DNA of 40,046 bases from a virus: IMG/VR virus record IMGVR_UViG_3300017971_000136, positions 1 through 40,046 of that record; one strand, 5' to 3'. Under the pieces are notes generated by a model. It was given only the letters and a program-made list of their open reading frames with translations. It searched no databases and had not been told where the DNA came from. Positions within the stretch are counted from its first letter, which is position 1; the number at the start of each line of letters is the position of its first letter. The position numbers were made by a program, and so were the translations under genes. Shown piece by piece: positions 1 to 40,046 of the stretch.

Positions 1-123
1 ACAGTATCGGCATTTCATCACTCACCATCCAACGGTAGACCCCGCTGGGGGTCGTAGCGGCTGTCGCCCATCTTGTGGTCGAGGACGTTCAGGAGCCCTT
101 CGTATTCGTCGATGGTGAGATCC
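1..123. repeat. Terminal direct repeat (left copy)
   Basis: These bases are repeated exactly at 39924-40046. The repeat lies inside the 3' end of an early gene and not beside the terminase genes. That is what a circular or circularly permuted genome gives when an assembly runs past its start. I infer a unique length of 39,923 bases. Confidence 0.97.
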
Positions 124-1199
124 TCCAGACTCTTGAGATCGAACTTCTTCAGCTGGCCCCGTGCCCATTCCAAGACGCCCCGGCTGTCCTTGATGAAATC
201 GCAGGAGGCCTTCGCGGTTTCGATCAGGTGGTCAACGTGATCCCCGCTCACCTTCTGGGTGGTGGCGTAGTCCTCGGCCGGTCCCGGAGGCATATCGTCG
301 ATCGGGCCAGTGTCGTGGTTGACCGCCTCCTCGGATGCCGGGTCCAAGCTGGATCGCCAGTCGTCAATCAAGGACAATACGCACTCCTTGAACTTCTTCT
401 GCTGCGCCTGGGTGGCTCCGACCGAACCCTTGAGCCCCGCATCCTTCGCCGCCTGCTTCCAGGCCCCACGGGGATCGGGGTGTCCGGAACCCTCCAGGGT
501 TTTCCAGATGGAGTCGGTCCACGCCTGGGCCTTGGTTTCCTGGTCGGCCTTCTGCTGGGGGTTGGGTTTGGGTTGGGGTTTGGGATCTTCCCTCGGGGGC
601 GTGTCATCCAGGTCTTGCGTGAAGATCTCGGAGAGCCCGGCCATCTTCAATGTAGCGTCGATCTGCGCTGACTTCTCCGCCATCTTGAGCGCCTTGTTGA
701 TGTCGCCGTAATCCTTCTCGACCGATCGAGCGCCCACGCCTTCACCCAAGATCACGCCCTGTGAATTCTGGAGTTCGCAGCGAAGAATGATGTTTTCAAT
801 CGGCTGCCCGTTGACCGCGGCCTTCTCGTACTCGCGGAGGTTCGGAAAGATCGGAGTGACCCCAAGCATCCCGCAGATCTTCTCGGCACCCGGTTTGAAC
901 AGGCAGTCCTTGGAGTAGTGGCCAGGGATCGGGCACTTCTCATAACGTGCCGCATACTGGCATTTCGCCTTCTTGACAACGTGTATCTTGCCGTAGTCTG
1001 TGCCTTCCTTCAGCGCGGCTTTGACCCACTTCATCAGCGCGTCCCGGTTGGCCTTGCGTCTGTCCAGAGCGGCTTGGAAGTCTGCGACCGGAACATCAAG
1101 GGCGCTTGCCGTCCGCGACACCGGAACAAGATCGGTTGGCTTCTCTTCGACGACTTCACCTTCGATGATGTCGTCGTCCTTCTTGGCTGGTTCTGCCAT
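18..1199 (-). CDS. Conserved phage early protein with KPGAEKI motif; possible recombination function
   Basis: First gene of the early operon, 393 aa. The start chosen is the ATG at 1199, because GGGAGG lies 5 bases upstream; an in-frame ATG 10 codons earlier has no such site. The core reads GTDYGK...KPGAEKI (about residues 66-108) followed by a stretch ending FTQDLDD near residue 200. I recognise this as a pattern common in phage early proteins found near recombination or replication genes, but I cannot assign a biochemical activity. Between GTDYGK and KPGAEKI sits a C80-x8-C89-x4-H94-x4-C99 insertion that looks like a zinc knuckle. A proline/glutamine-rich linker (about 205-225) separates a C-terminal half without recognisable motifs. 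The stop codon lies just before the next early gene across the circle junction. Single-strand annealing or recombination mediation is an inference from position. Confidence 0.8.
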   Translation of the reverse strand: MAEPAKKDDDIIEGEVVEEKPTDLVPVSRTASALDVPVADFQAALDRRKANRDALMKWVKAALKEGTDYGKIHVVKKAKCQYAARYEKCPIPGHYSKDCLFKPGAEKICGMLGVTPIFPNLREYEKAAVNGQPIENIILRCELQNSQGVILGEGVGARSVEKDYGDINKALKMAEKSAQIDATLKMAGLSEIFTQDLDDTPPREDPKPQPKPNPQQKADQETKAQAWTDSIWKTLEGSGHPDPRGAWKQAAKDAGLKGSVGATQAQQKKFKECVLSLIDDWRSSLDPASEEAVNHDTGPIDDMPPGPAEDYATTQKVSGDHVDHLIETAKASCDFIKDSRGVLEWARGQLKKFDLKSLEDLTIDEYEGLLNVLDHKMGDSRYDPQRGLPLDGE

Positions 1200-1259
1200 C
1201 TCGGCCTCCCTGATCCTTCGGCGGATCAATCCCCCGCGAGCCCGGAACCGAAACGGCGA

Positions 1260-1292
1260 CGACGCGCCGGTCGGATCTTTACCGGCGCGTCG
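1260..1292 (-). promoter_or_regulatory. Leader stem-loop, 12-bp perfect stem
   Basis: Arms 1260-1271 and 1281-1292 are perfectly complementary (cGACGCGCCGGT against its inverse) with a 9-base loop. It lies in the untranslated leader of the 18-1199 gene, about 60 bases before its start codon. There is no following T-run, so it is not an intrinsic terminator. It could affect translation or early-transcript processing. Confidence 0.6.
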
Positions 1293-1328
1293 CGGGTAAC
1301 CCCTGCCCTCCGCCGCGCGGCTGGGATG

Positions 1329-1425
1329 ACCTTGGGAGCCTTCCCAGTTCGCAAACGGTTGACAGGGGGTTCCTTAGAAATTGTTTCGGGGTATGAACTG
1401 CACCAGACATCATGGCTCCCAAGGT
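1329..1425 (-). promoter_or_regulatory. 5'-terminal closed stem of the early transcript leader
   Basis: Positions 1329-1340 (ACCTTGGGAGCC) and 1414-1425 (GGCTCCCAAGGT) form a perfect 12-bp inverted repeat around 73 bases. The minus-strand promoter at 1433-1460 would start RNA at about 1426, so the transcript would begin with one arm of this stem and close it about 90 bases later. A 5'-terminal structured leader resembles in position, not in sequence, the put RNAs of phage HK022. A riboswitch or a mere stabilising hairpin are alternatives. Confidence 0.5.
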
Positions 1426-1432
1426 TAGCTAT

Positions 1433-1460
1433 AGAATACACGATCCGATCCCCTTGTCAA
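1433..1460 (-). promoter_or_regulatory. Early promoter, minus strand (sigma-70 type)
   Basis: On the minus strand a perfect -35 TTGACA (1460-1455) is followed after 16 bases by TATTCT (1438-1433). It fires toward the early operon beginning at 1199. Its -35 box abuts the GTGA-N6-TCAC palindrome and sits back to back with the plus-strand promoter at 1478-1505. The -10 region GTATTCTATAGCT recurs almost unchanged at 37613-37625. Confidence 0.75.
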
Positions 1461-1474
1461 GTGACCTGCGTCAC
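1461..1474. promoter_or_regulatory. Operator-like palindrome GTGA-N6-TCAC
   Basis: GTGACCTGCGTCAC is a perfect dyad; with flanking bases it reads AGTGA-N6-TCACA, one base from the CRP/FNR-family consensus TGTGA-N6-TCACA. It lies exactly between two divergent -35 boxes (1455-1460 and 1478-1483). A bound protein would therefore affect both the early operon and the lipoprotein gene. Regulation by a host CRP-like factor is inference; a phage repressor is equally possible. Confidence 0.55.
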
Positions 1475-1477
1475 ATT

Positions 1478-1505
1478 TTGAAAAAAAGTTTTCCCGTGGT
1501 ACAGT
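1478..1505 (+). promoter_or_regulatory. Promoter of the plus-strand lipoprotein gene
   Basis: TTGAAA (1478-1483), 16-base spacer, TACAGT (1500-1505), then an AAGGGGG ribosome site 6 bases before the ATG at 1527. Predicted RNA start is about 1512, giving a very short leader. The dyad at 1461-1474 is centred about 44 bases upstream of that start, near the usual class II activator position. Confidence 0.6.
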
Positions 1506-1526
1506 GGGGGCGAAAGGGGGCTTTCA

Positions 1527-2003
1527 ATGAGGCTGAAAGCGGGGATCTTGGCCGTTCTGTTGTGCTCCGGATGTGCGGCCCAGGTGGTACAGAATAGGGC
1601 AGGGGGCCTTGAGATGAGGTGGTCGGGGCCGTCGATCACGGGGTTTGCCATATCATCGGCCGCCCTCATTGTCGGGAATATCCTGGTTGGTGCCGGGATT
1701 TCAGAGGGCAATTCGGATATGGCTTTCGGCGGTTCTCTCCTGTCGAGTGGTGGGTATTTACTCTTCCTTGCAACCACCATCGCAAGCGGCCTCGGCTCAA
1801 GTGACGTCACCCCCGCACGCACCACCGCCCCACCCCCGGCCGATAACTCGGCGGAGATCGAATCCCTCCAGAAACAGATCGATCTGCTCAAGAAAAAGCT
1901 GGAGGCCCGCGAATGGAAAGATCCCCCAAAGTCGAAACCAGAAGTTGATCTCGATGAGGTCATCGACGAGGAGACCATGAGGAAACCCGCGGTCCCCCGT
2001 TGA
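1527..2003 (+). CDS. Membrane lipoprotein, plus-strand accessory gene
   Basis: 158 aa and one of only two clear plus-strand genes. Residues 1-16 form a short lipoprotein signal ending LLCSGC, with Cys16 as the predicted lipidated residue; Cys at -3 is slightly unusual for a lipobox. Two hydrophobic segments follow (about 36-58 and 71-90), then a Pro/Thr linker and a charged coiled coil (about 108-127). It has its own promoter and ribosome site and points away from the early operon, so it behaves like a moron that could be expressed in the lysogen. Envelope-located phage lipoproteins often exclude superinfecting phages, but nothing in the sequence proves that role here. Confidence 0.75.
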   Translation: MRLKAGILAVLLCSGCAAQVVQNRAGGLEMRWSGPSITGFAISSAALIVGNILVGAGISEGNSDMAFGGSLLSSGGYLLFLATTIASGLGSSDVTPARTTAPPPADNSAEIESLQKQIDLLKKKLEAREWKDPPKSKPEVDLDEVIDEETMRKPAVPR

Positions 2004-2004
2004 A

Positions 2005-2160
2005 TCACGTCCAGTCGTCGACCTCCCACTCCCTCAACCCCGTGAACCGCTCGAGAAGCTCCACCCGTTTGACCAGGTGGACCAGCTGCCGCTCGAGCGC
2101 CTTCACCCGCATGGTGATCTTTGTGATTCTCCCGCGGAGAGATCGCAGGTACTCCCCCAT
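2005..2160 (-). CDS. Small coiled-coil protein
   Basis: 51 aa from the ATG at 2160, beginning MGEYLRSLRG and ending EVDDWT. The middle is a leucine/valine heptad pattern (ALERQLVHLVKRVELLERF), typical of a short coiled coil. The stop falls one base from the stop of the convergent lipoprotein gene. The ribosome site (AGGCGG, 6 bases upstream) is only moderate. A longer open frame on the same strand through this place has a disorderly composition and runs antisense through the lipoprotein, so I prefer this one. Function unknown. Confidence 0.5.
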   Translation of the reverse strand: MGEYLRSLRGRITKITMRVKALERQLVHLVKRVELLERFTGLREWEVDDWT

Positions 2161-2368
2161 AGAGACCCGCCTGTTCTCCCCCTCCCATGTGCTGGTTTCC
2201 CCACGAATCGCCGGATTTGCGGTCAGACAATAGATCGATCGGGGGTCGTCTGTCCATAGGTGACAAGAACTTTTTCACACCCAGACGCAAGCCGCCTACC
2301 CCTTCCGGTTTCCCCTGCAGACCGGGGAGTTATGTGTATATGTCAACCCGAGCCTTACTGCTTCAAGA

Positions 2369-2409
2369 ACTCCCCGCCCCGCCGACGGGGAATAAACGGG
2401 GCGGGGAGT
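2369..2409. terminator. 13-bp GC-rich hairpin at the end of the late operon
   Basis: Arms 2369-2381 (ACTCCCCGCCCCG) and 2397-2409 (CGGGGCGGGGAGT) are a perfect inverted repeat with a 15-base loop. It lies about 60 bases after the last late gene. The minus strand continues TTCTTGAAG, which is T-poor, so I call it a putative terminator or RNA-stabilising end. The left part also resembles a type I-E CRISPR repeat (see findings). Confidence 0.45.
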
Positions 2410-2423
2410 CTCCGCTTCGCTCT

Positions 2424-2459
2424 CACTTGTAGGGATTTCGACTCCCTGCTGTCAAAGTG
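2424..2459 (-). other. tRNA T-arm-like nested dyad
   Basis: On the minus strand AGGGA-GTCGAAA-TCCCT (2446-2431) is a 5-bp stem with a 7-base loop containing TCGA. An outer CACTT/AAGTG pairing (2459-2455 with 2428-2424) surrounds it. This resembles a T-arm stacked on an acceptor stem, but the conserved G53-C61 pair is absent and there is no rest of a tRNA. It may equally be a simple operator or a terminator stem. Confidence 0.25.
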
Positions 2460-2467
2460 ATCCCCGC

Positions 2468-2914
2468 CTATCCTCCACCGGCCACCAGGACCAGGAGAAG
2501 AGTCAACACCACACCACCGCCCAGGCCTGCACCCAGAAACCACCACCGCTGGCTCCGGTACTTCTCCGCCTCCGCCTCCGCCTTGACCCGCTTCCCCTCG
2601 GACAGGGCGAGGTCGTTTGCAGCATGGGCCACCCCGGCCCCCAGGTCCGCCAGGCAGACCTCGAGCGCCCGACCCAACCGGAGGATCCCCCGGCCGGTCT
2701 GTTGGAAGACGTCAACCGGACACTGGCTGATATACACTGATGGTGCCTGCTCTCGAATGACGCAAGAACGCTTTAGAGCCTCTGTGAGGGCCTCGGCGTC
2801 CGGATTCTCGGCGGGCCGACTCAAGGGTCGGGAACCACCACATCCGACCAGCAGGGCCAGCGGAATCAAGCAGACGATGGCAATTATTCGCCGCGCTTTC
2901 CCTTGTCGATCCAT
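2468..2914 (-). CDS. Lipoprotein with C-terminal membrane segment; u-spanin candidate
   Basis: 148 aa from the ATG at 2914. The N-terminus is a lipoprotein signal with lipobox LVGC (Cys25). The last about 25 residues are a strongly hydrophobic segment after RSQRWWF. Lipidation at one end and a membrane helix at the other is the architecture of unimolecular spanins such as T1 gp11, which fuse inner and outer membranes in the last step of Gram-negative lysis. The length is close to that of T1 gp11. The middle contains three cysteines and an Ala/Glu/Lys-rich helix. The start overlaps the end of the 2884-3177 gene by 31 bases in another frame, as in spanin gene pairs. It is the last gene of the late operon. 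The alternative is an o-spanin partner of its neighbour. Confidence 0.65.
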   Translation of the reverse strand: MDRQGKARRIIAIVCLIPLALLVGCGGSRPLSRPAENPDAEALTEALKRSCVIREQAPSVYISQCPVDVFQQTGRGILRLGRALEVCLADLGAGVAHAANDLALSEGKRVKAEAEAEKYRSQRWWFLGAGLGGGVVLTLLLVLVAGGG

Positions 2915-3177
2915 GAGTCCCAGTCCTCCTCGAGCTTCTCGTACTTCTCGTCGATCTGGTTCAGGTCTTCCTGGTGGGCCTCCTCGATCCTCTTGTCCTC
3001 TGCCTGGTGCTCCTCTGGGGTCACGGTGGGGACGGAACCCGCCGGGGCGGAGGCCTTGTCGTCCCGGCGGTTCCTCCCCATCACGAAGACAACGATCAGA
3101 ACCAGGGGGAAGATCGGAATCATCCACCAGCGTTTTTTCAGCCAGGGCCAGGCCTTGGCCTTCCACCAGTTGAGCAT
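2884..3177 (-). CDS. Inner-membrane coiled-coil protein; i-spanin-like
   Basis: 97 aa with AGGAGG close before the ATG. The N-terminus is Trp/Lys-rich, then one membrane helix (about 20-35), then a Pro/Ala linker and an acidic coiled coil (about 55-95). This is the topology of the inner-membrane spanin subunit (Rz-like), which lies anchored with a periplasmic coiled coil. The next gene, a lipoprotein, starts inside its 3' end. If that neighbour is a self-sufficient u-spanin, this one would need another role; the two could also form a classic pair. No sequence similarity to a named spanin was established. Confidence 0.55.
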   Translation of the reverse strand: MLNWWKAKAWPWLKKRWWMIPIFPLVLIVVFVMGRNRRDDKASAPAGSVPTVTPEEHQAEDKRIEEAHQEDLNQIDEKYEKLEEDWDSWIDKGKRGE

Positions 3178-3365
3178 TGGTCCTCCTTCTCCCCCGGAGG
3201 GGGTGAGGTCTGGTGGGTGCCGTTGATGTCCAGCCCCTTCCAGTCCTCCTCGGATTCGACCGGCGGTTCCCGGACACTACCCGGCCGGCGGGCGTGGATG
3301 CAGTCGTGCGGCGCCGAAGACGTCGCCGACTCGCACCACTCTAGATCGAGCCACAGCTTGGGCAT
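3138..3365 (-). CDS. Small hypothetical protein in the lysis block
   Basis: 75 aa from the ATG at 3365, with GAGGA 5 bases upstream. It begins MPKLWLDLEWCESATSSAP and turns proline/glycine-rich near the end. It overlaps the upstream zinc-ribbon gene by 25 bases and the downstream membrane gene by 40 bases. No domain is recognisable. The good ribosome site and reasonable composition in the first 55 residues support it; the last 20 residues lie in overlap and look less constrained. Confidence 0.5.
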   Translation of the reverse strand: MPKLWLDLEWCESATSSAPHDCIHARRPGSVREPPVESEEDWKGLDINGTHQTSPPPGEKEDQCSTGGRPRPGPG

Positions 3366-3538
3366 CGTGTCCTCTTCTGCTTCTTCTTCCCGCAGTACCG
3401 ACACATCACAACCACCACCTGCTCGATCGGCTTGTTCACCTTGCGAGCGCAGGCCGGACACTTCTTTCCGATCCTCACCGGCCAGTAACCGCAGTACCAG
3501 CAGACGGTGGTGATCTGTTTGAAGGTGAGGCCGCTCAC
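3341..3538 (-). CDS. Double zinc-ribbon small protein
   Basis: 65 aa with four CxxC knuckles: C13/C16, C27/C30, C46/C49 and C59/C62, enough for two zinc ribbons. There is no membrane segment or signal. Its ATG overlaps the stop of the holin candidate by 4 bases, so it is translationally coupled within the lysis block. Zinc ribbons of this size usually bind nucleic acid or protein; the reason for one here is unknown. Confidence 0.7.
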   Translation of the reverse strand: MSGLTFKQITTVCWYCGYWPVRIGKKCPACARKVNKPIEQVVVVMCRYCGKKKQKRTRCPSCGSI

Positions 3539-3783
3539 GGTCCCGAGTTCGGGTCCACCTTCACGGCACCGCTGACCTTGTTCTTTGCGAAGGCGTGGAT
3601 CCCCATGCCGGTCACATTGGCCGCGATAGCAACCAACACTAGGAACTGGGACATCCCGACCCAGTTGTCCTCGCTCAACCGACCGACCGCGAAGAACACC
3701 ACGGACGCGATGAACACCACCAGGCAGACGGCGATCTTCTTCCCGCCCGAGAGTGTCTTCAGGAAGTCGAATAGCTTGTCCAT
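3535..3783 (-). CDS. Two-helix membrane protein; holin candidate
   Basis: 82 aa with two membrane helices (about 16-34 and 44-65) joined by a short polar loop, a charged N-terminus and a polar C-tail. It lies directly downstream of the amidase. Size, topology and position fit a class II holin, which makes the inner-membrane holes that release a cytoplasmic endolysin. The amidase has no signal peptide and so needs such a protein. No family-specific motif was seen. Confidence 0.6.
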   Translation of the reverse strand: MDKLFDFLKTLSGGKKIAVCLVVFIASVVFFAVGRLSEDNWVGMSQFLVLVAIAANVTGMGIHAFAKNKVSGAVKVDPNSGP

Positions 3784-3792
3784 ATCAGCACC

Positions 3793-4536
3793 TCACTTGC
3801 CCCAGCTTTCCAGGGGCGTGTTTTTTCTCCGCTCGTACCACTCGCAGATCGCCTCGGCGACCATCATCCCGTAGGCCGCCTGGCTCGCCGGGTCGTCCAG
3901 CCACTTCGAGAAGTTCGGATCGCAACCGAACCCCGCCTCCACCAGGGCGGCCGGCGGGTCCACCGTCTCCGGCCAGAGCTTCCGGCCGTACCGCGAGTCG
4001 GGCATCAAGATCGGTTTCCGCTTCTTCGCCCAGGGCATCACCTTGAGCAGCTGGTTGATTATCTCCTCCCCCAGATCCCGCGAGGCCTCCGACCATCGGT
4101 TCACCATCACGGTCGGCCCGAACCTCCAGGACCGAACCGGCTCCGCCCCGCAGGCCGGGCACGGGATACCCGCAAAGATCTTCCGCCGCATCCTCCCGAC
4201 CTCCCGCTCCCCGTCGACCGTGACGATCTTGGGGACCGTGCAGTCGGGGTTCGGGCACTCGACCAGGGGGGGGTGGTTGAAGTGGAGCTCGACCGACACC
4301 CAGGGGCGCCCCGCCTTTCTCGCCTTCTTGATCGCCTTCTTCCGGATCAACCTCACCACGGGATTCAACGGGCCGGAGAAGCAGTCGACGTCGAACCCCT
4401 CGGCCTCGAGCCGGAGCTTCAGCGGCTCGTAGGCCGTATGGGCGACCATCCGTTCGTTGACGCCGTTCATATTCGAGGCACCGGGCGACCCCCGCGGATC
4501 CGAGTGGGCCATGCTGTAGTTGACCATCAAGGTCAT
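3793..4536 (-). CDS. N-acetylmuramoyl-L-alanine amidase (Amidase_3-like endolysin) with zinc-knuckle insertion
   Basis: 247 aa, start ATG 4536 with GAGG 5 bases upstream; a GTG two codons earlier is less favourable. The Amidase_3 pattern is visible: His11 (MAHSDPRG), Glu28 (GVNER), His85 (SVELHFN) as likely zinc ligands and Glu200 (VEAGFGCD) as the likely catalytic glutamate. The enzyme would cut the amide between muramic acid and the stem peptide. There is no signal peptide, so export must use a holin. The family core is interrupted between His85 and the C-terminal half by about 60 residues carrying C94, C99, C126 and C129, a probable structural zinc site not typical of the family. It is the first gene of the lysis block, after the virion protein gene. 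Confidence 0.8.
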   Translation of the reverse strand: MTLMVNYSMAHSDPRGSPGASNMNGVNERMVAHTAYEPLKLRLEAEGFDVDCFSGPLNPVVRLIRKKAIKKARKAGRPWVSVELHFNHPPLVECPNPDCTVPKIVTVDGEREVGRMRRKIFAGIPCPACGAEPVRSWRFGPTVMVNRWSEASRDLGEEIINQLLKVMPWAKKRKPILMPDSRYGRKLWPETVDPPAALVEAGFGCDPNFSKWLDDPASQAAYGMMVAEAICEWYERRKNTPLESWGK

Positions 4537-4543
4537 GCTCACC

Positions 4544-6388
4544 TCATAGAGTCGCCGGGACTTCCTCGAACACAGAGGCGTCCCGCAAGATCACGTGGTC
4601 GACTGTGTCCACCGAGTCGCCGTCGGGCGAGGGGGTGGTCACCAGGGAGAAGGTCAACGGGCCTGTATAGGTTCCGTAGTCGGTGTGATCGTTCCAATAC
4701 TCCGACGGAATCGGCAGACGGAACTCGACGAGGAGGCCCTGGCCGTGCGGCCGGTCGGACAAGATGATCTCCTGCTCCTGCAGGATGTCCCCGAGTCCCG
4801 TGGTGTAGTCGTCGAAGTCGTCCCAGATCTTGATCATGAACTTCAGGCCGACGGTGGTGGTCGGGTCGTAGATCGTACTCGCAGCCGTGGCGGTCCCGCC
4901 CGAGGTGATTCCCGTCAATGTCTCGCCGTCCGAGAAGTTTCCGTTGATTCTGATCAGGGATACATACTTCGGCGTGCCCGAGTAGTAATAAACGACATAC
5001 CCGGTCGCCCCGCTCGTCCCGCCCTGGACGATCTCTCCGATCGAGAATCCACCGACCACCCCGGAAAGTTCGATGTGTCCGGTCTGCTCCTTGGGTGGCA
5101 GGTAGACAAGGGCCCTGCAGATCAGATGCCGGGATCCCCAGGAGGGAAAGACCACCCCGCGGGTCAAGACCGTGTAGGTCTCGCCCGAGATCTTCACGGT
5201 TGGCCGGCGGAAGTCGTTCAGGCTGATCTGGGTCTTGCGATCCCAGATCTCCTTGAGGCACGGGTGGAGCTTCGCCCAGGTCAAGGCCAGGACGTCGTCG
5301 TCGTTCTGAGTGTTGCTCTTGTTCGGGAGGAGGTGGGTCACCTCGGATCCGTCCGGCTCGTCGCAGGTGAAGATGTTCGGGATCGTGCAGGTGGTGGCGT
5401 CTCCGCTTGACAGCTTGGCGTCGATCCGGATCTCGTACTCCGTCTCGTCCGTCGACAGGCCGGAGAAGGTGAAGGAGTCCCACTCCGCGGCCGGTGGCAC
5501 TAGGTTGTGAGTGTCCGAGGCAACCGCAGCCCCAGCAGTCGTATAAAGCCCGACCTTGATGTCCACCTGTCCGGTGGAGCCGTTGGAAAAAACAAATTTC
5601 TTGACCGTGATCGTGTCGACGCCCGCGGCCTTCCGGATGACATACATCCCGAGGCCCCGCTCGTCCCCGTCGTAGGCTCCCGACAGGGTCTTCGAGTCTA
5701 GGACACAATGGCTCGACAGGTTCGACCGGGGGAGCCGCTGGGCGTAACAGGCCCGGATGTTGTCGTTGATGATCTTGGTCATGCCCGCCGTGTAGGGGTA
5801 GTCGACCGTGCCCATCACCCCGGTGGACACGTCGAGGACGGAGTCGGGCTCGCCATCCTTCCCCAGTTCGTGGACAGCCCAGGACCGGACGGTCAGTTGC
5901 ACGTCCGAGTCCCCCGCGTACACGTTCAACCGGAGGCGCCGATCCTCCTTCAATGTGATCGAGTCCACCTGGTCGCAGTCGATCTCGATCGACCGCCAGA
6001 TGAACGAGGTGGACTCCACATCCTCCTCGATCCCCGCGTGGCGTCCACACTGGAGGTTGAGGTCCAGCTTGTTCGAGGCGTCCGTTTTCATGTAGAGCCA
6101 GGCCTTCACCCGGCGGCCGGCCCCGGTCATCTTGCCCGCGAGCACCATGTTGAGGACGTTCTTCATCCGGCCCGCCGGCACGTCGATCACGATGTCTTGT
6201 TCGTTCGTGTCGGTCGGTAGGTTCTGGATGATATTCTGCTGGACCCTGCCGGACTGGGCGTAGCACAAGAGCGTGTTATTCACCAGCTGGGCCGCCTCGC
6301 CCTGGGCGTCGACAAACTCCTCGTTGAACAACTGCTCGTCGGCGACCGGCCGGTACATGCAAAAACTCTTGACGTCTTCGTTCGGCAT
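4544..6388 (-). CDS. Virion structural protein, probable tail tip or fibre component
   Basis: 614 aa from the ATG at 6388 (GTGGAG 5 bases upstream). The fold appears all-beta. A late segment (about 470-560) contains SIGEIVQGGTSGATG and DGETLTGITSGGTA, a repeat style common in phage tail and fibre proteins. Residues near 30-60 and 220-240 share a CYAQ signature. It follows the hub gene. An in-frame ATG at 6445 would add 19 residues that look like a lipoprotein signal (SLFLLVAC); I rank that start lower because its ribosome site touches the start codon. A host-contact role is inferred from position. Confidence 0.65.
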   Translation of the reverse strand: MPNEDVKSFCMYRPVADEQLFNEEFVDAQGEAAQLVNNTLLCYAQSGRVQQNIIQNLPTDTNEQDIVIDVPAGRMKNVLNMVLAGKMTGAGRRVKAWLYMKTDASNKLDLNLQCGRHAGIEEDVESTSFIWRSIEIDCDQVDSITLKEDRRLRLNVYAGDSDVQLTVRSWAVHELGKDGEPDSVLDVSTGVMGTVDYPYTAGMTKIINDNIRACYAQRLPRSNLSSHCVLDSKTLSGAYDGDERGLGMYVIRKAAGVDTITVKKFVFSNGSTGQVDIKVGLYTTAGAAVASDTHNLVPPAAEWDSFTFSGLSTDETEYEIRIDAKLSSGDATTCTIPNIFTCDEPDGSEVTHLLPNKSNTQNDDDVLALTWAKLHPCLKEIWDRKTQISLNDFRRPTVKISGETYTVLTRGVVFPSWGSRHLICRALVYLPPKEQTGHIELSGVVGGFSIGEIVQGGTSGATGYVVYYYSGTPKYVSLIRINGNFSDGETLTGITSGGTATAASTIYDPTTTVGLKFMIKIWDDFDDYTTGLGDILQEQEIILSDRPHGQGLLVEFRLPIPSEYWNDHTDYGTYTGPLTFSLVTTPSPDGDSVDTVDHVILRDASVFEEVPATL

Positions 6389-6419
6389 CGTTTCTCCACA
6401 GGCCACAAGTAAAAAAAGG

Positions 6420-9400
6420 CTAAAGATACTTGAAAGCCGAGTCATCTCCCGATCCCAGTAGGTGGTTTTCGTCCGCCATGAATACCCGGCCCTCCTGCTG
6501 GCCGGAGGAGCAGTCGTCGAACTTGGCATACTCGAGGATGTAGTTCGCACTCGGTGGCTTGGTCGGGTTCGAGGTCAAAATGATCGTGTTCGTTGCCTCG
6601 TTGACAGACTCGATCTCCCAGGCCTCGTACCCCACCAGGTGTGCGTAGGTGAGGTGGCTCACGGCGCAGACCTTCATCCCTGCCGAGAAGTGCTCGATAT
6701 CCTTGGAACCCGTCCTCGAGTAGGTCCGGGGGAAGAGGACGATCGTCGCCTGGCCGACCGGCACGTTCGCCGTGAAGGATTGGATCTTCCCGCTCGGGGC
6801 CCGCCTCGCGTACTTGGCATCATGGACCCCGATCTGCCAGAGGATGAACCGGATCTTCCCCGCCCGGGCGTCCGGGTGCCGACCTATGATCTGATAGAAC
6901 TCCGAACTCAACCCCCGGAGGCTGGTCCGGAGGTTGGGCAGCTGCGAGTGTGTCAGTAGGACCGGGTCGCCGACGTTGTGCTTGATGTCCGAGTAACCGG
7001 CCCGAATAGAGATCACCGGGCAGGGATATTGAGCGTGCCGATCGAAGACGACCGACATCATCCGGCGGAGCAGGCCGGGGATCCTCGGGTCCTTGTGGTT
7101 CACTCGCTTGACGTTGTCGTCCGGAATGTAAATGCAGCCGAGTTCCAGTTCGACCGCCCGGGCGAGATCCTTGTACCACTCGCGGGAGAATCCGAACAGG
7201 AGCTCGGCCTCCGCCATGTACTCGTCGGAAACCGGATGCTTGTTGAAACTCAGCTTGACAGAAGAGACCGGGGCCTTCCCGGCCGTCCAGTCCGGGAGGG
7301 CCTTCGCGTCCAGGTGGTCGGCGTCGAAGTGGTGGAGACTCGACTCCTCGTTCTCCACCCGGGCCTCGGCGTCGGTCATCATGCAGGCGAGGGAGATCTT
7401 CCCCTCGTAGGTCTCATACGGGAAGACCTGGGCGGCCCGGAAGACGTTGTTCTCGGCCCACTCCTTGAAGTCGGTCTCCTCATGTAGAACGAAGTTGACG
7501 GTCACCCCGGCGAACCACTTGTCGCGGAGAAGCTCGATCCCGTCGATGTCGATCAAGTCCTGGTCGATCCCCAGCCCGAACCCCTCGGGCAAGGTGTCGT
7601 AGGGACCATTCTCGGCCGCCGTCCCGGTGGAGCAGAGCAGCTGGAGGACCACGTCGATCACGTTGTTACGCGGTCGGACTTCCTTCCGGTAGGTGTCGAT
7701 CGTGGCCGAGACCCCGCCGCAAGTGATGGTTTCAGCGGCGGCCATCGAGGACCAGTACGGATCCGCGAAGGCGACCAGGAGAGTCCCGTCGGTCCCGTCC
7801 TCGGTGACCTCCATCACCACGGCGTCGATCGACGAGGTCCCGCTGGTGATGGTGTCGCCGGCCGCGAAGCTCCCGCCCGCGAGGCTCGAATACTCGATGA
7901 AGTCGTACCGGACGAAGTCGGACTTCGGCGTATCGTCGCACATGCAGACCTGGAGGATCTCTTCATTGACCGCGTGCTCCTCGATGAAGGCCTTCACCTC
8001 CAGGCCCTCCGGCACCATCAGGGCCGAGTTGTGGGGATCAGAAAGTAACTTTTGAGTCCAGGCGGAGTATATCGTCTTCTGCTTGATATTCTTCGCCCCG
8101 ATCTTCTCGGCGAATAGTCCGCGGTTGTGGTAACAGGCGTAGCCCTCCGCCTCCACGTCGGAAACGATCAGGGTGCCGCTCGGGTTGCCGCTCTCGTCGA
8201 CGTCCAGGTCGACCGCCTCGTCCCCGAACCAGAGGCACCGGGCGAACTCCCCGGGGAGCGGTTGCTGGAGGGACTGGGAATCGTAGTGCAGGATCTCGTT
8301 TCCGATCTTGATGTTGCCCGAGTCCAGGAAGTCGTCCAGGGAGGACAGGAAAACCTTGTTGACCGTGAACCCCTCGAGGCGGCCGTCCTCCAGGGCGAAC
8401 CCATAGAACCAGGTCACGGTCCCATCCAGGCAGTGGGCGCTCCCCACCGTGTAGGATTCCCGGTTGACGTCGTGGTGCAGGACGAAGAACCCGCCCCAGA
8501 GCGGGCGATGACAGATCTTTCCCTTCGCCTGCTTCGACATCAACTTCCGGGCCAGCAATTTGAGCAGGCCCGAACACTGGAAGGAATAGCAAGTCCCGCC
8601 CTCGTCCAGGCCGTAGTCGTCTATATATCCGACCGTGCAGATCGCGTCGGCCTCGTCGCACCCGACCCGGTTCTCGTAGATCTTGACCTGCCGGGTCTTC
8701 ATAAAAGGAACCTTGTCGGAGACCGGGCGCCGGATCAGCGCCCCGTGCTCGTCGGTCAGGTTGTGTTCCGCAGCGTCCGACCCGTACATCCCCCGGGTGC
8801 AGCCGGTCAGCTGGTAAAGCGTGATGTTGAACTGGGTGGTGTTGTCGCAGGCCTCCGGGAAGGGGGTCACCAGTTCCAGCATATCGGTTGAGGCCGTGAA
8901 GTCCTGCACCCAGCGAACCTCCCCGGCGTTCGTCCCGCTGGTGATCTCGACTACCGCCCCGTTCCAGTAGTCGTCGGCCTCGGTTAGTCCGGCACAGATC
9001 ATCCGGTTGGGTGGCATGGTGATCTTGTAGACCGTGGTGGCATCGCAGGCCGCCGGCATGGGGGAATCCCAGAGCAGGCGCCCGCGGCTGGACTCCTCGT
9101 CGTAGTAGGATCCGACCAGGGTCCGGACCTCCCCGACGTTCGTCCCGGCCGTCACCTCGAGGGTTGCCCCCTTCCAATAGTTGCCGTTTCCGAGTTCGTC
9201 CTCGGTCCTGGACGCATCGGTGATCATGTACTTACTGCCACCGTCTGCAGTCTGCCCGGTCAGCCCATACGAGGCGGTCTGCGCCGTCTTCGTGTCCGTG
9301 TCCTTGCCCGTGTAGGCGATGGTCTCGCGGTCCAGGTAAACATCCCCTTGGGTCGGAAACCCCGAGTAATCCTCCACCGGGATCTCCGTGTCGGTCTTGT

Positions 9401-9596
9401 TCAGCGATCGGGTCAACCAGGTCCGGCTGAAGGGAGTGTCGGAGACGGACACAAGCTCGGTGATCTCCCCGTCTGTGTCGAGCAGGGCGAACTCATGGGA
9501 AGGGATCGAGCAGGCTCCGTTCAAGGGGTCGGCGTCCTGGCCGCCGATCCTCGGCACCCGGGCGAGCAGCTGGTTGATGGTCCGGAGGGTGGTCAC
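6420..9596 (-). CDS. Large tail hub/tip protein
   Basis: 1058 aa, the largest protein. It lies at the end of the tail gene series after the tape measure, where siphophages encode the central hub or tip that contacts the host. The N-terminal third holds two tandem beta repeats (about 137-195 and 205-260) of the form YWxGAxxExTxGTNxGEVR ... ACDxTTxxxI. Middle segments contain cysteines and a FAAGDTITSGTSSIDA-like repeat. The C-terminal part from about 770 resembles hub domains with YxxxAxxLFGFSREWYKDLA followed by beta-rich modules. No enzymatic domain was recognised. It overlaps the LamG gene by 4 bases. Confidence 0.7.
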   Translation of the reverse strand: MTTLRTINQLLARVPRIGGQDADPLNGACSIPSHEFALLDTDGEITELVSVSDTPFSRTWLTRSLNKTDTEIPVEDYSGFPTQGDVYLDRETIAYTGKDTDTKTAQTASYGLTGQTADGGSKYMITDASRTEDELGNGNYWKGATLEVTAGTNVGEVRTLVGSYYDEESSRGRLLWDSPMPAACDATTVYKITMPPNRMICAGLTEADDYWNGAVVEITSGTNAGEVRWVQDFTASTDMLELVTPFPEACDNTTQFNITLYQLTGCTRGMYGSDAAEHNLTDEHGALIRRPVSDKVPFMKTRQVKIYENRVGCDEADAICTVGYIDDYGLDEGGTCYSFQCSGLLKLLARKLMSKQAKGKICHRPLWGGFFVLHHDVNRESYTVGSAHCLDGTVTWFYGFALEDGRLEGFTVNKVFLSSLDDFLDSGNIKIGNEILHYDSQSLQQPLPGEFARCLWFGDEAVDLDVDESGNPSGTLIVSDVEAEGYACYHNRGLFAEKIGAKNIKQKTIYSAWTQKLLSDPHNSALMVPEGLEVKAFIEEHAVNEEILQVCMCDDTPKSDFVRYDFIEYSSLAGGSFAAGDTITSGTSSIDAVVMEVTEDGTDGTLLVAFADPYWSSMAAAETITCGGVSATIDTYRKEVRPRNNVIDVVLQLLCSTGTAAENGPYDTLPEGFGLGIDQDLIDIDGIELLRDKWFAGVTVNFVLHEETDFKEWAENNVFRAAQVFPYETYEGKISLACMMTDAEARVENEESSLHHFDADHLDAKALPDWTAGKAPVSSVKLSFNKHPVSDEYMAEAELLFGFSREWYKDLARAVELELGCIYIPDDNVKRVNHKDPRIPGLLRRMMSVVFDRHAQYPCPVISIRAGYSDIKHNVGDPVLLTHSQLPNLRTSLRGLSSEFYQIIGRHPDARAGKIRFILWQIGVHDAKYARRAPSGKIQSFTANVPVGQATIVLFPRTYSRTGSKDIEHFSAGMKVCAVSHLTYAHLVGYEAWEIESVNEATNTIILTSNPTKPPSANYILEYAKFDDCSSGQQEGRVFMADENHLLGSGDDSAFKYL

Positions 9597-10384
9597 GCGG
9601 CCCCCAATGAGGGAGTTCCATAGACGGTGAAGACCTCGTTCCCGATGTTCAGCTGGTAGGTAGCGGCCACGGCCCGACTGAAATCTATGTACTTAATCTC
9701 GTCCGGATAGAGTTCATAAGGCAGGGTCGTCTTGTTCTTGAGCGCCGCGACTTCTGCATCGGACAGCTTTCGCGGCCAGTAGGCCAGCCAGTAGATCCGG
9801 CCGTTGAAATACCGATCCACGCCGCTGTCATAGTAGGCCATCGTGACGTCGGCGGACGTGGTGCTGTAGATCGGGCCGTAACAGTTCAAGTTCGAGTCGT
9901 CGTTGACCCGACTCTGCAGAAAGAGATCGCTTGTCCCGTCCGCCACATAGTCATAACGGCCGCAGAAAAACGAGTCAGTGGTCGCCGCAAGGTCGGCCAC
10001 GGCCAGCACGTTGTAGTGGACGGCTCCCGCATCCTTCGAGATCGAATGCCGGATCGAGTTCGTGGCCTGGTGGACTCTCCAGCAGGTGTGCGTCGGTTTC
10101 CACTTAGCAAAGATCCCGGAGTTCTGTGAAGTGTTGGCCGGCTGGTAGTACCCGGCCACCGTGAAGTCGTCCGTCCCCAGGTGCGGATCGAATCCCGCAG
10201 CGTCCGCTCCCGGAAGAACCAGCCGGTCGGTCGACCCGTTGAAGTTCCACCAGTGGGCCTCGGGGTCCTCGTCGTAGTCGGAGTCGGGGTTCCAGCTGGG
10301 GAGGTAGTGACCGAACCGCTTCCGGATTCCCTCGATCTCCACCCACCAGTAGGCCGGCCGGTGTATTTTAGAATCAAAGCTCAT
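9593..10384 (-). CDS. LamG/concanavalin A-like tail protein
   Basis: 263 aa. The segment from about 45 to 225 has the jelly-roll pattern of LamG domains: FTVAGYYQPANTSQNSGIFAKW near the start and YFNGRIYWLAYWPRKLSDAE at the end. Such domains bind glycans or adorn tail fibres. Its start overlaps the preceding stop in TGATG. It sits among tail tip genes, so a virion-borne receptor-binding or decoration role is likely but inferred. Confidence 0.7.
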   Translation of the reverse strand: MSFDSKIHRPAYWWVEIEGIRKRFGHYLPSWNPDSDYDEDPEAHWWNFNGSTDRLVLPGADAAGFDPHLGTDDFTVAGYYQPANTSQNSGIFAKWKPTHTCWRVHQATNSIRHSISKDAGAVHYNVLAVADLAATTDSFFCGRYDYVADGTSDLFLQSRVNDDSNLNCYGPIYSTTSADVTMAYYDSGVDRYFNGRIYWLAYWPRKLSDAEVAALKNKTTLPYELYPDEIKYIDFSRAVAATYQLNIGNEVFTVYGTPSLGAA

Positions 10385-11154
10385 CAGTCCTGTTTCACCA
10401 GGTGGATCCGCTTCGGCCCGTAGTATTCCGAGCCCTTCTCAACCCGGGGCAACCCGTCCAGCAGATCCTCGTTGTCCTTGCAGATCATCTTGTATTGTCC
10501 CGAATAGCTTCCCACGTAGTCGGTGGCGTCCAGGTAGAACTTGAAGGGAGTCCCGCCGGCCGCCTCCGTCCAGAAGTCCTCGAAGGACTCGTTCGTGTCC
10601 GCGTCGGCGTTGAAGAACTTCGCCCGGGGTATGAACCCGAGCTCCAGTTCCCGGATCGTCTGGGTCCCCCAGGTGCACCGCTCGGCCAGTCCGGAGATCG
10701 GGACGAACGTCGCCCCGCCCAGACTCCGGACCCGGTCGTATGTGTCGTCGGTCGGGAGTACCGGGGGAAACCAGGAATACATGCATTGGTTGTCCGAGTC
10801 GTAGGTCGCGGCCCCCGAGTCGTCCGCCGTGTCGTCGAATCCGAGCACGGTCCCAATGTGGTCGTCGTCGTTGTCCGACCCGTGGGTCGCCCCGGTCTTC
10901 CACTGGATGGTGAAGTTCCCGGTCCTGGCGATCGTGATGGTGCCGGTCGATCCGACGGTGACCGAGAAGGTCGCGTCCTCCACCTGGAGGGCGGTCTCCA
11001 GCGCCGAGGCTACCGCCCGGATGTCCGCGTAGTCGTCCTCGGTGATCGAGACGGTCTTGACGTCCGGGGCCCCGCCAGGGTTGAGGTCTACCTCGATCCA
11101 CTTGTTGGTCGAGTCGATCGTGATCTGCAGTAGGAATGCCGGCGCCGTGCTCAT
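10384..11154 (-). CDS. Tail protein, position of a distal tail protein
   Basis: 256 aa, mostly beta, no signal or membrane segment. It lies directly after the tape measure gene, where siphophages encode the distal tail (Dit-like) protein that joins the tube to the hub. I see no diagnostic motif; residues about 60-100 (VTVGSTGTITIARTGNFTI) look like a beta-sandwich. The assignment rests on synteny. Confidence 0.55.
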   Translation of the reverse strand: MSTAPAFLLQITIDSTNKWIEVDLNPGGAPDVKTVSITEDDYADIRAVASALETALQVEDATFSVTVGSTGTITIARTGNFTIQWKTGATHGSDNDDDHIGTVLGFDDTADDSGAATYDSDNQCMYSWFPPVLPTDDTYDRVRSLGGATFVPISGLAERCTWGTQTIRELELGFIPRAKFFNADADTNESFEDFWTEAAGGTPFKFYLDATDYVGSYSGQYKMICKDNEDLLDGLPRVEKGSEYYGPKRIHLVKQD

Positions 11155-12683
11155 CAGAACTTGTCCTTCGAGGCCCCGGGGTTCTGGCTGTCCCGCCAGG
11201 CGTCGGAGCCCTCCGCGAATACCCGGTTGAAGTCCGGGGAGGTGTTGATCATGTGGCCGTTGACGTAAATGATGTACTTTGCCCCCTCTTCCTTCTCGGT
11301 CCTTTCAGAACCTCCGGACCCGGCATAGACGCCCCCGCCACCGATCCCGCCGAGTCCGCCTCCGCCTCGACCGCCCCCTCCGGATCCCACGCCCCGGACG
11401 GCCCCGGCGATGTCGGTTGCGGCGACGACCGCGTGGAGAGCCGCAGAGGTGAAGTGCCCGGCAGCGATCCAGGGAGTCTCAAGGGCTCCCCAGCCCAGGG
11501 CGGCCTCGCGGACTGCGTCGACCGCCGACATCGCCACGCTTGCGGCGATCCGGGCAGTGGCCCGTCCCTCCTCGGAATCGGCCATCAACTCGCCCAGCTT
11601 GCCCGCCAGGGCGACGGAGTTCTCGATCGAGACCATCCGGGCCCGGTCGATCTTCTGTTCGTGGCGGGCCTGCCTGTCTGCGATCTTCATCCCCTCGTCG
11701 GCCGCCCTCCATCTCATCTGAAGGTAACGCTCGGCCGCCTGCTCTTGCTGCTGGAATATCCGATCCCGGAGGGCATCGGCCCGGGCGGTGTCTCCCATCT
11801 GCCGGATGATCTCGTCTCCGAACCCGGCCGGGACGACCATCCCCATGAACCCCTCGATCTTCTGGGTGATGCCCCAGCCGATCGAACCGATCCCGCCGGA
11901 GGCTTGCTCGGCATCTGCTTCTCGCTCCCGCCTCTGCCGATCCTTCCGCTCCTTCTCCTTCTTCTCCTTCTGCTTCTCCAACTGGTCGCGGCGTGCGATG
12001 GTGACGGCATCCCTCTTGATCGCCGCGGCCTCCATCGCCCCCTCGGCCTCGACCGCCCGGCGGTGTGCTTCCTGGTAGGCGGTCCTCGCGTCGAGGACCT
12101 GCTGGAGCCCCTCGCCGGTTTTCTTGAACCGTGCCCGCTGCTCGTCCCATCTCTTTTTCGCCGCTCCCTCCAGGTATTCGGCCGCCTGGAGGTCGGCATA
12201 CGCGAGGTCGACCATCGCCTGCTGGGTCGAGCCGGAGAGGATCTGCTGTTCGATGAGTTCTATTTCGTGGCGGTAGCCCCGCATCTTCTTGATGTGGTCG
12301 TCCAGAGTCTTGAGGTGCTCCTGCTGCTCCTTGTCGATCGCTTTGAATGCGAGGCCCAGGGCAGCCAGCGCCCCGCCGACGGCCATCAGCGCCCACTCGA
12401 CCGGGCCGAGCCTGCCTACGAGGTAACTCAAGGTCCCGGCGTAGTAGGTTATTTGTCCGGCAGCAGCCCCGGCCGCGTTGCCGGAGAGCATCAAGACTTG
12501 CCTCATTTTCTCCGTTTTCTCGTTGAACTGGGAAAGCGTGCGGCCAGTCTCGGCGGAGACCAGGGACGAGGTGGACTTCGAGATCTTCTTCGTGGCCTGT
12601 TCGATCCCCTGCTTGGTCTTCTGCAGCCCGGCCTTGGTCCGGTCCCGGACGTTGATGTTGACGTTGACGTTCTTGTCTGTCAT
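11154..12683 (-). CDS. Tape measure protein
   Basis: 509 aa. The N-terminus (MTDKNVNVNINVRDRTKAGL) and the following helical, Lys/Gln-rich region are typical of tape measure proteins, which fix tail length and end in the tip. A hydrophobic stretch (about 92-115) and long charged coiled coils (about 120-270, 300-360) follow; a glycine-rich segment (about 425-455) precedes the C-terminus. At about 0.15 nm per residue the tail would be roughly 75 nm, a short siphovirus tail. It begins in ATGA overlap with the frameshifted chaperone. Confidence 0.85.
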   Translation of the reverse strand: MTDKNVNVNINVRDRTKAGLQKTKQGIEQATKKISKSTSSLVSAETGRTLSQFNEKTEKMRQVLMLSGNAAGAAAGQITYYAGTLSYLVGRLGPVEWALMAVGGALAALGLAFKAIDKEQQEHLKTLDDHIKKMRGYRHEIELIEQQILSGSTQQAMVDLAYADLQAAEYLEGAAKKRWDEQRARFKKTGEGLQQVLDARTAYQEAHRRAVEAEGAMEAAAIKRDAVTIARRDQLEKQKEKKEKERKDRQRREREADAEQASGGIGSIGWGITQKIEGFMGMVVPAGFGDEIIRQMGDTARADALRDRIFQQQEQAAERYLQMRWRAADEGMKIADRQARHEQKIDRARMVSIENSVALAGKLGELMADSEEGRATARIAASVAMSAVDAVREAALGWGALETPWIAAGHFTSAALHAVVAATDIAGAVRGVGSGGGGRGGGGLGGIGGGGVYAGSGGSERTEKEEGAKYIIYVNGHMINTSPDFNRVFAEGSDAWRDSQNPGASKDKF

Positions 12684-13566
12684 TTCCCGATCTTCTCCAG
12701 GGCCTCCGCCCTAACGTCCCGCAGGCAGTCGGCCACGAACTCGCAGGCCTCCAGGTAGTCGGGCGGGAGGCGCTCCTGCTCCGAAAGTGTCAGGCGCTCG
12801 TCCGCTAGCTTGAACCTCCGCACCAGTTCCCGGACATCCGGGTCGACGAACCGAACCGGGCAGACGTCGAAGCTCACGGTCATGCCCTGGGGTCCTCTCT
12901 TGTGGGTGTATTTCGCCTTCCCGGTGCATCCCTTGATCTCCTTCAGGTTCGGGTCTCGTTCGCATCGCCAGCACTCGAAGTCGGTGTTCTGTCTCCAGAG
13001 GTAGGCGACGATCTGCTCTTTTTTTTTGTGCCCAGGGTGTTGAACTCCCGCACCTCCTCGGCCAGCCAGCCGAAGAACAGGCCGTCCTGCATCCCCTCGT
13101 AGACCTCGACCATCTCCCAGGTGGGGACCGTGTACTCCAGCGGCCCGCACTTCACCACCTCGGACTCGTACTTGACCCCGAGGTTCCGGTGACCCTTGAT
13201 ACCCCAGCGGAGATACTGCCGGCGGATCTCGTCCGCCTTGTTCAAGAACCCGGCGGAGACGGTGTCCGGGTTGATCCGGTCCTCGTCCTTCGCCTCGTCC
13301 CGGACGTCGATCATCCCCTGGTTTTTCAACTCGGACAGCTTGGAGGTCGGCAGGCAACCGACGACCACGACCGGGTCGTCCTTCGCCGGCTCGAACTTCT
13401 CCAGCGCCTCGCGGGTTTCCTGGAGGGCCTTCTCGGCCTCCGCCTTCTCCTCGTCCTTCTTCGCCTCCTCCAGGAAGAACTCGGCGTTTCGGATCGACCG
13501 CTCAAGATACAGGCGGTTGAGGTTGATCTCCTCGGTGGCCTTACGGTCGGGGATGAGGATCTTCAT
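12680..13566 (-). CDS. Tail assembly chaperone, -1 frameshift fusion product (GT-like)
   Basis: The first 183 codons are shared with the 12943-13566 frame; a -1 slip at AAAAAAG (13024-13018) moves into a second frame of 112 codons ending at 12680, giving 295 aa. The second frame has no plausible start of its own at this point. It begins KEQIVAYLWRQ and carries a CWRC...C cluster. As in lambda G/GT, two products from one gene directly upstream of the tape measure keep that protein soluble before assembly. The nt count from 13566 to 12680 plus one re-read base divides exactly by three. Confidence 0.8.
12943..13566 (-). CDS. Tail assembly chaperone, frame-0 product (G-like)
   Basis: 207 aa with AAGGAGGG before the ATG. 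A charged helical N-terminus (about 18-60) is followed by a compact region ending GMQDGLFFGWLAEEVREFNTLG. After the nine-A run the zero frame continues only about 25 Ser/Thr-rich codons, with the look of non-coding read-through, which agrees with frameshifting being the purpose of the site. It lies between the tail tube and tape measure genes. Confidence 0.8.
   Translation of the reverse strand: MKILIPDRKATEEINLNRLYLERSIRNAEFFLEEAKKDEEKAEAEKALQETREALEKFEPAKDDPVVVVGCLPTSKLSELKNQGMIDVRDEAKDEDRINPDTVSAGFLNKADEIRRQYLRWGIKGHRNLGVKYESEVVKCGPLEYTVPTWEMVEVYEGMQDGLFFGWLAEEVREFNTLGTKKKSRSSPTSGDRTPTSSAGDANETRT
13018..13024 (-). promoter_or_regulatory. -1 ribosomal frameshift site AAAAAAG
   Basis: Within a run of nine A (plus-strand T 13019-13027), the zero frame reads A AAA AAG with the AAG codon at 13020-13018. 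This is the most efficient slippery heptamer known in bacteria. A sequencing error in the A-run is the alternative, but the location upstream of the tape measure gene is where programmed frameshifts are expected. Confidence 0.8.
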
Positions 13567-13596
13567 GGTCTCCCTCCTTGAGGGGTAAGGTCCGGC

Positions 13597-14835
13597 CTAC
13601 GAGCCGGAGCCACTGAAAGCGATCGAGAACTGAGGCAGGGCGATCGAGAGATCCTTGTACGGGTCGCAGACCCTAGTGGTCAGGTCGAGCCCGGTCAGCC
13701 CGTCGCCGATGCTTCCGTACTTCACCTGCTCGAACTGCAGGGCGGGGATGCAGATCCCCCAGGCCTGCAGGCTGTCCAGCACGCTCTGGACGAAGATCTT
13801 CCGGGTGGTCCCGGCCACCCAGTCGGAGAAGATCTGGTCGTCCATGTAGGGCAGGAACTTGACGGACGGTACGGCCTGCTTATGGAACCAGGCCATCCGG
13901 CCCTCCGCGGCGACCCCGGAGTTCGCCGGGTCCTGTCCGGGCAGGGGGATGAGCGGGATCCCCGGATCGAACTCGAACTCCGCCAGGTCGATCACCGTGT
14001 CGTCGATGTAGTGCTTGTCGGATTTCCAGACCACGGGATCCGCGAAGGCGTCGGCAGCGTTCGCCCGGTTGGCCTCCGAGTTCGCCCAGTTGTCGACCAT
14101 GTACTTGAACTCGGCCCAGGGGATCTCTCCGGGCTTCACAGCGTTGAGCTTGAAGGTCCCGGCGCAACCCAGCGCCCGGATCTTGTGGCGGTTGGTCGCC
14201 CCCTCGCCCTTGTAGCAGTCGAGGCCCAGGAAGGTTGAGACGATCCCGGAGTTCGGGACCAGGACGTCTACCGCGTGGATGGAGTCGCCGGCGACCGGGT
14301 TGGTCGTGAAGTCCGGATACACTTCGATCCGGGTCTCCCCGCTCCCGCTGTAGTCGGCCGTCACCGAGGTGATGTACCGCAGCTGCAGGTCAGGTGTGCC
14401 CGACTCGTCGGCGGTGACCAGCACAAAGTCGCCGATCGCCCAGCCGGGATCGTCGGCGTCCAGAACCTCGAGGTAGTCGGATCCGCCGTCCGTCACCTTG
14501 TCGGCCTTGGCGTCCAGCTTCCGCAGGGTGAAACCGCAGTATTGGGCCAGGGTGACCACCGGGCTCCGGCCGGCGGCCGGCGCCGTGGTCTTCCCGCCCC
14601 GCCAGGGGATCTTGAATCCGATCCCGCCACCCTGGGGACCGGGGATCGAGGGGTCCGGGCCCTTGTTCTGCTCGGACTTCTGGATCTCCAGGGCGTGCAT
14701 GATCTGATCGACGTCGACGTCGATGTCCTTGGCGTAAAGCTCGGTATAGGCCCCGGGCGTGGCGCTGATAGAGTTCGCCGTCCCGTAGTCGATCCCGCCC
14801 AGTACGTCCTCGATGTATCGTTGCGCGTTTGCCAT
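13597..14835 (-). CDS. Major tail (tube) protein
   Basis: 412 aa, GGAGG 7 bases before the ATG. N-terminal segment GAYTELYAKDIDVDVDQI and the later beta-rich body fit a tail tube protein, and the gene lies between the tail terminator and chaperone genes. It is longer than simple tube proteins, which suggests an extra domain. Positions about 130-180 hold a run of beta strands with many Asp/Gly, perhaps a decoration domain. Assigned mostly by synteny. Confidence 0.7.
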   Translation of the reverse strand: MANAQRYIEDVLGGIDYGTANSISATPGAYTELYAKDIDVDVDQIMHALEIQKSEQNKGPDPSIPGPQGGGIGFKIPWRGGKTTAPAAGRSPVVTLAQYCGFTLRKLDAKADKVTDGGSDYLEVLDADDPGWAIGDFVLVTADESGTPDLQLRYITSVTADYSGSGETRIEVYPDFTTNPVAGDSIHAVDVLVPNSGIVSTFLGLDCYKGEGATNRHKIRALGCAGTFKLNAVKPGEIPWAEFKYMVDNWANSEANRANAADAFADPVVWKSDKHYIDDTVIDLAEFEFDPGIPLIPLPGQDPANSGVAAEGRMAWFHKQAVPSVKFLPYMDDQIFSDWVAGTTRKIFVQSVLDSLQAWGICIPALQFEQVKYGSIGDGLTGLDLTTRVCDPYKDLSIALPQFSIAFSGSGS

Positions 14836-14838
14836 CTT

Positions 14839-15333
14839 CTAACCTCCATAGTCAGCCGACATCGCGTATGTGATGTCGAACTTGATCACAGTCCAGAAAT
14901 AGGTCCCGTCCCGGATCACATCGGTGGACGAGTCCAGGAAGTGGATCCGATGCACCCCCGACGGGGCGTAGGTAGTGTCGAAGATCACCCGGACCAGTTG
15001 GGTGATGATCTGGTGGACGTCCTTCAGCTTGCGGTCCCGGCTGGCCTCGTAGCCTCCGATCTGGTGGCCGATCACCAGGGTCAGGATCCCCGAGTGGACG
15101 TTCGACTGGCTGAGTCCCTCGAGGTCCAGTTCGTTCGGCTCGATGTCCAGGCAGAGGAACTGACGGTCGAGCTCCGCCTCGGCCAGGTACTCGGGGTCCG
15201 GGCGGAAGTCGTCGTCGTCGATCACCTCGTAGGCGGTCTTATTGCCGACAGCAGTCCCGCCGGCCGGCGTGAGGCCGTCCTCCAGGAAGGTGTTGATCGC
15301 CGTGATTATGGCGTCTGGTGTCGTGTTGTTCAT
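14839..15333 (-). CDS. Tail terminator/completion protein
   Basis: 164 aa. N-terminal helix AIITAINTFLEDGL and alternating strands with conserved-looking HQIGGYEASRDRKLKDVHQIITQLVRVIF resemble tail terminators of the lambda gpU type, which cap the tube and bind the head. Overlaps the preceding gene by 4 bases and precedes the tube gene. No diagnostic residue was identified. Confidence 0.6.
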   Translation of the reverse strand: MNNTTPDAIITAINTFLEDGLTPAGGTAVGNKTAYEVIDDDDFRPDPEYLAEAELDRQFLCLDIEPNELDLEGLSQSNVHSGILTLVIGHQIGGYEASRDRKLKDVHQIITQLVRVIFDTTYAPSGVHRIHFLDSSTDVIRDGTYFWTVIKFDITYAMSADYGG

Positions 15334-16382
15334 CGGATAAAGGTGATCCCCGCTGTCCCCTCTTCGTCATCGTCCGGGGTCAGGTCGTCGTCCCGGTCGA
15401 TCCAGAGTTCGGTCGGCATGGCGTTTGCGGCCTTCTCGAGGTACTCGTTTTTCTCCTCGTCCCGGAGCCGGATCGCCAGGGCGATCTCCCGCTCCACGTA
15501 GGCGATCTCGACCTGGCGCAGCTGGCCGCGGTCAAGGATCCGGTTCGGGTAGATGTGCTCCTCCTTGTTGTCCCGCATCTCCCGCAGTTCCCGGGCAAGG
15601 GCCAGGTGGGCCCGCTCGATCGCTTCCGTCCAGTCGGTCCAGGAGCCGGGCTTTTTCCCCGCCCAGTTCGGGTGCATGGTGTCGATCTCCTCGGTGGTCA
15701 CCAGCGGCTCGTTGAACGGCCAGACGCAGACGTCGAGGAGCAGGTGGTCCTCGATCAGAAGGCTTGTGTCGGTGAAGTCGTACCACTGGATATGGGCTCG
15801 GTATCCGTAGCCCTTGTCGAAAGCCGTGGTATCCGAGGCGTCGAGGTCGTAGTACCAGATCGGGCTTGTGCCGTCGGTGCCCGACTGGGTCAAGTCGGTG
15901 GCGTCAAGGATCGCGGTCCCGGCCGTGTCGTAGATCGTGATCGTCGGCTCGACATAGGTCCCGCCCGAAAGGCTGGTCGCGGCCAGAGTGTCGCCCCCGG
16001 AGGTGAGGACGTTCGCCCCGGTGCCCGCGGTCTTGACCGTGATCCGGGCGTCCGTGCCGGTCAGGGCGCCGATGGCCGTCTCCACCTGGGTGACGGTGGT
16101 CGTTGCGGAGACGAAGGTGATCAAGACGGTTTTCTCGTCGTTGTCGACAGTGATCGCCAGGGCGGCCCCGGCGGCCGTCTGGACGGTCCAGCCGTTGCCG
16201 TGGGCCCCGGACTGGTAGAACTCGATCACCGTGTCGAGCTTGGTCAACCCCTGGGCCCCGAAGTCCAGGGAGGCCTTGGCGTCCCCCTTCGGGGTGGCAT
16301 CCAGTCCGTCCCGGCGAAGGTGGAAGAAAAGCCGATGGGCGGCCGAGCCGTACTTGATACCCTGGATCATTCCCTCGATCAT
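15330..16382 (-). CDS. Head-tail adaptor or neck protein
   Basis: 350 aa from the ATG at 16382 (GGAGGAGCC upstream, ATGA overlap with the gene before). The N-terminal half is beta-rich with a TTVTQVETAIGALTGTDARIT-type module seen in many phage structural proteins. The C-terminal helical part (about 240-325: TEAIERAHLALARELREM ... VEREIALAIR) resembles head completion/connector proteins. It lies just before the tail terminator. Its exact place in the neck is inferred. Confidence 0.5.
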   Translation of the reverse strand: MIEGMIQGIKYGSAAHRLFFHLRRDGLDATPKGDAKASLDFGAQGLTKLDTVIEFYQSGAHGNGWTVQTAAGAALAITVDNDEKTVLITFVSATTTVTQVETAIGALTGTDARITVKTAGTGANVLTSGGDTLAATSLSGGTYVEPTITIYDTAGTAILDATDLTQSGTDGTSPIWYYDLDASDTTAFDKGYGYRAHIQWYDFTDTSLLIEDHLLLDVCVWPFNEPLVTTEEIDTMHPNWAGKKPGSWTDWTEAIERAHLALARELREMRDNKEEHIYPNRILDRGQLRQVEIAYVEREIALAIRLRDEEKNEYLEKAANAMPTELWIDRDDDLTPDDDEEGTAGITFIR

Positions 16383-16813
16383 GGCTCCTCCGTAGTCCCT
16401 ACCGAGACCATGCTGGAGAGCATTTGATTGACCGTCTTGAACCCCTGGCGGACTTCGCCGCACATCCCGGAGAGCTTCTTGTCCAACTCCCCGAACCGCT
16501 CCTCGTTGCGCTCAAGGGTGCGGTTCAACTTGTCGACCACCTGGTCCCGGCGGTCCCGGTACTCCTGGCAGTCCTTCTTGTGGATGTAGTCGGCCCGGAT
16601 CTCGATGGTGGAATCCTCGACCCGGTCGGCCTTCTCCTCCAGCTTCTCGAACCGCTCGTTTCCGGCGTTCAACCGTCGGTGGGTCATCTGGATCCGCTCC
16701 TTCAAGAACCACCAGACCAGGCTCCCCAGGATGAAGATCACGATCGCCGCTACCACCAGGGCGAAGGTCAAAAGAGGGGTGCCACCTTGGGCCGCTGCGT
16801 CAACCGCGTTCAA
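16379..16813 (-). CDS. Membrane-anchored coiled-coil protein
   Basis: 144 aa from a TTG at 16813 with GGAGG 7 bases upstream. One membrane helix (about 14-36) is followed by a long charged coiled coil (about 40-130) with isolated cysteines. The topology is that of an i-spanin or a haemolysin XhlA-type protein. A small Cys-rich lipoprotein is encoded directly upstream, so the two could be a second envelope pair far from the main lysis block. Confidence 0.6.
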   Translation of the reverse strand: MNAVDAAAQGGTPLLTFALVVAAIVIFILGSLVWWFLKERIQMTHRRLNAGNERFEKLEEKADRVEDSTIEIRADYIHKKDCQEYRDRRDQVVDKLNRTLERNEERFGELDKKLSGMCGEVRQGFKTVNQMLSSMVSVGTTEEP

Positions 16814-16824
16814 CTCGTCGCCTC

Positions 16825-17076
16825 CTACGGGCAGGGCTCGATCTTGATCCCGTCCCCGTCAACACACTTGGGATCGCATTCGGTCGGGATGAAGACCGGC
16901 TCGAACTCGTCGCCCACCTTGAAGAAAAACCGCATGTGACAGAAGACCTTGTCGGACTTCTCCGGGAGGCACCGCTGGGCCACTGGCTCCGGGCAGGGCG
17001 GGCAATCCTTCACCGGGGCGGCCGAACAGCCGGCCACCAGGGCGAGGGCGAACAGTACAAAGACGATCCGTTTCAT
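16825..17076 (-). CDS. Small cysteine-rich lipoprotein
   Basis: 83 aa, GGAGG 7 bases before the ATG. Lipobox LVAGC with Cys17 predicted as lipidated. The mature part has seven further cysteines and several prolines (CPPCPEP, ECDPKCVDG), suggesting disulfides in the periplasm. Small Pro-rich lipoproteins next to a coiled-coil membrane protein recall o-spanins. It is one of a series of exported proteins in this part of the late operon. Confidence 0.65.
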   Translation of the reverse strand: MKRIVFVLFALALVAGCSAAPVKDCPPCPEPVAQRCLPEKSDKVFCHMRFFFKVGDEFEPVFIPTECDPKCVDGDGIKIEPCP

Positions 17077-17079
17077 GGT

Positions 17080-17184
17080 CTAGCCTCCGAGTCTGATTTC
17101 CTTGATGACCGTGCGGACGAACCCGAAGGTCGCCTCGGCCGCGGCCAGGTTGATCTCACAGAAGAAAAGGAACTTCTTGAACAT
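17080..17184 (-). CDS. 34-aa small protein
   Basis: Starts at ATG 17184 in a TGATG overlap with the upstream gene, with GGAGG 7 bases before. Hydrophobic N-terminus (MFKKFLFFCEINLAAAEATFGF) and basic C-tail; may lie at the membrane. It is too short for a domain call. The good ribosome site and coupling support translation. Confidence 0.55.
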   Translation of the reverse strand: MFKKFLFFCEINLAAAEATFGFVRTVIKEIRLGG

Positions 17185-17708
17185 CAGGGAGCCTCCCCGC
17201 AGAAGTCGTCGCAGCCCTTCGGGTCCAGCACCGGCCGGCCTGCCACACATCGGTAGGCGCAGCGGGGACAGGCTCCCCAGCTTCCCTTGACCACCGAACC
17301 GTCGGGCCTCTGGCAACACACCAGGTTGAGGGGTCCAGCGTGGCCCAGGTCCACCCCGTTCATCGAGACCCCGCCGAACTTGCCGGGCGGTATCACCTGC
17401 TGGCAGTTCTGGGGGGGAGTTTCGGAAGTCCAGACAACATCCTTCCGCTCGATCCCGTCTTCGGTATTGCAGCAGATCAACATCCGGGTCCGCTTCTCGG
17501 CCTCGAGGTCCGCGACCTCCAGGGCCTTCCCGTCCTCGTCGATCAGGTTGGGTCCGCCTTCCTCGTCGATCATCAGACAGCGGTCGCCTATCGGCTGGCA
17601 TTGTTTCCCGGGACACTCTTCGGGGCAGATGGAGGAGTCGCCGGTCAGCAGAAGCACGGAGGTCCCGGCCGCCAGTACCATCACGCCTGCAAGGATTCTG
17701 TTTTTCAT
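17184..17708 (-). CDS. Secreted cysteine-rich protein
   Basis: 174 aa from ATG 17708. Residues 1-24 form a Sec signal peptide (basic start, then LAGVMVLAAGTSVLLLTG). The mature part contains 14 cysteines in pairs and clusters (CPEECPGKQC, CC twice, CPRCAYRC), suggesting disulfides in an oxidising compartment. No family was recognised. It overlaps its neighbours by 1-4 bases, so it is part of the late transcript between capsid and tail genes, an unusual place for an exported protein. Confidence 0.6.
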   Translation of the reverse strand: MKNRILAGVMVLAAGTSVLLLTGDSSICPEECPGKQCQPIGDRCLMIDEEGGPNLIDEDGKALEVADLEAEKRTRMLICCNTEDGIERKDVVWTSETPPQNCQQVIPPGKFGGVSMNGVDLGHAGPLNLVCCQRPDGSVVKGSWGACPRCAYRCVAGRPVLDPKGCDDFCGEAP

Positions 17709-19717
17709 AACCGCACCCTTTTGAAGAACTCGATCTTCTCGATGTCGACATCGGCCGCCGTCGACCCGTCGTACCCGAGATAAGCGGTCCCCGAGATGTC
17801 GTCCTGAAGGGCTCCAGTCGCCGGGGTTTCGTCGCAGGTCCAGTCGGCCGCGTCGTGCAGCTTGGCGCATACGGTCAGGACCCCCGCGTGAGACTTCATC
17901 GCCTTGACGTCCCACTGCTGACCGGGATCGGAGGCCATCGCGACCCGTGATTCTTTGCCGACAGCCCCGGAGTCGTACACGATGCAGTCAAGCTCATCGG
18001 CCGACCAGAAGAAGACGATCCGGTTCTTGTTGCCGTCCGTCCCGGGACTTACAAAGATCCACTTTTCGTTGCCGGCGTTTCCGTCTATCGGGGAGGATAC
18101 GGTCGCCTCGATGGTCCAGGGACCGCCAGCCGTGAGGGGTTGCTGGATGGTGTGGTAGAGTGCGTTCGTAGTTACGTCGGCGTCCGTGTCCGCGACTGCT
18201 AGCACCGATGTGTGAAATGTGCTTGCAGCCTGTATGGCCATTGCGGCGTCAAGATATGCCGTGTATGCAATTCCGTTGTCGTTACAGTGTAATCTAGGCT
18301 GCCATGAGTTGGTTGCTCCATTCCAAGCCGCTGCCGCTAGTGTCCCCTGTAGTTGTGTCCAATTCGCGCCGGGATTCTGCGGGCCTCCCGTCACATCTGT
18401 CCACGTAATATAGCCGGTACAATTTGCGTTGCTCCATTCAGTGATTCCGAGACTACAACTCGCCGTTCCGCTTCCCGTCCTGCCCCATGCAAATAGGGTT
18501 ACATCTTGACCGATCCAGTTTGTTTGACAGGCTCCATGTGCGTATCCATATTTAGGAGCGCCGCCACCGTTGGCAGTAAAAAGAATTGATGCCGCCCCAT
18601 GTGCTGACGCGGTTGTGGTTCTGTCTGACGTAACAGTACCAGCGCCCGCGCCGCCATTGTCTGTATGAGCCCACCCTTGACAGTTTCCCGCCCCATCATC
18701 CGTCTCGCAACTCCCCCTCCACCATTTAGACGTTAGGGCTGTTGCCGCAGTCCTTCCGGCGACCGATGTATATGTCGCGTTCGCCGGCTGGTCTACGAAG
18801 CACCCCTCGGTTGTGCTGCAGTCCTTGACCTCGATCGCCGGGGGGGAGGCGCTGACCGTGGTGGTGGTGAGTCCGCCTGTGCTGAGGCGTGCTTGGAAAT
18901 TTGCGAAGGCCTGGTCGTGTTCTCCCTCCGTCCACGCCTCGCCCTTGTAGATCCGGCAGTCCTGAAACAATCCGTTCAACCCATTGGCACCCGGGGAGAT
19001 CGAGAAGTCCTCCGACGAGTCCCAGATATCGCCCCGCCCCGCATCACTGCTGGCCGTCGCCAGGTCGTCCACGTAAAGCCGAAGTTTCGAGTTTCCCGAT
19101 CCTACATATTCATAGGTAGCGGTGAAGAACGTCGGCCGGTAGGCGGCCAGGGCGGATGCCACGTTGACGGATGAAACCTGCCCCAGGTCAACCCGGCCGG
19201 TGTCGGAGATCATGAAGTATATGGTCCCGCTGTTCTGGTACAGGAACCACCCGTCGTCGTTGTGGGCGACCCCGACCTTCCCCATGATCAGCTTGTCCGA
19301 GGCCGGGACCGCGTAGGGGGTCAGGGCACACTGGACGGTGAAGCTCCCGGCGGATCCGGAGGCGTTGTTGACCAGGTCCATATCCAGGGATCCGTCGTCC
19401 GACCTGGTCAGGCTGTCCCCGGACCCGTCCATGAGCCAGCCTTTCCCGGCTGTCCCGCTCAACCCGGCGGGCCAGGTCCCATCCCCGGTCACCAGGACAG
19501 GAGTTCCCCCGACGGTCAGGGTGTAGGAGCCCGATCCGTAGTCGTTCGCATAGGTGCCCGCGACCGCGGCGTCGAAGTTCCAGCCGGCGGTCACGGTCCC
19601 CGGTGCGTTGACATCGACGGTCCCCGAATAGGCGAAGTTTAGATCGTACCCACCCTCCGCCAGGAGGGCGAGGGGTATCAGGATGAACCCGAGGACGAGG
19701 AGCAGGATCCGCCGCAT
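17705..19717 (-). CDS. Exported multi-domain LamG/carbohydrate-binding protein, mosaic
   Basis: 670 aa from ATG 19717. Residues 1-22 are a Sec signal peptide (LLLVLGFILIPLALLA). An N-terminal LamG-type jelly roll (about 40-290) carries the usual ending FQDCRIYKGEAWTEGEHDQAF. A middle domain (about 320-510) with paired cysteines and NWTQLQGT looks like a carbohydrate-binding beta-sandwich. A second LamG-like module covers about 530-660. The DNA of the middle domain (about 18170-18760) is clearly poorer in GC than both flanks, so it appears to be a recent insertion or swap. Either the protein is on the virion with an odd N-terminus, or it is exported to the envelope or medium. Confidence 0.7.
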   Translation of the reverse strand: MRRILLLVLGFILIPLALLAEGGYDLNFAYSGTVDVNAPGTVTAGWNFDAAVAGTYANDYGSGSYTLTVGGTPVLVTGDGTWPAGLSGTAGKGWLMDGSGDSLTRSDDGSLDMDLVNNASGSAGSFTVQCALTPYAVPASDKLIMGKVGVAHNDDGWFLYQNSGTIYFMISDTGRVDLGQVSSVNVASALAAYRPTFFTATYEYVGSGNSKLRLYVDDLATASSDAGRGDIWDSSEDFSISPGANGLNGLFQDCRIYKGEAWTEGEHDQAFANFQARLSTGGLTTTTVSASPPAIEVKDCSTTEGCFVDQPANATYTSVAGRTAATALTSKWWRGSCETDDGAGNCQGWAHTDNGGAGAGTVTSDRTTTASAHGAASILFTANGGGAPKYGYAHGACQTNWIGQDVTLFAWGRTGSGTASCSLGITEWSNANCTGYITWTDVTGGPQNPGANWTQLQGTLAAAAWNGATNSWQPRLHCNDNGIAYTAYLDAAMAIQAASTFHTSVLAVADTDADVTTNALYHTIQQPLTAGGPWTIEATVSSPIDGNAGNEKWIFVSPGTDGNKNRIVFFWSADELDCIVYDSGAVGKESRVAMASDPGQQWDVKAMKSHAGVLTVCAKLHDAADWTCDETPATGALQDDISGTAYLGYDGSTAADVDIEKIEFFKRVRL

Positions 19718-19725
19718 GGCGTCAC

Positions 19726-20523
19726 CTACAGGGCCGAGTTCAGGTGTACGTAGCAGATCTCGCCCGTGGCCGTCGGTGCGATGTGGGCACACTTCGCCCC
19801 GGTCAACGGACCCTTGAAGCCTCCGTCCCCATCGCAGACCTTGATCCAGTGGCCATCCTTCGCCGTGGTGGCCGTCGGGTCCGACCCGCACAAGATCGAC
19901 GCACAATTCCCGGTCACCCGGATGTGATACCAGTCCCCGGCGGTCGGGAGGGTGTACTGCTCCGAGCTTGTGTCCAGGTCGTCGCAGTTCGATGTGGAGT
20001 CATCGTCCACCTTGGCGTAGGCTCCGTCGATGATCTCGATCGCCGTCTGGATCGCCGTGGTGTCCCCGGCGATGGTGCCGGAGTTGGCCTCCACGACTCC
20101 CAGCTGGTTTGAGGCGTTCACGTTGGCCCCGCGTTCGTTGCCGGCCGCGTCCCGAATCTGTACGTAGACGTTACGGTTACCGCTCATCCTGGCGGCCCCG
20201 ACGTCCCCCTCGTCCACACTGTCCGGGGTCGTGTCGTCGAACTCGAACCCCGCGGGGGTGACCGGGGTCGTCCCCGGCGTAAAGGCCGCGTCGTCCTTGA
20301 CGGTCGGGACTCCGCTGGTCGTCTGGGTCACCATGTAGCAATACCGCCCGGTCCCGTCGTCGACGCACCGAAACGGCCGGATCCCCTTGGTCGCCCCGGC
20401 GGACGTGAAGCTGGCCCCCTGGGAGACCTGGGCGAGGGCGTAGCCCATCAGCCCGGCCACCAGCAGGGACACCAGCAGAACGATCAGGCCCGGGTGGACC
20501 GAACCCTTGATACGCTTCCACAT
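19726..20523 (-). CDS. Exported structural-type protein
   Basis: 265 aa, GGGAGG before the ATG. A signal peptide or anchor runs to about residue 31 with a canonical signal peptidase site after ALA. The middle (about 105-145) reads DEGDVGAARMSGNRNVYVQIRD and ANVNASNQLGV, a pattern I associate with phage virion proteins of unknown function. The C-terminal half has six cysteines. The combination of virion-like body and Sec signal is unusual. Confidence 0.55.
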   Translation of the reverse strand: MWKRIKGSVHPGLIVLLVSLLVAGLMGYALAQVSQGASFTSAGATKGIRPFRCVDDGTGRYCYMVTQTTSGVPTVKDDAAFTPGTTPVTPAGFEFDDTTPDSVDEGDVGAARMSGNRNVYVQIRDAAGNERGANVNASNQLGVVEANSGTIAGDTTAIQTAIEIIDGAYAKVDDDSTSNCDDLDTSSEQYTLPTAGDWYHIRVTGNCASILCGSDPTATTAKDGHWIKVCDGDGGFKGPLTGAKCAHIAPTATGEICYVHLNSAL

Positions 20524-20533
20524 GGCGACCTCC

Positions 20534-21139
20534 CTATCGGCTCTTGCAGTGAGCCTGGAGAGCCCGGATCTTGTCCCACCGGCCGGCCGAGGTGTCGTAC
20601 TGCTTGACGTTGTTCCGCATGGCCCAGCGGTCGAGCTCGGGGTCGGGCAGCATGTTGAAGTCCGGCGCCGGCTCGGTCGGGGCCCTGTACCAGGACGGGG
20701 CCTTGTTCTTGACGGCCGCGGCCTTCAGTTCCGCCTCGGTCATGTACCCGCCCGCGACCACTTCCTTCGGGTCGTACAGGAGGCTCCCCATCTTCGACCC
20801 CTTGCCCAGGCCTGCCTTGGGGGCGGGCTTGTTCTTCAGGATCAGGTAGGCGACGATCATCCGGTCGTCGATCCGCTTGGCGCCGAAGATCTTCAAGCTC
20901 TTGTTGGAGCCCTTGGGGTACTCGATCTTCGGGAACTCGGCCTGCAACTGGTTGTAGGCGGTTCCCGGAGGCACCTCGCCGGGGTCGTCGTAGAAGACGG
21001 GCCCGGCGGACATGTCCACGCGGATCCGGCCCCAGAAGAGGACGCCCTTCTCCTTGGGCGCTTCCTTGGCCTCGGCCTCGACGGGTTCCTGGTTTTCGAC
21101 CTCCGCCTCGGGGGCGGGCTTGCTCTTATCCTTGGGCAT
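20534..21139 (-). CDS. Hypothetical protein of the head region
   Basis: 201 aa, GAGGAG before the ATG. Residues 1-32 are Glu/Lys/Pro/Ala-rich and probably disordered. The rest is mixed alpha/beta with a basic centre (KPAPKAGLGKGSKMG). No signal peptide, unlike both neighbours. Position between capsid and neck genes suggests a head-tail or decoration role; no motif confirms it. Confidence 0.6.
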   Translation of the reverse strand: MPKDKSKPAPEAEVENQEPVEAEAKEAPKEKGVLFWGRIRVDMSAGPVFYDDPGEVPPGTAYNQLQAEFPKIEYPKGSNKSLKIFGAKRIDDRMIVAYLILKNKPAPKAGLGKGSKMGSLLYDPKEVVAGGYMTEAELKAAAVKNKAPSWYRAPTEPAPDFNMLPDPELDRWAMRNNVKQYDTSAGRWDKIRALQAHCKSR

Positions 21140-21142
21140 GAC

Positions 21143-21577
21143 TCACTCCTCGGTTATTATTCCGTGGGGTAGTGACGGAAGACCTCTAGAATCCCTCCGC
21201 CAGGTATAGATAGGCCGGATCGTCGAGGACCCCATGACCTCCCGGGCGATCTGGCGTTGCACTTCATCGTCGGACTCGGCGGCCTTCTTGATGATCAGCC
21301 ATCGCTCGAAGGCCTCGACTTGACTTGAATTCAATCGGTTGAACCAGTCAGCAAAGTCCACCAGTCGGGTGCTCTGTGATTCCCAATCGTTGAGTTCAAT
21401 CTTCCCCCGCCCGAGTGCTTCTTGACGGAGGAAAAATTCTTGCTCCTCGTCGGAGAGGCTGGACCACCATTTAGTGTACTGGTTCTGAATATCCGGCACC
21501 GGGTCCGAGCATCCGGAGAAAAGGAGGGCGAGGAGAAGGCCGACAGCAAAGATCGGCTTGTAGCTGGTCCTCATCAT
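21143..21577 (-). CDS. Lipoprotein with helical body
   Basis: 144 aa. Signal with lipobox LFSGC (Cys23). The mature part is helical and Trp/Glu-rich (YTKWWSSLSDEEQEFFL, DWFNRLNSSQVEAFERWL). AGGAGAAGG precedes the ATG pair at 21577. It fits none of the lipoprotein families I know. It belongs to the exported block between the capsid and neck genes. Confidence 0.6.
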   Translation of the reverse strand: MMRTSYKPIFAVGLLLALLFSGCSDPVPDIQNQYTKWWSSLSDEEQEFFLRQEALGRGKIELNDWESQSTRLVDFADWFNRLNSSQVEAFERWLIIKKAAESDDEVQRQIAREVMGSSTIRPIYTWRRDSRGLPSLPHGIITEE

Positions 21578-21604
21578 CAGCCTTCTCCTCTTCCCGGCGG
21601 ATTT

Positions 21605-22342
21605 CTAGTCCCCGCCCAACCACTTCCGCGAGCACTTCAGCTGGATCCCGTACAGGGTCGCATCGGCGATCGTGGTGAGGTCAACGGCGACTTTCCAGAT
21701 TATGATGTCCTCGGCGGTATTGGCCGAGAAGGTCGAGGCCGCGATGGTCGACCAGCCGGTCCACTTGACCACATTAGCCGCGGCATCGGCGACGGCTGCA
21801 GCGTCGGTGACTCCGGTGGTCGTGGTCGCCGCTCCGACGGCGGTCGTTCCGGCCGTCAAAATTGCATAGGTCAGATCGATCGCCAGGGTCCCGGTGGCCG
21901 CGGATTCCGAATTGCTCCAGAGCGCCCGGACGTACATCGCCTGGGACTTGTCGCAATCGGCAGGGAAAGGCATCATAACAGACACGCTCTCCGCGTCGGC
22001 GTCCGTGGTGAATCCCGTGATCTCACTGGTGTTTATTTCGGCCATCGTGGGCGTGCCCCCTCCGGCGCCGACCACGGTCGAGGTGATGTCATCGGAAGAA
22101 CTCACCGCGAAGTGAACGGGGGTAAAGGGGATCCAGTAGTACGGGGTGTCCTGCACGTAGTTCTGGAAGCAGGGGGAGCACCCGCGCAGCTGGGCGTGGG
22201 AGCCGACCGTCGAGGTCCGGCTGGGCTTCAGGTCCGCCGCGAGGGCGAAGGTCCCGACGAACAACAGGGCCAGGATGGCGATCAGCATGGTAACCCGGGC
22301 ACGGCCCGGGGTCTTCTTGAGAGTGTTTCGGAGCTTCATCAT
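21605..22342 (-). CDS. Exported protein following the capsid gene; possible second major virion protein
   Basis: 245 aa, GGAG 8 bases before the ATG. A basic N-terminus is followed by LIAILALLFVGTFALA and then AD, an ideal signal peptidase I site at about residue 36. The mature part is Ala/Thr-rich beta structure (ATGTLAIDLTYAILTAG) with several cysteines. Its position right after the capsid gene is where decoration or minor capsid proteins are encoded. A secreted product here would be new; a membrane-targeted assembly factor is another option. Confidence 0.6.
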   Translation of the reverse strand: MMKLRNTLKKTPGRARVTMLIAILALLFVGTFALAADLKPSRTSTVGSHAQLRGCSPCFQNYVQDTPYYWIPFTPVHFAVSSSDDITSTVVGAGGGTPTMAEINTSEITGFTTDADAESVSVMMPFPADCDKSQAMYVRALWSNSESAATGTLAIDLTYAILTAGTTAVGAATTTTGVTDAAAVADAAANVVKWTGWSTIAASTFSANTAEDIIIWKVAVDLTTIADATLYGIQLKCSRKWLGGD

Positions 22343-22386
22343 AACTTGATCTCCTTGAGCTTGCGTTCTTTACATTCGCGGGTTGA

Positions 22387-23547
22387 CTAGGCCGCGAAGT
22401 TTACGGACTTGCCCCAGCAGTGGGAGTAGACCAGCATCCACTCGCAGGTGTACTCGCCCACCACCATCATTTCGTCGTAGTCGCCCTTCTTGCCCAGGGC
22501 CTCGGGGTGGAACACGCGGTCGGCGGCCTGGGGACCGACGCCGACGTTGTCCTTCGAGACCATGAGGGCCTGGGTGTCCATGATGTCGGTGGCGATGATG
22601 TCGACGATCTCGTTGCCGACCCGGACGGCCGGGACGTGGGTCCCGAACACGGTCTGCGCCCACTGCGAGGAGTCGATCCGGCCGTAGGCCTGGAGCCACT
22701 GGTCGATCTGGTGGCCCTGGTAGTCGGAGACGAACAGGACCTTCTGGCCGCTGTTGCCCTTCCGGTTGATCTTCCGGACCATCTTCTGGATGTCCGGGTA
22801 GGTGATGTCGGCGTCGGAGAAGTCGATGTAGTTGGAGCCGACCACCCGCTCGTAGGCGCCGTCCATCCGGCCGGCCGTGGTCTCGCCCGCGCCCGCCTGG
22901 TAGTCGGACCAGATCATCCGGTACTGGAGCTGGTGCTTCAGGCCGATGGTCACGTCCAGGGTGTACTCCACGACCTTGTCCATGTTGCCCTCGGCGTACT
23001 GCTGCATCGCCTGGGCGGACCCGCTGACCTTCACGGAGTCCATGAAAATGTCGGTGTGGGTGGTGACCTCGGTCGCCTGCTTGATCGGGCCGGCCGTCGG
23101 GGCGTTCTGCTGCTCTGCGTAGCTGGTGCCGAACAAGAAGACCTGGTCGCCGGAGGTCAGGGCGTGGTCCGCCCCGGTGAAGGTCGACCGCGTGCAACCC
23201 GTGAAGGTCAGGTAGTCGTCGCTATCCCCGAGGGTAATGACTTCGTCGTTCACGACAATGAGGTCGCCCGGGCGGGCGATCTTGTCGGTCAGGACTACGG
23301 TGGTCGCGGCCTCTGCCACGTCACCGTTGAGGGTGGTCCGGGCGTGGAGGTACTGCTTCTCCTTGTACTTGTATGCCCTCTGCCCGAACGGCACCATCCC
23401 GCCCTTGGTGTGCAGGTTCATCAGGGTGGGGGACAGGTAGGAGAGGATCGGGGTCTCGATCCTCATCTGCTTGGCCATCGCGGAGGCGTAGGCCACGTGC
23501 AGGCCCACCAGCCGATCGCCGGTCATGTAGTCGCGATAAATGGTCAT
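22387..23547 (-). CDS. Major capsid protein (DUF5309/SU10-like)
   Basis: 386 aa, AAGGAG 6 bases before the ATG. The order of features (N-terminal MTIYRDYMTG ... GGMVPFGQRAYKYKEKQYLHARTTLNGD, central GLKHQLQYRMIWSDYQAGAGETTAGRMDGAYE, C-terminal loss of charge) matches the DUF5309 capsid family as I know it, an HK97-fold shell protein. It lies directly after the scaffold gene. Residues about 85-140 look like a beta insertion domain. Confidence 0.8.
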   Translation of the reverse strand: MTIYRDYMTGDRLVGLHVAYASAMAKQMRIETPILSYLSPTLMNLHTKGGMVPFGQRAYKYKEKQYLHARTTLNGDVAEAATTVVLTDKIARPGDLIVVNDEVITLGDSDDYLTFTGCTRSTFTGADHALTSGDQVFLFGTSYAEQQNAPTAGPIKQATEVTTHTDIFMDSVKVSGSAQAMQQYAEGNMDKVVEYTLDVTIGLKHQLQYRMIWSDYQAGAGETTAGRMDGAYERVVGSNYIDFSDADITYPDIQKMVRKINRKGNSGQKVLFVSDYQGHQIDQWLQAYGRIDSSQWAQTVFGTHVPAVRVGNEIVDIIATDIMDTQALMVSKDNVGVGPQAADRVFHPEALGKKGDYDEMMVVGEYTCEWMLVYSHCWGKSVNFAA

Positions 23548-23566
23548 GCCTTACTCCTTGGCTCTA

Positions 23567-24346
23567 TTAGCCCAGGCGCAAGACCTCGATCTGCGTGTCG
23601 ATCTTCGCCGCCTCTTCGCGGGTGAGACTGCCTGCTTTCTGCAGGGACTCCCGCTTCTTCAAGAGTTCGGTGATCGCCGCGTCGTTGTTCTTGGCGCCTT
23701 GGCGTGGGGGTCCACTCGACGTGGAGACCGGAGGGGGAGCTTCCCCGAACCATTTCGGGTGCTTTTCCTTCTGGTCCTCGAACCACTTCTTCTCGTCGAG
23801 GTCTGGGTCCTTCGACTGGGCGGCCTTGAGTTTCTCCTGGACAACATCGGCCAGGTCGGGGTCGATGCCCGCCTGAGTGCAGGCGATCTCCCGGTCGCGT
23901 GCCGCGAGCTTCTCCTCCGCCTCGATGCGCGCCTTCTTCTCGGCGGCCGTCTCCTCGTCCTTCTTGGCGAGGTCGGCCTGGAGGTTCTCAAGTTCCGACC
24001 GCTCCTTCCGGAGCCGCTCCTCCTCGGCTTTCTTGTACTTGGCGAGCTCGGCCTCGGCCGCGTCCGCCCTGGACTTCTCCTCCTGGGCGAGCTTTCCCTT
24101 CCGGTTCCGGTCGGCGAGGATCTCCTTCAGCTTGTCCTTGTCGACGTCGTCTCCGGTGATGCCCGGCTCCTTGGGAGGTTCGGCCGGGGGGGTGGCCGGC
24201 GGAGTTTCGGGAGGGGGGTCGGTCTTGGCCGGTTCCCCTCCGGTGGTCGGATCCTGATACCAGGCGCGCAGGCCCAGTCGAGTCTCCATCAGGTCGTCAC
24301 GCGACCATCTGGGTTTGAGACTGTCAGGCAGTCTTTTGTGGTCCAT
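23567..24346 (-). CDS. Capsid scaffolding protein
   Basis: 259 aa with GGAGG 7 bases before the ATG. A Pro/Thr-rich N-terminal stretch (about 40-62) leads to a long highly charged coiled coil (about 70-155), then a short helical C-terminus rich in Lys. High Glu/Lys helix immediately upstream of the major capsid gene is the usual signature of a scaffold, which guides shell assembly and is then removed. No protease domain is present. Confidence 0.8.
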   Translation of the reverse strand: MDHKRLPDSLKPRWSRDDLMETRLGLRAWYQDPTTGGEPAKTDPPPETPPATPPAEPPKEPGITGDDVDKDKLKEILADRNRKGKLAQEEKSRADAAEAELAKYKKAEEERLRKERSELENLQADLAKKDEETAAEKKARIEAEEKLAARDREIACTQAGIDPDLADVVQEKLKAAQSKDPDLDEKKWFEDQKEKHPKWFGEAPPPVSTSSGPPRQGAKNNDAAITELLKKRESLQKAGSLTREEAAKIDTQIEVLRLG

Positions 24347-24360
24347 CTGATTTCCTCCAT

Positions 24361-24373
24361 GCCGTCAAGCGGC
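24361..24373. promoter_or_regulatory. TCAAG-loop hairpin upstream of the scaffold gene
   Basis: GCCG-TCAAG-CGGC, a 4-bp stem closed on the loop also found in the terminator just upstream and in three hairpins at 31615-31664. It lies immediately before the scaffold ribosome site (GGAGG at about 24356), so on the mRNA it could influence translation. Confidence 0.5.
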
Positions 24374-24380
24374 GTTGGGC

Positions 24381-24420
24381 AAAAAAAAGACCCGTGCAAC
24401 GTCAAGCGTTGCATCGGGTC
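24381..24420 (-). terminator. Intrinsic terminator before the scaffold-capsid genes
   Basis: On the minus strand, GACCCGATGCAACG pairs with CGTTGCACGGGTC (one bulged base) around the loop CTTGA, followed at once by eight T (24388-24381). This is a strong rho-independent terminator placed inside the late gene series, after the 62-aa gene and before the scaffold. No promoter was found between it and the scaffold ATG, so it probably works as an attenuator or is read through by an antitermination factor. Confidence 0.85.
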
Positions 24421-24456
24421 TCGGTTGTTCCGTCGTCCCGCTGGCCTAAGCCGATG

Positions 24457-24645
24457 TCAGATCATATCCGCTGTTTTTCGCGTCTCCTCTAGTCTGACCA
24501 TGCAGGCGTCACCGGCTTGAAATGTAATGGTGTAGTCACCCCACCATCCTTCTCGAAATTTCTGGTGTAGTTCTTCGATGACCTTTTCAAACCGTGCGCG
24601 CTCCTCTTCGAGCCGTCGTGCTACTTTCTTGTTCAATCGTGTCAC
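24457..24645 (-). CDS. Small charged protein
   Basis: 62 aa starting at a GTG (24645) in a GTGA overlap with the upstream stop. Basic helical N-terminal half (KKVARRLEEERARFEKVIEELHQKF), then a short beta-like end (DYTITFQAGDACMVRLEE). Weak ribosome site, so translational coupling is likely. It precedes the terminator. Function unknown. Confidence 0.55.
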   Translation of the reverse strand: MTRLNKKVARRLEEERARFEKVIEELHQKFREGWWGDYTITFQAGDACMVRLEETRKTADMI

Positions 24646-25178
24646 TTTTTGGAAACCTTGTCAAGTGCTTCCGAAAATACCGCGGCCAGGCGGTCGGCCT
24701 CCTTCTGGTTGAACCCGATGAAGGGCCGGAGACGGTCGTTCGCTTCGGCCACCGTGGCGCTGGAGACCATGTCGCCGGAGTCGATGTTGACCGCCAGGCG
24801 GGCCTTGCCCTGCCCCTTCTTCTGCTTGGCCGCCGCGTTGAACTTCACCCGCGGCCGCATCCCCTCGAAGGTTATCACCGCCCGGAGGATGTCGCCCACC
24901 CGCTCGATCAGGGCCTTCTGCGTCTTCCACATCCAGCCGGAAAGCCGGAGCCAGTAGTTACTCCCCATCCGGCCGGCCCGCTGCTTCCGGTCCTGATAGT
25001 CGGGATCGTAGGCCTTGAAGGTCCCGCCCTCCAGCTGCTCCCCTCGCTTCACCCGCTCCCGCATCAAGACCATGCCCTCGGCCGCCACGATCTTGAGGGC
25101 CCGCTTCTTCTGCTTCTCGGTGAAGATCTCCCACTTCTCGAGGTCGGAGGTGTCGACGGTGAGTTCCAGATCGATCAT
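24642..25178 (-). CDS. Virion morphogenesis/head-tail joining protein
   Basis: 178 aa, ATGA overlap with the minor head gene. The segment MRERVKRGEQLEGGTFKAYDPDYQDRK...GRMGSNYWLRLSG resembles phage virion morphogenesis (gpG/HK97 gp10-type) proteins in the loop around the tyrosines, and the C-terminus is a helical domain ending FIGFNQKEADRLAAVFSEAL. FIGFN near the C-terminus recurs in such proteins. The role in joining head and tail is inferred from family and place. Confidence 0.6.
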   Translation of the reverse strand: MIDLELTVDTSDLEKWEIFTEKQKKRALKIVAAEGMVLMRERVKRGEQLEGGTFKAYDPDYQDRKQRAGRMGSNYWLRLSGWMWKTQKALIERVGDILRAVITFEGMRPRVKFNAAAKQKKGQGKARLAVNIDSGDMVSSATVAEANDRLRPFIGFNQKEADRLAAVFSEALDKVSKK

Positions 25179-26047
25179 GCGGCTTTCTCCGGTACGGTGG
25201 AAGATATAATGCCCTTCCTTGGCCCGATCGGGTAGCGGTCCTGGGCCTCCTGGGTCATCAGCGGGACCAGGTCATGCCGGCAGTTGTAACCGCCCAGGGA
25301 CACCGACGGGGGGAGGGGATGCTTCCGCCCGTAGCTGGTGGCATGCTCGTTGAGGATCTCCATCGTGACCCTGGTCCCCACGAAGCGAGCGCAGAAATCC
25401 CGGTTCCGCTCGTCCAGGGGTCCGTCGTAGAGGAACCACTCGGCGCCCCGGATGTTGCCCTCCTCGTCCCGGTCCTCGAAGTGCTCGACCCGGACCTGGG
25501 TGTGGAAGGAGGCCACCTGGTCGAACGTCTTGGTTATCGCCTGGCGCTGGGTCTTCAGATCGAGCCGGTCGTGGATCCTCGCCGAGATGTCCTGCCACTT
25601 GACGTTGCCCATCGTGGACCGTGCGAGGATGTCCTCCACCTCCCGGGAGATCTTGACCTCGGTGGCCATCAGTTCCCGGTGGGCGTTCTTGATCAGGGCC
25701 TTGACATTCTCGCCGGTCAGGGGCCGGAACTTGTCGCGGCCGATCCCCAGCCGGTCACCCTCGGCGATGATCTTGTCGGCCAGGTTGCGGAGTTGCTGGG
25801 CCTGCTCGTCCAGGATGGAACCGAACCCCGCCTCGCGGACCTCCAGCTGCAGCCGGTCAAGCAGGCGCCGGACGTCCCGGACGTTGTCGGCGTCGTGGAC
25901 CAGGATCCCGCCCTTCGTGTTGAGCTTCCCGATCTGCTGGTTGAGGTAGACCTCCATCTGCCGGAGACTGTCCTCGAACCTGCGCTCGAGGGCCTGTACG
26001 GCCTTCTCGACGTCGGGGTTGACGTATGGGGTCCGCTCGTCGGGCAA
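25175..26047 (-). CDS. Minor head protein (SPP1 gp7/Mu F-like head morphogenesis)
   Basis: 290 aa from a TTG at 26047 with AAGGAG 6 bases upstream. A long helical N-terminal part precedes the typical C-terminal core of this family: AITKTFDQVASFHTQVRVEHFED...DRNRDFC-like segment, then GGYNCRHDLVPL, whose Cys/His cluster is the signature. Such proteins enter the procapsid with the portal and are involved in DNA ejection or early shell assembly. Located downstream of portal as usual. Confidence 0.75.
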   Translation of the reverse strand: MPDERTPYVNPDVEKAVQALERRFEDSLRQMEVYLNQQIGKLNTKGGILVHDADNVRDVRRLLDRLQLEVREAGFGSILDEQAQQLRNLADKIIAEGDRLGIGRDKFRPLTGENVKALIKNAHRELMATEVKISREVEDILARSTMGNVKWQDISARIHDRLDLKTQRQAITKTFDQVASFHTQVRVEHFEDRDEEGNIRGAEWFLYDGPLDERNRDFCARFVGTRVTMEILNEHATSYGRKHPLPPSVSLGGYNCRHDLVPLMTQEAQDRYPIGPRKGIISSTVPEKAA

Positions 26048-26050
26048 CCG

Positions 26051-26263
26051 CTACTCCTTGGCCTGGGTCTTCTTCCACTTGGCAACCGCGGACAGGTTCT
26101 CGGCCTCCGACTTCGCGGCCTCCTCCATCTCGGTCGCCGCGTCCTGGGCGGCCTTCAACCGCTTGGCGTCTTTCTTGATAGCCTCGGCGTCCGCCAGGGT
26201 CCGGGCGTCGGACTGCGCCTGCCAGCGTTTTTCCTCTGCTGATAGTTTCGGTTCGTCTGCCAT
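26051..26263 (-). CDS. Small helical protein
   Basis: 70 aa from ATG 26263; another ATG lies one codon earlier and AGGAG is directly upstream of both. Entirely helical and charged, rich in Ala/Lys/Glu/Asp (KKDAKRLKAAQDAATEMEEAAKSEAENL). No Cys, no membrane segment. Possible coiled-coil assembly factor between portal and minor head genes. Confidence 0.6.
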   Translation of the reverse strand: MADEPKLSAEEKRWQAQSDARTLADAEAIKKDAKRLKAAQDAATEMEEAAKSEAENLSAVAKWKKTQAKE

Positions 26264-26469
26264 CATCTCCTCACTTTCGCGGGCCAGGAGATCAAGGTCA
26301 TGCCGGCGACCTGGCCGATCAGCTTCGCGGCCTCGTCCGCCTCCGACTGGTTCTCCCAGCATGGGATCATATCGCCCAGCCCCTTGATGGGGAGAACCTT
26401 CATGATCTCCCCGGGTGCCGGGCCGATAAAATAAACGGTGCGCTCCTTGGGCTCGTCTTCGGTGGTCAT
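26263..26469 (-). CDS. Small hypothetical protein
   Basis: 68 aa, overlapping both neighbours by 1-4 bases. Sequence has a beta N-terminus (RTVYFIGPAPGEIMKVLPIKG) and a helical C-terminus (SEADEAAKLIGQVAGMTLISW). No family recognised. Tight coupling in the portal-to-head series supports expression. Confidence 0.6.
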   Translation of the reverse strand: MTTEDEPKERTVYFIGPAPGEIMKVLPIKGLGDMIPCWENQSEADEAAKLIGQVAGMTLISWPAKVRR

Positions 26470-26744
26470 GCCGTCACCTGCCTGGACCCGGGGCCGAGTT
26501 CATGGATCGGCTTGATCCCGGGCATGAATAGGATCTCCTCCGTGTCCTCCGGGCAACCGTCGATCCTCCGGGGCCAGTAACCAGGGAGACGGGGGAGGAT
26601 CGCCCCCTGCATCTGCCGACCAGGGCCCAGCGGGTTGTCCTTGTCCCAGAGCCGCTGCAGGAAGAAGACGTCGCCCATCACCAGCTGGACGGTCAGGCCC
26701 TCCGGGTACTCTCCGGGCTTGGGTGTCGGGATGAAGACCATCAC
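26466..26744 (-). CDS. Small hypothetical protein
   Basis: 92 aa from GTG 26744; the ATG at 26741 overlaps the preceding stop as TGATG and is equally possible (AAGGA upstream serves either). Beta-rich with several Pro/Gly turns (TVQLVMGDVFFLQRLWD...ILPRLPGYWPRRIDG). No domain recognised. Confidence 0.55.
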   Translation of the reverse strand: MMVFIPTPKPGEYPEGLTVQLVMGDVFFLQRLWDKDNPLGPGRQMQGAILPRLPGYWPRRIDGCPEDTEEILFMPGIKPIHELGPGSRQVTA

Positions 26745-27139
26745 CAGTGTCCTTTCCGCCTCTGCCCCGTCGGTCCCCGACAGCGCAGGATCAAGACATT
26801 GAACATCACGTCATGGACAACGAACTCCCAGCCCCGCATCGGGAAGATCGTCTTCTGGATGTCGTGATGGTCGAAACTGTTGTACCACTCCCGATCCTCG
26901 GCCATGCAGTCCGGATTCCCCAGGACCATCATATCGTCGTGCAGTTCCCGCAGGGTGAAGCGGACCTTCCGGATGGTGAGCTTCTCGCCCAGCTTGAAGG
27001 ACGGCTGCCACATGCCGATCTGTGCCCGGAGCCGGGCACGGTTCTCCCGGTTGCGCCGGGCGATCTCATGGTGCAAGGCGGGCTTGCCGTCCGGGCCGAG
27101 GATCTGCTTCTTCGGGATGATGATCTTGGGGTCAGGCAT
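26741..27139 (-). CDS. Hypothetical protein of the head region
   Basis: 132 aa. Basic N-terminus (KIIIPKKQILGPDGKPALHHEIARRNRENRARLR) followed by KLGEKLTIRKVRFTLRELHDDMMVLGN and a His-rich segment. The LTIRKVRFTLREL...DDMMVLGNP motif resembles small conserved proteins encoded near phage portals, but I cannot name the family. Overlaps the preceding gene by 8 bases. Confidence 0.55.
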   Translation of the reverse strand: MPDPKIIIPKKQILGPDGKPALHHEIARRNRENRARLRAQIGMWQPSFKLGEKLTIRKVRFTLRELHDDMMVLGNPDCMAEDREWYNSFDHHDIQKTIFPMRGWEFVVHDVMFNVLILRCRGPTGQRRKGHW

Positions 27140-27347
27140 CGGAGAACCCCAGCATTTTACCGATCGAACCCTCGCCCCAGAGTAACTCGCTTTTCCATGC
27201 TGCGTATGCCATGAAGGCCCGCTCCGGGTCTGTTCCTTCCGGGAGACGGATCGGAATCATGGAGATGCCGAGATACCACCGCTTGCCGCTCGGGGCTTTC
27301 TCTGGTACTGGGCTGAAGATCTGGGTATATATGGTCGTTTCAGGCAT
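27132..27347 (-). CDS. Small hypothetical protein
   Basis: 71 aa, GGAGGGG close before the ATG. Mixed alpha/beta: IYTQIFSPVPEKAPSGKRWYLGISMIPIRLPEG then helix ERAFMAYAAWKSELL. No domain recognised. Overlaps neighbours by 8 bases on each side. Confidence 0.55.
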   Translation of the reverse strand: MPETTIYTQIFSPVPEKAPSGKRWYLGISMIPIRLPEGTDPERAFMAYAAWKSELLWGEGSIGKMLGFSDA

Positions 27348-27603
27348 CGCCCCTCCGGAGAATCCAGTCCCTCAACTTCCACCACCACCGACGGAACCGA
27401 CCGGGGGGTTCCAAGACGACGTAGGAGAGCACCTGCAACGGCTTCCACTCCCCGTTGCGCTTCGCCCGGATCGGCAGACCCCCGGGGCTCAACTCGATGT
27501 CCTGGATCACCTCGTCCTCGATCTCGATTGGATCGCCCCCGACCTTCTCGCCGAGGGTGATGGTCGTCGGGCTGTCTTTGACGGGGTCCATCATATCGCG
27601 CAT
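27340..27603 (-). CDS. Small hypothetical protein with basic C-terminus
   Basis: 87 aa from ATG 27603; a GTG two codons upstream is the alternative. N-terminal half acidic beta (TITLGEKVGGDPIEIEDEVIQDIEL), C-terminus very basic and Trp-rich (GRFRRWWWKLRDWILRRG), perhaps membrane- or nucleic-acid-interacting. The start overlaps the end of the small membrane protein gene. Confidence 0.5.
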   Translation of the reverse strand: MRDMMDPVKDSPTTITLGEKVGGDPIEIEDEVIQDIELSPGGLPIRAKRNGEWKPLQVLSYVVLEPPGRFRRWWWKLRDWILRRGDA

Positions 27604-27695
27604 CCCCACCGAAACGAATCTAACAGGAAGAATGCGACCAGAAGTGCCGCAACGAACGCCCCGAGCACTAGCTTTTTTATTGTTTCTCTCATCAT
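27591..27695 (-). CDS. 34-aa membrane peptide
   Basis: A short gene from ATG 27695 (a second ATG follows) with GAGGAGGG just before it. The peptide MMRETIKKL then VLGAFVAALLVAFFLL forms one membrane helix with a short polar tail. It fills the gap between the portal and the 87-aa gene. Function unknown; tiny one-helix proteins are common in phage late operons. Confidence 0.6.
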   Translation of the reverse strand: MMRETIKKLVLGAFVAALLVAFFLLDSFRWGCAI

Positions 27696-27719
27696 GCCCT
27701 CCTCGGCTTTCGCCGGTAG

Positions 27720-29687
27720 TTACTCCTCGTCCTCGTCCCCCTCGTCGCCGTCGACGAACTTCTGGAGCTTCTCGCCCGCCTTCTTCTGGTCGGGGGTGGG
27801 CTCCGCTTCCTTGCCCCGCTTGGCGTCGGCGACGATCTTCTCTTCAACCGCCTTCGCCTGGCCGGTGAGCTCGGCCACCTCAAGGTTGAAGTCCAGGTTC
27901 TCCCGGACCTGCTGCTCGGCCTGCTGCCGGGTCTCCTCCGGGTAGAGCAGCATCCGGAGGTCAACGGCGGTCGCGGCCCCTACCTCGATCGCCTTCACGA
28001 TCTGGTAGACGTTCGCCATCAGCTTGTCGGAGTCCGCGGCCTCGGCGCCGGCTCCGGACTTCTCGGGGGCCTTGCCCGCCGGTTCCTTCTCCGGCTTTTC
28101 CTCGCCCTCTACCGGCACGCCTTCCACGGCGTCCCTGAGTCCGTCGGTCTCCTCCTCCGGGTAGCGGGTGGTCTGCTTCCGGACCTCCTGGAGCCTCGCC
28201 AGGTTTTTGTTGACCCGCTCCTTCGCCGTCTCCAGGTCGCATTTGTGGACGTCGGCGCACCACTCATCGACCGACGAGACCCCGACCTCGATCTCTCGGC
28301 TGTAGCGGTTTCCGATCTCCACGTAGTCAACCGGCCCGCTGTCCATCTGCCCCGGATCCCACTCGGGCACGAACCGCGACGGGATCGCCTTGTAGCCCTT
28401 CGGCTTGATGTGCGGGGCGTAGTAGTTCCAGACGACCAGGCATTTCTCGATGAAGTTCAAGACGTGAGGCCGGAGGATCTCCGTCCGCTCGTTGAAGTAC
28501 CGGATCAGGTTGTCGAACTCGATCCGCATGGCGATCCCCGAGGTGGGGATCCCGCCCTTGATGTCCAGGGACTTCGGGGACAGCTGGTTGAGCATGGCGT
28601 GATATTGAACGAAGAACTCGTACAAGCCCTGGAACCTTTGAACCTCCCCGTTGGGCGCCACGAACGAGAGCTTGACCCCGGCCGGCAGGTTGACCGCCTT
28701 GTTCGGAGCCGACAGGATGGTCTGCTTTAGCTTCTCAAGTTCAGCCTTCTGCCCCGCCGGCACCTCGAACACGGGCAAGACCGCCATCTGCCATGTGGCG
28801 TTGTGGTGTAGGTAGGTCAGGCCAAGGTTGACCACCCGGTTCAAGGAGACCAGCTGGTCCCCGCCCAACTTGTAGATCGCGTTGCGGTTCGACCGGAACC
28901 AGGTGAAGGGATAGATCGGCTTGCCGGTGTGCCGGTCCTCAAAGGGGTTGACGTCCCCGTCGTTGACGTCGATGGGCTCCTCGGCGCTGGCGATGTAGTG
29001 GAGGGTCGGGTCGAATATGAGGTTTCCCTCGACGTCCTTCTCCTTGGCCGTCTTGGGATCCCGGACGCCCCAGAACTCGTACCGGGGTTTCCCGCTGTAT
29101 CCGTCCACCCCGGCCCGCTCGAACATCACGGCGAGGGCCGAGTACGGATCGTTCTCCCGCAGGGGGTTGACCGCGATGTGTACCCGGTCGGGGTCGAAGC
29201 AGTAGAGCTCCAGGTGGTCCTGGTCCCAGGTGACCTTCCCGGCCGCCGCGAGCATCATCTCCTCGGCCTGGTCGATCTCGGGGAGTACCGCCTCCATGTA
29301 GGCCCGGGCCATCATCTCGTCGAACGAGTCCTTGTACTCCCCCTCAGTGACCTCCTTCCCTGTCTGGTTGTCCAGCAGGTAGAACCGGGCCCCGCGGCCC
29401 CGGAAGGTCTGGGCCTTCTTCTTCACGATGTTCTGGGCGATGGGGAACTCGATCTTCTTGTACCGCATGGTCTCCCAGGTCTTCGGGAACTCCTGCTTGA
29501 GGAAGTCGTCGCCGTCGTCCGACATATCCCCGTCGAGGTAGAACCGGCGCCGGTTGACCTGCTCGAGGTACTTGGTTGCGCTCGGCAGTCGCCAGTTGTT
29601 GGCCTGCTTCAAGGTCCACTGGACCTGGTTCTGGTCGTAGCCGACCAGCTTCATCCAGAACTGTTTCATCGTGTCAACGATACCCAT
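27720..29687 (-). CDS. Portal protein
   Basis: 655 aa. It follows terL in a TAATG overlap. Typical portal features: N-terminal helices with FPKTWETMRYKKIEFPIAQNIV, central beta/wing region, then QLSPKSLDIKGGIPTSGIAMRIEFDNLIRYFNERTEILRP, which matches the stem-to-crown helices of SPP1 gp6-type portals, and a long acidic, Lys/Glu/Pro-rich C-terminus (about 520-655) that is probably a flexible crown extension. The dodecameric ring is the DNA gate and terminase dock. Confidence 0.85.
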   Translation of the reverse strand: MGIVDTMKQFWMKLVGYDQNQVQWTLKQANNWRLPSATKYLEQVNRRRFYLDGDMSDDGDDFLKQEFPKTWETMRYKKIEFPIAQNIVKKKAQTFRGRGARFYLLDNQTGKEVTEGEYKDSFDEMMARAYMEAVLPEIDQAEEMMLAAAGKVTWDQDHLELYCFDPDRVHIAVNPLRENDPYSALAVMFERAGVDGYSGKPRYEFWGVRDPKTAKEKDVEGNLIFDPTLHYIASAEEPIDVNDGDVNPFEDRHTGKPIYPFTWFRSNRNAIYKLGGDQLVSLNRVVNLGLTYLHHNATWQMAVLPVFEVPAGQKAELEKLKQTILSAPNKAVNLPAGVKLSFVAPNGEVQRFQGLYEFFVQYHAMLNQLSPKSLDIKGGIPTSGIAMRIEFDNLIRYFNERTEILRPHVLNFIEKCLVVWNYYAPHIKPKGYKAIPSRFVPEWDPGQMDSGPVDYVEIGNRYSREIEVGVSSVDEWCADVHKCDLETAKERVNKNLARLQEVRKQTTRYPEEETDGLRDAVEGVPVEGEEKPEKEPAGKAPEKSGAGAEAADSDKLMANVYQIVKAIEVGAATAVDLRMLLYPEETRQQAEQQVRENLDFNLEVAELTGQAKAVEEKIVADAKRGKEAEPTPDQKKAGEKLQKFVDGDEGDEDEE

Positions 29688-31093
29688 TAGAAAGCACTCC
29701 AGGCCTCCGCGGAGAGGCGGTCCTCGGGGTAGAAATACCGGACGTGATAGCGAACCGTGTCGACCGCGTGAGAAAAGATGTCGTCGTGATGCGGCTCCTC
29801 GGGGAGTCGCCCGTCCTTTTCCTCCGGGAAGCTATAACCGGGCATCGCCTTCAAGACGCTGCGCTCCCGGTTCTGCTCCGGGTCACCGTATCCACAACAC
29901 GGATCGGGGTTCTCTTTCAGGTAGTCGGAGAAGTACAGGAAGGGATGACCGACCGACGGCTCGAGGGCAAGCTGGACGTGCTGGACGCCCAGCACCACCC
30001 GCTGACCCGTAAGGTAGACGACCGGGATCCCGAGGTATCGCTCCAGCTGGGCCAGGACCGACTCGCCCCCGGTCTCCTGGAATGCCTTGGAGGCCGGATC
30101 CACCACCGCACAGTCGAGCTTGTAGGGTTCACCGTCCGGACCCTTCCGCTTCTTGATCATCTCGCAGAGCCGCTTGACCGTGATCCCCTTGTATCGTCCG
30201 TCCGGATAGATCTCGTCGATGCAGCAGGAGACCTCCCGCTTTGCCTCCCACCCTCCGGGCATCTTCGCGGCCTTGGGGATCCGCTGGAACCAGGTCACAT
30301 GAGGCCGCCGGCCGGAGGGGTCGATCGAGATGTTGGTCACCGGCCGGGAGTGGGAGCCGTCGATCATCACTACCCAGCGGCCGTTATACCTCCAGGCGAT
30401 GATGTGGCCTTCCCCGTACTCGGCGTAAACCGTCCCGCCCATCGGGACGAACTGGCCGCCCAGGTAGCAAGGCCACATGCTTTTAGGGCAGGCCTTCTTC
30501 AGGTTGCGAACGTAGTCGGGATGGTTGTGTCGGTTCTGCTCGGTCCTCACATGCAGGCATCGGCGCTCGGCGTCGTCCTTCCCCTCGAATTCCTCCGACA
30601 GCCAGCCGATCTTCGGCAGGGACGCCAGGCCGATCCGGATGTCCGACCCCTTCTTCCTGGCCCGGGCGACGATGTGCCGGAAGACCTCCCGCTTCATCAG
30701 GTGCGGCTCGTCGAGATAGACGGAGACCACGTTCGACATCTGGATCGCCCGTGGAATATGGGCCGAGCGGTACAACAGTTTCTTGCCCTCCGGCAGGTAG
30801 ATCACCCGGCGGTCCCGGTTGTGACCGATGATCACGTCCTGGAAAGCCGGGAGTAAAACCTCCTCGAGCCATTCCTTCATCATCGGGTAGGAGGGCAGGA
30901 CGGCGAGGTGATTAGTCCGGGACGGGGCCCGGTAGGCATTGACCGCTATGTACCCCACTCCCGAGGTGGTCTTTCCGGCTCCCCATCCTCCGAACTCGCC
31001 GGTTGCGAACGACTCCGAGAGAGCGAAGTCCCACTGGTAGGGCTGCAGGGCGAGCAGCTGGTCGGGATATTCAGGATTCCGGATCCGCCACAT
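29687..31093 (-). CDS. terL: Terminase large subunit
   Basis: 468 aa from ATG 31093. Walker A GGWGAGKT at 35-42 and Walker B SVYLDE at 124-129 mark the ATPase motor that pumps DNA into the procapsid. The C-terminal RNase H-like nuclease carries CAVVDPASKAF and a late HDDIFSHAVD aspartate pair. The open frame continues upstream, but that extension overlaps terS out of frame and has no start support. It overlaps the 3' end of terS by 23 bases. Confidence 0.9.
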   Translation of the reverse strand: MWRIRNPEYPDQLLALQPYQWDFALSESFATGEFGGWGAGKTTSGVGYIAVNAYRAPSRTNHLAVLPSYPMMKEWLEEVLLPAFQDVIIGHNRDRRVIYLPEGKKLLYRSAHIPRAIQMSNVVSVYLDEPHLMKREVFRHIVARARKKGSDIRIGLASLPKIGWLSEEFEGKDDAERRCLHVRTEQNRHNHPDYVRNLKKACPKSMWPCYLGGQFVPMGGTVYAEYGEGHIIAWRYNGRWVVMIDGSHSRPVTNISIDPSGRRPHVTWFQRIPKAAKMPGGWEAKREVSCCIDEIYPDGRYKGITVKRLCEMIKKRKGPDGEPYKLDCAVVDPASKAFQETGGESVLAQLERYLGIPVVYLTGQRVVLGVQHVQLALEPSVGHPFLYFSDYLKENPDPCCGYGDPEQNRERSVLKAMPGYSFPEEKDGRLPEEPHHDDIFSHAVDTVRYHVRYFYPEDRLSAEAWSAF

Positions 31094-31658
31094 CGAGGCC
31101 GAGTCCCTTCCTGATTTCCTTGAGGCTTGCGCCGGGGTTGATAACAACAGGGCGAATAGAATCATCAGAGCCACCGTCAATACCCATCTCGAGCGGCCCC
31201 TTCTCCTCGTCTCCGTCGTCTGGGATCGCGTTCTTCCCCCACCTTCCCGGGTGCCGGCGCTCGAGCCACCAGGCCGCGGCAAACCAGCTGCGCCGAGCCT
31301 TCGTCCGGATGATGTTGACCATCGCGATCTCTGCATCGGCATCCGCCTTTTTTATACGGTCCAGAAATTCCGGAAACTCGGCGATCCAGTTCTGCAGGGT
31401 CGACAGACTGATCCCGCAGGCATGGGCCGCGGCTTGTCGGGTGTTGCCCTCTGCGATGAGCAAGCAGATCTTGTCCTCAACTTCGGGCGTGCGCTTCGAG
31501 GGTCTTCCGACTTTCCGGGGTGACTTCTTCCGCTTCGGCTTTTTCTTTGTGCTCCGCTTGGGCTTTCGTGTAGCGGGTTTTCTTCGGCGAGCATCTTTTC
31601 TCTTCAACGGCGATCCAGTCAAGCTGGTGTCCGGGGTCAAGCCCCTTTTGGGCGTCAA
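31071..31658 (-). CDS. terS: Terminase small subunit
   Basis: 195 aa if it starts at TTG 31658; no ATG or GTG is usable and the true start may lie a little downstream. Residues about 51-105 (GRPSKRTPEVEDKICLLIAEGNTRQAAAHACGISLSTLQNWI) are a helix-turn-helix typical of DNA-recognising small subunits; the rest is helical for oligomerisation, and the C-terminus (GLGLDVADPES) would contact TerL. The N-terminal 50 residues are Lys/Arg-rich. Its first codons coincide with the TCAAG-loop hairpins at 31615-31664, giving a six-residue repeat LTPKRG/LTPDTS/LTGSPL. Confidence 0.75.
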   Translation of the reverse strand: MTPKRGLTPDTSLTGSPLKRKDARRRKPATRKPKRSTKKKPKRKKSPRKVGRPSKRTPEVEDKICLLIAEGNTRQAAAHACGISLSTLQNWIAEFPEFLDRIKKADADAEIAMVNIIRTKARRSWFAAAWWLERRHPGRWGKNAIPDDGDEEKGPLEMGIDGGSDDSIRPVVINPGASLKEIRKGLGLDVADPES

Positions 31659-31664
31659 GCGCCC
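31615..31664. promoter_or_regulatory. Three TCAAG-loop hairpins at 18-bp period near terS start
   Basis: CCAG-TCAAG-CTGG (31615-31627), GGGG-TCAAG-CCCC (31633-31645) and GGGCG-TCAAG-CGCCC (31650-31664). The loops begin at 31619, 31637 and 31655, exactly 18 bases apart; the stems differ but each is fully paired. They occur at the 5' end of terS, where packaging (cos/pac) sites and late control elements are found. The loop is shared with two hairpins before the scaffold gene. Confidence 0.65.
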
Positions 31665-31688
31665 TGCCTATATTTTCAGGGTCGCACA

Positions 31689-31768
31689 TCAGTAACACGA
31701 TGTCAAGGGTTCGTGTTACTGACTCCCCGTAATTGCAGACCCAGTTCCCACCGTCGACAATTACGGGG
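31689..31768. promoter_or_regulatory. Two long dyads between terS and the integrase gene
   Basis: Dyad 1: TCAGTAACACGA at 31689-31700 and its inverse at 31711-31722 (12-bp arms, 10-base spacer). Dyad 2: CCCCGTAATTG at 31725-31735 and its inverse at 31758-31768 (11-bp arms, 22-base spacer). On the minus strand a perfect TTGACA (31706-31701) falls in the spacer of dyad 1, but no good -10 follows at normal distance. The site may hold late-operon operators, or the packaging recognition site next to terS. Up to 31821 nothing else was found except the integrase ribosome site. Confidence 0.55.
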
Positions 31769-31821
31769 GGTTGACTTCCCCCCCAGTCTTCGGGGTACTC
31801 TTCCCCCAGGAGGCCCCCTTC

Positions 31822-32988
31822 GTGGGCGTATTCCGCCGCGGCCATACCGTCTGCCCCAGCTGCGGGAAGACGAGACGAGTTGAAAGACCCACCCGGGCCG
31901 ACACCATCACCATCACCTGCCGTTGTGGACAGAAGCTCCAGGTCAAGATGGGTCCCGACTGGTGGGCCGCCTGGCGGGATCCCGACGGCCGGTACGTCCG
32001 CCAGAAGGTGGGGACGAAGAGAAAGGCCGAGCGGATATACCGGAAGGTCTCGTCCGACATCGTCGAGGGGAAGTACGTCAACGTCCAGCCGCGGGACCGC
32101 CACACCTTGGGCGAGCTCCTCGACGCATGGCTGGCCCACCGGGAGAAAGTCTCCGGCCGAGAAAGTCGATGGGGAGACAAGTCGAAGGTTCGGATCCTGA
32201 AGAAGTCCCTCGGCTCCAACAAGCAGATCCACACCATCACCGAGCGGGACATCGAGGCCCACCGGCAGAGGCGAGCGGGTCTCAAGCCCTCGACCATCAA
32301 CCGAGACCTGGCGGTTCTGAGTTCCGCCCTGTCCTGGGCGATCGAGAAGAAGTGGATCCGAAGCCGGCCGCGGATCAAACTGCCGACCCCCTACAACACG
32401 ATGCAGCGTTTCCTCACCCGCGAGGAGGCCAAGCGGTTGATCAAAGAGTGTCCGCTCTACCTGCAGCGGATAGTCCGGACGGCGCTCGCCACCGGGATGA
32501 GGCGAGGGGAGATCCTCGCCATGAGGTGGCGCTGGGTCGACCTGGCCTACCGGGTGATCTCCATTCCGGGCCAGCATACGAAGAACGGGAAAATGCGGCC
32601 GGTGCCGATCAACAACGACTGCGAGGCGGTCCTCCTCGAGGTGGAAGACCGGGCCGTCCTGGGCGGACCCGTGCTCCACGCGCCGAGCATCAAGAAGGTG
32701 AAGGCCGACTTCCGAAAAGCCCGAGACCGAGCAGGCCTCCGCGGCCTCCGCTTCCACGACCTCCGGCATACGTTCGCAAGCTGGCTCGTCCAGGCCGGCG
32801 AAGACCTCTACACGGTGGCCGAGATCCTCGGTCACCAGGACGTGAAGATGACCCGGCGCTATGCTCACCTAGCGCCCGACAACCTGCTCCGGGCCTCCCT
32901 CAAGGCGGAGTTGGAGCCCGAAACTGCTATCCCTACGCTATCCAGTAGGGTGATCCCGTTTCCAAAGGGCGGGAATGAAAAGGATTGA
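31822..32988 (+). CDS. int: Tyrosine recombinase (phage integrase) with N-terminal zinc motif
   Basis: 388 aa from GTG 31822, chosen because AGGAGG (31808-31813) lies 8 bases upstream; the frame is open further up to a TTG with no ribosome site. An N-terminal C11-x2-C14...C33-x-C35 motif precedes an arm/core-binding part (about 50-185). The catalytic set is complete: Arg227 (TGMRRGE), Lys254 (HTKNGK), His312-x2-Arg315 (FHDLRHT), His338 (LGHQD) and Tyr347 (MTRRYAHL). It inserts and excises the phage DNA by site-specific recombination. It is the only large plus-strand gene and converges on the early operon. Confidence 0.93.
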   Translation: MGVFRRGHTVCPSCGKTRRVERPTRADTITITCRCGQKLQVKMGPDWWAAWRDPDGRYVRQKVGTKRKAERIYRKVSSDIVEGKYVNVQPRDRHTLGELLDAWLAHREKVSGRESRWGDKSKVRILKKSLGSNKQIHTITERDIEAHRQRRAGLKPSTINRDLAVLSSALSWAIEKKWIRSRPRIKLPTPYNTMQRFLTREEAKRLIKECPLYLQRIVRTALATGMRRGEILAMRWRWVDLAYRVISIPGQHTKNGKMRPVPINNDCEAVLLEVEDRAVLGGPVLHAPSIKKVKADFRKARDRAGLRGLRFHDLRHTFASWLVQAGEDLYTVAEILGHQDVKMTRRYAHLAPDNLLRASLKAELEPETAIPTLSSRVIPFPKGGNEKD

Positions 32989-33156
32989 CGCCGGCTGAAC
33001 TGACCGCGGTGATGTCAGGACCGGGGGCTTCAGTGGGAATCAGTCTGTGAGGGGGTGCGTCAATCCTGGCCTAGTGGCCCTTCGTCGGGCGCGTCGGTAG
33101 ACTGACCCGGACTGACATCGGCGGACGGGGCAGGGTTTGCTATCCTGGCGCTATCC
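32926..33156. other. Candidate attP with arm-type repeats
   Basis: GCTATCC occurs as a direct pair 11 bp apart at 32926/32937, and again as a direct pair 11 bp apart at 33139/33150, in the same orientation. Between them lies an 11-bp perfect inverted repeat, AGGATTGACGC at 32981-32991 and GCGTCAATCCT at 33057-33067, enclosing the short convergent intergenic space. Paired integrase arm sites on both sides of a core next to int is the expected layout of attP. The core itself is not identified. Confidence 0.55.
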
Positions 33157-33329
33157 TGAGATCTCTCGATTGCCTCTCGTAGTCCGTCAAGGATCCTCAC
33201 CAGCCGCTCCTTGACCATCTCCTTCGGGAAGGGAAGCACCCCCTGGATGTCGGCGTGCACCTTCTCCAGCGCAAACTGGAGGTCTCGAAGCACCCGATCG
33301 TATTTCGGGTGGAGAAAAAGTCTACTCAT
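33060..33329 (-). CDS. Hypothetical early protein, last gene of the early operon
   Basis: 89 aa, ATGA overlap with the excisionase-like gene. N-terminal helical region (YDRVLRDLQFALEKVHADIQG...KERLVRILDGLREAIERS) and a Pro/Asp-rich tail. The 3' half overlaps the right GCTATCC pair of the attP candidate. Being last in the operon next to int, a role in excision or integration is possible but unproven. Confidence 0.6.
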   Translation of the reverse strand: MSRLFLHPKYDRVLRDLQFALEKVHADIQGVLPFPKEMVKERLVRILDGLREAIERSQDSARIANPAPSADVSPGQSTDAPDEGPLGQD

Positions 33330-33556
33330 CCCGCCTCCCTGATATTCTCGGCCAGCCAGCGGTCAAGCTCCGACTCCAGGCAACCGAGGAACCGGCCCAG
33401 CTTCTTGAAGGGGATCGGCGTGCAGCCGTTCGACTTCCCCTTCCGCTGCTCGTAGGCCATCGTCCGGAGGGTCCGCTCCTTGAATCCCGTCCGGTTCGAC
33501 ACCTCCGGGAGACGAAGGAAACGGTCGCCAGGTTGCACGTTTCGCGGTTCGGTCAT
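33326..33556 (-). CDS. Excisionase-like winged-helix DNA-binding protein
   Basis: 76 aa. RFLRLPEVSNRTGFKERTLRTMAYEQRK followed by PIPFKKLGRFLGCLESELDRWLAE has the MerR/AlpA-type winged-helix pattern: a recognition helix, a basic loop and a final helix with W. Such proteins in temperate phages are excisionases (Xis) or AlpA-like regulators. Its place beside the integrase and the putative attP favours Xis. Stop/start overlaps of 4 bases on both sides. Confidence 0.65.
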   Translation of the reverse strand: MTEPRNVQPGDRFLRLPEVSNRTGFKERTLRTMAYEQRKGKSNGCTPIPFKKLGRFLGCLESELDRWLAENIREAG

Positions 33557-34299
33557 GGTGTCGCCTCCTCCGGGAACTGCTCGTAGGTTTTCCCATCAAG
33601 TGTGTGTCGACCTTGCGAATCCTTCTTGAAGAAGAAGGGGACGCCCGCCGCTTCACACTGTCTCTTCACATCCAACGCCCACTCGGTTTTCATCGGGCGT
33701 TTGCCGGGTCCTGTCTCCGCTCCAACGATAACCCAGTCGAGATACGGCATGTCTCCCTTGCCAACCCACGAACGCAACTCCACTGGCTCCAGCATCGGCT
33801 CTATCGACACGAACCGGACGGCAGCGGGGATCTTGAGTAAGATCGGGATACGCTCGTCGGCTCTCGCCTGGTTCTCTGCTGTGACGCCGAGCCAGATGTT
33901 CTTGACCGGCGCCTTCGACCCCGCCCGCATGTGGTCGATCCAGCTGGTGACAAACTCCAGCATCCGGGCCGGGCGCTTCGTCAACACCTGGAAGACGTGA
34001 GCCTCCGCAACCACCATCGCCGACCAGACCGCCTCGATCCAGTCGAGGGGGACGTCCTTGTGGAAGAGGTCCCCCATCGAGCAGACGAACACCAGGCGGG
34101 GTTTCCGCCACCCGTGCGGATCGTAGACCTTGTCTCGGTGGAGGGTCACCCGGAAGGGATCGTCCTTCGGATACCCGCACCGACCCCGGAGCCGATGGGC
34201 CATCCGTCGGGCGTAGCAGTTCCGACACCCCTCGGAGATCGGAGTGCAGCCGGTGATCGGGTTCCAGGTCTCGTCCGTCCATTCAATTTTGGTCGGCAT
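33553..34299 (-). CDS. Phage Gp37/Gp68-family protein (DUF5131)
   Basis: 248 aa. The opening KIEWTDETWNPITGCTPISEGCRNCYA with C18-x6-C25-x2-C28 is the signature of the Gp37/Gp68 family (DUF5131), which resembles radical SAM proteins in this cysteine cluster. Later segments (VFVCSMGDLFHKDVP, VFQVLTKRPARM, WLGVTAENQ, RFVSIEPML, WVIVGAETG) are all typical for the family. It may bind an iron-sulfur cluster; the biological substrate is unknown. Confidence 0.85.
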   Translation of the reverse strand: MPTKIEWTDETWNPITGCTPISEGCRNCYARRMAHRLRGRCGYPKDDPFRVTLHRDKVYDPHGWRKPRLVFVCSMGDLFHKDVPLDWIEAVWSAMVVAEAHVFQVLTKRPARMLEFVTSWIDHMRAGSKAPVKNIWLGVTAENQARADERIPILLKIPAAVRFVSIEPMLEPVELRSWVGKGDMPYLDWVIVGAETGPGKRPMKTEWALDVKRQCEAAGVPFFFKKDSQGRHTLDGKTYEQFPEEATP

Positions 34300-34741
34300 C
34301 CTCGATCCTTTCCGGGTCGCCTTCGCTCTCTGATAAAATCAGGTAACCGCAAGGACACTCGACGGGCGCAACCCCACCGGGTGGGTAGTCGTCCCAGTAG
34401 GTCTCGACTCGCCGCTCGCACTTGGGACAGGTGACAAGGTAGCGGGTCTTGCTCGACCCGGGGATCCTCCCCCGGAGCCTCTCCAGCTTGAACCGGACCA
34501 CCCGCTCCACCGAGTCCTCGACGTCGAGGGCCTGGGCCAGCTGCTCGATCATGATCTGCGTGTCGGCCATCTCGTCGACAAGATCCCGGATCGCCGCCCT
34601 CTTCTCCTTGGCATCGCGGAGACAATGGAGGGCCGCGACCGAAAGTTCGCTCGCCTCCTCTGCCAGCATGGCGAGTTGTGCGGGCAACCCCCAGGCATTC
34701 AGGGCCGCCTGGTAGATCTCCGCCTTGAATCCGTCGTTCAT
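34283..34741 (-). CDS. MazG-like NTP pyrophosphatase fused to a zinc ribbon
   Basis: 152 aa from ATG 34741. Residues 28-60 contain the MazG metal-binding pattern EExxE (28-32) followed after 24 residues by ExxD (57-60). The all-alpha domain would hydrolyse NTPs or alarmones to NMP and pyrophosphate. A C-terminal zinc ribbon follows (C105/C108 and C129/C131) separated by a short linker; MazG-like domains do not usually carry one. The gene is embedded in the early operon with 4-17-base overlaps. Nucleotide pool control during infection is a reasonable guess. Confidence 0.75.
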   Translation of the reverse strand: MNDGFKAEIYQAALNAWGLPAQLAMLAEEASELSVAALHCLRDAKEKRAAIRDLVDEMADTQIMIEQLAQALDVEDSVERVVRFKLERLRGRIPGSSKTRYLVTCPKCERRVETYWDDYPPGGVAPVECPCGYLILSESEGDPERIEDADQN

Positions 34742-34986
34742 GCTGCATCCTCCTCGAATAGGGTTTTCTGCCGGCGGAAACTCTCGGCCGTCGGCCTGTA
34801 CTTGTAGAAAGTCCGGTAGTCTCTTCGGATGCAATCCAGCTTCCAACCTCTCGGGCAGTTCCTTCTCACCTCCGAGATGTAGCGGAGGACCGTCGCCCGA
34901 CTCTTCTTCGACTTCCGGACCAACCAGTCAAGGGAGATCTCCTTGTAGGCGTTCGCCTGGAAGTAGTGCAGGAGTTTTCGGATCAC
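34738..34986 (-). CDS. Small HTH DNA-binding protein
   Basis: 82 aa from GTG 34986, in a GTGA overlap with the upstream stop. Pattern KEISLDWLVRKSKKSRATVLRYISEVRR is a helix-turn-helix, with a basic Arg/Tyr-rich C-terminal half. A MerR or GntR family assignment is not possible from the sequence. Likely an early regulator. Confidence 0.55.
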   Translation of the reverse strand: MIRKLLHYFQANAYKEISLDWLVRKSKKSRATVLRYISEVRRNCPRGWKLDCIRRDYRTFYKYRPTAESFRRQKTLFEEDAA

Positions 34987-35180
34987 TCTGGGCACTCGGC
35001 CTCCTTGCACTTCGGATGCCTGACCGGCTGGCCCTTCTCGTTCTCCAGCTCCAAGGCAAACAGATCGCACCAGTCCCGCCGCCCCTCGTCTCCGATGATC
35101 TGTTTACAGACTGTCCGGCGGCCATGACACCAGCCGCAGAACTTCTTGTCCGCCTGGATCTGTACGCGGACGGTTTTCAC
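34983..35180 (-). CDS. Small cysteine-rich protein
   Basis: 65 aa from GTG 35180 with GGAGG 4 bases upstream. Cysteines at 15, 18, 25, 38, 58 and 63 (CGWC, DWC, KCKEAEC) suggest zinc binding. Charged middle. Overlaps both neighbours by 4 bases. No family recognised. Confidence 0.6.
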   Translation of the reverse strand: MKTVRVQIQADKKFCGWCHGRRTVCKQIIGDEGRRDWCDLFALELENEKGQPVRHPKCKEAECPE

Positions 35181-36160
35181 TTGGCCTCCATGAATAGCCC
35201 CAGCTGCTTTGTGCGCTTCTTGATCAGCAGGGCATAGTCCGGATTCAACTCGAATCCGATCCAGCCGCGGCCGAGGTCTTGGCAGACCTGGCCGGTGGTG
35301 CCGGATCCAAGGAAAGGATCGAGAACAATCCCCCCAGCTGGACACCCCGCCAAGATGCAGGGCTTGATCAGGTCTGGGGGAAAGGTGGCGAAGTGGGCAC
35401 CGGGGTAGGGTACCGTGGGCACCGTCCAGACGGTGCGGCGGTTGCGGCCAGTGCCGTCTGGGGTGTAGGGCACAGAGGCCCCGCGGTGCCCGTCGGGCCT
35501 GTCGAACTCTGGGCCGAGGCGGCGGTGGGTGTTTCCACTGGCCCGCTCCGTGGAAGGCTCCCTGACCGCCTCCCCGTCGTAGTAGTACCGCTCAGACTTC
35601 GACAACAAGAACAGGTACTCGTGGGCCTTTGTCGGCCTGTCTGTCACCGACTCAGGCATCGGGTTGGGTTTGCTCCAGATGATATCCGATCGCAAATACC
35701 ACCCGTCCGCCTGGAGGGCGAAGGCCACACGCCAGGGGACACCCACAAGATCCTTGGGCTTGAGGCCGGGGGGGATGTGTTTTTCTGCTCGGGGGATCTC
35801 CCCGTCTGCGTCACAATTCACGGCCCGCGGGTTCTTCCGGGGAGCCATCCGATCCGCCAGCGCCTTCAAGTTCTTCTGGGGTTGTTGTGTCCCCTGATTG
35901 GCATAACAATCCCCCAGGTTGAGCCACAGCGTCCCGTCTGCCCGCAGCGCCCGCCTCAACTCCTGGAAGATCTCCACCAGCCGCTCCACGTACTCCTCCG
36001 GCGTCTTCTCCAGCCCCAGCTGGCCCTCCACTCCGTAGTCCCTCAGTCCCCAGTAGGGCGGGCTCGTCACAATGCAGTGGACGGACTCGTCTGGAAGCTG
36101 GCGCGCCAGCTCGAGCGCGTCTCCGAAGGCGGGGCGGTTCGTGTGGAAGGGTCCGATCAA
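35177..36160 (-). CDS. DNA (amino) methyltransferase, TSPPY class
   Basis: 327 aa from TTG 36160 (GGAGGGG 5 bases upstream, TTGA overlap with the preceding stop). Motif IV TSPPYW at 32-37 near the N-terminus and motif I DPFLGSGTTG at 281-290 near the C-terminus give the beta-class order, so it methylates an exocyclic amino group (N4-cytosine or N6-adenine). The middle carries a target-recognition region with IIWSKPNPMPESVTDRP. No restriction enzyme is encoded nearby, so it is an orphan, probably protecting phage DNA from host restriction or marking it. Confidence 0.9.
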   Translation of the reverse strand: MIGPFHTNRPAFGDALELARQLPDESVHCIVTSPPYWGLRDYGVEGQLGLEKTPEEYVERLVEIFQELRRALRADGTLWLNLGDCYANQGTQQPQKNLKALADRMAPRKNPRAVNCDADGEIPRAEKHIPPGLKPKDLVGVPWRVAFALQADGWYLRSDIIWSKPNPMPESVTDRPTKAHEYLFLLSKSERYYYDGEAVREPSTERASGNTHRRLGPEFDRPDGHRGASVPYTPDGTGRNRRTVWTVPTVPYPGAHFATFPPDLIKPCILAGCPAGGIVLDPFLGSGTTGQVCQDLGRGWIGFELNPDYALLIKKRTKQLGLFMEAK

Positions 36161-36570
36161 CTCATCCCCTCCACGTCCTGGAGCATCGACCAGTTCTCCC
36201 CCTCCTGCTTCTGGATTCGGTTCCAGTCCCGGACGTACCGGGAGACCTTCCGGGGTGTCCACTTGCGTTTCGGCTTGCCGGTGGGACAGCGGCCGGTCTC
36301 TTTCCTCACCTTCATGTGGGCACCGTAGCCGGCGGCCCGCATCCTCTTCCCGCAGTAGGGGCAGGTTTTACGGGCGAAGCGGCCGTCCGTCTTCTTCGGC
36401 TTGGGCTTGCCCCGCTTCCCGATCTGATCGTCGGTCAAGATCCTCCGGACGTTCGAGGCGTTCGCCCCGCACCGCTCCGCTAGCTCCATCGAGTTGAGGT
36501 CCGGGTTCGCCCTCGCGGCCTCAAGGACCAGCTGCCGCTTGGCGTCCGCTTCTGTCTTTCGCATTCGCAT
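36157..36570 (-). CDS. HTH protein with C-terminal zinc finger
   Basis: 137 aa from ATG 36570 (GGGAGG 7 bases upstream). N-terminal HTH (ELAERCGANASNVRRIL) closely similar to the product of the next gene upstream: about 19 of the first 46 residues are identical by hand alignment. A C70-x2-C73-x11-H85-x9-C95 zinc motif follows, then a basic helical C-terminus. Perhaps a transcription regulator or a DNA-binding partner of the methyltransferase encoded next. Confidence 0.6.
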   Translation of the reverse strand: MRMRKTEADAKRQLVLEAARANPDLNSMELAERCGANASNVRRILTDDQIGKRGKPKPKKTDGRFARKTCPYCGKRMRAAGYGAHMKVRKETGRCPTGKPKRKWTPRKVSRYVRDWNRIQKQEGENWSMLQDVEGMS

Positions 36571-36827
36571 CAAAGAGCCTCCCTTGTTATCCCGTGGTAT
36601 CCCCACTCGGGATCGCGTGGCAGGTTGACCAGCTTCCGGGCGTCCTTCTCTTCCAGGAGATCCCGCTGCTCCAGCTTGATCCCCGCCTTCTTGCAGATAG
36701 ATCTGATCGTGGCGGTCGAGACACGGAAACGCTCGGCCAGAAGTCGGGCGGTCAAGTGCGGATTCTTGCGGACGGCCTCCAGGATGCGGAGCCGGCGGGC
36801 CTCACTTTGGGCTTTTCGTGTTCTCAA
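36570..36827 (-). CDS. HTH protein, paralogue of the next gene
   Basis: 85 aa from TTG 36827 (AGAGAGG about 6 bases upstream). MRTRKAQSEARRLRILEAV then HLTARLLAERFRVSTATIRSICKKAG is a clear helix-turn-helix, with a short acidic C-terminus. Starts inside the 3' end of the preceding gene and ends in TGATG with the next. Tandem duplication with 36157-36570 followed by gain of a zinc finger, or loss here. Confidence 0.6.
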   Translation of the reverse strand: MRTRKAQSEARRLRILEAVRKNPHLTARLLAERFRVSTATIRSICKKAGIKLEQRDLLEEKDARKLVNLPRDPEWGYHGITREAL

Positions 36828-37044
36828 GGCGGACCTCTCTTTTCTTCGGGCATTCCTTCAGGTGCTCGTCCAGTCCCCGCTCCAATCCAAACAGCCGTTG
36901 ACACCACCGGCATCGGTAGAGCGTGTTATCCCCCAGGCCTTCCAGCAGGGAGAGTCGATCATTCAGCCAGGCGTCGAGCGGTTGCTTGTCCGGTTCGTAC
37001 CCGTGCTCGACCGCTACTGCTTCGATCACTTCGATGTCGGTCAA
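36802..37044 (-). CDS. Small zinc-finger protein
   Basis: 80 aa from TTG 37044 with GGGAGG 5 bases upstream. Residues 45-65 form C-x2-C-x12-H-x3-C (YRCRWCQRLFGLERGLDEHLKEC), a CCHC-type finger. N-terminal half acidic helical. Possibly a DNA-binding early protein. Confidence 0.6.
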   Translation of the reverse strand: MTDIEVIEAVAVEHGYEPDKQPLDAWLNDRLSLLEGLGDNTLYRCRWCQRLFGLERGLDEHLKECPKKREVRLENTKSPK

Positions 37045-37045
37045 C

Positions 37046-37147
37046 TCAGCCTCCCATCATCTTGATAAAAACCCAGAGGACCGCACCACAACCAGCGGCC
37101 AGGAGGGCGCATACCCCAGCGGCACGTAGTAGATCTCGATCGCTCAT
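37046..37147 (-). CDS. 33-aa one-helix membrane protein
   Basis: ATG 37147 in ATGA overlap with the upstream stop. Short charged N-terminus, then one hydrophobic helix (AAGVCALLAAGCGAVLWVFI) and a 5-residue tail. Function unknown; its coupling to flanking genes supports expression. Confidence 0.5.
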   Translation of the reverse strand: MSDRDLLRAAGVCALLAAGCGAVLWVFIKMMGG

Positions 37148-37554
37148 TTCTCCTGCGCCTCCTCGATCCGCACCATCGCGGCCAGCATCTCCCGGCCGAG
37201 TTTCCAGCCGACCACCATCACGGGGAGATCCCCGTGGTCGGTACAATGCGCCACCGGCTGGGAGCACCCCCGCATTTTCAGCACCGCGTCCCGGTAGGCT
37301 TTCCGCCAGTCGACCTTCCCGCCCTCCCGGCACTCCAGGTTGAAAACGATGTTTCCGTTTCCGGTGGAGATCAGAACGTCCTTGCTCGACTTATAGCCTA
37401 GTTCGGCGTGGCCCTTGCAGCCGTACTCCTCCAGGGCGCGTTCGCACTCGCCGCAGACCTTCTCCTCGTTTCCTCTTCCAGCCTTGACGGCCCGGCGGCC
37501 CCTGCGCTGTCTGCGCTTGTCGGTATCTGTTGATCTGTCTGCGTAGACTTTCAT
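37144..37554 (-). CDS. Putative nuclease-fold protein
   Basis: 136 aa from ATG 37554. A basic N-terminus (DKRRQRRGRRAVKAGRGN) leads to a CGEC...GC zinc-like segment, then FNLECREGGKVDWRKAYRDAVLKM and LPVMVVGWKL. The beta-strand with E-x-R/K, basic helix and following strand resembles the core of small PD-(D/E)xK nucleases such as phage Holliday junction resolvase-like proteins, but the lysine is not in its usual place. It is the first gene after the 37.6-kb promoter region. The frame is open further upstream to a GTG at 37731, through hairpins, which I reject. Confidence 0.45.
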   Translation of the reverse strand: MKVYADRSTDTDKRRQRRGRRAVKAGRGNEEKVCGECERALEEYGCKGHAELGYKSSKDVLISTGNGNIVFNLECREGGKVDWRKAYRDAVLKMRGCSQPVAHCTDHGDLPVMVVGWKLGREMLAAMVRIEEAQEK

Positions 37555-37574
37555 TCTCTTACCCCTTATAGATT

Positions 37575-37611
37575 GCCCGGGGGATTGGGCGGGGTAAGCA
37601 ACCCCCCGGGC
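37575..37611 (-). promoter_or_regulatory. 5'-terminal leader hairpin of the second early transcript
   Basis: On the minus strand GCCCGGGGG (37611-37603) pairs with CCCCCGGGC (37583-37575). RNA starting 7 bases after the -10 box at 37624-37619 would begin at about 37612, so the transcript opens directly with this stem, as does the early transcript from 1426. Confidence 0.45.
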
Positions 37612-37612
37612 G

Positions 37613-37625
37613 AGCAATAGAATAC
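37613..37625 (-). promoter_or_regulatory. Second early promoter motif GTATTCTATTGCT
   Basis: The minus-strand sequence matches 12 of 13 bases of GTATTCTATAGCT at 1439-1427, the -10 region of the early promoter. The -10 box would be TATTCT (37624-37619). No good -35 was found at 16-17 bases, so an activator or different polymerase specificity may be required. Confidence 0.45.
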
Positions 37626-37808
37626 TCCGCACACAATGGATCGAAGTGTTGACTCCCTTGGTTTCCCCGCACAAAAAAAGATGGAGGCTGGCCGGGTTGT
37701 TCACCCGGGTCGGTACTTCCCTTTCCGGCACTCACCGGCTTTACCTTGTCCTGCGTGGGACAAGTCCTCTGCCACCTGTGCGTTTTCACGCCGCAGCCTC
37801 CAAAACGA

Positions 37809-38000
37809 TCACTTTTCCCTCCCGAACTGAGTCGGCAGGATCGAGATCTCCACCGGGTAGGGCTTGAACTTGTGGCCCCGCTCCATCGTTTTCTCGATCG
37901 CCCACTGTGCTTTTTTCTCCGAGTGAAACAGCAGGAGTTCTCCTCCTACGTGGACGGCGTCCTCCAGGCAGACAGAATCCACCGGGCAAATACAAAACAT
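37809..38000 (-). CDS. Small hypothetical protein
   Basis: 63 aa from ATG 38000 (GGAGGAGG about 10 bases upstream). MFCICPVDSVCLEDAVHVGGELLLFHSEKKAQWAIEK then a basic mixed end. The frame extends upstream but the earlier part overlaps the DnaJ-finger gene. A compact alpha/beta protein without known domain. Confidence 0.55.
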   Translation of the reverse strand: MFCICPVDSVCLEDAVHVGGELLLFHSEKKAQWAIEKTMERGHKFKPYPVEISILPTQFGREK

Positions 38001-38002
38001 GA

Positions 38003-38176
38003 TCAATCGACCTCCTCCTGGTCTCCGTTTTTGTTCACCCTCTGCCGATAGGGGTTGTTGATCTTCTTCTTCAGCATGTAGCCCCGGCCGTTGCACCGCG
38101 GGCAGGTGTCCCCGTTCAAATGTCCTGCACCCAGACAGAGCTTGCAGGGCGTCCGCTCCAGTCGGTAGGTGTTCAT
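38003..38176 (-). CDS. Small DnaJ-type zinc finger protein
   Basis: 57 aa from ATG 38176, GGAGG 7 bases upstream, ATGA overlap with the replication initiator. Residues 11-33 read CxLCxGAGxL...CPRCNGRGY, two CxxCxGxG knuckles (C11/C14, C25/C28) as in DnaJ. Basic C-terminus. A chaperone- or DNA-related partner of the replication protein is possible. Confidence 0.65.
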   Translation of the reverse strand: MNTYRLERTPCKLCLGAGHLNGDTCPRCNGRGYMLKKKINNPYRQRVNKNGDQEEVD

Positions 38177-39585
38177 CCGCTCGCCTCCTTGTTGATCGCT
38201 TCCCTTGCAGCTGCGAGTCCCTTCTTCGCCGCGGCCTCTGCTTCTTCCCTGCTGATCTTCGGCTCCTCCGGTTTCCGCTCCACCCGGCGCCGAGGTGGTC
38301 TTCCGTGCCGGGCGTACTCGAACACGCGGTCCAGGTCGACCTTGGCCGTCTGGGTGCGGTTGCCTTCTCGAACTGGCGGGAAGACGTGTCGAAACTCCCG
38401 GCCGTGCTGGGCCCCGTCCTTGCTTGCGATCTTGTGGTGACCTCGGATCGCAGCCTTGCAGACGTCCCACCCTCCGGCCGGGTGGCGGAGAACCTCCAGG
38501 ATCCGGGTGAGGTTGTCTCCGCGGGGAATCACCGGGGCGATCTCCCGCCCCCAGGTGTTGGCGTAGTATTGCTGGAGTTCCTGGACTTCGACCAGTTCGT
38601 TCGAGTCGGCCCTGGTGGGTATCAGCGCCCGGTCTCCGATCTGGGATTCCAGGATCTCGGATAGACGCGAGGGGGAATCACCCCGGGGTCTGCAGCTAGC
38701 TTCTGCTCGGTCTTGAGCGGCGGACTGCTGGGGGTCTGGGGTGCTGCAGTCCCCCGGGGTGTCGGGGGCTTGGTCGATAACGTGGATCTTTTTGGGAGGC
38801 CGAGCCCCGACGGGGGCAGGGGGAGTAGTTGAAGCACCCCCGCCGGGGTCGGCAGGTTCTCGAGGCCGGCCCGCGTTCGAGGGGGACACCCGCGGGCGGG
38901 TGCCGTCTCCGGCTTGCCCCCTATGGTCAGCCTCCGATGAGGTGCCCTTGCCGGCGTCTCCCGGTGGTTGGGGAGGGTCCGAGAGGTGGCCGGGTCGGGC
39001 TAAGGGTAAGGGGTCCGGGTTCGTCGTCGGGCCCCGGTCTTTATCAGATTTTTGAGGGGAGGGGGTGGGGATCCTTTCCCTCCTCCCTTTTCCCTTTTCT
39101 ACTTCTACTTCAACTTCCGCGCGCGCGGAAGGGTCCGGATCTTGGTTGGATCTTAGGCCAGACTTAGATCGATCTAAGATCGGAGTAAGATCCCCCAGGT
39201 CTCCGCCTTGGTTCAGCTGGTGCAGGGGTGGCCGGTATTCCTGGGGACGCTTCGATCTGTTCTTGCACTTGGCCCCGTTCTCCTCGTCGTGGCCCACCAC
39301 GTAGATCCAGGGGTTACTCTGGATCCACCACCGGGTGACCAGGCCGACCTCGATCAACTCCTCGACGGCGGCCAGGAAGTCGTCGGGCCCGTGGTGCTCG
39401 TCCTTCCTGCCAAGCTCGGCCTTGAGGGTCCACTTGTCGCCCTCCATCATGCCCCAGCTGTCGACTGAGGCCGCCAGGGTCAGGTAGACCCGGATCGGGC
39501 ACAGTGGACCCGGCCTGCATAGTGTAGCGATCTTGTCCGACTGATTGATCTTGCTTCCCTTGATGACCCAGCCTTCAGCCCTCAT
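38173..39585 (-). CDS. Replication initiator (lambda O-like organisation)
   Basis: 470 aa. The N-terminal about 110 residues (LTLAASVDSWGMMEGDKWTLKAELGR...FLAAVEELIEVGLVTRWW) look like the winged-helix domain of phage replisome organisers. A long Pro/Ser/Arg-rich linker follows (about 115-320); the C-terminal part contains LQQYYANTWGREIAPVIPRGDNLTRILEVLRH and an Ala/Glu/Lys helix. The gene contains an iteron cluster and two perfect palindromes (39114-39193), so the origin is inside its own initiator gene as in lambda. The initiator would load the host helicase. Upstream is a long hairpin with a fifth iteron copy. Confidence 0.7.
   Translation of the reverse strand: MRAEGWVIKGSKINQSDKIATLCRPGPLCPIRVYLTLAASVDSWGMMEGDKWTLKAELGRKDEHHGPDDFLAAVEELIEVGLVTRWWIQSNPWIYVVGHDEENGAKCKNRSKRPQEYRPPLHQLNQGGDLGDLTPILDRSKSGLRSNQDPDPSARAEVEVEVEKGKGRRERIPTPSPQKSDKDRGPTTNPDPLPLARPGHLSDPPQPPGDAGKGTSSEADHRGQAGDGTRPRVSPSNAGRPREPADPGGGASTTPPAPVGARPPKKIHVIDQAPDTPGDCSTPDPQQSAAQDRAEASCRPRGDSPSRLSEILESQIGDRALIPTRADSNELVEVQELQQYYANTWGREIAPVIPRGDNLTRILEVLRHPAGGWDVCKAAIRGHHKIASKDGAQHGREFRHVFPPVREGNRTQTAKVDLDRVFEYARHGRPPRRRVERKPEEPKISREEAEAAAKKGLAAAREAINKEASG
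39073..39193. other. Candidate replication origin with iterons
   Basis: From left to right: a pyrimidine-rich plus-strand tract (39073-39113), a perfect 18-bp palindrome CTTCCGCGCGCGCGGAAG (39114-39131), iterons GGATCTTGG (39137) and GGATCTTAGG (39148), a perfect 16-bp palindrome CTTAGATCGATCTAAG (39163-39178), and two inverted iterons (39174-39183, 39185-39193; inverse of GATCTTAG and GGATCTTAC). Both pairs are spaced 11 bp. This layout is analogous to ori lambda: iterons within the initiator gene next to a strand-asymmetric, easily melted tract. Confidence 0.7.
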
Positions 39586-39612
39586 CCCTTACTCCCCGGT
39601 TGTCCTACCCCG

Positions 39613-39679
39613 GGGGCGCCGGCCGGCTTGATCCTTGAACTCGGAGGATCTTACAATGCGGGGGCGCGGCCGGCGCCCC
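39613..39679. other. Long hairpin upstream of the replication gene, carrying an iteron copy
   Basis: Arms 39613-39625 and 39667-39679 are a perfect 13-bp inverted repeat (core GGGGCGCCGGCC), with a nested GATCCT/AGGATC stem. The loop contains GGATCTTAC (39646-39654), identical to one origin iteron. The element fills most of the 99-base gap before the replication gene, so binding of the initiator could repress its own synthesis. No T-run, hence not an intrinsic terminator. Confidence 0.55.
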
Positions 39680-39684
39680 AAGTC

Positions 39685-39936
39685 TTACAGGTTCGCCTGA
39701 GCTCTACTCTTGCCGGAGGTGCTCGGCGTCCTGGGTGCCTGTCGCGCCTTCTTCTGCTTCCCTTCTTCTCTTCGCTTCCTTCCTCTTGGCTTCTCTCTCT
39801 TGTGCAGCAAATCTCTCGCACTCTCGATGCCGCGCCTCCCTCTCTTCGTCGTATATCGCGGGTAAGTCTCCTTACGCTGCGGGCCGCACTTGGAGCAGAA
39901 GTCGGAGCCATATTCCGCTTCGTACAGTATCGGCAT
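39685..39936 (-). CDS. Small basic early protein
   Basis: 83 aa from ATG 39936, with GGTGAG 7 bases upstream; an in-frame ATG 5 codons earlier would overlap the preceding gene. A CSKC motif (residues 14-17) near the N-terminus, then a strongly basic, probably disordered remainder (KREKPRGRKRREEGKQKKARQAP). It follows the KPGAEKI-motif gene across the circle junction. Possibly a nucleic-acid-binding protein. Confidence 0.55.
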   Translation of the reverse strand: MPILYEAEYGSDFCSKCGPQRKETYPRYTTKRGRRGIESARDLLHKREKPRGRKRREEGKQKKARQAPRTPSTSGKSRAQANL

Positions 39937-40046
39937 TTCATCACTCACCATCCAACGGTAGACCCCGCTGGGGGTCGTAGCGGCTGTCGCCCATCTTGTG
40001 GTCGAGGACGTTCAGGAGCCCTTCGTATTCGTCGATGGTGAGATCC
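39924..40046. repeat. Terminal direct repeat (right copy)
   Basis: Exact copy of 1-123. Bases 39941-40046 therefore repeat the 3' end of the early gene at 18-1199 (minus strand), and 39936 is the duplicate of position 13. Joining the copies restores continuous genes across the ends. Confidence 0.97.

Follow-up and report, generated by a model that had tools for sequence, protein, structure and literature searches.

The locus studied here raises the question of why a phage should carry small hairpins with a common loop and different stems at both of its late control regions, and what could read them. The window, i.e., the whole stretch of DNA analysed, is a virus record of 40,046 bases (phage W) with a 123-bp direct terminal repeat (1-123 / 39924-40046), as expected of a circular, complete-looking assembly. 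The late genes of W are on the minus strand and the integrase gene is on the plus strand. In the late region, terS is the first packaging gene and the scaffold gene is the first capsid gene. The terL product matched Terminase_6N at 0.0011, which is under the curated cut-off, and gave weak tblastn matches to annotated terminases. The portal-position protein (655 aa) had no family match, the major capsid protein (MCP) was of the SU10 type, and one protein weakly matching a head-maturation-protease family, as well as small genes, could also be seen in the late region. Three genes are of particular relevance here:

31071..31607, minus strand: terS, terminase small subunit; phrog_4102 at 2.6e-26, matched by the longer ORF P0003; start codon TTG at 31607, inferred
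23567..24346, minus strand: scaffold gene, head scaffolding protein; ATG at 24346; phrog_2303 at 5.8e-6
24457..24645, minus strand: small conserved ORF P0011, 62 aa; directly upstream of the terminator that precedes the scaffold gene, in W and in both relatives described below

The comparison rests on three distinct phages, namely W and two relatives termed B (L255/L359; L284 was identical to L255 at 99.99% over 12,112 bases) and C (L360). B could be found by using a degenerate DNA pattern of a TerS motif (112 viral stretches) followed by tblastn of the window proteins against 358 loci, and C by an MCP alignment search of viral_contigs, while a strict TerS motif pattern returned nothing. The record of B is incomplete (31,082 bases), and C was examined over 40,000 of its 40,057 bases. 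B has the same gene order as W, with TerL, portal-position protein, and MCP being 46%, 48%, and 67% identical, respectively; C is syntenic, with 64% identity in MCP and 45% in TerL. The terS products of W and B both belong to phrog_4102. The C gene at the terS position (L360:2448-3101) was not detectably similar to the TerS of either W or B and showed only a 0.026 match to another TerS family; given the homologous TerL, portal-position protein, and MCP, the terS of C has likely been replaced.

Protein searches revealed no close relatives via TerL in viral_contigs or genome_contigs, nor via MCP or portal-position protein in viral_contigs. Repeating the MCP alignment with C added gave no further relative in viral_contigs, a search which requires short exact peptides and detects fairly close relatives only. 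Among named phages, TerL and MCP gave only distant relatives (24–31% identity among the matches listed), TerS had three matching records, covering roughly half of the protein, and none matched the portal-position protein; no plasmid matched the MCP. The prophage search by TerL gave weak matches in 1/297 of a Desulfobacterota group and 4/151 of a Chloroflexota group, and none in 14 genomes that contain some of the loci analysed. The corresponding search by MCP alignment in five phylum groups (251, 398, 246, 199, and 188 genomes) gave distant matches in 4/246 only, the phylum groups being named after the record titles of the centre loci. The stretches surrounding the four distant MCP relatives (21–25% identity) contained single hairpins only and no hairpin cluster.

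A total of seven hairpins of the form stem-G[CNUGA]C-stem occur in W, every one on the late-gene sense strand. They are distributed as three directly before terS and four at the beginning of the scaffold gene, the latter consisting of an intrinsic terminator, one hairpin before the ribosome-binding site, and two within the first 20 codons. Loop offsets are given below relative to the start codons; the terS offsets refer to TTG starts, which were inferred by their spacing to hairpin 3 in all three phages.

31650..31664, minus strand: terS-leader hairpin 1, GGGCG[CUUGA]CGCCC; loop at -52; B has a counterpart at -58, and C lacks one
31633..31645, minus strand: terS-leader hairpin 2, GGGG[CUUGA]CCCC; loop at -34; counterparts at -32 (B) and -35 (C)
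31615..31627, minus strand: terS-leader hairpin 3, CCAG[CUUGA]CUGG; loop at -16; counterparts at -14 (B) and -17 (C)
24381..24421, minus strand: intrinsic terminator that precedes the scaffold gene; its inner stem UGCAACG[CUUGA]CGUUGCA is separated from an outer stem by a single bulged A, and 8 U follow; loop at -60; counterparts at -52 (B) and -64 (C)
24361..24373, minus strand: scaffold-leader hairpin 2, GCCG[CUUGA]CGGC; loop at -23, two bases 5' of the Shine-Dalgarno sequence GGAGG (24354-24358); counterparts at -20 (B) and -28 (C)
24318..24334, minus strand: scaffold hairpin 3, AGACUG[CCUGA]CAGUCU; loop at +18 in the coding sequence; also +18 in B and C
24292..24306, minus strand: scaffold hairpin 4, GGUCG[CGUGA]CGACC; loop at +45 in the coding sequence; also +45 in B and C (weak stem in C)

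The sequence-only reading had described three hairpins near the terS start with stems CCAG/CTGG, GGGG/CCCC, and GGGCG/CGCCC and loops exactly 18 bp apart, together with two more hairpins of the same loop before the scaffold gene (24361-24373 and a terminator near 24389-24420). All five exist, and the terS loops at 31619, 31637, and 31655 have the spacing described. The set of five was nevertheless too small for W, since two extra members (24318-24334 and 24292-24306), which differ at the second loop base, could be recognised by comparison with B. An exact invariant loop, TCAAG (CUUGA on the mRNA), likewise proved too narrow a definition, as the family consensus is C-N-U-G-A for W and B, with C-G-A-G-A for C. 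The proposed occurrence at both late control regions was borne out, as the element recurs at terS and at the scaffold gene in W and both relatives.

The layout of B is the same 3 + 4 as in W, and that of C is the same minus the first terS hairpin. The hairpins of B at terS, in gene order, are TCTG[CGTGA]CAGA, GCCG[CTTGA]CGGC, and CCCG[CATGA]CGGG, and those at the scaffold gene are GTAGCG[CATGA]CGCTAC (terminator), TCCG[CATGA]CGGA, GGACTG[CATGA]CGGTCT, and GTCG[CTTGA]CGAC. The loops of C are all CGAGA, in the stems GGCG[..]CGCC and CCAG[..]CTGG at terS (the distal one being absent) and in CATCGG[..]CCGATG (terminator), GGCG[..]CGCC, CGAACTG[..]CGGTTCG, and a weak AGGG[..]CCTG at the scaffold gene; the last of these, at +45, forms only two Watson-Crick pairs plus a wobble. 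A spacing of 18 nt between the last two terS loops is common to all three phages. In the terS hairpin nearest to the start, the likely Shine-Dalgarno bases (CUGGA, CGGGG, and CUGGA in W, B, and C, respectively) lie in or adjoin the 3' arm, those of W being within it, and the end of the second scaffold hairpin precedes the Shine-Dalgarno sequence by 2, 1, and 7 bases in the same order. For C, an alternative start at an upstream ATG (L360:2394) would place both hairpins inside the gene at the terS position. Further, an ATG in the +1 frame could be seen 13, 13, and 16 nt after the inferred terS TTG, at 31594 (W), L255:1541, and L360:2464, which may represent an overlapping frame, a leader peptide, or chance.

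Such a pattern might arise by chance, from codon usage (CTT GAC), or from a decayed tandem repeat. TCAAG alone is found 168 times in the window compared to 63 expected, so that these letters by themselves mean little, and 18 bp corresponds to six codons. A whole-window scan of the stem-loop heptamer, a check proposed beforehand, revealed 14 sites of GTCAAGC/GCTTGAC, five of which had at least four Watson-Crick pairs, all of them CTTGA on the late-gene strand. Taking every G[5 nt]C of the window, such stems were present at 80/4110 sites, a base rate which gives a probability of 4.8e-6 for five or more of 14, a value that ignores the choice of loop; other heptamers in the window gave at most two such hairpins each. 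When 240 other loci were chosen for three GTCAAGC close together (at least 120 stretches each from viral_contigs and genome_contigs), such stems were present at 37/1770 sites among the matches listed, and among these no clustered paired hairpins with different stems occurred, just repeat units with the same or near-same stems.

The consensus heptamers, GCNTGAC for W and B and GCNAGAC for C, were further counted by position. In the leaders (sense strand, -150 to +70 of both starts), 17/20 were flanked by at least four Watson-Crick pairs, compared to 0/80 elsewhere on both strands of the three records (Fisher 1.7e-16, which is not a literal probability, the sites being related by descent and not independent). 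The three exceptions were the +18 hairpins of B and C, in which U-G wobbles are needed for 6–7 pairs, and the weak +45 hairpin of C. Codon usage or chance would not be expected to leave 0/80 of the same heptamers with stems elsewhere, nor to repeat the layout in two relatives with different stems, and the terS frame of B is shut by a stop codon within hairpin 3; we consider this explanation hardly credible. Two narrower ideas were also dropped: that the TTG codons in the terS loops of W are start codons displayed by the loops, in view of the same closed frame in B, and that a codon phase (Leu-Asp every six codons) accounts for the spacing, after the heptamer count.

The proposal that the stems covary around a fixed loop was upheld by the different stems at matching positions in the two relatives. 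Across the 20 aligned sites (18 distinct), double changes were present in 26/72 cells, at three of the four aligned pairs. The covariation value was 0.992 compared to 0.18 for shuffled alignments, and 98.6% of cells were paired, a percentage favoured by construction because the rows were picked by heptamer, position, and mostly stem; the position-based heptamer count (17/20 vs 0/80) is the less biased measure. When a covariance model was built from the 20 sites, 19 of them, which match it by construction, took ranks 1–19 of 29 matches in 111 kb; the scores then dropped from 15.6 to 12.2 bits, with the weak +45 hairpin of C at 11.0 bits. In a scan of 363 loci plus the window (3.13 Mb) for at least three hairpins with identical pentaloops and different stems within 150 nt, the matches were the terS leader in W, the scaffold leaders in B and C, and otherwise only the loci L121 and L256; tetraloop runs were found in eight other loci. 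In the six leader windows, 17/20 pentaloop hairpins with at least four Watson-Crick pairs were members of the family. In 20/20 sites, the loop begins with C and ends in GA (bases 1, 4, and 5), and the flanking G(..)C is invariant; base 2 is free, and base 3 is U in 14/14 loops of W and B and A in 6/6 loops of C. Conservation of an x-D motif in the protein could fix part of the loop in scaffold hairpins 3 and 4, which are within coding sequence. Judged from these comparisons, the family appears to be a conserved RNA element, neither a DNA site nor a codon-usage artefact.

The sites had also been suggested to be packaging signals. DNA sites of the pac or cos type bound by TerS would suit a tandem array adjoining terS, with its 18-bp spacing in W. 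However, the heptamer is conserved and the arms are not, i.e., the arms vary freely yet remain paired, and recognition of duplex DNA requires no pairing. Moreover, all sites lie on the sense strand only, 4/7 are at the scaffold gene including one in a terminator, and the hairpins persist in C despite its dissimilar gene at the terS position. This suggestion is not supported, and we regard it as very improbable.

The hairpin at 24381-24421 of W has the GC-rich stem and the U run by which intrinsic terminators were recognised; B and C have corresponding hairpins followed by 7 U, as judged from sequence and fold, although the pattern scanner missed them. In all three phages, a single bulged purine is present on the 5' side, 6–7 pairs below the loop, between the inner and outer stems (24388-24421 in W, L255:8415-8448, and L360:9122-9153). 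The sequence GGAA(C/G)AACC directly before the terminator is also conserved in all three (24423-24431 in W and matching places in L255 and L360).

In W, B, and C alike, one family member supplies the loop of an intrinsic terminator, which brings transcriptional control into consideration, whereby boxB-like sites would load a phage antiterminator with the terminator before the scaffold gene as its target. The stem of 4–7 bp with a pentaloop matches the size generally known for boxB, and TTGACA is present upstream of the terS cluster in all three phages, as part of a 10-of-12 sigma-70 match in B. The upstream region of the terS cluster in W, however, gave no promoter match. A boxA scan of W gave 34 matches with up to three mismatches vs 38 expected, none of which was on the sense (minus) strand in either leader and one of which was antisense at 31599-31609. 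Furthermore, the loop positions are fixed relative to the start codons even within the scaffold coding sequence, which antitermination does not need. The known boxB elements of lambda, P22, and phi21 are small hairpins whose loop is bound by a phage protein, with pentaloop or hexaloop variants per N peptide, as described in PMC12550061. The present hairpins are similar in being small, in having a putatively bound loop, and in showing loop variants between phages. They differ in that boxB is GNRA-like whereas C-N-U/A-G-A is found in 20/20 loops here, as judged by sequence, and in forming arrays of 2–4 tied to start codons. Taken together, antitermination is unlikely to be the main role of these sites.

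Several other features could be observed between terS and the integrase gene of W. By sequence, the TTGACA precedes the inferred terS start by 99 nt in W, 129 nt in B, and 81 nt in C; in B it belongs to TTGACA-17-TACAGT, and the promoter scan of W revealed none there. On the minus strand of W, it is enclosed by a long inverted repeat at 31688-31723 (CAGTAACACGA, 10 nt, TCGTGTTACTG; 13 pairs in the fold), which may represent the operator of a late promoter or else an attP core. A second hairpin at 31725-31768, with an outer stem of 12 pairs (CCGTAATTG.../...CAATTACGG), adjoins this repeat.

The hairpins could also act as RNA structures without any protein, tuning translation, mRNA stability, or RNase processing by themselves. 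The strength of the terminator hairpin and the location of the likely terS Shine-Dalgarno bases in a stem arm are in line with this. However, folding compared with shuffled sequences showed that the terS leaders are ordinary in predicted stability (z -1.25, -0.27, and +0.65). The scaffold leaders were unusually stable (z -3.1 to -3.9), which is probably owed largely to the terminator. In the predicted minimum folds, 13/20 hairpins were complete (W 7/7, B 3/7, C 3/6), one was partial (B), and six were absent. An action of structure alone would further leave unexplained both the invariant C..GA loop on arbitrary stems and the split of base 3 by phage, and is quite unlikely to account for the family.

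The fixed loop, the free and paired stem, the restriction to one strand, the fixed distance to the start, and the loop letters that differ set by set together argue for an RNA hairpin that is read by a protein. That a protein recognises the loop on the mRNA, as the sequence-only reading had offered, is plausible. The Shine-Dalgarno overlap at terS and proximity at the scaffold gene in all three phages favour a set of translational operators. Thus, with slightly better than even confidence, the hairpins may be regarded as RNA operators in the terS and scaffold mRNA leaders that are read by one trans-acting protein and act on translation. We infer the reading by a protein, the effect on translation, and the repression of both genes from these comparisons. 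Each hairpin would present the pentaloop C-N-U-G-A (C-G-A-G-A in C), with any stem sequence tolerated as long as it is paired, to one trans-acting loop-reading protein, probably made by the phage. When bound to several hairpins at once, the reader would block ribosome entry. At terS, occlusion would come from the last hairpin, which holds the likely Shine-Dalgarno bases, and at the scaffold gene from the one hairpin directly before the Shine-Dalgarno sequence and the two in the first codons. Binding at the first scaffold hairpin, itself a terminator, may also adjust how much transcription reads through into the capsid genes, and the outcome would be co-regulation of the packaging and capsid genes. 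Several observations weigh against this reading: the ordinary predicted stability of the terS leaders and the incomplete minimum folds of B and C, the missing distal terS hairpin and weak +45 stem of C, the small number of phages compared, the position of scaffold hairpins 3 and 4 in coding sequence, the alternative upstream start in C, and the lack of a hairpin cluster in the four distant MCP relatives. In CUUG tetraloops and Smaug-type pentaloops, the first and fourth bases form a C1-G4 pair and base 2 is exposed. By analogy, C1 and G4 of the present loop might pair, leaving base 2 exposed and A5 without a partner, which is a suggestion only.

The tblastn comparison of W open frames with B and C matched nothing to the right of terS (the record of B being incomplete), and a reader that is a shared phage protein would therefore be a product of the late region. 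The most suggestive, still unproven candidate is the 62-aa product of P0011. Its structural model was weak (mean pLDDT 69), and searches of phages (up to E = 1), Pfam, and PHROGs revealed no match to it, nor did the PDB offer a convincing fold; the other small late ORFs had no informative family. TerS would be a less natural reader, because C keeps the hairpins without detectable TerS similarity, yet it is possible because the base 3 change in the loops of C coincides with the change of TerS. In its most specific form, the proposal is that an undescribed phage RNA-binding protein, perhaps the 62-aa product or a head protein, co-represses terminase and scaffold translation and gates the terminator via a C-N-U/A-G-A code, base 3 having changed across the whole set of one lineage together with the reader; we put this forward tentatively and consider it less likely than not as a whole.

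Among known systems, CsrA/RsmA also acts on several leader hairpins that share one loop motif, one of them over the Shine-Dalgarno sequence, and the present leaders are similar in both respects; the loops read by CsrA/RsmA carry GGA, whereas GGA is present in 0/20 loops here. The coat-protein operator of the MS2 type has an ANYA loop with a bulged A near it, both absent here; it is likewise a hairpin at a start site, although a single one, and is used by a structural protein. In P22, scaffold synthesis is regulated by the scaffold protein itself. The term "autogenous" in PMC3741392 refers to Arc and not to scaffold autoregulation. For T4 and RB69, PMC3014915 describes the gene 43 operator as a hairpin in the translation initiation region with the same loop in both phages. 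The T4 operators (gene 43, RegA, and gp32) are similar to the present element in lying in translation initiation regions of dsDNA phage mRNAs, the nearest upstream loops here being at -14 to -17 for terS (inferred start) and -20 to -28 for the scaffold gene in the three phages. They differ in that one upstream hairpin is described for gene 43 there, whereas 2–4 with a common loop motif occur here at two structural genes. The Smaug/Vts1 element CNGG(N) is a stem-loop in translational repression according to PMC9893680, and resembles the present loops in the form C-N-x-G-N on a stem with a free second base. This is an analogy of shape only, as the Smaug/Vts1 system is eukaryotic and requires G at loop position 3, where U (14/14) or A (6/6) is found here. 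An Rfam scan (release 15) gave no family at the gathering threshold over the window and none up to E = 1 in the leaders of W or the scaffold loci of B and C. The phage-associated RNAs named in PMC2864571 (c4 antisense, Lacto-int, manA, and wcaG) were compared via these Rfam scans only. A literature search found no recognisable description of such an element, which is not proof of its absence.

The two natural loop codes, with U or A at base 3, make the specificity of the reader directly testable, and the hairpin and its protein, if the proposal is true, would be a new pair that can serve as an orthogonal tool beside MS2 and boxB. To our knowledge, little has been charted of how tailed DNA phages control their head and packaging genes at the RNA level. 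The present comparison reveals, in a little-known phage clade, what appears to be a compact, repeated, and phylogenetically supported RNA element at two genes of capsid assembly and DNA packaging.

Follow-up and report, generated by a model that had tools for sequence, protein, structure and literature searches.

The window analysed here, the whole stretch of 40,046 bases, begins and ends with the same 123 bp (bases 1-123 are identical to bases 39924-40046), and the record is therefore taken to be a complete phage genome, circular (or else terminally redundant), with a circle of 39,923 bp. Nearly all likely genes of the window are carried by the minus strand. The phage is an orphan, since single-sequence scans of 2.9 million viral contigs gave no significant relative for its terminase, for the 655-aa protein beside the terminase or for the major head protein. 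Near the right end lie a gene for a putative replication initiator, a set of repeats and palindromes within this gene, and a 99-bp gap upstream of it. The features, with the basis of each in brackets, are:

38173-39585, minus strand: putative replication initiator of the replisome-organizer type, 470 aa (open reading frame, phrog_1408, profile of relatives, AlphaFold)
39280-39558, minus strand: winged-helix DNA-binding domain, residues ~10-102 of the initiator (profile, AF2, BFVD)
39077-39121, minus strand, which is the coding strand: purine-rich hexamer tract (GAAGTTGAAGTAGAAGTAGAAAAGGG..., encoding EVEVEVEKGK) (periodicity, purine content)
39114-39131, no strand: perfect 18-bp palindrome CTTCCGCGCGCGCGGAAG, between the iterons and the tract (script)
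39137-39145, plus strand: iteron 1, GGATCTTGG (direct reading and script)
39148-39156, plus strand: iteron 2, GGATCTTAG, 11 bp from iteron 1 (direct reading and script)
39163-39178, no strand: perfect 16-bp palindrome CTTAGATCGATCTAAG at the dyad axis (script)
39174-39182, minus strand: iteron 3, inverted, CGATCTTAG (direct reading and script)
39185-39193, minus strand: iteron 4, inverted, GGATCTTAC, 11 bp from iteron 3 (direct reading and script)
39646-39654, plus strand: fifth repeat copy, GGATCTTAC, in the gap upstream of the initiator gene (script; outside the coordinates of the first-pass annotation)

Directly downstream of the initiator gene lies an open reading frame (38003-38173, minus strand) for a small protein whose CxxCxGxG zinc finger is DnaJ-like, and the match of this protein to the Pfam family DnaJ_CXXCXGXG (E=1.6e-6) falls just under the curated cutoff. 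Nothing in the window was recognised as a helicase loader, the frame after the initiator coding for this zinc-finger protein instead. The open reading frame that follows the initiator gene of one relative, L086, carries the P-loop GPSGAGKT and resembles an ATP-binding loader of the DnaC type.

The initiator consists of an N-terminal winged helix, a long low-complexity linker and an uncharacterised C-terminal domain. No Pfam match was obtained for the 470-aa protein, and in the examples tried there was no significant Pfam match for the winged-helix domain of this initiator family either. A weak match was found to phrog_1408, annotated as 'replication initiation protein' (E=0.006). An N-terminal profile was then built from 34 PHROG 1408 members of bacterial genomes and searched against every open frame of the window, where the only clear match was the initiator (E=6e-6, residues 34-99), the next open frame scoring 0.24. 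With an alignment of 48 viral relatives, AlphaFold predicted a winged helix (pLDDT 76.8 overall and 84-94 over residues 21-100); the run from the single sequence reached a pLDDT of only 35, and the alignment-based model was used instead. The fold is not independent of the profile result, because the alignment given to AF2 was the family's own and leans the prediction towards the family. The best structural matches in BFVD were named 'Replisome organizer' (E=6e-7, TM 0.73), and those in the PDB were generic winged helices, TubR- and AspA-type domains among them. The profile and the predicted fold place the initiator, as a remote member, among the PHROG-1408-type winged-helix initiators, the identity in this assignment being ~10-28%. 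It shares with that family and with the viral loci gathered below a MARIRTIKPEFW-type winged helix, repeats 10-60 codons behind it, the 11-bp pitch and a downstream tract, and it differs from the phrog_1408 family in being without the MARxRxIKPxF start.

The four 9-bp repeats occupy 39137-39193, corresponding to codons 131-150 of the initiator gene. The first-pass annotation had described them as four copies of GGATCTTRS, two direct and two inverted on an 11-bp pitch. The coordinates bear out the orientation and the pitch in both pairs, and three copies fit the consensus; the third, CGATCTTAG, lies outside it because its first base is C. Both palindromes are perfect, as had been claimed. The symmetry of the site is stronger than described at that time, since a single axis at 39170/39171 is common to the 16-bp palindrome and to repeats 2 and 4, and 18 of the 23 positions are complementary. 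The left half of CTTAGATCGATCTAAG (39171-39163), read on the minus strand, gives CGATCTAAG, which amounts to a third, degenerate inverted repeat that keeps the 11-bp pitch. The CTTCCGCGCGCGCGGAAG palindrome forms a hairpin in the single-strand fold (the entire segment having a z of -3.4). Elsewhere in the window no further cluster of repeats was found, and there were no DnaA boxes (up to one mismatch) near 39 kb, the window containing 5 of these against ~6 expected by chance. By direct reading, the 57 bp between 39137 and 39193 hold six GATC sites, while fewer than one would be expected from the 469 of the genome. The phage also encodes an N6/N4 DNA methyltransferase (35177-36262), and methylation control of the proposed origin is conceivable.

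The departure of this arrangement from chance was assessed on two levels. Over the whole window, the dyad with 18 of 23 positions is the best of all centres in 40,046 bases, and order-2 shuffles yield 0.02 such centres per window. Within the initiator gene, synonymous-codon shuffles gave p=0.0045 for the dyad score, p=0.002 for clusters of at least two direct and at least two inverted 6-mers, and p=0.0012 for repeated 7-mer pairs when codons 110-175 only were considered; a separate repeated-pair test on the whole gene gave p=0.01. The repeats thus go beyond what the encoded protein requires (p 0.001-0.01 over the synonymous shuffles), and the earlier view that the arrangement is unlikely to be accidental is upheld by the dyad maximum and by the p values of 0.001-0.005 for dyad and clusters.

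Past the iterons in the coding direction follow the 18-bp palindrome and then the purine-rich tract, which at codons 154-169 has a 6-nt periodicity of 21/30 and contains 93% purine in 30 nt. Its AT content is at best 57.5% in 40 nt, with a genome mean of 37%, and it is not among the most AT-rich stretches of the genome. Because the AT content is moderate, the purine asymmetry and the 6-nt repetition may outweigh easy melting. We propose that the tract is an element for strand opening or for the capture of a single strand. Dipeptide runs (EVEVEV, PSPSPS, ESESES, DKDKDK) stand behind the winged helix in L090, L105, L115 and other relatives, and such runs seem to result from the translation of 6-nt DNA repeats.

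Attempts to find close relatives of the initiator were not successful. There was no significant relative in the single-protein scan of viral contigs, in the search of the winged helix against genome contigs, or among phage records searched by tblastn with the complete initiator and with each of its halves, and a pattern scan of viral contigs did not find the exact four-repeat layout. For lack of a close relative the layout was examined in distant ones, namely 117 initiator genes from bacterial genomes and viral contigs, 88 of them non-redundant; the scans used the conserved stretches 'PLARLL' or 'FDDWGR', and the set is biased towards sequences that have them. Repeated 7-mers, direct or inverted, within 100 nt were scored against the synonymous shuffles of each gene, with a cut-off of p<=0.02. 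As a positive control, the test detected lambda gene O at its known iterons (p<0.005). Significant repeat clusters were present in 69 of the 88 distant relatives and in 6 of 73 control genes (Fisher p=1e-20), the controls being other genes of the same loci which do not overlap the initiator, that is, neighbouring genes and not length-matched disordered linkers. The start of the cluster is 10-60 codons past the winged helix in 67 of the 69 genes. The commonest distance between direct copies is 11 bp (32/69 genes), and secondary peaks occur at 21-22 and 33. Strong 6-nt periodicity marks a downstream tract in 27 of the 88 relatives and 2 of the 73 controls, and a 30-nt stretch of at least 90% purine or pyrimidine occurs in 36 relatives and in none of the controls (0/73). 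In all 24 genes with clear repeats and a clear tract, the tract starts no further upstream than the cluster. The gene in the window shows the same layout, with its cluster from codon 124, ~22 codons behind the winged helix, an 11-bp pitch, a hexamer score of 21 and 93% purine. These relatives, all of them distant, preserve the architecture, but the repeat sequence varies between genes. Since the layout is found in most of ~90 distant viral genes, it seems to be a general design and not an isolated case, and this recurrence across the family is a more interesting result than the single site. No account of the family-wide layout was found in the open-licence literature that was searched, where the in-gene origins of lambda, Stx phages and SPP1 are described.

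The repeats could instead be a transcriptional operator, serving autorepression by the winged-helix protein or binding another regulator of the phage, with no origin at this place. Repressors commonly have winged helices, the phage has genes for further small winged-helix proteins (36570-36827 and 36157-36606), and the fifth copy, GGATCTTAC, in the gap upstream of the initiator gene is possibly an autoregulatory site. However, the cluster lies 390-450 bp inside the coding region and not at a promoter, and upstream copies are no general feature of the relatives (5/62 upstream versus 2/62 downstream), which speaks against the upstream copy as a general signal for autoregulation. The fixed order of winged helix, repeats and tract in relatives of many groups also suits an origin better, and we regard an operator as improbable. 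Around the fifth copy (39613-39679), two perfect 13-bp GC-rich inverted arms, GGGGCGCCGGCCG, stand 41 bp apart and could be a terminator or a regulatory hairpin.

Still less credit can be given to chance or a low-complexity coding artefact, in which a biased linker would by itself yield repeats and palindromes. Single palindromes are indeed near the chance level, a longest palindrome of at least 18 occurring in 2% of synonymous shuffles, and the genome holds one more 18-mer and one more 16-mer palindrome; one of the codon-shuffle tests also reached p=0.01 only. Codon use at the site is unusual (GC3 0.40 against 0.81 expected, Z -4.8), but this was rejected as a stand-alone proof and is not relied upon, because other genes contain stretches that are equally or more anomalous. 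Against an artefact stand the whole-genome maximum of the dyad and the low p values for dyad and clusters under synonymous shuffling, and the position, pitch and order of the elements are predicted by 69 relatives, with clusters in only 6 of the 73 same-locus controls. On the minus strand, 17705-19906 and 2468-3277 have codon use more aberrant than that of the site (20-codon Z down to -6.3) and possibly represent wrong frames, recent acquisitions or hidden DNA elements.

The least probable reading is that of a centromere-like partition site, or a packaging or recombination site, lying in the gene by accident: plasmid centromeres also have iterated short repeats bound by winged-helix proteins, in line with the TubR- and AspA-type domains among the PDB matches, but no scanned protein of the window was recognised as a Par ATPase, and the location in an initiator-type gene with a downstream tract recurs across the family.

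An iteron-type origin inside the initiator gene, as the first-pass annotation had suggested, is thus the reading that we favour, and it is very probable that the site serves as an in-gene origin of the theta type, at which the initiator would bind the repeats, open or capture a strand and recruit a helicase or its loader. The initiator-type winged helix, the position of the repeats as in 67 of the 69 relatives, the commonest pitch and the tract support this reading, while binding and firing are inferred by analogy. Cumulative skew, which had been suggested as a check, gave extremes of the detrended GC and purine skews near 4.2 kb and 24 kb and no signal at the site, and is uninformative here because nearly all genes are on one strand.

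Among known systems, the best explanation is that the site would work like ori lambda and SPP1 oriL. In lambda, dimers of the O protein bind iterons inside the gene and open the neighbouring tract (PMC5043065; PMC7466680). The proposed parallel to ori lambda holds for the position within the gene behind the DNA-binding domain and for the downstream tract: in lambda, as in the lambdoid and Stx phages, the initiator gene contains the origin, immediately after the part for the N-terminal DNA-binding domain, with the iterons at codons 117-144 compared with codons 131-150 here, and in both an asymmetric tract follows in the coding direction, AT-rich in lambda and purine-rich with moderate AT content here. 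The repeats of ori lambda are bound by the product of the gene in which they lie, which was demonstrated for lambda and is presumed for the present protein. The lambda iterons are 18-19 bp long, each being an inverted repeat, with a start-to-start spacing of 20-24 (PMC5043065), whereas the units here have 9 bp and an 11-bp pitch and are set two by two around one dyad. Membership in the lambda O family was rejected, as there is no homology and unit length and spacing are different; no O-type PHROG match was found for the initiator, and lambda O has no detectable sequence relation to the winged-helix family (hhalign probability 0.1%).

In SPP1, gp38 binds the oriL repeats inside gene 38, and a helicase loader and the host replisome are recruited (PMC6316719). 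As here, the repeats of oriL lie within a replisome-organizer gene, and they are direct repeats adjoining an unwinding element. A further origin of SPP1, oriR, lies at another place, whereas a single repeat cluster was found in the window. In iteron plasmid origins, the initiator binds short repeats that are phased with the DNA helix and lie next to the region where the strands open (PMC5043065). Those of P1, F, R6K and RK2 have the short helix-phased repeats in common with this site. Their repeats are mostly direct, 17-22 bp long and outside the rep gene, and DnaA boxes are used, in contrast to the present site with none nearby. Origins inside the initiator gene are a known kind, of which this site is a variant that combines 9-bp units on an 11-bp pitch with a single dyad and a purine hexamer tract.

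On these analogies, the product of 38173-39585 would bind the 9-bp repeats through its N-terminal winged helix. The 11-bp pitch would place the repeats on one face of the helix, two plus two in inverted orientation, so that a symmetric initiator complex could assemble on the dyad. A strand would be opened or captured at the neighbouring purine-rich tract, and the C-terminal part of the initiator may then recruit the helicase or its loader. Because the DNA of the repeats encodes the linker, the protein can tolerate the residues that they dictate. It is possible, if rather doubtful, that there is a large initiator family with a standard cassette inside the gene, in which repeats of mixed orientation on an 11-bp pitch are followed by a hexamer tract that captures a single strand in the manner of DnaA-trios, the linker being largely a by-product and the origin readable from the gene. 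The tract of such a cassette would be purine-asymmetric, not especially AT-rich, and would act by repeated capture, not as a simple easy-melting region.

For most sequenced phages, we know of no identified origin. If the layout holds, the origin would be predictable from one gene for a large group of uncultivated phages, and each predicted origin could be tested on a plasmid. The many winged helices paired with their own repeats may then lead to a recognition code, and the family would clearly illustrate how a DNA site can shape the protein linker that coincides with it.
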